Below, one piece after another: positions 1 to 32,244 of a DNA stretch of 32,244 bases; the first letter of the stretch is position 1; each line of letters opens with the position of its first letter. The notes beneath the pieces were generated by a model that was not told the DNA's origin, searched no databases, and saw only the letters and a list, made by a program, of their open reading frames with translations. A program made the translations under genes and the position numbers. This stretch comes from an uncultured Oscillospiraceae bacterium (GTDB lineage: Bacteria; Bacillota; Clostridia; Oscillospirales; Oscillospiraceae), in NCBI GenBank assembly GCA_947629775.1, contig CANRFA010000016.1, positions 1 to 32,244 on the forward strand. The letters run 5' to 3'.

Positions 1-72
1 CGGAGAGCCGTATACGTGATCCGTACGTACGGTTCAACGAGAGGGGCGGGGCATGACCCCGCCTCTACTCTA
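1..72 (+). mobile_element. 3' end of a group II intron (domains V and VI), truncated by the window edge
   Basis: Positions 5-35 fold as a group II intron domain V: GAGCCGTA (5-12) pairs with TACGGTTC (28-35), a short inner ACG/CGT stem closes a small loop, and an ACG bulge precedes the 3' strand, as is usual for this catalytic helix. Positions 39-70 form a second hairpin, GAGAGGGGCGGGGC (39-52) against CCCCGCCTCTACTC (57-70), with an ATGA apex and unpaired purines. This fits domain VI, whose bulged A is the lariat branch point. Bacterial introns of this kind end in ...CTACTCxAT, so the 3' splice junction is probably near 72. The intron-encoded reverse transcriptase/maturase would lie to the left, outside the window. 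The call rests on recognised sequence and fold; the exact 3' boundary is inferred. Confidence 0.75.
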
Positions 73-326
73 TTTTCCGTCCGGTCCGGGGAAGAACCCG
101 GGAGGAGCGTGGGGCGAGGGAAATCCTTTTTCCAGCCCCTTCCGTTTCCCGGCGGACCGGGCTATAATACGAAGTGGAACGAATGTGGCGGATGAAGGTC
201 CGGAGCGCGGGCGGGGAATCGTCCCGCCTGTCCCGGCCTCGGGGGCCGCGGACCGCGTGGAAGCGGAGAAGCCGGTCCCTGTAGAGGCCAGCCGCCACGG
301 AAGTTTTTCAAAGGAGAGAACAACCT
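73..326 (+). other. Non-coding leader between intron end and araD
   Basis: No convincing gene lies in this 254-base stretch; open frames here have no ribosome binding site or recognisable product. It contains a perfect TATAAT box at 163-168 and GC-rich self-complementary runs (for example CGGCC/GGCCG around 233-247) that could form a leader hairpin before the araD ribosome binding site. No known riboswitch class was recognised. Confidence 0.4.
140..168 (+). promoter_or_regulatory. Candidate promoter for araD-galM
   Basis: The -10 hexamer is a perfect TATAAT (163-168). The -35 position at 17-base spacing reads TTCCGT (140-145), a poor match to TTGACA, so the promoter may need an activator. 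The transcript would have a leader of about 150 bases. Confidence 0.45.
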
Positions 327-1028
327 ATGCTCGAAGAACTGAAGCAGAAGGTCTACGAGGCCAACATGGAGCTGCCCCGCCGCAATCTGGTCACCTATAC
401 CTGGGGCAACGTGTCCGGAATCGACCGGGAGAAGGGGCTGTTCGTGATTAAGCCCTCCGGCGTGGCTTACGAGGAACTGAAGCCGGAGGACCTGGTGGTC
501 ATGGACCTGGAGGGCAACCGGGTGGAGGGGAAACTCAATCCCTCTTCGGATACGAAGACTCACCTGGTGCTCTACAACGCCTTTCCGGAGATCGGGGGCG
601 TGGTGCACACTCACAGCCCCTATGCGGTGGCCTGGGCCCAGGGCGGCCGGGATATTCCCGCCTACGGCACCACCCACGCGGACTACTTCTACGGTCCCAT
701 TCCCTGCGCCCGCAATCTGACGCCGGAGGAGATCGAGGAGGACTACGAGATGAACACCGGCAAGGTGATCGTGGAGACCTTCCGCACCCGGGGGATCAAC
801 CCCTCCTACGTTCCCGCCGTCATCTGCCGCAGCCATGGCCCCTTCACCTGGGGGAAGGATGCGGCCCAGGCGGTGTACCACTCTGTGGTCCTGGAAGAGG
901 TGGCGAAGATGAGCATCTTCACGGAGCTGGTGCAGCCCAAGGCGGCTCCCGCTCCCCAGTGCATCCAGGACAAGCATTTCATGCGCAAACACGGCCCGAA
1001 CGCCTACTATGGGCAGGGAGGCCACTGA
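327..1028 (+). CDS. araD: L-ribulose-5-phosphate 4-epimerase
   Basis: This class II aldolase-fold enzyme interconverts L-ribulose 5-phosphate and D-xylulose 5-phosphate, the last step linking L-arabinose (or related pentose) breakdown to the pentose phosphate pathway in the cytoplasm. The 233-residue length is typical. The zinc ligands of the family are in place: His94 and His96 in VVHTHSPYA and His170 in CRSHGPF. Asp75 (NPSSDT) and the tyrosines near 227-228 (NAYYGQ) match catalytic positions of the E. coli enzyme. The ATG is preceded by AAAGGAGAG. The aldose epimerase gene follows after 12 bases, so the two are likely one operon. No araA or araB is visible, so the rest of the pathway must be elsewhere or upstream. 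A related fuculose-phosphate aldolase activity is a less likely alternative, given the full-length match to AraD features. Confidence 0.93.
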   Translation: MLEELKQKVYEANMELPRRNLVTYTWGNVSGIDREKGLFVIKPSGVAYEELKPEDLVVMDLEGNRVEGKLNPSSDTKTHLVLYNAFPEIGGVVHTHSPYAVAWAQGGRDIPAYGTTHADYFYGPIPCARNLTPEEIEEDYEMNTGKVIVETFRTRGINPSYVPAVICRSHGPFTWGKDAAQAVYHSVVLEEVAKMSIFTELVQPKAAPAPQCIQDKHFMRKHGPNAYYGQGGH

Positions 1029-1040
1029 GGAGGAAGAAGC

Positions 1041-2078
1041 ATGCAGAAGAGGCTTTTCGGGACCATGCCGGACGGCACGCCGGTGGAACAGTACACGCTG
1101 ACAGCCGGGGCCCTGTCGTGCGAGGTTCTCACCTTCGGCGGTACGCTCCGCTCCCTGCGGGTGCCGGACCGGACCGGACAGGTGGTGGATGTGCTGCTGG
1201 GTCTGGACCGGCTGGAGGACTATCTGTCCCAGGACAAGTTTCTGGGGGCCCTGGTGGGCCGCTATGCCAACCGCATCGGCGGGGCGTCCTTTGATCTGAA
1301 TGGCATCCACTATCCCCTGGGGGCCAACGACGGAGTGAACCATCTCCATGGGGGAGCGGAGGGCTACTCTCGGCGGATCTGGACCGTGAAGGAAGCGGGG
1401 GAAGACTTCCTTGTTCTGACCCTGTTCAGCCCGGACGGAGACGAGGGCTACCCCGGCAACCTGTCTGTCCAGGTGGAGTACCGTCTGGAAGAGACCGGGC
1501 TGACCATCGATTACCAGGCCACCGCGGACCGGGATACCCTCTGCAACCTGACCAGCCATGCCTATTTCAACCTGGCCGGCCACGACAGCGGCCCCATTTC
1601 CCGGCAGACCATCCGCATTCCGGCGGACCGCTACACCCCCACCGACGCTGGTTCCATCCCCACCGGGGAGCTGGCGGATGTGGCGGGAACGCCCCTGGAT
1701 CTCCGGGAGGAGACGCCTATCGGGGCTCACGTGGACGATGACTTCCCCCAGCTGACCCTGGCCGGCGGCTACGACCACAACTGGGTCCTGAACGGGGAGA
1801 CGGGCGTCCTGCACCCCGCAGCCACGGCGTACAGCCCGGATACCGGCCTTGAGCTTCAGGTCCTGACCACTCTGCCCGGGATCCAGTTCTACTCGGGCAA
1901 TTATCTGGACGGCTGTCCCGCCGGAAAGGGCGGGGCCCCCTACGCGAAGCGCTGGGCCTTCTGCCTGGAGACTCAGTTCTTCCCGGACAGCCCCCACCAC
2001 CCCGAATTCCCCTCCGCCGTGCTGAAGGCGGGGGAGACCTGGCGCCACACCACCGTTTACCGCTTCGCCGTCCGCTGA
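1041..2078 (+). CDS. galM: Aldose 1-epimerase (mutarotase)
   Basis: The enzyme interconverts the alpha and beta anomers of free hexoses or pentoses, supplying the form the next kinase or isomerase needs. At 345 residues it has the usual length and family landmarks: GRYANRI near 73-79, a GVNHLHGG substrate loop near 98-105, the catalytic acid His173 in TSHAYFNL and the catalytic base Glu310 in FCLETQFFPDSP. The C-terminal motif around TQFFPDSPHHPEFPS is characteristic of GalM. The start has a GAGGAAGAAGC ribosome site and lies 12 bases after araD, with which it is probably co-transcribed. The substrate may be L-arabinose or another aldose rather than galactose, since the partner gene is araD; that is inference from context. 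Confidence 0.92.
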   Translation: MQKRLFGTMPDGTPVEQYTLTAGALSCEVLTFGGTLRSLRVPDRTGQVVDVLLGLDRLEDYLSQDKFLGALVGRYANRIGGASFDLNGIHYPLGANDGVNHLHGGAEGYSRRIWTVKEAGEDFLVLTLFSPDGDEGYPGNLSVQVEYRLEETGLTIDYQATADRDTLCNLTSHAYFNLAGHDSGPISRQTIRIPADRYTPTDAGSIPTGELADVAGTPLDLREETPIGAHVDDDFPQLTLAGGYDHNWVLNGETGVLHPAATAYSPDTGLELQVLTTLPGIQFYSGNYLDGCPAGKGGAPYAKRWAFCLETQFFPDSPHHPEFPSAVLKAGETWRHTTVYRFAVR

Positions 2079-2149
2079 AGCCGGCGGAGCGCGCCCGGCC
2101 GGAGCGGGAGAGAGACCCGTTTTCCACAGCCGGGGGATGAAACAGACAG

Positions 2150-2196
2150 CCGGGGCGGACCCCGAACCGCAAGGTCGGAGCCGCCCCGGATTTTTT
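2150..2196 (+). terminator. Rho-independent terminator after galM
   Basis: CCGGGGCGG (2150-2158) pairs with CCGCCCCGG (2181-2189), with a GC-rich loop, and is followed by six T at 2191-2196. It closes the araD-galM unit and separates it from the sigma factor gene. Confidence 0.85.
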
Positions 2197-2261
2197 CTGC
2201 CCTCTTTCCGAAAAAAACCGCCCGGGATGAAATATCCGCCCCTTCTCCCGGGTATTCGAAG

Positions 2262-2276
2262 TGAAAGCGCTTTTGA
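2262..2276 (+). promoter_or_regulatory. cre-like palindrome overlapping the leader of the ECF sigma gene
   Basis: TGAAAGCGCTTTTGA contains the perfect palindrome AAAGCGCTTT and matches 12 of 14 positions of the CcpA catabolite-response consensus TGWAANCGNTNWCA. It lies 14 bases before the ATG of the sigma factor, where a bound repressor would block transcription or elongation. The match is seen; the role is inferred. Confidence 0.35.
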
Positions 2277-2289
2277 AGGAGTAACGGCC

Positions 2290-2766
2290 ATGATGCGAGA
2301 AGACGACTTTGTCCGGGCGGCGGAACAGTACCGGAACATGATCTGGCGCCTGGCCCTGCACGCGCTGCGCAGCCATGCCGACGCGGACGACATCACCCAG
2401 GAGGTGCTGCTGCGCCTCTACCGCTCCGGGAAGGACTTCGAGAGCGAGGACCATCTCAGGTTCTGGCTGGTCCGGGTCACCGTGAACTGCTGCAAAAAGG
2501 TTCTGCTGTCTCCCTGGCGGAAGATGGAGCCCCTGGAGGACTTTCAGGAGAAGCTGTCCGTACTTCTGCCCGAGCGCAGCGCGCTCTTCGACGCCGTAAT
2601 GGCCCTTCCGGATCTCTACCGGGTCCCCCTGTACCTCTATTACTACGAGGGCTACAGCACGGAGGAGATCGGGCGCATCCTGCGCGTTCCCAGAGCCACC
2701 GTGGCCACCCGTCTGCACCGGGGCAGGGCCCTGCTCCGGGATCAATGGAAGGAGGAATTCGGATGA
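2290..2766 (+). CDS. ECF-type RNA polymerase sigma factor
   Basis: The 158-residue protein has the two-domain plan of extracytoplasmic-function sigma factors. Sigma-70 region 2 spans about residues 6-70, with a DADDITQEVLLRLYR stretch and FWLVRVTVNCCK. Region 4 spans about 100-150: ALPDLYRVPLYLYYYEGYSTEEIGRIL and a helix-turn-helix ending in RATVATRLHRGRALLR. It should direct RNA polymerase to a small stress or envelope regulon. The frame is open upstream, but ATGATG at 2290 follows GAAGGAG with normal spacing, and the upstream part is terminator sequence, so this start was chosen. The stop overlaps the ATG of the next gene (ATGA), which strongly suggests that the next product, a membrane protein, regulates it. 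Confidence 0.9.
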   Translation: MMREDDFVRAAEQYRNMIWRLALHALRSHADADDITQEVLLRLYRSGKDFESEDHLRFWLVRVTVNCCKKVLLSPWRKMEPLEDFQEKLSVLLPERSALFDAVMALPDLYRVPLYLYYYEGYSTEEIGRILRVPRATVATRLHRGRALLRDQWKEEFG

Positions 2767-3557
2767 ATCACCCCTGTGAATCCGGCTGGGAGGCGTATCG
2801 GGCGGACTGCGCCCGGCTGCACCCCTCGGATCAGGTTCTGGAGAACGTCTACGACAGAACCATTCGGAAAAACCGGCCCCGGCGCGGCCTTCTGAGACCC
2901 GCCACGATTCTGGCGGCGGTCGCGCTGCTCTTTGTGGTGGCGGCTGGGGCCGTCACGTACCAGGTCCACCGCAGCGCATGGGTCCACCCCGCAGATCTGT
3001 CCGAGGCGGAGAGCGTGGGATTCCACTATCCCGCCAGCCTGGGGGAGTATGTACCGGAGAGCATGAGCCGCCTCCACTGCGCCCCCACCGGCTCCTCGGA
3101 CCGCCAGGCCCTGCTGGAACCGGACTACTGCTGGTACAGCATGATCTACCGGCTGGACGAGAACCGCAGCATGGGCATTCAGTTCGGGAGCATGGACAAT
3201 CCCCTGTGGAGCGAGGTGACGGAAACGGACCCGGACACGGAGGTCTGGTATCCTCAGGAGCCCGGAAGCGAGAATTTTACCCGGGAGAATCTGCAGGTCG
3301 TCGAATACCGGGGGTGCAGCATCTGCCTGGACGATTTCTGCCAGACCTTCCCGGATCCGGAGCCCGAGGGACCGGAGAAAATCCGGGACGCGGAAGCTCA
3401 ATGGCTGGATCGGGAGTCCGGCCTCTGGTTCTCCGTTCAGTTTTACGGGACCCTCTCGTCTTCGGACGGATACCGGAGAGAGGTGGGGGGCGTAAGTCAG
3501 GAGGAACTGCTTGGCTATGTCCGGACCATTGTGGACGGGCAGCGCGGGCAGACCTGA
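2763..3557 (+). CDS. Single-pass membrane protein, candidate anti-sigma factor or signal sensor
   Basis: The ATG overlaps the stop of the ECF sigma gene (ATGA), a translational-coupling arrangement typical of sigma/anti-sigma pairs. The 264-residue product has a short cytoplasmic N-terminus (about 1-45) with two cysteines but no recognisable HxxxCxxC zinc anti-sigma motif. A basic stretch (RKNRPRRG) follows, then one hydrophobic segment (about 48-67, ILAAVALLFVVAAGAV). The extracellular domain of about 195 residues is rich in acidic and aromatic residues with several cysteines. A positive-inside flank predicts cytoplasmic N-terminus and outside C-terminus. Related Firmicute proteins of this layout are annotated as DUF4367-like or hypothetical. 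The anti-sigma role is inferred only from gene position and topology. Confidence 0.75.
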   Translation: MNHPCESGWEAYRADCARLHPSDQVLENVYDRTIRKNRPRRGLLRPATILAAVALLFVVAAGAVTYQVHRSAWVHPADLSEAESVGFHYPASLGEYVPESMSRLHCAPTGSSDRQALLEPDYCWYSMIYRLDENRSMGIQFGSMDNPLWSEVTETDPDTEVWYPQEPGSENFTRENLQVVEYRGCSICLDDFCQTFPDPEPEGPEKIRDAEAQWLDRESGLWFSVQFYGTLSSSDGYRREVGGVSQEELLGYVRTIVDGQRGQT

Positions 3558-3571
3558 ATCCGAACAGGAAA

Positions 3572-3612
3572 GACCGGCGCGTCGGGGAAATCCCGGACGC
3601 GCCGGTCCTTTT
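3572..3612 (+). terminator. Strong terminator after the sigma/membrane-protein pair
   Basis: GACCGGCGCGTC (3572-3583) pairs perfectly with GACGCGCCGGTC (3596-3607), with a 12-base loop, followed by CTTTT. It ends the rightward unit and faces the convergent CoA-transferase gene. Confidence 0.85.
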
Positions 3613-3627
3613 CCGCTTCCGGGCGGG

Positions 3628-3663
3628 GAAGCAGAAACCGGGACGCGGCGAAGACCGCGTCCC
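3628..3663 (-). terminator. Terminator of the CoA-transferase gene
   Basis: GGGACGCGG (3640-3648) pairs with CCGCGTCCC (3655-3663). On the minus strand the hairpin is followed by GGTTTCTGCTTCC, a loose T-rich tract, and lies 15 bases beyond the stop codon at 3678. Confidence 0.6.
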
Positions 3664-3677
3664 GGAGAAAGGAGAAC

Positions 3678-5015
3678 TTACTTATTGCTGCGGCGCCAGA
3701 TCTTCATCTTTTCGGCGTCCTGGATCAGCTGCTCCCGGAAGTCCGGGTGGGCGATGGAAATGATGGCCTCGGCCCGCTCCCAGGTGGAGAGGCCCTTGAG
3801 GTTGATCATGCCGTACTCCGTGACCAGGTACTGCACGCAGGAGCGGGGGTCCGTGGCGATGGAGCCGGGGGTGAGGGTGGGAACGATGCGGCTCTTCACG
3901 CTGCCGTCCTTGCCCTTGACGGTGGAGGACATGCAGATGAAGCTCTTGCCGCCGTTGGACAGGTAGGCGCCCATGACGAAGTCCAGCTGGCCGCCGGTGC
4001 CGGAGATGTGCTTGAGGCCGGCGGACTCGGCGTTGACCTGGCCGAAGAGATCCATGTCGATGGCGTTGTTGATGGAGATGAAGTTATCCAGCTGGGCGAT
4101 GACCCGCACGTCGTTGGTGTAGTCCACGGGAGCCGCCATCACGTCCGGATTGCGGTTCACGTAGTCGTACAGCTTCTGGGTGCCGGCGGCGAAGGCGTAG
4201 ACCTGACGGCCCTTGTCCAGGTTCTTGCACCGGCCGGTGATCTTGCCGGCGAGGGCCAGATCCACGAAGCCGTCCACGTACATCTCCGTGTGCACGCCCA
4301 GGTCCTTGAGGTCCGACTCGGCGATCATGGAGCCCACGGTGTTGGGCATGCCGCCGATGCCCAGCTGCAGGCAGGCCCCGTTGGGGATCTGCTCCACGAT
4401 GAGCTGCGCCACGGCTTTGTCCACGTCGGTGGGGGCTCCGCCGCCGCCCAGCTGGGCGACGGGAGGATTGCTGCCCTCCACGATATAGTCCACGTCGGCC
4501 ACGTTGATCTCGCTGCCGGTGAGTCCGTAGACCCAGGGCAGGTTTTCGTTGACCTCGACGATGACGGTCTTCGCTTTCTCCAGCATGTCCGCCAGGTGGG
4601 AGGCCGCCAGGGCGTAGCTGAAGTTGCCGTGGCTGTCCATGGGAGTCACCTGAATCATGGCCACATCCACGGAGATGTTCTCCCGGTAGAAGCGGGGCAG
4701 TTCGGAATAGCGCATGGGGCCGAAGAAGCCCATGCCCTTGGCGATGATCTTGCGGTCCACGCCGCTGCAGTGCCAGGAGTGCCAGGTGAAGTGCTCGCCG
4801 GCGTCGTCTGCCTTGGCGATTTCGGGCATCCACATGGTGACGCCGCCCCGGACCTTGACGTCCTTCAGCTCGTCCTTGCGGGCCGCCAGAGCCTTATCCA
4901 GTTCCACGGGATGGTTTGTGCACCAGCCGTAGTCCACCCAGTCGCCGGACTGCACGACCTTCACGGCCTGCTCGGCGGTTGTCAGCTTCTGCTGGTAGAG
5001 AGCCTGATAATCCAT
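3678..5015 (-). CDS. Butyryl-CoA:acetate CoA-transferase-type acyl-CoA transferase
   Basis: This 445-residue family I CoA-transferase moves CoA between an acyl-CoA and a carboxylate, acetate in the classical case. It would act in the cytoplasm at the end of butyrate fermentation or in use of 4-hydroxybutyrate. It has the full acetyl-CoA hydrolase/transferase layout: an N-terminal half with [20 protein letters not shown] and [12 protein letters not shown], an [12 protein letters not shown] turn, then Glu244 in VHTEMYVDG. This matches the active-site glutamate that forms the CoA thioester in 4-hydroxybutyrate CoA-transferases. [18 protein letters not shown] is the oxyanion/CoA-site signature shared by But and AbfT enzymes. 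The ATG follows GGAGGAACGAAACG. Which acyl group is preferred cannot be read from sequence alone. No other butyrate gene is present nearby, so it appears to be a single-gene unit. Confidence 0.88.
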
Positions 5016-5047
5016 CGTTTCGTTCCTCCGTTCAAGATCTGTTTCTG

Positions 5048-5067
5048 AAAAATCCCCGAGGTGGGGG
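5048..5067 (-). terminator. Short terminator after the RNA helicase
   Basis: On the minus strand CCCC (5063-5066) pairs with GGGG (5054-5057) around a five-base loop and is followed by ATTTTT (5053-5048). The stem is short but the T tract is good. It lies 16 bases beyond the helicase stop and upstream of the CoA-transferase ribosome site. Confidence 0.5.
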
Positions 5068-5082
5068 AAATGCTGTTATCGG

Positions 5083-7116
5083 TCAGGAGTCGAAGTCCAG
5101 ATAGAAGGGCTTCATGAGGCTGGGCTGTTCCGGGCCGCCGTGGCTTCGATGTTCCCGGCGGGGACGGTCGCTGCGGCTCTCCCCGGAACGGGAAGCGCCC
5201 TTGCGGTCCTTTCCGCCGGAGACCCTGGCCTCTTTGGGGGTCTTGAGCCCTCCGGACCGGGGCTGCCGGTCCGGTCCGGGCTCCTTCGCGCCCTTCCTCT
5301 TTCCGCTGCCGGCGGCCCTCGCAGGCTCCGGCGGGGGAGGAGGGTTCTTTCTGTCCCGACGGGCCGTCTCCCGGGGGGCCTGCGCCTGCTGCGAAGGCTG
5401 GGGCGCGGCCGGTTTGCGGGGGGCCAGAAGGCGGGCGGTGGCGTCCATGATGAAGTCGCCGTCCAGGGGATTGGGGCGGGTGAACTCGGTCTGGGGCAGG
5501 GAGTCGCCGGTATCCATCAGCAGACCCGGACGGGCGCCCCGCCGGCTCTGCCGGTCCCGGCCGGTCCAGTCGCGCCAGAGGAAGGAGGGTTCGTAATCGT
5601 CCTCGGGGTCGTCCTCCGGAGGAAACGCCGCGGGGGCGGATTTCGGGGCCGGAGCCTTTTTCTTCCGGCGGCCCTGCTTCTCTTCGGGGGCGGGCGGAGC
5701 GGGCTTCGGCGCGGCAGGCTCCGGCGGGGATAAAGTGACGGCCTCCGGTTCGGAGGCTTTGGCCCTTCGGTTCCGGCGCCGCTTCTGTCGGCCCTCGGCG
5801 CTGTCGCTCTCCGAAAGGACCTGGGCGGCCCGGGCGGAGGCGGCGGCCGTGTCCTGCCGCTTTTCCCTTGCGGCGGCCTTGCGGGCCTCGTCTTTTTCCC
5901 GGCGCAGTTCCCGGGCGGCGGCCCGGGCTTCCTCGTCTTCCTCGTTGATGACGCGGCCGTTGCGGTCCCGGAGGGGCTCCTCGAAGATCTGCATGGGGAA
6001 GGGATGATTTTCCACCTCGGGAATGGGGTGGCCCAGCAGTTTTTCAATGTCCTTGCGCAGGGGCAGCTCCGAGAAGTCGCAGAAGGAGATGGCGGTTCCG
6101 CCCCGTCCCGCCCGTCCGGTCCGGCCGATGCGGTGAACGTAGGTTTCGGGCACTTCGGGAAGATTGTAGTTGAAAACGTGGGACAACTCCTCGATGTCCA
6201 GGCCCCGGGCGGCGATGTCTGTCGCCACCAGGCAGCGGAGGGCGCCGGAGCGGAAGTCCGCCAGGGCCTGCTGGCGGGCGGACTGACTCTTGTTGCCGTG
6301 AATGGCGGCGGCGTGGATGCCCTGCTTCTCCAGATCCCGGGCCACGCGGTTGGCGCCGTGCTTCGTGCGGGTGAAGACCAGGGCGTTGCGTACCCGCAGC
6401 TGCTCCATGAGGTGGGCCAGCAGGCGGGTCTTGTTGCCGCGGTCCACCAGGTAGAGACTCTGGTGGATGGCCTCCACCGGAGAGGAGACGGGATCCACCG
6501 CCACCCGGACCGGGTTGCGGAGCAGAGAGGAGACCAGATCCGCGATCTCCGGGGGCATGGTGGCGGAGAAGAGCATGGTCTGCTTCTTCTGGGGGAGCCA
6601 CCGCAGAATCCGGCGCACGTCGTGGATAAAGCCCATGTCCAGCATGCGGTCCGCTTCGTCCAGCACGAAGATCTGCAGGCGGTCGAAGGAGAGGAGTCCC
6701 TGGTTGAAAAGGTCGATCAGGCGGCCGGGGGTGGCGATCAGAATGTCCGTCCCCCGCCGCAGGGCTTCCGCCTGGGGGTTCTGGTTCACGCCGCCGAAAA
6801 TCACGGTGTGGCGCAGACGGAGATGACTGCCGTAGTCCCGGAAACAGTCGCCGATCTGGATGGCGAGCTCCCGTGTGGGGGTGAGAATGAGAGCCCGGAT
6901 GGGGCGGCCCTGCGGGTGGGCGGCGTCCAGTTGCTGGAGAATGGGGGCGGCGAAGGCACACGTCTTGCCGGTGCCGGTCTGGGCGCACCCCAGAACGTCC
7001 CGGCCCGCCAGCGCGGGCGGGATCGCTTTTTCCTGGATGGGGGTAGGCTGTGAATAGCCCTGCTCCTCCAGGGCGGTTACAATCGGGGCGCTGAGCCCCA
7101 GGTCCTGAAATGTCAA
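5083..7116 (-). CDS. DEAD-box ATP-dependent RNA helicase with long charged C-terminal tail
   Basis: The first ~375 residues are a complete DEAD-box core: an F-x-DLGLS Q motif with QPTPIQ, Walker [31 protein letters not shown], then the second RecA lobe with [19 protein letters not shown] and [10 protein letters not shown]. The enzyme unwinds or remodels RNA, probably in ribosome assembly or RNA decay (RhlE/CsdA-like). Residues ~390-677 are low-complexity, rich in Arg, Lys, Glu, Pro and Ala, the kind of disordered tail that binds RNA nonspecifically. The start is TTG at 7116, preceded by AGGAAG at 7 bases; no in-frame ATG with a ribosome site precedes the Q motif. It lies 11 bases after aroK and shares its TTG start type, so the two are translated from one message. 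Confidence 0.93.
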
Positions 7117-7127
7117 ATGAGATCTTC

Positions 7128-7655
7128 CTAACTGTGATGGGTCTGGGGGCGAAGGAGGTCTCTCACCCGCCCGGTCACGGCGCGGACCGTTTCCGGCAGG
7201 CTCTGACTGTCGCAGTCGATGGTGAGGTCGGCGTACTTCGCGTAGAGGGGTTCCCGGAAGGCCAGCACATCGGCCAGCGTCTGTCCCGGCTCCATGGCGA
7301 TGCCCCGGGTCTCCGGATTGGAGATCCGGCGCTCCAGTTCCGGCAGGGATACCCGCAGATAGACCACCGGACCCAGGGAGCGCAGATGGCGCGCGGCCTC
7401 CTCCCGGCAGACGGCGCTGCCGCCGGGGGCCACAACGGTGCGGACGCAGGAGACCGAGCGCACGGCCCGCTCCTCCGCGTCCAGGAACCCTTCCGTTCCC
7501 CGGGCGTCGAGGATGTCCTGGAGAAGGGCCCCTTCCCGGCGCTGGATCAGCAGATCCACGTCCAGGAAGTCATAGCCCAGGGCCTTGGCGAGCAGTACCC
7601 CCACGGTGCTCTTGCCGGAGCCCGGCATGCCGATCAGGACGATGTTACGGTTCAA
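7128..7655 (-). CDS. aroK: Shikimate kinase
   Basis: The protein phosphorylates shikimate at the 3-hydroxyl with ATP, the fifth step of the chorismate pathway to aromatic amino acids. Its 175 residues match the family length. Visible are the P-loop [11 protein letters not shown] (residues 9-19), the shikimate-binding FLDVDLLI with the DxD pair, the R of [20 protein letters not shown] (the GGG-type substrate loop) and the LID region around [10 protein letters not shown]. The start codon is TTG at 7655, preceded by AAAGGAG at about 8 bases. The helicase follows 11 bases later. The upstream dCMP deaminase is 108 bases away with no clear terminator or promoter between, so it may be transcribed from the promoter at 8293-8321. 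Confidence 0.92.
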
Positions 7656-7716
7656 GAAAGCGGCTCCTTTCCGGGTCAGATGGACAGCCGCCCCGGAAGG
7701 CGGGACGGCGGACAGA

Positions 7717-7736
7717 GGCCCTCCCTGGGGAGGGCC
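7717..7736. repeat. GC-rich inverted repeat in the deaminase-aroK gap
   Basis: GGCCCTCC (7717-7724) and GGAGGGCC (7729-7736) form a perfect 8-bp stem with a four-base loop. It has no T tract on either strand, so it is not a standard terminator. It could be an mRNA processing or stabilising hairpin within a dCMP deaminase-aroK-helicase transcript. Confidence 0.45.
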
Positions 7737-7763
7737 GGAGGAGAAAGGGGGAGGAGGAGCGGA

Positions 7764-8252
7764 TCACTGGGCCGCCCGGGGCGGCAGGGAGTCGTCCTCC
7801 CGGATCCAGTCTTCCACGTGTACGACGGCGAAATCCCGCTCGTCCCGGCGGATGACCACCCGCTCGATGCCGGCGTTGATGATCACCCGGCGGCACATGG
7901 AGCAGGAGGTGGCGTCGTGGAGCAGGCTGCCGTCCTTGGCCTCCCGGCCGGCCAGGTAGAGCGTGGCGCCCATGGTTTCCCGGCGGGCGGCGGAGATGAT
8001 GGCGTTCATTTCGGCGTGAACGGAGCGGCACAGCTCGTAGCGCTGGCCGGTGGGGATGTTGAGAGCCTCCCGGGCGCAGTAGCCCAGGTCCATGCAGTTC
8101 TTTCTTCCCCGGGGGGCTCCGTTGTAGCCCGTGGAGACGATTTCGTCGTTCTTGACAATGATGGCGCCGTAGCAGCGGCGCAGGCAGGTGGAGCGTTCCA
8201 GGACGGTCTCCGCAATATCCAGGTAGTAGTTCTCCTTGTCAATGCGGTCCAT
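7764..8252 (-). CDS. Deoxycytidylate (dCMP) deaminase-like protein
   Basis: The 162-residue protein belongs to the zinc cytidine/deoxycytidylate deaminase family. The catalytic motif is RSVHAEMNAI (His79, Glu81) and the remaining zinc ligands are Cys117 and Cys120 in TSCSMC, here with Ser in place of the usual Pro before the first Cys. GYNGAPRG near 43-50 is the substrate-loop signature of dCMP deaminases of the ComEB type. The likely reaction is dCMP to dUMP, feeding thymidylate synthesis. The ATG at 8252 has GGAGG at 7 bases; the frame stays open further upstream but crosses the promoter, so the longer version is rejected. A homologue in competence operons (ComEB) shares this fold, but no competence genes are near. 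Confidence 0.88.
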   Translation of the reverse strand: MDRIDKENYYLDIAETVLERSTCLRRCYGAIIVKNDEIVSTGYNGAPRGRKNCMDLGYCAREALNIPTGQRYELCRSVHAEMNAIISAARRETMGATLYLAGREAKDGSLLHDATSCSMCRRVIINAGIERVVIRRDERDFAVVHVEDWIREDDSLPPRAAQ

Positions 8253-8292
8253 AAAAAGGCCTCCCTCCGGGCCGGCGGTCCGGCCCCTGAAA

Positions 8293-8321
8293 AGTATACA
8301 TGATTTTCCGGTCGGACGCAA
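8293..8321 (-). promoter_or_regulatory. Promoter of the dCMP deaminase gene
   Basis: On the minus strand TTGCGT (8321-8316) and TATACT (8298-8293) are separated by 17 bases. It sits 41 bases upstream of the deaminase ATG and probably drives the deaminase, aroK and helicase genes. Confidence 0.7.
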
Positions 8322-8356
8322 GTTCCATTTGCCGGCGCCGGGGGCGTCGAAAGGGG

Positions 8357-8881
8357 TCACTCCAGCCAGCTGGCGGGGACTTCCGGGAGATGGTCGCTGA
8401 GGACGGGGAAGTCCGAGGGAACTCTCTGTCCCAGGTTGCGGACGCGCTGTTTCAGGTTGCGGATCTCCTGCTCGGAGACGCAGACGCTCCGGTACAGGGA
8501 GCGGCACAGCTCCATCATCCGCAGCAGGGCGAGCCGGTCCTGTTCGCGCTCCTCCGCCTTTCCCTTCGCCTCCTCCGTCAGCTGCCGGGCCTTTTCCGCC
8601 GCCTCCCTGCGGGCGGCATCCCGGGCGGCTTCCGCTTCGGCCCGGCGGTTGTCCTCCACGAAGCCGTTGGGGAAGAACTTCGCGTAGCTCTCGTTGGGGA
8701 ACATGAGGTCCTCGGTGCCGGGGACCAGCTTGCCCACGCAGGTGTTTTTGGGGGCCGTGTAGGTCTTGCCCGGGACGGCGGCGCGTCCCCAGTTGTAATA
8801 GATATAGGTGGTGCCGTTGATGGTCTTGCGGGTGAGACCGGGGAAGGACGCGGGAATCGGAATCTGAACGTCCTGGTACAT
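8357..8881 (-). CDS. Small coiled-coil protein with transposase-like N-terminus, function unknown
   Basis: A 174-residue protein with a clear ribosome site (GGGAGG, 5 bases before ATG). Residues ~18-68 (INGTTYIYYNWG, then NTCVGKLVPGTEDLMFPN and KFFP) resemble the N-terminal beta-rich segment found at the start of IS4/IS1634-type transposases (TYVYE...W...KR.CIGKL). No DDE catalytic domain follows. Instead residues ~77-150 are a charged Ala/Glu/Arg-rich segment with coiled-coil character ending in LKQRVRNLGQRV. It could be a remnant of a transposase or a domesticated DNA-binding module. The gene is intact and codon use matches its neighbours, which argues against recent decay. It lies between the MBL-fold gene (26 bases upstream) and the deaminase promoter, so it may be co-transcribed with the MBL gene. 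Confidence 0.7.
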   Translation of the reverse strand: MYQDVQIPIPASFPGLTRKTINGTTYIYYNWGRAAVPGKTYTAPKNTCVGKLVPGTEDLMFPNESYAKFFPNGFVEDNRRAEAEAARDAARREAAEKARQLTEEAKGKAEEREQDRLALLRMMELCRSLYRSVCVSEQEIRNLKQRVRNLGQRVPSDFPVLSDHLPEVPASWLE

Positions 8882-8907
8882 GGCAGCCTCCCGTCAGTCC
8901 GCGCCCG

Positions 8908-9645
8908 TCACAGACCGGCTTCCCCGCTGCTGTGGGGCCTTCCGCTGAGGGAGCAGGTGATGGCGCCGTCGGAGGCGTGCTGGAAATTGACCTGGGCGCC
9001 CAGAACCGGGATGATGGAGAGCTGATTCGGGTGGGCGGCCAGCATGGCCTCGCAGGAGGCCCGGATGTTGCGCGGGTCCTGGTTGGGCATGGGCAGATGG
9101 GTGAGGATCAGAAGGCCGGGGGCCAGGTGCTCCACGGCCCGCCAGGAGGTTTCCGTCAGAGAGTAGGAGTAGGGGGCGATGAGCACGTCCGGCCGGGGAA
9201 GGCCGTCGGAGAGAAGGGGCCACTGGAGCGGGTCCGCGTCTCCCAGGAACCACACGCAGAACTGGGTCCCCTGGATGACGTAGCTCAGGTGGGGCGATTC
9301 CTCCTCCGTGATGTCCAGATGAAGGCTGGCCACAGGGGTGATGTGGACCTGACGGATCCGGAGATCGCTGTCCAGCACCATGCGGTCCGGCAGCTGGTCC
9401 GCCACGTCCTCCGGGCCCAGGAGGACGGCGTTGCGCAGGCGGCGCAGGAAGGCGGGCGCGAAGTGGTCCGGATGGCTGTGGGTGGTGGCGGCGACGCTGA
9501 TGGGAAGGTTGGCGATCCAGCCCATGATGTCCGGGGGCGTGATGGCATAGCCGTTGCGGGGCATGCTGGCGCCGTCCAGCAGGATCCGCACGCCGTCCAG
9601 TTCCAGAATTCCGCCCGAGCTGGAGGTCCGCCAGAAGGATGCCAT
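8908..9645 (-). CDS. Metallo-beta-lactamase-fold hydrolase
   Basis: The 245-residue protein shows the N-terminal layout of the superfamily: strands with GGILELDGVRILLDGA, then the metal motif THSHPDHF (T-H-x-H-x-D-H) near residues 55-62, a further SPHLSYVI / FLGDAD segment typical of UlaG/YcbL-like members, and a late His in LILTHLPMP that may complete the site. These enzymes are Zn- or Mn-dependent hydrolases of phosphodiesters or lactones; the substrate cannot be told. The ATG at 9645 was chosen because AGGTG lies 6 bases before it. A GTG nine bases further upstream would overlap that ribosome site. A strong promoter lies 220 bases upstream. Confidence 0.82.
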   Translation of the reverse strand: MASFWRTSSSGGILELDGVRILLDGASMPRNGYAITPPDIMGWIANLPISVAATTHSHPDHFAPAFLRRLRNAVLLGPEDVADQLPDRMVLDSDLRIRQVHITPVASLHLDITEEESPHLSYVIQGTQFCVWFLGDADPLQWPLLSDGLPRPDVLIAPYSYSLTETSWRAVEHLAPGLLILTHLPMPNQDPRNIRASCEAMLAAHPNQLSIIPVLGAQVNFQHASDGAITCSLSGRPHSSGEAGL

Positions 9646-9654
9646 GAGTAACAC

Positions 9655-9985
9655 CTCATTTCAGAAAGTATGGCAGGAAGGGAATCCGCCTCCCGCCGGG
9701 GTCCGGCCGCGTCCGGGCCGGGACAGCGGAAGAGGGAGGATCCGGGAGGTGGAAGGTACGCGGGGCGGCGGGAGCCGCCGGATACGGACAGGGACTGGAA
9801 GGGACAGCCTCCCCGCCCTTTCCGCCCGGCCCCGAAGGGGGGAGAGGCGGGAGGAGGAAGCGCCGTTTCATTTTAGCATTCCCGTTCCGGACCGTCAAGA
9901 ATCAAAGCGGAAAATCCCTGCGGGAGAGGGCTTTGCCGGGAATCAGGCTGCCGCGGCGGGGCCTTCGCTCCCGGTTGAAGGGAGG
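9655..9985 (-). other. Long leader/intergenic region before the MBL-fold gene
   Basis: No gene is supported in these 331 bases; the open frames lack ribosome sites. With the promoter at 9870-9898 the MBL transcript would have a 5' leader of about 215 bases. The leader is extremely GC-rich and contains several inverted runs (such as GGCGG...CCGCC near 9765-9778). No known riboswitch or T-box element was recognised. Confidence 0.4.
9870..9898 (-). promoter_or_regulatory. Strong promoter upstream of the MBL-fold gene
   Basis: Minus-strand TTGACG (9898-9893) and TAAAAT (9875-9870) are spaced by exactly 17 bases, a near-consensus housekeeping promoter. It points to the MBL gene despite the long distance to its start codon. 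Confidence 0.75.
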
Positions 9986-11257
9986 TCAGACGGCGGCGGG
10001 GACGTCCGCGTGGCCCAGCCAGGCGGCGTAGGTTTCCTCCGGAGCGGGAGTGCCCACCACGGAGAGGGTGGCCCGGTTCAGATGGAAGATCTCCTGGGCC
10101 AGATCCCGCACCTGCTCCCGGGTGACGGCCTCGATGCGGGCGACGAGCTCGTCCGGATTCTGGAGGTGGCCCAGGAAGATCAGGGAGGAACCCATCGAGC
10201 CGGTGTGGGCGGCGACGGACTCCATGCCCATGACGAATCCCGCCTTCACATGGTCCCGGGTCCGGTCCATCTCCTCCTGGGTGGGACCGTGTTCCGCCAG
10301 ATCCAGGATGATGGTCCGGATGGCCTCCAGGGCCGCCTTCTCCTGGTCCGGACTGGTGGAGGTGCAGATCGCCAGATAGCCGGTATCCGTGTACTCGTTC
10401 GTCGTTGAATACACGTTGTAGCACAGGCCCATCCGCTCCCGCAGTTCCTGGAAGAGACGGGAGGAGGCGGAGGCGCCCAGCAGGCTGTTGAGCATGGTGT
10501 GCTGCGGTCTGCGGGGATCCCGGCAGGAGATGGAGGGGAAGCCCAGCATCAGATGGGTCTGGGCGATCTCCTTTCTGCAGGTCACGATGCCCGGACGGCA
10601 GGCTCCCGGTCCGGAACGGAACAGAGGGGCGGGTTCCATGGCCTCCAGCAGAACCCGCAGCCGCTCTACATGCTCCGGCTGGAAGCGGCCGGCAAGGGCG
10701 ACCACCATGGCGCCGGGGATGTAGTGAGAGCGGTACCAGGCCTGGAGAGAGGCGCCGGTGGTCTGCAGGACAGAATCCCGGGTGCCCAGAATGTGACCGG
10801 CCAGCGGGGTTCCCCGGAAGATGGAGGCGGAGAGCCGGTCGCCCACCAGATCCTCCGGGCTGTCCTCGGACATGTTGATCTCCTCCAGGATAACGCCCCG
10901 CTCCATCTCCGTGTTTTCCTGGGTGAAGGTGGAGTGGAAGAGCATGCCGGAGAGGATGTCGATGGCCTGGTTCAGGTGCTCGGTCAGGCAGTGGGCGTAG
11001 AAGCAGGTATGTTCCTTGGTGGTGAAGGCGTTGAACTGTCCGCCGATGGTATCCATGTCCATGGCCAGCTGTCTGGCGGAGCGGGTGTCTGTACCTTTAA
11101 AGAGCATGTGCTCGATGAAGTGGGCGTAGCCGCTGGCCTCCGGTGCCTCGTGGCGGGTGCCGGCGGCCACGTAGAAGCCGATGGCGGCGGTGCGGACGTT
11201 GGGCATCTCTTCCGTCGCGAGCCGGGCGCCATTGGGCAGAGTGACAAGCTGATACAT
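9986..11257 (-). CDS. M16-family zinc metallopeptidase (processing-protease-like)
   Basis: The 423-residue protein carries the inverted zinc motif HFIEH (His46, Glu49, His50) and the downstream glutamate in ERGVILEE about 76 residues later, the M16/pitrilysin active site. It corresponds to the single ~45-kDa unit of M16B peptidases (B. subtilis MlpA/YmxG and mitochondrial processing peptidase beta-like), with an N-terminal catalytic half and a C-terminal non-catalytic half (SLLGASASSRLFQELRERMGLCY is the conserved second-half signature). It is probably cytoplasmic, with no signal peptide. The ATG follows GAGGAGG at 6 bases. Upstream in-frame codons run through the promoter and were rejected. 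In many Firmicutes the gene lies near dut or dapG; here it stands alone. Confidence 0.92.
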   Translation of the reverse strand: MYQLVTLPNGARLATEEMPNVRTAAIGFYVAAGTRHEAPEASGYAHFIEHMLFKGTDTRSARQLAMDMDTIGGQFNAFTTKEHTCFYAHCLTEHLNQAIDILSGMLFHSTFTQENTEMERGVILEEINMSEDSPEDLVGDRLSASIFRGTPLAGHILGTRDSVLQTTGASLQAWYRSHYIPGAMVVALAGRFQPEHVERLRVLLEAMEPAPLFRSGPGACRPGIVTCRKEIAQTHLMLGFPSISCRDPRRPQHTMLNSLLGASASSRLFQELRERMGLCYNVYSTTNEYTDTGYLAICTSTSPDQEKAALEAIRTIILDLAEHGPTQEEMDRTRDHVKAGFVMGMESVAAHTGSMGSSLIFLGHLQNPDELVARIEAVTREQVRDLAQEIFHLNRATLSVVGTPAPEETYAAWLGHADVPAAV

Positions 11258-11308
11258 GGAGGACCTCCTCATTTTTCTGTCCGGGAAACGGGAATTTCGG
11301 GTGAAGGC

Positions 11309-11337
11309 AGTATAGCACAGAATCCGGGCCGCGTCCA
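11309..11337 (-). promoter_or_regulatory. Promoter of the M16 peptidase gene
   Basis: Minus-strand TGGACG (11337-11332) and an extended -10 TGCTATACT (TATACT at 11314-11309) with 17-base spacing, about 50 bases before the peptidase ATG. Confidence 0.65.
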
Positions 11338-11635
11338 CAGGGGAAACACGGACGGGAAGCCGCCCTGCGGCGAAGTAGCGGCGTGGCGGAGGGCTCAGGG
11401 GACCGGGAAGCGCCAGACAGTGGTGTGGAGGCGGATGTCGCCGGCCTTCTCCGCCGTCCGGCAGGAAGCGAAACGGGTTCTGTTCATGGCTGATCTCAGG
11501 CCTGAACGGAGAAATCGGGCGGAAAACCCGTCGGGTTCCGGCGGACCTGCTCCCAGTATACCCGCGGGCCGGGGAAAAGGCAAGCGCCGGGGAACAGAAC
11601 GGGCCGCGGTCCGGAAGACGCCGGAGCGGAAGGGC
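11338..11635. other. Intergenic region between the copper operon terminator and the M16 promoter
   Basis: About 300 bases with no supportable gene. A small open frame on the minus strand (80 codons) has no ribosome binding site and an unstructured Arg/Pro-rich composition typical of GC-rich shadow frames. A small hairpin (AACCC/GGGTT near 11529-11541) is the only structure noticed. Confidence 0.4.
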
Positions 11636-11670
11636 AAAAAGGAAGACGGCCCCGGACGGGGCCGCCTTCC
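11636..11670 (-). terminator. Terminator of the copA-csoR operon
   Basis: On the minus strand a 14-bp stem (11670-11657 with 11654-11641, one mismatch) is followed by TTTTTGCCC (11640-11632). It lies 31 bases beyond the csoR stop. A weaker T-rich run on the other side could make it work in both directions. Confidence 0.85.
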
Positions 11671-11700
11671 TTTGTCCCGGTGAGAGCGGGAACCGGGGGC

Positions 11701-11964
11701 TTACTTTGCCAGTTTGTCCAGCAGAGTCTCCAGCTCCGCCAGCTTCTCATCGGGGTCGCCACTGGCCAGGGCCTCCCGCACACAGCCCTCCATGTGGGCC
11801 TTGATCACCAGACGGTTGGCCTTCTTCAGAATGGAAACGGTGGCCAGAACCTGAGTGGAAATGTCGATGCAGTAGCGGTCTTCCTCGATCATGCGGAGAA
11901 TGCCGTCAATCTGTCCTCGAGCGGTCTTCAGCAGGCGGTTTACCTGGGCACGGTCGGCTTTCAC
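11701..11964 (-). CDS. csoR: Copper-sensing transcriptional repressor CsoR
   Basis: The 87-residue all-helical CsoR/RcnR-family repressor (DUF156) binds operator DNA as a tetramer and is released when Cu(I) binds. The Cu(I) ligands fit exactly: Cys32, His57 and Cys61, with the same 25- and 4-residue spacings as Cys36-His61-Cys65 in Mycobacterium tuberculosis CsoR. The second-shell Tyr31 and Glu77 match its Tyr35 and Glu81. This pattern favours copper over nickel or formaldehyde sensing. Its ATG overlaps the stop of the CopA gene (ATGA), so repressor and pump are co-translated and the operon should be autoregulated. The operator was not identified with confidence. Confidence 0.93.
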   Translation of the reverse strand: MKADRAQVNRLLKTARGQIDGILRMIEEDRYCIDISTQVLATVSILKKANRLVIKAHMEGCVREALASGDPDEKLAELETLLDKLAK

Positions 11965-12170
11965 GCGATGGACACCACCTCGTAGCCCGCTTCGGTGACG
12001 GCGTCGGTGAGAACCTTGTCGTCAACGGGGTTGGAGAGGGTCAGCGTGGCGGACTTGCCTTCCAGGCTCATCTCCACCGCGGAGACGCCGGCGATGGCGG
12101 ACAGGGCCTTTTCCACACGGCCGGTGCAGTGGGCGCACATCATGCCCTCAATGATCATGGTCTTCTTCAT
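11961..12170 (-). CDS. Possible internally initiated CopZ-like copper chaperone, in frame within copA
   Basis: The last 69 codons of copA form a complete HMA domain beginning with an ATG (MKKTM) at 12170. The ATG is preceded by AAGGAGG (12187-12181) with 10-base spacing, a near-perfect ribosome binding site that would have no purpose if the domain were made only as part of the pump. A free product would be a normal-sized CopZ, 69 residues with MxCAHC, able to carry Cu(I) to the pump. The sequence supports the start signal; that ribosomes use it is inference. The alternative is that copA and copZ were once separate adjacent genes and fused by loss of the intervening stop. Confidence 0.5.
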   Translation of the reverse strand: MKKTMIIEGMMCAHCTGRVEKALSAIAGVSAVEMSLEGKSATLTLSNPVDDKVLTDAVTEAGYEVVSIA

Positions 12171-14642
12171 GGTTTCGTTTCCTCCTTGATCCAGTGAATT
12201 CCGGGAATTCTGTTCCGGCTCCGGAGAGGCCTCGTTGGAGGGAGCGGCGGCCGGCTCAGCCGGCTGCTCCGCCGCCGCCTGGGAGACTTCCTCCACGGGA
12301 GCGGGAACGGGTTCGGCCTCCGGCTGGGAGACCGTATTGTCAGCGGCCGCGGGGCCGGAGACATCAGTCTGGAAGCGGCTGCGGAAGAAGCGCAGACGCA
12401 GGGCGTTTGTCACCACGCACACGGAGCTCATGGACATGGCGGCGGCGGCAAACATGGGGTTGAGCTGCCAGTGGAGGGCGCTGTAGAAGACGCCCGCCGC
12501 CAGCGGGATACCCAGAGAATTGTAAAAGAACGCCCAGAAGAGGTTCTGTTTGATGTTGCGGATGGTTGCGCGGCTCAGTTCCACCGCCGCGGCGGCGTCC
12601 AGCAGATCCGACTTCATGAGCACGATGTCCGCGCTCTCGATGGCAACGTCCGTGCCGGCGCCAATGGCGAGGCCCACATCCGCCCGGGCGAGGGCGGGGG
12701 CGTCGTTGATGCCGTCGCCCACCATGGCGACCTTCTTTCCCTGGGCATGCAGGTCCGCGATGACCCGCTCCTTGTCCTGGGGCAGCACCTCCGCCATGAC
12801 CTGGGTGACGCCCAGCTGCTTCCCGATGGCGTCCGCCGTGCGGCGGTTGTCGCCGGTGAGCATCACCACGTCCAGCCCCAGGGAGCGGAAGGCGGAGACC
12901 GCGGCGGCGCTGGTGGGTTTGGGGGTATCCGCCACGGCGATCACGCCCAGCATCCGCTGGTCCGTCAGGTCCGCGAAGAACAGGGGCGTCTTGCCTTCGG
13001 CGGCCAGTTCGTCCGCCTTCTCCGCCAGAGGACCGGGATCGATGCCGGACTCCTCCAGCAGAAGCCGGTTGCCCCCGATGCAGGTGTGCTCCAGGGTGGA
13101 GGCCCGCACGCCGCGGCCGTGAACGGCGGTGAAGTCCTCGGCGGGCAGGATGTGGATGTCCCGGTTGCGGCACTCCTCCACGATGGCGGCCCCCAGGGGG
13201 TGCTCGGAGGGACCTTCCAGGCAGGCGGCCAGGGTCAGAAGCCCCCGCTCCTCCACGTCCTCGGCGGGGAAGATATCCGTCACCACCGGCTTGCCCTGGG
13301 TCAGGGTGCCGGTCTTGTCCAGCACCACGGTGTTCACCGTGTGCAGGGTCTCCAGACCCTCGGCGGACTTGATGAGAATGCCGTTCTCCGCGCCCTTGCC
13401 GGTGCCAACCATGATGGCGACCGGCGTGGCGAGACCCAGCGCGCAGGGGCAGGAGATCACCAGCACGGCGACGCCGGCGGTGAGGGCCCGGGTGCCGCTG
13501 CCGGAAACCAGCAGCCAGACGATGGCGGTGACGGCGGCGATGCCCATGACGGCGGGTACAAAGATGGCGGCCACCCGGTCCGCCAGCTTGGCGATGGGGG
13601 CCTTGGAGGCGCTGGCCTCTTCCACCAGGCGGATCATCTGCGCCAGGGTGGTGTCCTCCCCGACGCGGCTGGCCTCAAAGGTGAAGAAGCCGGAGCGGTT
13701 GATGGAGGCGGCGGCTACCTTGTCGCCGGGGCCCTTATCCACCGGAATGGATTCGCCCGTGAGGGCGGATTCGTCCACGGCGGAGTGCCCCTCCAGCACC
13801 ACGCCGTCTACCGGGATGGACTGACCGGGGCGCACCACCACGCGGTCGCCCACCTGAACCTCCTCCACGGGGATCTCCACTTCCGTCCCGGCCCGCAGGA
13901 CCGTGGCGGTTTTGGGCGCCAGATCCATGAGGCGGGTGATGGCCTGGGAGGTCTTCCCCCGGGAGCGGGTCTCCAGATACTTGCCCAGGGTGATCAGGGT
14001 GAGAATGGTGCCCGCGGACTCGAAGTAGAGGTCCATGTGGTAGTGTTCCACCAGCTCCATGTCTCCGTGCCCCATGCCCCAGGCCATCTGGTAGATGGCG
14101 AAGATGCCGTAGATGACGGCGGCGGCGGAGCCGACGGCGATCAGGGCGTCCATGTTGGGAGCCCGGTGCCACAGGGTTTTGAAGCCCACCTTGTAGTACT
14201 TGTCGTTGATATAGAGGATGGGAAGCACCAGCAGCAGCTGGGTAAAGCCGTAGATGACGGCGTTCTCCATGCCGGTCAGGAAGGAGGGCAGAGGCGCCCC
14301 CAGCATGTGGCCCATGGAGACATAGAAGAGGGGAATGAAGAAGATGAACGAGAGAATGAGGCGGCGCTTCATGGAGGCCAGTTCGTCCTCCATGGTCTGA
14401 TTCGGCGCCTGGGGCGCGGCTTTTCCCGCCGCCTGGGGAAGAGAGGCCCCGTAGCCGGAGGCGACAACGGCCTGGATGATGTCGTCCGAAGACAGTTTCG
14501 CCTCGTCGTATTCCGCGATCATGGAGTTGGTCATCAGGCTGACATCGGCGGCGCGGATGCCGTCCAGTTTCCGCACCGCCTTCTCCACGTGGGCGGAGCA
14601 GGCGGCGCAGGACATGCCTGTGATGTTGAATTTCTGCTTCAC
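11961..14642 (-). CDS. copA: Copper-exporting P1B-type ATPase with fused C-terminal CopZ-like domain
   Basis: This 893-residue membrane pump exports Cu(I) using ATP. In order: an N-terminal HMA domain with GMSCAAC (Cys12, Cys15); eight membrane segments with the transport-site SCPC (Cys398-Pro-Cys400); DKTGTLTQGKP with the phosphorylated Asp442; the HP motif in SEHPLGAAI; GDGINDAPALARADVG; and a last pair of membrane segments. A Pro/Ala/Glu-rich linker (about 765-824) leads to a second HMA domain (825-893) with GMMCAHC (Cys836, Cys839). The start was taken as GTG at 14642, after AGGTG; the longer frame upstream crosses the promoter. The C-terminal HMA has its own internal start signal. CsoR overlaps the stop codon. 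The CPC motif, MxCxxC domains and CsoR neighbour make copper the expected metal. Confidence 0.94.
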   Translation of the reverse strand: MKQKFNITGMSCAACSAHVEKAVRKLDGIRAADVSLMTNSMIAEYDEAKLSSDDIIQAVVASGYGASLPQAAGKAAPQAPNQTMEDELASMKRRLILSFIFFIPLFYVSMGHMLGAPLPSFLTGMENAVIYGFTQLLLVLPILYINDKYYKVGFKTLWHRAPNMDALIAVGSAAAVIYGIFAIYQMAWGMGHGDMELVEHYHMDLYFESAGTILTLITLGKYLETRSRGKTSQAITRLMDLAPKTATVLRAGTEVEIPVEEVQVGDRVVVRPGQSIPVDGVVLEGHSAVDESALTGESIPVDKGPGDKVAAASINRSGFFTFEASRVGEDTTLAQMIRLVEEASASKAPIAKLADRVAAIFVPAVMGIAAVTAIVWLLVSGSGTRALTAGVAVLVISCPCALGLATPVAIMVGTGKGAENGILIKSAEGLETLHTVNTVVLDKTGTLTQGKPVVTDIFPAEDVEERGLLTLAACLEGPSEHPLGAAIVEECRNRDIHILPAEDFTAVHGRGVRASTLEHTCIGGNRLLLEESGIDPGPLAEKADELAAEGKTPLFFADLTDQRMLGVIAVADTPKPTSAAAVSAFRSLGLDVVMLTGDNRRTADAIGKQLGVTQVMAEVLPQDKERVIADLHAQGKKVAMVGDGINDAPALARADVGLAIGAGTDVAIESADIVLMKSDLLDAAAAVELSRATIRNIKQNLFWAFFYNSLGIPLAAGVFYSALHWQLNPMFAAAAMSMSSVCVVTNALRLRFFRSRFQTDVSGPAAADNTVSQPEAEPVPAPVEEVSQAAAEQPAEPAAAPSNEASPEPEQNSRNSLDQGGNETMKKTMIIEGMMCAHCTGRVEKALSAIAGVSAVEMSLEGKSATLTLSNPVDDKVLTDAVTEAGYEVVSIA

Positions 14643-14711
14643 GGAAGTCACCTGGCTTTTCAGATCTCCCCCCAGCCGTGCCCACCGGACCCCGGGGAGG
14701 GGGTCAGCGTT

Positions 14712-14740
14712 ATTGTACGCCCCTTTCCGGAGGCTGTCAA
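14712..14740 (-). promoter_or_regulatory. Promoter of the copA-csoR operon
   Basis: Minus-strand TTGACA (14740-14735), a perfect -35, and TACAAT (14717-14712), with 17-base spacing, 70 bases before the GTG of copA. CsoR is expected to bind in or near this promoter; GC-rich palindromic runs flank it but no operator is certain. Confidence 0.85.
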
Positions 14741-14854
14741 GAGGGAAATGCGGGAAATTTTCAAAGAAGAGATTCCCTGCGTTCCCTCCTGCCAGGAAAG
14801 AGGGCCGCCGGCCGGGGAAGACGCAGGGGGTTGGCGGAGCGCACAAGAAAAATC

Positions 14855-14883
14855 TTGCAGGGACGGCGGAAATATGGTATTGT
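14855..14883 (+). promoter_or_regulatory. Promoter of the rRNA methyltransferase gene
   Basis: TTGCAG (14855-14860) and TATTGT (14878-14883) with 17-base spacing, 32 bases before the methyltransferase ATG. It is divergent from the copA promoter, with about 115 bases between the two -35 boxes. Confidence 0.75.
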
Positions 14884-14914
14884 AGACAGACAGTACAATC
14901 GCGGGAGGTGCCCC

Positions 14915-16051
14915 ATGGGAGAATTGCTGACCTTTGCCGTTCCCACGCTGTTCGGGCTGGAAGGGGTCTGCGCGGACGAGATGCGCAGACTGAAACTGCC
15001 GGAGGTGCGGGCGGAGAACGGACGGGTGCTGGGCCGGGGAACCGAAGCGGACCTGGTGCGGCTGAACCTCAATCTGCGCACCGGAGAGCGGGTGCTGCTG
15101 GTTCTGGGCAGCTTCCCGGCCGGCTCCTTTGACGCCCTCTTTGAAGGCACACGGGCCCTCGCCTGGGAACGGTACATCCCCCGGGACGGGAAGTTCCCCG
15201 TAAAAGGGTATTCTCTGAACTCGAAGCTGCACTCCGTGCCGGACTGCCAGGCCATCATCAAGAAGGCGGTAGCCACCCGCCTGGGGAAGCGCTATCAGCT
15301 GAACACCCTGCCGGAGACCGGGGAACTCTTTCAGATTCAGTTCTCCCTGATGGGAGATACGGCCACCCTGATGCTGGATACCAGCGGGGCGGGGCTCTAC
15401 AAGCGTGGCTACCGGGCCCAGGGGGTTGCGGCGCCGCTGCGGGAGACGCTGGCGGCGGGCCTCGTGCTTCTGTCCCGCTACCGGGGCCGGGATCCCTTCT
15501 GCGACCCCTTCTGCGGCAGCGGCACGATCGCCATCGAGGCGGCTCTGATCGCGAAGAACCGGGCGCCGGGCCTGTCCCGCCGCTTCTCCGCGGAGCGCTG
15601 GAAGTGGCTGGACCGGAAGCTCTGGCACCAGGCGGCGGACGAGGCCATGGATCAGGAGTACGACAACCGCTACGAGATCTGGGGCGGGGACATCGACCCC
15701 GCTGCCATAGAGCTGGCCCGCCACAATGCGGCGCTGGCGGAGGTGGACGACACCATCTCCTTCGAGGTGGCGGACGCCACCCGCTTCCACTGGGGCGGCG
15801 CCCAGGGGCGCATCGTCACGAATCCTCCCTACGGGGAGCGGGTGATGGAGCGCAAGGAGGCGGAGGACCTGTACCGGGCCTTCGGGAAGGTCTGGAACCT
15901 GTTCCCGGAGGGCTGGAAGCTCTTCCTGCTGTCCTCCCACACGGAGTTCGAGCGCACCTTCGGCCATCGCGCCGTCCGCAAGCGCAAGCTCTACAACGGC
16001 ATGCTCAAGTGCGATCTCTTCATGTACTGGCAGGAGAGGGGACGGCCATGA
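14915..16051 (+). CDS. THUMP-domain class I SAM-dependent rRNA methyltransferase (RlmL N-terminal/YpsC-like)
   Basis: The 378-residue protein has an N-terminal ferredoxin-like plus THUMP RNA-binding region (about 1-155) and a C-terminal Rossmann methyltransferase. The SAM loop is DPFCGSGTIAIEAAL (about 193-207), an acidic GGDIDPAAIELARHNA binds the SAM ribose, and NPPYGERV is the catalytic NPPY motif of N-methyltransferases. Homologues methylate 23S rRNA at guanine N2 (the RlmL half acting on G2445). The ATG follows GGGAGG at 6 bases; the frame open before it crosses the promoter. The stop overlaps the next ATG (ATGA). Confidence 0.9.
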   Translation: MGELLTFAVPTLFGLEGVCADEMRRLKLPEVRAENGRVLGRGTEADLVRLNLNLRTGERVLLVLGSFPAGSFDALFEGTRALAWERYIPRDGKFPVKGYSLNSKLHSVPDCQAIIKKAVATRLGKRYQLNTLPETGELFQIQFSLMGDTATLMLDTSGAGLYKRGYRAQGVAAPLRETLAAGLVLLSRYRGRDPFCDPFCGSGTIAIEAALIAKNRAPGLSRRFSAERWKWLDRKLWHQAADEAMDQEYDNRYEIWGGDIDPAAIELARHNAALAEVDDTISFEVADATRFHWGGAQGRIVTNPPYGERVMERKEAEDLYRAFGKVWNLFPEGWKLFLLSSHTEFERTFGHRAVRKRKLYNGMLKCDLFMYWQERGRP

Positions 16052-16923
16052 AGCGGGTTCTGTCCTTTCCGCCGGTCTCCTTCGGGCTGGACCTGGTGGA
16101 CGCGGTCTTCCGGGCGGGAACCCCCCGGTCCGCGGCGGCCCTGTCCTACTTTCTGATTCTGACGCTCTTCCCCCTGCTGGTCTGCGTCAACTGGTTCATC
16201 AGCCTCTTCCGGATGGACCTGATGGCCCACCTGGAGCCCCTGCAGCAGCTGCTGCCCGCGGGGGTGGTGGCCATCGTGGAGGATTACCTGTCCTACGCCG
16301 CCCACACCCAGTCCCCGGCCCTGCTGGTGGCCTGCCTCTTCACCATCCTGGTGTCCGCCTCGGCGGGGCTGCGCACCGTGTTTCTCACCCTGGAAGACCT
16401 GGCGGACCTGCCCCACCGCAGCACCCTCTGGAAGGCGGTGCACAGCGTGGTTCTCTCCCTGCTCCTGCTGCTGACGGTCTACCTCTCCATCGTGGTCATC
16501 TTCACGGGGGACTGGTTCTTCAATATCCTGGGGGATTACCTGCCGGAGACGATTCTCCGTCTGATTCCCCTGGAGGCCCTGTCCGAGCTCTGGAATCAGC
16601 TGCGCTATCTGCTGCTGTTCTGCGCCGTGCTGCTGCTGGTGGTGGGCGTCTACGTGGCCGGCCTTCCGAAAGGGGCGGTGCCGCGGCGGGTGCTGCTGGT
16701 GTGCGCCATTCTGGCTGCGGGCACCCTCGTGGGGGCCTCCGTGATCTTCTCCTGGTTTGTGGGCTTCTCCTCCCGCTACGCCCTGGTCTACGGGTCCCTG
16801 GCCTCCCTGATCGTTCTGCTGGTGTGGCTGTACTTCTGCGGCAACATCCTGCTGCTGGGGGCGGCCATCGCCTGCGTGTGGACGAAGCGCCACAGGAATG
16901 CCCGGCATCACGGGAAAGCGTAA
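16048..16923 (+). CDS. YihY/BrkB-family integral membrane protein
   Basis: A 291-residue membrane protein starting in the ATGA overlap with the methyltransferase. It has about six hydrophobic segments, beginning with SAAALSYFLILTLFPLLVCVN near residues 29-49. The AAxSYxxLxxLxPLL pattern is the BrkB/YihY signature. Later segments run near 95-115, 135-155, 185-205, 220-240 and 250-280. Family members were once called ribonuclease BN by mistake and are now described as membrane proteins of unknown transport or envelope role. The last 15 residues are basic (WTKRHRNARHHGKA), so probably cytoplasmic. It ends just before a terminator. Confidence 0.88.
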   Translation: MKRVLSFPPVSFGLDLVDAVFRAGTPRSAAALSYFLILTLFPLLVCVNWFISLFRMDLMAHLEPLQQLLPAGVVAIVEDYLSYAAHTQSPALLVACLFTILVSASAGLRTVFLTLEDLADLPHRSTLWKAVHSVVLSLLLLLTVYLSIVVIFTGDWFFNILGDYLPETILRLIPLEALSELWNQLRYLLLFCAVLLLVVGVYVAGLPKGAVPRRVLLVCAILAAGTLVGASVIFSWFVGFSSRYALVYGSLASLIVLLVWLYFCGNILLLGAAIACVWTKRHRNARHHGKA

Positions 16924-16938
16924 GAGGGTCTTCGCGCC

Positions 16939-16973
16939 GCGGGCGGGTTTTCGGGCCCGTCCGCCGGCTTTTT
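16939..16973 (+). terminator. Terminator after the YihY-type gene
   Basis: GCGGGCGGG (16939-16947) pairs with CCCGTCCGC (16956-16964), one G-T pair included, with an eight-base loop, then CGGCTTTTT with five T at 16969-16973. Confidence 0.75.
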
Positions 16974-17097
16974 CTCCGGAATTTCCCGATTCTGTCCGTT
17001 GGAAGCGACGACAGATAAAACGGCAAACTGACCGAGGCGGGGCTGCGGCGCCCCGCATGTGGAATGGATGATTTTGAACAGGAAAGGGTGTCATTGC

Positions 17098-20000
17098 GTG
17101 AACGATAAACTGCTCAGACAGATCTCAACGGAGGTCGGCGAGGCGCTGAAGGAGCGGAAGCTGCCATCCCTGACCGGAAAACGGGCCGTGCGGGAAGTTC
17201 TGCGCAGTGCCGGCTTCCAGGAGGGAATCGCCTCCCTGTTCCCCATCCGGGAGCGGATCTCCTGCGCCCGGGTGCTGGAGATCTGTCTGCCTGTCATGGA
17301 GCGCCTGTCCCCCGGCGATCCGCCGGAGAAGGGCTGGGGTTCCTTCTGCTATCGGTATATCTCCGGCCTCATGTACCCGGACAACGGCTTCGCGCCCGGC
17401 GCGGAGACCTGGCGGGAGGGGGCGGAGTTCTATCTCACCGTCCTGCAGGTGCTTCTGGACCACGAGCGCCAGGCCCTGCCCTTCGATCCCATGATGGACT
17501 TCGCCTTCCTGACGGAGGAGGAGTACGGCGGCTGCGAGAAGGCGGGGGAGTACCGCCGGCTGATGGCCGCCTGGCGGAAGGAGTACGTCTACGAGCTGAT
17601 GCGTCTGGGTCTGGAGTACACCCCCTTCCGGACGCTGAGCCATATCTCCGGGGTCCACTACATCGCCATGACCGCCGCCCGGGGGCTGGCGGAGGCGGGG
17701 GTGGAGGTGGATCTGGCCCTGATCTCCGGCGCGGCCGCCGCCCACGACCTGGGCAAGTTCGGCTGCCGGCCCGGGGAGCGGGTTCCCTATCTCCACTACT
17801 ACTGGACGGACCAGTGGCTGCTGGCCCGGCGGATGGAGGGCATCAGCCACATCGCCTCCAACCACTCCACCTGGGATCTGGAGCTGGAGTCCCTGTCCGT
17901 GGAGTCCCTGCTGCTGATCTACGCGGACTTCCGCTCCAAGCAGAGCCGGGACGCGGAGGGGAAGGAGATCACCGTCTTCTTCACCCTGGACGACGCCTTC
18001 CAGGTGATCCTCTCCAAGCTGGACAACGTGGACAGCGAGAAGCGCCGCCGCTACGAGCTGGTCTACGGCAAACTCCACGACTTCGAGGACTTCATGCGCT
18101 CCCTGGGGGTGGATGTGGACCTGGCCGGCCATCCCGGCGAGCGGAAGGAGCCCAAGGATCCCGCCCTCATGGGGCCCGAGGAGACCCTGGACAGCCTGAT
18201 TCACCTCTCCGTGGAGCACAACCTGCGCCTGATGCACATGCTGTCCAACGAGCAGAAGTTCGGCAACATCATCGAGGCCGCCCGCTCCGCCAAGAGCTGG
18301 CAGCAGCTGCGGGCCTATCTGAACATCTTCGAGGAGTACTTCACCTATCTGTCCGCCCGGCAGAAGACCCAGGCGCTGTCCTTCCTCTACGAGCTGCTGG
18401 TCCACCGGGACGGCGACATCCGCCGTCAGGCCGGGGCGCTCATCGGGCAGATCATCGCCCGCTTCCACCTGGTCTACCGCAAGGAAGTACCCGCGGACGC
18501 TGAGAACGATCCGGCGGAGGAGGTGCCCTTCCTGCTCTGGGCGGAGTATCTGGAGAAGATCCTCTACCCGGACCACAAGACCACGCCTCAGCAGCGGGCC
18601 CACATCGGGTACACCCTGAAGCTGATGGTCAGCTCCATGCTCCGCTACGCCAGGCCGGGGGACGTGCCCCGCTTCCTGGGCGTGCTGCTGAAGTATTACG
18701 AGGAGCCCCAGGGCATGGACCCGGACGCGGCCTTCACCCTGCTGGACGCCATCGGGTATCTGCCACCCCAGTATTACGGGGAGGAGACCCGGGCGGTGCT
18801 GATCGAATTCGCCTCCTTCTACGCCCTGTCCGGGGATCCCCGGCTGGTGACGGCGGCCCTGGAATTCTTCCAGGAAACCCAGCGCTCCCTGCCCCGGGAG
18901 CACCCCCAGATGAAGCGCATCGCCGAGATCACCAACGACGTCCCCTGCAAGCAGCTGACCACGGTCTATCTGGTGTGCAAGATCCTCCAGCGGGCCGGCG
19001 TGTCCTGCGAGGACCTGGAGCAGATCCTCTACCACACGGACATCACCAGCGAGGTCTTTCTGGACGACCTGAAGACCGCCACCCCCTGGATGGTGAAGGT
19101 GGCCGGCGTGGAGCTGCTGCGGGATCAGGTGCTCCACGGCAACCGGGACCATATCCTGCACATCGCCACCCACTTCTCCAACCTGGTCAAGGTCTCCGAG
19201 CGGGTGGTGGTCCGGCAGACCGCCGGCGCCGCCCTCGTGCGGATTCTCAACCTGCTGCGCCGGGATCAGCGCAACGAAGTGGTGGTGGAGCTGGGCAAGG
19301 GGCTGGAGCTGGGCCAGTACCAGGTCAGCAAGTACATTCCCGAGTATCTGGGGGAAGCGGTGCTCTACCTGCACCCCAGCGAGCTGGACGAGCAGATCCT
19401 GTGGCTGAAGGAGCTGCTGGGCGCTCCCAACGACTCCGCCGTGGCCGGGGCCCTGAACACCATCGCCGTGCTGCTGCAGCACTACGCCAGCTACCGGGAC
19501 CGCTTTGAACAGAGCGAGGAGAGCTACGAGAAGCGGCGCAGAGAGCTGCTGGGCATGCTCATGCAGGGCCTGGCCCACTACCGGGTTGCGGTTCGCCAGG
19601 AAGCCATGCTGGTCATCGGGAAGCTGCTTTTCGGCTCGGATTCCCTGGACATGGAGGAGAAGGCCCGCTTTTTCAGCCTCTGCTACCGCAAGCTGCTCTT
19701 CCTGCTGGAGGAGACCCCCGGCGGAGACGGCCTCACCTTCTTCTATCGGGCCGCCGCCCTCTCCCACATCAACCGCTTCATCTCCCTCCACCGCCTGGAC
19801 CACGGTCCCTTTACCTTCCAGCCGCCCCGGCGCATCGCCTTCTTCCCGGGCACCTTCGATCCCTTCACTCTGTCGCACAAGGGCATCGTCCACGCCATCC
19901 GGGATCTGGGCTTCGAGGTCTACCTGGCCATCGACGAGTTCTCCTGGTCCAAGAAGGCCCAGCCCCACCTGATCCGCCGCCAGATTGTCAGCATGTCCGT

Positions 20001-21894
20001 GGCGGGGGACTTCCACGTGCACCTCTTCCCGGACGACATTCCGGTGAACATCGCCAACCCCCGGGACCTGAAGCGTCTGGTTTCCCTCTTCCCGGGCCGG
20101 GAGGTCTACCTGGTGGCGGGCAGCGACGTGGTGGCCAACGCCTCCTCCTACCGCAATCCCCCGGAGCCCTGGTCCATCCACCAGATGAACCACGTGATCT
20201 TCCGCCGGGACGACGCGCCGGTGTCCAATGTGCCCATCACCGGCAAGATCATTCAGCTGCAGCTGCCGCCCCATCTGGAGGACATCAGCTCCAGCCGCAT
20301 CCGGGAGAACGTGGATCTGAACCGGGATATCTCCAACTACATCGATCCCGTCATCCAGGACTACATCTATCAGAACGGCCTCTACCTGCGGGACGCCCAG
20401 AACAAGGCCCTGCTGGAGGCCAGCGAGGTGGAGTTCCGCTGGGAGGACAACCCCTCTTCGGAGCTTCTCGCCCGGCTCACCGCCTCTCTCCCCAACGGAC
20501 AGGAGATCGCCGAGCTCATGCAGCGGCAGGGGGAGCGGATCCTGATGATGGTCCCCTCGGACAACCGGGACGGAGAGCCGCTGGCCTTCGCCGCCTACCG
20601 GGCCCTGTCCGCCTCCCGGCTCTATCGGGCCCTGGGGGATCACGAACTCACCAACCGCATCCGCCTGCGCTCCGGCGGCCGGATTCTCCTCATCACCATG
20701 CTGGAGGTCCGGAAGCCCCACGTCCAGTGGGACTACACCCAGATGATGGTGACGGAGGTGCTGGCCCGGGGGCTGGAGAAGGAGTACGTCTACGCGGTGT
20801 ACTCCCCCCACAGCGGCGTTGTGACCCCCGAGACGGACGACTCCCTGAGCCGCATGGGCTTTGTGGCCCGGGAAGGGGAGCACCCCATCCGGGAAGTGGA
20901 CATGCACGCCCCCACCATCATCATCCAGAACCTGGAGACCGCCATTCAGGATCCGCTGTGTACGAACCCCAGGGTGCTGGCGGCGGTGCGCCGGGGCCGG
21001 GAGCGGATCCAGCGGGCCATGACCGGGCTCTACCCCGGGTCCCTGGTGCTGCCCTTCGCCTCGGACGTGATCCACCACCGGCTGCTGGAGAAGATCACGG
21101 ACTGCAACAACGTGCCCTCGAAGCCCACGAACCCCCGGATTCTGGGGGAGAACATGTGCGTGCCCTTCGGCAAGCTGCTGCGGGGCAAGGTGGTCCCCAA
21201 CACCGTGACCAAGACCATCCACACGGACAAGGTCTTCACGCCGGACCTGCGCACGAATACGATCGAGGCCTTCCCCAACTATTCCTCCATCCCCAACCAG
21301 GTGCGGATGATCAAGTCCTTCAACCGCCCCGTGATCCTGGTGGACGACGTGATGCATCCCGGCTTCCGCATGCGCCGCCTGGGCCCCATCCTCCAGCAGG
21401 AGGAGGTGCCGGTGCGCATGGTGCTGGTGGGCGTGCTCTCCGGCTACGGCCGGGACCTGATGCGCTCCTGGGAGCAGCCGGTGGACTGCGTCTACTACCT
21501 GCCCACCCTGCGGCAGTGGTTCGTGGAGTCCACCCTGTATCCGTTCATCGGGGGCAACACTGTGCGGCGGTACCGGCAGCCGGTCCCCGGCCTGCTGCCC
21601 GGCATCAACCACATCCTGCCCTACGCGGCCCCCGTGTGGCAGAAGGAGTGCGGCCGGGAGGCGGCGGTGCGTCTCTCCGAGGCCTGCCTGGAGGCCGCGC
21701 TGGATGTCATCGGCACCCTGGAGCGGGAGTACCGGATCCTCTACGGCCGCAACCTGACCCTCTCCCGGCTTCCGGAGGCGGTGATTCTGCCCCTGTGTCC
21801 GGACAAGGGGAACTGCCTGGCCTACGACCCCAACCTGGCCGCCTCCGTCTATCTGGAAAACGACCTGGAGCAGCTGCGCCGGCAGAACGACTGA
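17098..21894 (+). CDS. Giant multidomain protein: HD phosphohydrolase, helical repeats, NadD-like adenylyltransferase, GNAT-like, phosphoribosyltransferase-like
   Basis: A 1598-residue cytoplasmic protein without signal peptide or membrane segments. In order: an HD domain (about 175-270) with His182/His187 and the AHDLGKFG motif (His216, Asp217); a long Leu-rich helical region (about 370-890) resembling HEAT/ARM repeats; a nucleotidyltransferase domain (about 908-1095) with FFPGTFDPFTLSH (918-927, T-x-x-H/S-H variant of HxGH) and ISSSRIRE (1063-1070, the ISSTxIR motif); a GNAT-like stretch (about 1140-1290); and a phosphoribosyltransferase-like end with VILVDDVMHPGF (1412-1423), the PRPP loop. 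NadD and an HD hydrolase (YqeK) are usually separate neighbours; here both kinds are fused, which suggests pyridine- or other nucleotide metabolism. Substrates are unknown. Start GTG chosen because AGGAAAGGG precedes it; an ATG 39 bases upstream has no ribosome site. The dehydrogenase-like gene follows after 16 bases. Confidence 0.85.
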   Translation: MNDKLLRQISTEVGEALKERKLPSLTGKRAVREVLRSAGFQEGIASLFPIRERISCARVLEICLPVMERLSPGDPPEKGWGSFCYRYISGLMYPDNGFAPGAETWREGAEFYLTVLQVLLDHERQALPFDPMMDFAFLTEEEYGGCEKAGEYRRLMAAWRKEYVYELMRLGLEYTPFRTLSHISGVHYIAMTAARGLAEAGVEVDLALISGAAAAHDLGKFGCRPGERVPYLHYYWTDQWLLARRMEGISHIASNHSTWDLELESLSVESLLLIYADFRSKQSRDAEGKEITVFFTLDDAFQVILSKLDNVDSEKRRRYELVYGKLHDFEDFMRSLGVDVDLAGHPGERKEPKDPALMGPEETLDSLIHLSVEHNLRLMHMLSNEQKFGNIIEAARSAKSWQQLRAYLNIFEEYFTYLSARQKTQALSFLYELLVHRDGDIRRQAGALIGQIIARFHLVYRKEVPADAENDPAEEVPFLLWAEYLEKILYPDHKTTPQQRAHIGYTLKLMVSSMLRYARPGDVPRFLGVLLKYYEEPQGMDPDAAFTLLDAIGYLPPQYYGEETRAVLIEFASFYALSGDPRLVTAALEFFQETQRSLPREHPQMKRIAEITNDVPCKQLTTVYLVCKILQRAGVSCEDLEQILYHTDITSEVFLDDLKTATPWMVKVAGVELLRDQVLHGNRDHILHIATHFSNLVKVSERVVVRQTAGAALVRILNLLRRDQRNEVVVELGKGLELGQYQVSKYIPEYLGEAVLYLHPSELDEQILWLKELLGAPNDSAVAGALNTIAVLLQHYASYRDRFEQSEESYEKRRRELLGMLMQGLAHYRVAVRQEAMLVIGKLLFGSDSLDMEEKARFFSLCYRKLLFLLEETPGGDGLTFFYRAAALSHINRFISLHRLDHGPFTFQPPRRIAFFPGTFDPFTLSHKGIVHAIRDLGFEVYLAIDEFSWSKKAQPHLIRRQIVSMSVAGDFHVHLFPDDIPVNIANPRDLKRLVSLFPGREVYLVAGSDVVANASSYRNPPEPWSIHQMNHVIFRRDDAPVSNVPITGKIIQLQLPPHLEDISSSRIRENVDLNRDISNYIDPVIQDYIYQNGLYLRDAQNKALLEASEVEFRWEDNPSSELLARLTASLPNGQEIAELMQRQGERILMMVPSDNRDGEPLAFAAYRALSASRLYRALGDHELTNRIRLRSGGRILLITMLEVRKPHVQWDYTQMMVTEVLARGLEKEYVYAVYSPHSGVVTPETDDSLSRMGFVAREGEHPIREVDMHAPTIIIQNLETAIQDPLCTNPRVLAAVRRGRERIQRAMTGLYPGSLVLPFASDVIHHRLLEKITDCNNVPSKPTNPRILGENMCVPFGKLLRGKVVPNTVTKTIHTDKVFTPDLRTNTIEAFPNYSSIPNQVRMIKSFNRPVILVDDVMHPGFRMRRLGPILQQEEVPVRMVLVGVLSGYGRDLMRSWEQPVDCVYYLPTLRQWFVESTLYPFIGGNTVRRYRQPVPGLLPGINHILPYAAPVWQKECGREAAVRLSEACLEAALDVIGTLEREYRILYGRNLTLSRLPEAVILPLCPDKGNCLAYDPNLAASVYLENDLEQLRRQND

Positions 21895-21910
21895 GCGGGA
21901 AAGGAGCGGC

Positions 21911-23203
21911 ATGAACTTTTACTTTTACGCATATCCCGGCGGCGTACTGGCCGCTCCCCGGCCTCTGGAGGGAGAACCCCTGGAGCCGGGGCTGGCGGCC
22001 TCCCTGGAGCGCCTGGACGGAGCTTCCCTGCCGGAAAATGTCTCCGTGACCGTCCTTCTGGACCTGGATCCGATGTGGGGCCGGGGCAGCTTCCGCCCCG
22101 CCCACCCCGGCCAGCTCCTGGCGGGAAACGGCCTGGCCGCCCTGGACGGCAGCCGCCTTCCGTCCGGGGAAGAGATCCCGGAGACCATTGCCGCCGCCAT
22201 CCGGGAGGGGCGCTGCCGGGCTGTCAGCCGCGCCCGGCCCGGCTGGGAGAAGCGCCTGGCGGCCCCCGCAGCCGGGAAAAGGAAGCGCGTTCACATCATG
22301 GCCCTGGGGGACGTGGGCTCCACGATCCTCATCGGGCTCAAGGTCCTGGGGGCCGGTCTGGTGGATACCATCGGGATCTGGGACATCGACCCCAGGGTCT
22401 GTCGCCGCTGGGAGACCGAAATGGGCCAGGTCTCGCTCATCGGCCACTACGACACCTTCCCCAAGGTGGAAACCGTCCGGAAAGAAGATCTCTTCCGCTG
22501 CGACGTCTTCCTCTTCTCGGCCTCCATGGGGGTTCCCCCGGTGGGGTCCGGGGTGCGGGACGTGCGCATGGCCCAGTACGAACGCAACGCCAGGCTGGTG
22601 GCGGAGTACGCCCGCATGGCCCGGGCGGCGGGCTTCCAGGGGCTGTGGGCCCAGGTTTCGGACCCGGTGGATCCCCTGGCCCGCATGGCCTACGTGGCAA
22701 GCAACCGGGACGAAACTGGCGCCTGGGACGGAAAAGGTCTCTGGCCGGAGCAGGTCCAGGGCTACGGTCTCGGCGTCATGAACGCCCGGGCGGTGTACTA
22801 CGCCCGGCAGGAGCCCCGGTTCGCCTCCTTCCTGACGGAGGGACGCTCCTTCGGGCCTCACGGCCAGGAGCTGGTGGTGGCGAACTCCGTAGAACACTAC
22901 GACGACGCCCTCTCCCGGGAGCTGACGGAGCGGACGGTCACGGCCAATCTGGCCATGCGGGAGCTGGGCTTCAAGCCCTATGTGGCCCCCGCTCTCTCCT
23001 CGGCGGCGCTCTCCATTCTGCAGACCATCGCCGGGGACTGGCACTGCGGGTCCGTCTTCCTGGACGGCATCTACATGGGGGTCCGCAACCGGTACACGTC
23101 CCTGGGCGTGGAGACGGAGCTGCTGCCCCGGATTCCGGAGGATCTCTTCGGCCGCATCGAGGAGGCCGCCGGGGCGCTGAAGAACATTCCCCTTCCGGAC
23201 TGA
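21911..23203 (+). CDS. Lactate/malate dehydrogenase-like NAD-binding protein with novel N-terminal extension
   Basis: Residues ~126-430 follow the LDH/MDH fold. The NAD loop is ALGDVGST (131-138), followed by acidic WDID at 157-160 at the end of strand two. YERNARLVAEYA corresponds to the helix before the active site, SDPVDPLA (250-257) corresponds to NPVD, and GPHGQE (315-320) keeps the catalytic His (317) of the usual GEHGDS. The active-site loop arginines are not placed where typical LDHs have them, so the substrate is probably not lactate. Residues 1-125 (many Pro and Gly, no known fold) are an added domain. The gene lies 16 bases after the giant protein and 16 before ispE, with AAAGGAG before its ATG. 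Constant pairing with the giant protein is expected but not testable here. Start and end are well supported. Confidence 0.82.
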   Translation: MNFYFYAYPGGVLAAPRPLEGEPLEPGLAASLERLDGASLPENVSVTVLLDLDPMWGRGSFRPAHPGQLLAGNGLAALDGSRLPSGEEIPETIAAAIREGRCRAVSRARPGWEKRLAAPAAGKRKRVHIMALGDVGSTILIGLKVLGAGLVDTIGIWDIDPRVCRRWETEMGQVSLIGHYDTFPKVETVRKEDLFRCDVFLFSASMGVPPVGSGVRDVRMAQYERNARLVAEYARMARAAGFQGLWAQVSDPVDPLARMAYVASNRDETGAWDGKGLWPEQVQGYGLGVMNARAVYYARQEPRFASFLTEGRSFGPHGQELVVANSVEHYDDALSRELTERTVTANLAMRELGFKPYVAPALSSAALSILQTIAGDWHCGSVFLDGIYMGVRNRYTSLGVETELLPRIPEDLFGRIEEAAGALKNIPLPD

Positions 23204-23219
23204 GCAAAGGAGGACGCAT

Positions 23220-24071
23220 ATGGAGCAGGAGGCGCTGGCAAAACTGAATCTGACCCTGGATGTGCTGGGCCGCCGCCCGGACGGCTATCACGACATGAAG
23301 ATGGTGATGCAGTCCATTTCCCTGACGGATCGCCTTACGGTGCTTCTCAACGGGGGACATGGGCTGCGGGTGGTCACCTCCTCCCACTTCCTGCCCCAAG
23401 GGGAGAAGAACCTGGCGGGGAAGGCGGCGCTGGCCTTCTACGCCGCTTTGGAGCGGGAGATGCCGGGCGTCGACGTGACCCTGGTGAAGCGGATCCCCAT
23501 CTGCGCCGGCATGGCAGGGGGAAGTTCGGACGCGGCTGCCGTGCTGCGGGCCCTGAACGAGCTGGAGGGAACCCCCTTCACCCCCGCTCAGCTGGCCCGG
23601 GTAGGGGAGACCGTGGGCTCGGATGTGCCCTTCTGCGTGCTGGGCGGCACCGCCCTGGCGGAGGGCCGGGGGGAGATCCTGACCCCGCTGCCCGCCCTGC
23701 CGCCCTGCTGGCTGGCGGTCTGCAAGCCGGAGTTTCCCATTTCCACCCCGGAGCTCTTCAACCGCCTGGACGGCATGCGGGTCCGCCGCCGGCCGGATAC
23801 GGAGGGCGTACTGGCCGCTCTGGAGGCGGGAGACCTGGCGGGCGTGGCCCGGCGGATGTACAACGTCTTCGAGGACGTGCTGCCGCCACGGCAGAGCGCC
23901 CGGGTGGAGGCCATCCGCTCGGAGCTGATCCAGCTGGGAGCCATGGGAGCCTGCATGACCGGCACCGGTCCCACCGTCTTCGGGCTCTTTGAGACGAAGG
24001 CGGGGGCGGAGGAGGCCGTGGAGAAGCTGAAGCAGGACCACAGGGAGACTTTCCTGGCCCGTCCGGTCTGA
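23220..24071 (+). CDS. ispE: 4-diphosphocytidyl-2-C-methyl-D-erythritol kinase
   Basis: This GHMP-family kinase phosphorylates CDP-methylerythritol at the 2-hydroxyl, the fourth step of the MEP pathway to isoprenoid precursors. At 283 residues it is full length: AKLNLTLDVLGRRPDGYHDM at the N-terminus (catalytic Lys and substrate-binding Tyr-His), the ATP loop ICAGMAGGSSDAAAVLRALN (about 92-112), a second conserved segment ETVGSDVPFC with the catalytic Asp, and the C-terminal MTGTGPTVFGLF. AAAGGAGG lies 6 bases before ATG. It is the last gene of the unit that starts at the giant protein, followed at once by a terminator. In many Firmicutes ispE sits next to spoIIR or purR/veg; the spoIIR neighbour is seen here too. 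Confidence 0.95.
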   Translation: MEQEALAKLNLTLDVLGRRPDGYHDMKMVMQSISLTDRLTVLLNGGHGLRVVTSSHFLPQGEKNLAGKAALAFYAALEREMPGVDVTLVKRIPICAGMAGGSSDAAAVLRALNELEGTPFTPAQLARVGETVGSDVPFCVLGGTALAEGRGEILTPLPALPPCWLAVCKPEFPISTPELFNRLDGMRVRRRPDTEGVLAALEAGDLAGVARRMYNVFEDVLPPRQSARVEAIRSELIQLGAMGACMTGTGPTVFGLFETKAGAEEAVEKLKQDHRETFLARPV

Positions 24072-24094
24072 TCTGAAATTCAAGCAGAATGATA

Positions 24095-24137
24095 CCCGTC
24101 CGTTCGCCGGATTTTCCGGCATGCGGACGGGTTTTTT
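24095..24137 (+). terminator. Terminator after ispE
   Basis: CCCGTCCG (24095-24102) pairs with CGGACGGG (24124-24131), with a second small hairpin (CCGG/CCGG) in the loop, followed by six T at 24132-24137. Confidence 0.88.
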
Positions 24138-24293
24138 GTGTCGGTCCAGGGAAGAAAAAGGACAAAACAGGCTGGAAGGCACATGAAATCAGATTCTTTT
24201 CCGTTTCCCGGTTTAGAAGCGGCCCGGACGGTGCAGACTCTGAGTACCGGCGAAAGGCCGGACAGGCGAAGAAACTGCGGGAGGCGGAAGAGC

Positions 24294-24923
24294 ATGAGAC
24301 GGGAACAGACACGCGGACGCTGGGAACTGGCGGTGCTGCTGGGCATTCTGGCGGCGGCCTTCTGGGGCTGCTGGCTGGACGGAGAACAGGCGGAGCTGGC
24401 GGACCGGGTGGTGCGGCTGCACGTGATCGCGGAGTCGGACCGGCCGGAGGACCAGGCGCTGAAACTGGCGGTGCGGGACCGGGTGCTGGAGGTGGCGGAG
24501 GATCTCTATCCGGAGGGGGCCACCATGGAGCAGGCAAAGGCCGTTCTGGAGCGCAACCTGCCGGCGCTGGAGGAAGCGGGCCGGGAGGCGGTGACGGCGG
24601 CCGGCCGGGACTGCTCCGTGACCGCCCGGCTGGAGTGCTGCTGGTTTCCCACGAAGGAGTACGAGGGTTTTGCCCTCCCGGCGGGCAACTACACCGCTCT
24701 GCGGGTGGTGGTGGGCCGGGGCGAGGGACACAACTGGTGGTGCGTGGCCTTTCCGCCCCTCTGCCTGGGAGCGGCCAGCGAGACCGTGGAGGAGGCCACG
24801 GAGGCGGGGCTCTTCACCCGTGACCAGGCCCGGCTCATCACGGAGGACGGAGAGGGCTACGTGCTGAAGTTCCGGGCCCTGGAACTGCTGGGGGAGCTGA
24901 AGGGATTTTTCCAGGGCCGGTGA
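24294..24923 (+). CDS. spoIIR: Stage II sporulation protein R
   Basis: SpoIIR is secreted from the forespore and triggers SpoIIGA to process pro-sigma-E in the mother cell. The 209-residue product has an N-terminal hydrophobic signal/anchor (about 10-28, WELAVLLGILAAAFWGCWL), then RVVRLHVIAESDRPEDQALKLAVRDRVLE, the family hallmark. A central GNYTALRVVVGRGEGHNWWCVAFPPLCLG segment holds the conserved G-x-G-x-NWWCVxFPPLC motif. The ATG at 24294 has GGGAGG upstream (9 bases). The frame is open earlier, but those 50-odd codons have no ribosome site and lie in the leader after the ispE terminator. No forespore sigma promoter was recognised with confidence. Its presence implies an endospore-forming organism. 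Confidence 0.92.
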   Translation: MRREQTRGRWELAVLLGILAAAFWGCWLDGEQAELADRVVRLHVIAESDRPEDQALKLAVRDRVLEVAEDLYPEGATMEQAKAVLERNLPALEEAGREAVTAAGRDCSVTARLECCWFPTKEYEGFALPAGNYTALRVVVGRGEGHNWWCVAFPPLCLGAASETVEEATEAGLFTRDQARLITEDGEGYVLKFRALELLGELKGFFQGR

Positions 24924-24940
24924 GGGTTCCGCCATCCTGA
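24924..24940 (+). repeat. Left copy of a 17-base direct repeat flanking the AT-rich island
   Basis: GGGTTCCGCCATCCTGA here recurs as GGGTTCCGCCATCTTGA at 25230-25246, one mismatch in 17. The two copies bracket a ~290-base AT-rich segment. The right copy contains the start of the -35 box of the ABC operon promoter. Confidence 0.8.
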
Positions 24941-25229
24941 ACTTCCTCAGATTTATAGCCTCGCGCTCCGTAAAGTGCTCAAAAATGTTCTGCTTTTAGG
25001 CATAACACATCAATTTTATGCACTTTTCTGCTCTAGTAGCGCCTTGTATGAGAGAACTCGTGCGAGGTGATATTATAGCCTCGCAGGGGAAATATTAGAT
25101 ATATTACAACCCACCTTAAAGAGGGCTATAATATGTGCTCCTATGCCAAGAAGGTCATTTTTTCGCCAGCAATATACGCCAAATCAGTCACATTCAATGG
25201 TGCGAGGCTATAAAAATCGTAGAAGATTG
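24941..25229. repeat. AT-rich non-coding island with inverted TTTATAGCCTCGC repeats (MITE-like candidate)
   Basis: This segment is plainly AT-rich in an otherwise very GC-rich window and has no supported gene. TTATAGCCTCGC occurs at 24953-24964 and 25073-25084 and inverted at 25202-25213. The outer pair, extended to roughly CTTC(N)TTTATAGCCTCGC at 24942 and its complement ending GAAG at 25225, acts like imperfect terminal inverted repeats. The middle copy forms a hairpin with GCGAGG at 25062-25067. A further inverted pair AAAGTGC/GCACTTT lies at 24972-25026. A TTACAA-17-TATAAT promoter-like sequence lies inside. It could be a small non-autonomous mobile element or a regulatory RNA/DNA region; the origin is inferred. 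Confidence 0.5.
25104..25132 (+). promoter_or_regulatory. Promoter-like sequence inside the AT-rich island
   Basis: TTACAA (25104-25109) and a perfect TATAAT (25127-25132) with 17-base spacing, pointing toward the ABC operon. It may produce a short RNA over the right half of the island or a longer transcript of the operon. Confidence 0.5.
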
Positions 25230-25246
25230 GGGTTCCGCCATCTTGA
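25230..25246 (+). repeat. Right copy of the 17-base direct repeat
   Basis: GGGTTCCGCCATCTTGA, partner of 24924-24940. Its last four bases form part of the TTGACA -35 box; the left copy has CTGAAC there and would not serve as a promoter. Confidence 0.8.
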
Positions 25247-25271
25247 CAGCGCCCCATAAACATACTACAAT
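25243..25271 (+). promoter_or_regulatory. Strong promoter of the ABC importer operon
   Basis: TTGACA (25243-25248) and TACAAT (25266-25271) with 17-base spacing, a near-consensus housekeeping promoter, giving a leader of about 95 bases before the lipoprotein ATG. Confidence 0.85.
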
Positions 25272-25286
25272 GCTTCCGGATCTGCA

Positions 25287-25333
25287 GGAACGCGGATCGG
25301 CGCCTGCATGGGGAAAGAAAGGCGCCCGGTTCC
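25287..25333 (+). other. Hairpin in the 5' leader of the ABC operon
   Basis: GGAAC (25287-25291) pairs with GTTCC (25329-25333), and the inner GGCGCC (25299-25304) pairs with GGCGCC (25321-25326). The stem has no T tract, so it is a leader structure rather than a terminator. No known riboswitch consensus was recognised. Confidence 0.4.
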
Positions 25334-25371
25334 CGCTCTTCCGCACATGTACGCAGAAAGGAAGCCTTTCA

Positions 25372-26511
25372 ATGAAAAAGATACTCTCTCTCGCCCTGGC
25401 GGCAGCCATGCTGGTCACCCTGCTGGCGGCCTGCGGCGGCGGAACTTCCAGCTCCGGCGGGGCTGCTAGCTCCGGTTCCACATCCGGCAGCGCCTCGGAC
25501 GCCTCTTCCGCCGGATCCTCTTCCGGCAGCGGCTCGGATGCCTCCTCCTCCGCCGGTTCCAGCTCTTCGGCCGGCTCCTCCAGTGGAGCGGCCAGCAGCG
25601 CTGCCTCCGGCGAGCTCCCGGATTTCATGGTTCTCTCCGGTCCCACTGGCGTGGGCGCGGCCAAGCTGCTGAAGGACCATGACGCGGATCCCACCGCCAG
25701 TTCCATCGCCAGCTACACGGTAGCGGCCGAGAACGACGAAGTGACCGCCGCCCTCATCAACGGGGACGCGGATATCGCGGCGGTAGCCACCAATGTGGCG
25801 GCGAATCTCTCCGCCAAGACAGACGGCGGCGTTGAGGTACTGGCCGTCAACACGCTGGGCGTGCTCTACATCCTGGAGAAGGGCGACACCGTCCACAGCA
25901 TGGCGGATCTGGCCGGCCAGACCGTCTACGCTCCCTCCACCGCCCGGGGCGCCAACCCGGAGTTCATCCTCAACCATCTGCTGAACCAGAACGGGGTGGA
26001 TCCCGCTCAGGTGGATCTGCAGTGGATGACGCCCCAGGAGATCACGGCGAAGATCACCTCTTCGGACGCCGGCATCTGCATGCTGCCCGTGCCCGCTGCC
26101 ACCGCCCTCATGGTGCAGGACAGCGCGGTCCGGCAGGCCATTTCCCTGACCGAGGCCTGGGATGAGCAGAATGACAACGGCCTCGCCATGGGCTGCGTGG
26201 TGGCCCGCACGGAGTATCTGGAGGCCAATCCCCAGATGGTGGAGAAATTCCTGGCCAAATATGAGAAGTCCATCGCTTACATGAACGACGAGGCCAACCG
26301 GGAGGATGCCGCCGCCATGGTGGCGGATCTGGGCATCGCCCCCAACGCCAAGGTGGCCGCCGCGGCCATTCCCCAGTGCAGCCTCACCTATCTGGCCGGC
26401 GAGGACATGAAGTACACCCTGGAGGGCTACTACCAGGTGCTCTTCCAGGCGGATCCCGCGTCCATCGGGGGAGCCATGCCCTACGATACCTTCTACTACG
26501 GCGTGAACTGA
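25372..26511 (+). CDS. ABC transporter substrate-binding lipoprotein (NMT1/SsuA-like)
   Basis: The 379-residue protein starts with a lipoprotein signal (MKKILSLALAAAMLVT) and the lipobox LAAC, with Cys21 as the lipid anchor. A long Ser/Gly/Ala-rich linker (about 22-80) follows, then a type 2 periplasmic-binding domain with GVGAAKLL near the start and an AALINGDADIAAVATN segment typical of NMT1/TauA/SsuA-type proteins. It should catch a small solute outside the membrane and deliver it to the adjacent permease. The ligand (sulfonate, nitrate, thiamine precursor or another small molecule) cannot be told. The ATG has AAAGGAAG before it. The same frame is open for 79 codons upstream, but that part spans the promoter and has no signal peptide. 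Confidence 0.9.
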   Translation: MKKILSLALAAAMLVTLLAACGGGTSSSGGAASSGSTSGSASDASSAGSSSGSGSDASSSAGSSSSAGSSSGAASSAASGELPDFMVLSGPTGVGAAKLLKDHDADPTASSIASYTVAAENDEVTAALINGDADIAAVATNVAANLSAKTDGGVEVLAVNTLGVLYILEKGDTVHSMADLAGQTVYAPSTARGANPEFILNHLLNQNGVDPAQVDLQWMTPQEITAKITSSDAGICMLPVPAATALMVQDSAVRQAISLTEAWDEQNDNGLAMGCVVARTEYLEANPQMVEKFLAKYEKSIAYMNDEANREDAAAMVADLGIAPNAKVAAAAIPQCSLTYLAGEDMKYTLEGYYQVLFQADPASIGGAMPYDTFYYGVN

Positions 26512-26514
26512 CCG

Positions 26515-27285
26515 ATGAACCATTCCCCGAACAACCCCATCCGCAAGCTGCTGCCCCCGGCCTTCTGGCTGGGGGCCTGGCAGCTTGCCGCTTTTCTGGT
26601 GGACCGGAGCGTGAGCGGACGGGGCAACGAACTGCTGCTGCCCTATCCGCTCACCGTGGCCCGCCGCCTCCTGGAGCTGGCGGGAGAGGGGGCCTTCTGG
26701 GGGAGCATTTTCGCCACCCTGGGCCGGATTCTGGCCGGCATGGTCCTTGGCACCCTGGCGGGCGCTCTGCTGGCGGCCCTCACCTGCGCCCTCCGCTGGG
26801 CGGACGCCCTGCTCTCCCCGGCCATACGGGTGGTGCGGGCGGCGCCGGTGGTGTCCTTCATCCTGCTGGTGCTGCTGTGGACCGGCAAGAGCACCGTGCC
26901 GGTGGTGATTTCCGCTCTGATGGTGCTGCCGGTGATCTGGGGGGCCGTGGGCCAGGGAATCCGCTCCGTGGACCCGAAGCTGCTGGAACTGGCCCGGGCC
27001 TACCGCTTCGGGCGCTGGAAGACGCTGCGGCTTGTCTATCTGCCCTCCCTGGCGCCCTCCTTTAAGGCGGCGGCCGCCACCTCCCTGGGACTGGCCTGGA
27101 AGTCCGGGGTGGCGGCGGAGGTGCTGTGTCTGCCCGAGCGGTCCATAGGCTTTCACATCTACCGGAGCCGGCAGTACCTGGAGACGCCGGAGCTGTTTGC
27201 CTGGACCGTGATGGTCGTGGCCCTCTCCCTGCTGCTGGAGGGGCTGCTGCGGCGGTTCTGGGGCGGAAAGGAGCGAGGCGGATGA
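26515..27285 (+). CDS. ABC transporter permease (BPD/SsuC-like)
   Basis: A 256-residue inner-membrane subunit with about six hydrophobic segments and the EAA-type cytoplasmic loop [29 protein letters not shown] (about 160-188), which docks onto the ATPase. The N-terminus (about 1-30) is short. The ATG is 3 bases after the lipoprotein stop, with no clear ribosome site of its own, so translation is probably coupled. Its stop overlaps the ATPase start (ATGA). Confidence 0.9.
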
Positions 27286-27863
27286 TCATCCTTGATCAGG
27301 TGTGCCTGTCCTACGGAGAGAAGACGGTCATGGACCATCTGTCCGCACAGCTCCCCGCGGAGGGAATTCTGGCCCTGAAGGGCCCCTCCGGCTGCGGGAA
27401 AACCACCCTGCTGCGGATGCTGGCGGGGCTGGTGAAGCCCCAGTCCGGCGCCATCCGGGGCTGCGATCCCCGGAAAACGGCCATCCTCTTTCAGGAGGAC
27501 CGGCTGCTTCCCTGGCGGACGGTGGAGCAGCAGATCCAGGACGTGCTGCCGCCCGGCCGGCGGGGAGAGGCTTCCTCGTGGCTGGAACGGGTGGAGCTGA
27601 GCGGGGAAGAGAAGCGCTGGCCCGGCGAGCTGTCCGGGGGGATGGGTCGGCGGCTGGCGCTGGCCCGGGCTCTCGCTCTGGGAGGAGAGCTTCTGCTGCT
27701 GGACGAACCCTTCGCCGGGGTGGATCCCGAGCGGGCCGCCCGCATTCTGGAGAGGATCCGGGCCCTGGAGGTACCAACGCTGCTGGTCAGCCACGAGGAG
27801 ACCGCCCTGCGGCTGGCGGACCGGGTGATTCCCGTGGAGGGACCGCCTCTGCGGTTTCTCTGA
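27282..27863 (+). CDS. ABC transporter ATP-binding protein, short form
   Basis: A 193-residue nucleotide-binding subunit, shorter than the ~240-260 of SsuB/TauB relatives because it ends soon after the H-loop. All motifs are present: Walker [18 protein letters not shown]-loop [10 protein letters not shown], signature [15 protein letters not shown] (GM rather than GQ), Walker [13 protein letters not shown] and the H-loop LVSHEE. It would power uptake by the lipoprotein/permease pair. The ATG overlaps the permease stop and has AAAGGAG 9-10 bases before. A longer in-frame start exists inside the permease but lies in another gene's coding sequence. Confidence 0.92.
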
Positions 27864-27926
27864 GGAAAACAGCCGGGTCCGGTCTGAACGACCGCACCGC
27901 AGTAGAACATCACAGAAACAGAAAGA

Positions 27927-27962
27927 GACAGGAGAGTCGAAGGTGGCTCTCCTGTCTTTTTT
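27927..27962 (+). terminator. Terminator of the ABC operon
   Basis: GACAGGAGAG (27927-27936) pairs perfectly with CTCTCCTGTC (27947-27956), with a 10-base loop, followed by six T. On the other strand CTCTTTCTG follows, so it may also slow transcripts of the convergent glycoside hydrolase. A perfect palindromic stem ATGTACC/GGTACAT (27971-27989) lies just beyond. Confidence 0.9.
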
Positions 27963-28029
27963 GCGTTCTGATGTACCGGTCTGGTACATGTTCCGGCTGC
28001 TGATGATGTCTGCGGCGGGAAACGCTGCA

Positions 28030-29574
28030 TCAGCCATTCAGAGGAGGTTGTTCCGCACGGCGCAGCCGGACCCCGATGTACTGCCTCCCGGGAAGCGGAA
28101 GCTCGAAGCGTCCCCGGAAGCGGCCCATGGGGGTGATCGTCATATTCCAGGTGTCGATCACATCCACGTCGAACCAGGTGTCGTCGTCGATCCAGATCTG
28201 GCGGAAGGAGGGCTGCCACAGGGAGTAGTAGAAGAAGTACCAGCTGCCGGCGAAGGCTTCCTCCTCGGGAACGGCCACATAGTCGTCCCACTGGAAATGT
28301 ACGTCGTCCCGGAAGTGCCCCAGTTTGAGGCCGCAGCCGGGGACGGAGCGCAGAAACTCTCCCATGAAGGCGAAGCGGGGCGGGCATTCCCCGTGCAGAG
28401 TGCCGCCGTGGGCCCACCAGATGATGTTGTCCGGGGAGAGGAAGGTCTCGCCGTGGCCGCAGTAGCCGCCCCGCAGGATGGCCTCCCAGGCCCGCCGGAC
28501 CAGTTCCTCCGCCGTGAGATTGCCCCAGCAATGGGGGAGATTCCCCTCGTAGCCCACTTCGTCCCAGACGACCGGCTTTCCGTAGCGGCGGCGAAGATCT
28601 TCCGTGGATTCCGTGGTGATGTGGAGGTCGGTCCGCTGGAGAGAGCAGTGGGTGATCCAGGACCTGGCATGATCGAAAAAGACCTCACAATTGTGGATGG
28701 AACGCAGGTGTCCATAGGGGTCCGTCTCCTGGAGAGCGGTTCCCAGGGTATCCCAGTCCTCGTTGCTCAGATGTCGCATCAGGTCGTATTCGTTGGCCAG
28801 GGCCCACCAGACATTGCGGAAGGCGCCATAGCGGGCGACTGCATAGCGCAGGTAGAGCAGGTTCTCCTCCATGGACATCTGCGAAAAGCCCCAGCGGTCA
28901 TAGGGATGAAAGAGAATGAGGTCTGCCTCGATGCCAAGGTCCATCAGTCGGCGGATCGCCCGATCGTAGAGGCGAAAGAACGCCGGGTTGAAGCGGGAGA
29001 AGTTCCAGTGGTTTCCCGGGGCCGCCCCGTTGTACTGCCCGAAGTTCTGCCGGGTCAGGACGGAGGCGTCCATGGGGGTCCCCTCGTAGGGGAAGACGAC
29101 GGGGTCGTAGAGGCAGAAGTCGTAGTGCTTGGGCATCAGGCAGAAGCGCAGCTTGTTGAACTGCCCCTTCTCCAGTTCCCGGAACGTCCGCTCCACGATG
29201 TCCGGCTTCTGCAGGGCGAAGGCGTAGCAGGTGGTGCCGACGCTGTAGTGGGGCGTGCCGTCCTCATAGGCCAGATGGAAGGTGTTGTGGACCTGCACCG
29301 GGCCGTGGTTGACGCCGGCGGGAGGAGTCGCAAGGAAGGAGCCCCGAAGAATCTGCTCGGAGAAGGTGCCGGAGACCTCCCAGCTGTACACGCCCTCGAA
29401 TCGGGGCATGAAGCGTACCATCCAGAGGCCATCCCCGTCGTAGAAGCCGGATACGGTCACGTCCTCCCCGGGGCCGTGGAAAGTGGCCCGGATGGTCCAG
29501 TCGGTATACGGGTTTCCGTCCTGCCGTCCAGGCAGGGAGAGCTCAAACAGCCCCCATCGTTCTGTCTGCAGCAT
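28030..29574 (-). CDS. DUF5060/apiosidase-like glycoside hydrolase
   Basis: The 514-residue cytoplasmic protein (no signal peptide) starts with a DUF5060 beta-sandwich (about 4-70: WGLFELSLPG, NPYTD, GFYDGDGLWMVRFMP), then a DUF4038/apiosidase-like TIM barrel (about 95-420), and ends in a DUF5605-type beta domain (about 430-514). The likely catalytic glutamates are Glu262 in WWALANEYD (acid/base) and Glu339 in VVWDEVGYEG (nucleophile), both at strand ends as expected for clan GH-A. Related enzymes release apiose, rhamnose- or other unusual sugars from plant glycans or glycosides; the substrate here is unknown. The ATG has GGAGGAGGG 5 bases before it. The frame is open upstream of the ATG but crosses the promoter. 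Confidence 0.85.
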   Translation of the reverse strand: MLQTERWGLFELSLPGRQDGNPYTDWTIRATFHGPGEDVTVSGFYDGDGLWMVRFMPRFEGVYSWEVSGTFSEQILRGSFLATPPAGVNHGPVQVHNTFHLAYEDGTPHYSVGTTCYAFALQKPDIVERTFRELEKGQFNKLRFCLMPKHYDFCLYDPVVFPYEGTPMDASVLTRQNFGQYNGAAPGNHWNFSRFNPAFFRLYDRAIRRLMDLGIEADLILFHPYDRWGFSQMSMEENLLYLRYAVARYGAFRNVWWALANEYDLMRHLSNEDWDTLGTALQETDPYGHLRSIHNCEVFFDHARSWITHCSLQRTDLHITTESTEDLRRRYGKPVVWDEVGYEGNLPHCWGNLTAEELVRRAWEAILRGGYCGHGETFLSPDNIIWWAHGGTLHGECPPRFAFMGEFLRSVPGCGLKLGHFRDDVHFQWDDYVAVPEEEAFAGSWYFFYYSLWQPSFRQIWIDDDTWFDVDVIDTWNMTITPMGRFRGRFELPLPGRQYIGVRLRRAEQPPLNG

Positions 29575-29722
29575 GAGATCCCTCCTCCGTTGTGTCTGAG
29601 ACCCTGGTTTTTCATCCATGCGGACATCTCTGGTTGGAACGTATCCGGGGCGGGAAGATGCTGTCAGCGCAGGATCTCCCCGCAATCGGGTTTCTCCGGA
29701 TGCCAGAGGCTCTGTTTCTGCC

Positions 29723-29751
29723 ATTATAGCAGGAGGGAGCGGGGGACGCAA
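29723..29751 (-). promoter_or_regulatory. Promoter of the glycoside hydrolase gene
   Basis: Minus-strand TTGCGT (29751-29746) and an extended TGCTATAAT (TATAAT at 29728-29723) with 17-base spacing. The leader to the ATG is about 145 bases. Confidence 0.7.
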
Positions 29752-29770
29752 GCGGACCGAAATGCAGTGC

Positions 29771-31084
29771 TTAATGTTCCGTCTGTGTCCGCTTCAGGTC
29801 ATCCGTGGCCGGATTCTCCAGCAGCTGTCCCTCCTGGGTGAAGCGGGAGCCGTGGCAGGGGCAGTCCCAGGACTGTTCCGCCGGATTCCAGCGCAGGGCG
29901 CAGCCCATGTGGGGACAGCGGGGCGTCGTGGGGGTGAGGAGCGAGCGGACGGCCTCCCACGAGTTGACGGCCAGCTGGGGGTGGAGGATGGAGCGGGAGG
30001 GGGAGAAGAGTTCCTCGAAGGGATTGGGACGGCCCTGAACCAGATCGCAGAGAAGCTGCGCCGCCACCATGGAGGACGTCATCCCCCACTTCTGGAAGCC
30101 GGTGGCCACGTAGAATCCCGGCAGGGCGGGAGAATACCGCCCGATGTACGGCACGTGATCCAGGGGCATGCAGTCCTGGGCCGCCCAGCGGCAGACGATC
30201 TTCGCTTCGGGCCAGTACCGATGGGCGGCGGCGGTCAGGGTGTTCCAGCTGTCGTGGGGCTTCCCGGTGCGGCCTCCCGCTCCGCCCAGAAGCAGGCGGT
30301 CGTTCCAGGTTCGAAGGGACAGCCCTCCTTCCGCCTCGTCCAGATACATGCCGCTCAGGGGTGGCGCTCCCTCCAGGGCCAGGACATAAGAGCGGCTCTG
30401 GTAGAGCTTGAGGAAGTATCCGCCGTGCTTATTCAGAATGGGGAAGTGGGTGGCGAGGATGATCTTTCTGGCCCGGATGGTCCCGTGGTCCGTGACGGCC
30501 GCCCCGGGCAGCAGGTGGCGCACCTTGGTGTGCTCGTACAGACGCAGGCCGGGCACCAGGGCGGCGAAGCACTTGAGGGGATGGAACTGCGCCTGATTCC
30601 GGAAGACCACCGCCCCGACGGTGGGGAAGGGAAGCTGGGGGCAGTCCACGCGCTCCGCGGGATAGCCCAGAGTCCGGAGAGCCTGTACCTCCCGCTCCAG
30701 CCGGCGGGCGTCCGTCCGGGCGTAGATAAAGGAGTCCTGGGGCTCAAAGTCGCAGTCCAGAGCGGCGCAGAGCTCCCGCCAGCGCTCCAGGGCCTCCAGA
30801 TTGGCCCGCAGGTAAAGGCGGGCCTTCCTGTCCCCGAAGATCCGCAGCAGATCCGCGTAAAGAAGTCCGTGTTGGGCGGTGATCTTGGCGGTGGTGCGGC
30901 AGGTGGTGCCGGCGCAGAGCCGGTCCGCCTCTACGAGGGCGTAGTCCACCCCCGCCTGCTGTAGCTGCCAGGCGCAGAGAAGGCCGTCGGCCCCGCCTCC
31001 GACGATGAGTACCTCGGTCTCCAGGTCTCCGTCCAGGGGCGGAAAGGAGGGAAGCTGCGCGGTTGCGCTCCAGAGTGAGTCCAT
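29771..31084 (-). CDS. FAD-dependent oxidoreductase with C-terminal Rieske iron-sulfur domain (YhfW-like)
   Basis: Residues ~24-370 are a DAO-type flavoprotein: VLIVGGGADGLLCAWQL (24-40) is the FAD dinucleotide loop and VEADRLCAGTTCRTTAKIT continues it. GFYVATGFQKWGMTSSMVAAQLL is the C-terminal FAD-contacting motif. Residues ~375-437 carry a Rieske [2Fe-2S] site, CPHMGC then DCPCHGSRF (Cys-x-His, 15 residues, Cys-x-x-His). The same fusion occurs in B. subtilis YhfW and in many Firmicutes. Electrons would pass between flavin and cluster; the organic substrate is unknown. ATG at 31084 follows GGAGGTGATACT, an excellent ribosome site. The 196-base gap downstream has its own promoter, so the glycoside hydrolase is not strictly dependent on it. 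Confidence 0.9.
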   Translation of the reverse strand: MDSLWSATAQLPSFPPLDGDLETEVLIVGGGADGLLCAWQLQQAGVDYALVEADRLCAGTTCRTTAKITAQHGLLYADLLRIFGDRKARLYLRANLEALERWRELCAALDCDFEPQDSFIYARTDARRLEREVQALRTLGYPAERVDCPQLPFPTVGAVVFRNQAQFHPLKCFAALVPGLRLYEHTKVRHLLPGAAVTDHGTIRARKIILATHFPILNKHGGYFLKLYQSRSYVLALEGAPPLSGMYLDEAEGGLSLRTWNDRLLLGGAGGRTGKPHDSWNTLTAAAHRYWPEAKIVCRWAAQDCMPLDHVPYIGRYSPALPGFYVATGFQKWGMTSSMVAAQLLCDLVQGRPNPFEELFSPSRSILHPQLAVNSWEAVRSLLTPTTPRCPHMGCALRWNPAEQSWDCPCHGSRFTQEGQLLENPATDDLKRTQTEH

Positions 31085-31461
31085 AGTATCACCTCCGAAG
31101 CAGTATGCGCAGGGTGGGATGGTTCTAACCGGGGAGGAAGGAGCAAACAGAACCCGGGAGGACAGGAGAGTGGGGTCTGGCAGTCCTGCGGGGCAGAAAA
31201 GGCCGCACCTGGGCCCAGGAAAAGTGCGGAACGGATCTTCCGGGAACGGGCAGCCCGTGGTAAACTTACAGATGGGCCCGCCAGGATCGGTTTCTGACCC
31301 ATCCGGCCCGGGAAGGCGTGGAAGTCCGCTCGTCAGGGCCGGGACTTCCTGTATCGCGAAAGAGATGACTGCTGCCGGAAGGTGCCCTGCGGAAGCCGGA
31401 GTTGCGGAGGAACAGCGAAAGACCAGAGGAATCCTGATTTTCAGGTACGAGGAGGTATCGT
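31085..31461. other. Intergenic region between the divergent FAD oxidoreductase and zinc-ribbon genes
   Basis: No gene is supported in these 377 bases. Hairpins are visible at 31203-31229 (CCGCAC/GTGCGG with an inner CCTGGGCCCAGG palindrome) and 31320-31349 (GGAAGTCC/GGACTTCC). Neither has a T tract. Promoters for both flanking genes are expected here but none matched the consensus well. Confidence 0.4.
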
Positions 31462-32007
31462 ATGGCCAGAATAGAATGCAGATGTGGAGAAATCCTGAGT
31501 GATACGGACAGTCCGTCTCCCTGTTCTCTGGACATCTACTATGAGAGCGAGGTGCAGGCTGCGATCCGGAACGATCCGGATACCACGCTTGTGGATTTTC
31601 TGATCGACTGGGACGAAAAGCATGAGTGCCGAAGAGAATACATGGTCAGGCCTGAACCGGTCGTATACTGGTATTGCCCGACGTGCGGGAGAGTCTACGA
31701 GTTTCAGGCGGTTCGGGGAAGGCGATGGCTGCGGATTTTCTCCAGAGACCAGGGCACTCCCCAGGCAACGCCTGAAAATCTGGAGAGCTGGACACGGATC
31801 TACGTCATGATGGATACAGAGACCGTCGCGGTCATGGATGCGGATGAGGATGATAAGCGGACAAGGCTTGCGGACTATGTGAGAAAGTACGACAGCGTGC
31901 GCCACTGGATCTCCCCGGACGAGAGCCGCGCCTGCGCAATCGACAAGGCGTCCGGCCAGGTCCTGTATACGTATTCGCTGGAAGACAGCTGGTCTCCGGA
32001 GTCCTGA
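31462..32007 (+). CDS. Zinc-ribbon-like protein of unknown function
   Basis: A 181-residue protein with GAGGAGG about 7 bases before ATG. Cysteine pairs CRCG (residues 6-9) and CPTCG (about 72-76) could form one zinc ribbon, separated by a folded segment with acidic residues. The remainder (about 80-181) is mixed alpha/beta with many charged residues and no recognisable catalytic motif. Codon use is a little less GC-rich than neighbours, and it has no operon partner in the window, which would fit acquisition, but this is weak. It is not recognised as a known family; a terminator follows its stop. Confidence 0.72.
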   Translation: MARIECRCGEILSDTDSPSPCSLDIYYESEVQAAIRNDPDTTLVDFLIDWDEKHECRREYMVRPEPVVYWYCPTCGRVYEFQAVRGRRWLRIFSRDQGTPQATPENLESWTRIYVMMDTETVAVMDADEDDKRTRLADYVRKYDSVRHWISPDESRACAIDKASGQVLYTYSLEDSWSPES

Positions 32008-32092
32008 CTTTGCCGGGAGGTCTGACCGGAAGAGAACCGCCGGAACCAGACGGGCCCCTGTCTGCTGGCCCGGCAGGTCCCGGGAACAGAAA

Positions 32093-32137
32093 AAAGCCGT
32101 ATCCGGAGCAGAGAAGCAGTCCGGATACGGCTTTGTT
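32093..32137 (+). terminator. Terminator after the zinc-ribbon gene
   Basis: AAAGCCGTATCCGG (32093-32106) pairs with CCGGATACGGCTTT (32121-32134), a 14-bp perfect stem with a 14-base loop, followed by GTT. The A-rich side suggests bidirectional function, also ending the minus-strand gene at the right edge. Confidence 0.8.
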
Positions 32138-32192
32138 CGTGGCGATAGTAGCGAAAAGGGTTGATCGGGTCCCTTCACCCCTTTTCATATGG

Positions 32193-32243
32193 TCAGATTG
32201 CTAAAAGCGCCCGGTTCTTCACATCGGCATAGGTACTCACATA
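32193..32243 (-). CDS. C-terminal end of an unidentified minus-strand gene (partial, runs off the window)
   Basis: On the minus strand the last 51 bases read in one frame as 16 codons ending ...DVKNRALLAI and a TGA stop at 32195-32193. The frame is open to the window edge, and the bidirectional terminator at 32093-32137 sits where its transcript should end. That is all that supports it; 16 codons can be open by chance and no family can be assigned. Confidence 0.3.
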   Translation of the reverse strand, partial: YVSTYADVKNRALLAI

Positions 32244-32244
32244 G

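Follow-up and report, generated by a model that had tools for sequence, protein, structure and literature searches.

A giant protein joining HD, HEAT-repeat, NadD-like and PRTase-like domains, and two redox partner genes, in an uncultured Oscillospiraceae bacterium: a candidate system for an NAD-like nucleotide

The window, the whole stretch of 32,244 bp that was analysed (bases 1-32244 of contig C16 in a 3.07-Mb genome of 204 contigs that is 95% complete), encodes a giant protein, of a kind carried by some anaerobic Clostridia, in which known enzyme families are combined in an apparently undescribed architecture, and which is found with two apparently undescribed partners, a dehydrogenase-like protein and a flavoprotein, that the earlier note on this DNA overlooked. 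The earlier note read the chain as several enzymes in one, and this reading is upheld for four domains (HD, HEAT, NMNAT and PRTase), which are supported by segment scans and conserved motif residues. We tentatively favour, at somewhat less than even probability, the interpretation that the giant is a scaffolded enzyme that would make (PRTase, then adenylyltransferase) and remove (HD) an NAD-like dinucleotide, which the redox partners would use or mature. No single Pfam or NCBIfam model covers the chain, and no description of it was found in the open-access titles and abstract openings searched; subscription papers may describe parts of it. The features are as follows:

17098..21894, + strand: giant protein gene, 1,598 aa, GTG start, uninterrupted frame, with 38 other giants of more than 1,400 aa
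17515..18147, + strand: phosphohydrolase domain of the HD type, aligned residues 140-350, with Pfam HD in 13 of 14 members and invariant ligands
18145..19812, + strand: helical-repeat region of HEAT type, residues 350-905, with HEAT in 8 of 14 members
19810..20412, + strand: NadD-like nucleotidyltransferase domain, residues 905-1105, with GTFDPFTLSH, DEFSWSK and ISSSRIR
20395..20967, + strand: rapidly diverging linker domain that may be a degenerate GNAT, residues 1100-1290
20950..21597, + strand: type I PRTase-like domain (residues 1285-1500), carrying PNTVTK at 1367-1372 and, as PRPP loop, VILVDDVMHPG at 1412-1422
21595..21891, + strand: C-terminal extension (residues 1500-1598) that includes conserved positions
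21911..23203, + strand: gene 2, 430 aa, lactate/malate dehydrogenase-like and extended at the N terminus, 16 bp past the giant

The frame of the giant opens with GTG at 17098, preceded by a Shine-Dalgarno-like AGGAAAGGG at 17080-17088, and its stop codon ends at 21894; the ATG of one homologue (L007) aligns with this start. When the same architecture was sought in other genomes, as the earlier note had proposed, 38 further giants of more than 1,400 aa were found, 34-72% identical to that of the window, and because a chain of this length recurs, an assembly or frame artefact is ruled out. The alignment of 39 giants, drawn from those fetched as loci, omits three partial sequences (L006, L007 and L009), one with an N stretch (L165) and the second copies within the same genome (L114, L164, L166, L167, L172 and L173), and includes L018 without its start; the segment alignments use 14 of 17 giants, the same three partial sequences being omitted, and the counts of Pfam matches among the 14 include E values up to 0.5. 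The four motifs on which the earlier note relied lie where it had placed them: HDLGK at residues 216-220, GTFDPFTLSH at 918-927, ISSSRIR at 1063-1069 and VILVDDVMHPG at 1412-1422. An open frame of 1,595 aa on the - strand (17125-21912), probably a high-GC shadow frame, covers nearly the whole gene and was rejected as the gene itself, the homologues having been found with the + frame. Gene fission of the giant in another genome (G811) was also considered, but an N stretch separates its two parts and no fission call is possible.

The giant is patchily distributed. It is present in 3 of 295 genomes sampled from the order of the window and 8 of 398 genomes of the phylum (E limit 1e-10 in both), and in 73 of 217 genomes of the family of Mogibacterium (Anaerovoracaceae in the NCBI taxonomy; E limit 1e-20 for giant and gene 2). 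A ninth hit among the 398 (G322) was judged by eye to be an ordinary NadD of 217 aa, so the count stands at eight. Named carriers include Pseudoflavonifractor, Lawsonibacter, Mogibacterium timidum and Acetoanaerobium noterae; other phyla were covered by a pattern scan, which reaches close relatives.

Only the adenylyltransferase passes its Pfam cut-off in the window protein alone (22.3 against 21 bits), and for this reason 14 giants were aligned by segment; the HD and PRTase assignments rest on homologues and conserved motif residues because both domains are weak or absent in the window protein by itself. Pfam HD matches 13 of the 14 (best E 2.3e-6). Against a cut-off of 22 bits, the window protein alone scores 12.5 (E 0.19), one homologue (G197) exceeds it with 28.3, and another (G380) falls slightly under it with 20.6. 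Six positions (H182, H216, D217, H233, H256 and D277) are invariant in 39/39 giants, as is K220, and they conform to H...HD...H...H...D, which we take to be the metal-ligand pattern of the HD superfamily of metal-dependent phosphohydrolases. Pfam PRTase matches 7 of the 14 (best E 7.1e-5) and was not found in the window protein, either at full length or as a member of the segment alignment; in two other full-length giants (L010 and L025) the matches are under the cut-off, at 13.5 and 19.4 against 26.3 bits. In the PRPP loop, D1416 is present in 38/39 giants and position 1417 is D or E in all 39, and N1368 and T1369 are invariant in 39/39. Matches of both profiles to the PDB are only marginal, the best being 0.036 for HD and 0.21 for PRTase.

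The HD and PRTase proteins of three carrier genomes were then compared with these profiles, each set serving as the control for the other (one HD locus, L069, a frame of 9 aa, was omitted). The HD profile gave a median score of 24.3 for HD proteins versus 15.2 for PRTases, and the PRTase profile a median of 26.2 for 24 PRTases versus 14.8 for 29 HD controls, medians to be read with the overlap of single scores, the best from the wrong set being 23.3 and 22.5. The HD motif is covered in 24 of 29 HD proteins aligned to the HD profile, and 23 of 24 PRTases align to the PRTase profile over the PRPP loop. A special kinship of the HD domain to YqeK, which the earlier note had brought into the comparison, does not emerge: with one giant HD profile set against single sequences, the NadD-YqeK protein of the same genome ranks 23 of 30 by hhalign (score 17.6, best 42.3), its alignment being the longest in the set (147 columns, 29% identity), and 26 of the 29 listed by hmmsearch (E 3.5, best 2.9e-6), where a second YqeK-like protein (L072, named by eye) ranks 16 (E 0.15). 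Descent of the HD domain from YqeK is thus unsupported, the low ranks agreeing in both comparisons.

The adenylyltransferase domain scores best with NadD models and structures. NCBIfam NadD models match the giant at E down to 1.8e-9, far under their equivalog cut-offs (best 37 against 315 bits; TIGR00482 30.6 against 112.45), and NadD structures, one of them the top match, are found in the PDB with the family profile (best E 6.2e-9). The nucleotidyltransferase motifs GTFDP...H and ISST.IR are present; nine of their residues (G918, D921, P922, F923, H927, S1064, S1065, I1068 and R1069) and five of DEFSWSK (D946, E947, S949, W950 and K952) are invariant in 39/39 giants. The catalytic positions of the HD and adenylyltransferase domains, whose loss among homologues the earlier note had named as fatal to its reading, are therefore conserved without exception. 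Like phosphopantetheine adenylyltransferase (CoaD), the giant has T or S first in the motif, and its profile finds many CoaD structures with its N-terminal part; the matches that cover the whole domain, including ISST.IR, are to NadD. The altered motif (T..SH in place of HxGH), from which the earlier note drew a possible difference in substrate, loses this meaning: position 924 is T in 9/39 and S in 30/39 giants, position 926 is S in 20/39 and G in 19/39, and the CoaD of the same genome (contig C2; named by eye, domain by Pfam) carries T..GH, as VTLGH, at the equivalent place.

The genome also encodes, on contig C44, a fusion of NadD and YqeK of 427 aa (L002:1432-2715; names by eye, both domains by Pfam), which answers the earlier question of separate nadD and yqeK genes: both are there, in one protein, in addition to CoaD. 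The giant is therefore not the genome's only NadD, and the presence of these genes makes a specialised role more likely than one in housekeeping NAD synthesis. Like this fusion and that of JCVI-Syn3A (JCVISYN3A_0380), the giant combines an adenylyltransferase of NadD type with an HD hydrolase in a single polypeptide; unlike them, it has the opposite domain order with about 550 repeat residues between the two domains, an HD domain that is not YqeK-like by profile, additional GNAT-like and PRTase-like domains, and two redox partners. In a published study, the YqeK HD domain fused to NadD in JCVI-Syn3A is described as cleaving NaAD and cytosine/uracil analogues, and a proofreading role is given to NadD with an attached HD domain (PMC9426524).

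These precedents, with the NadD affinity of the adenylyltransferase, speak for the foremost alternative, in which the giant would be a salvage or quality-control enzyme of ordinary NAD metabolism that rebuilds NaMN or NaAD from precursors, its HD domain removing faulty dinucleotides as in NadD-YqeK fusions and its partners repairing or recycling damaged NAD(P)H. We consider it unlikely, as the genome already has a fusion of the NadD-YqeK type, the HD domain of the giant is not close to YqeK, and presence in so few of the phylum's genomes and in about a third of one family's would be odd for basic quality control.

Between the HD and adenylyltransferase domains lie some 550 residues of HEAT-type repeats, matched by Pfam HEAT in 8 of 14 giants (best E 1e-5) and weakly by the HEAT repeats of the ribosome-stall sensor GCN1 in 5 of 14 (best 0.0047); a profile search of their alignment against the PDB gave no useful match. 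Repeats of this type are often scaffolds for protein binding, and they lend something to the idea that the giant is a sensor or regulator, in which NAD status, PRPP or a dinucleotide would be the nucleotide signal that the catalytic domains bind or turn over and whose state the repeats relay to partner proteins. We rank this idea next, as improbable: the invariance of the HD and adenylyltransferase catalytic positions in 39 giants goes beyond what a pure sensor would need, and the partner genes look like those of enzymes. The GNAT-like domain claimed in the earlier note fares less well than its neighbours, for Pfam GNAT matches two of 14 giants weakly (best E 0.025), and neither a PDB profile match for the segment nor, by eye, an acetyl-CoA loop in its alignment was found; identity to the window's segment is 19-44%.

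Gene 2, which follows the giant and has a Shine-Dalgarno-like AAAGGAG at 21900-21906, is related to dehydrogenases. Its alignment uses 10 of 13 sequences (L029, L036 and L038 omitted), of which 9 match Pfam Ldh_1_N (best 5.6e-9), the window's own being the single member without a Pfam match; the latter matches the NCBIfam L-lactate dehydrogenase model at 0.0088, far under the NCBIfam cut-offs. The profile of gene 2 finds the LDH-like chain MGS-M5 at 2.9e-7 and, from 8.2e-7 on, named lactate dehydrogenases; the matches lie mainly in the NAD-binding half. R293 and H317, which we take to be LDH active-site positions, are invariant in 10/10 members, and D251 and M290 align with the Asn and Asp of the matched chain, Met being present in 10/10 and standing, presumably, at the Asp of the LDH proton relay. 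Gene 2 thus resembles L-lactate/malate dehydrogenases in its NAD-binding domain and in the Arg and His, and differs from them in having Asp for Asn, Met for Asp and an extra N-terminal region; with Met at the relay position, it may not be an ordinary dehydrogenase.

Gene 3 encodes a two-domain flavoprotein of the FMN-reductase type, with FMN_red in 12/12 members (best 4e-20; 12 of 13 sequences, L049 omitted) and four invariant Cys at 210, 213, 218 and 227. These characters are shared with NADPH-dependent FMN reductases and iron-sulphur flavoproteins, from which it differs by some 160 additional N-terminal residues that have no match; the spacing of the Cys presumably also differs from that of iron-sulphur flavoproteins. 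Its whole profile has no match in the PDB. In the genome of the window, gene 3 (L046) lies on contig C4, between alpha/beta-hydrolase-like and DUF362-like genes on the same strand (neighbours named by eye).

Of 24 loci with flanks, 20 have gene 2 behind the giant and in the same orientation, and 18 of the 24 have gene 3 behind it as well. The 24 are L008, L010, L025, L026-L034 and L164-L175, of which the last 12 were picked after the results of the family survey, two genomes among them (G747 and G811) for missing gene 2. Gene 2 does not follow the giant in L010, L164 and L165, which belong to the Mogibacterium clade, or in L028 (G326), where the genes are elsewhere; in L172 and L173 it follows and gene 3 does not. 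Frames called with the simple ORF picker are antisense in some high-GC loci (the window and L033), and gene 2 of L033, where the wrong strand was called, was counted apart from it. The next gene after gene 2 in the window is ispE. Beyond genes 2 and 3, the neighbours of the giant are common only to small groups of loci; a CoaBC-like gene is directly upstream on the same strand in L010, L164, L165 and L166 (L010 and L165 by eye, the others by BLAST).

Among the 398 genomes of the phylum, the giant and both partner genes are confined to one set of eight that all carry the three, with differing E limits (1e-10 for the giant, 1e-5 and 1e-20 for the partners) and with partly shared descent (three carriers in family f34, two in f61). 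As the genes are not all linked in the genome of the window (gene 3 on C4) or in G326 (genes 2 and 3 on C29), their co-occurrence is more than physical linkage. Of the 217 genomes of the Mogibacterium family, 73 have the giant, 71 have gene 2 and 69 have both (Fisher p 5e-49, which ignores shared descent); gene 2 occurs without the giant in G768 (34% identical, in a frame of 658 aa) and G893 (a fragment), and the giant without gene 2 in G687 (M. timidum), G747, G811 and G894 (a partial giant). The search for gene 3 covered 398 + 12 genomes, and in M. timidum gene 3 is absent as well as gene 2. The pairwise distances of the three proteins correlate in 12 genomes (r 0.79-0.86), as shared descent alone could cause, and nearest neighbours by distance agree only partly among the three genes. 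That the giant is nearly always accompanied by two redox enzymes suggests a dedicated pathway for an NAD-like nucleotide; genes that occur together need not share a pathway, and the Mogibacterium clade, in which similar giants (G687, G747 and G811) persist without the dehydrogenase, and in G687 without the flavoprotein, speaks against strict dependence.

No match to the giant was found in phage records, none to exact peptide patterns from its C-terminal 694 residues in viral contigs, and no PADLOC family at E up to 0.01 for the four proteins searched, two of them giants and two of them partners; a phage, plasmid or defence origin was rejected, the sole "plasmid" hit being probably chromosomal. 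That hit, pTPELB2 of Acetoanaerobium noterae (NZ_CP154629.1, L025), is a circular record of 2.63 Mb. NAD-targeting defence is common, and the patchy presence and mostly differing flanking genes would fit a conflict system such as phage defence through an altered nucleotide cofactor, but with these searches empty and with ispE and rlmL-like genes among the recognised neighbours in the window, such a system is very improbable. Further downstream (25135-27285), genes for an NMT1/THI5-like binding protein and an ABC permease form a likely uptake operon.

The interpretation tentatively preferred here, a multifunctional nucleotide enzyme on a helical-repeat scaffold, can be set out step by step, with the reactions, their direction and order, the substrates and the three-protein pathway all predicted from family membership. 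The PRTase-like domain would join a base or base-like compound to the ribose 5-phosphate of PRPP, giving a mononucleotide; the NadD-like domain would adenylate it to an NAD-like dinucleotide; the N-terminal HD domain may hydrolyse or proofread the product of the same chain; and the HEAT repeats may keep the sites close to one another or dock partners. As members of families that use NAD and flavin, the proteins of genes 2 and 3 would take the giant's product as substrate or work together with it, in redox steps that mature or use the nucleotide. A bolder version, in which the three genes would supply the whole pathway of an as yet undescribed dinucleotide cofactor resembling NAD, which the giant would both remove and make, from PRPP, ATP and a non-nicotinate base, while the flavoprotein sets its redox state and the modified LDH-like enzyme is its dedicated user, is doubtful, and we place it below the salvage and sensor interpretations.

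A protein of about 1,600 residues that no model covers is thus carried by 73 of the 217 sampled genomes of the Mogibacterium family, and its invariant active sites and two near-constant redox partners make it a testable candidate for new nucleotide-cofactor chemistry.
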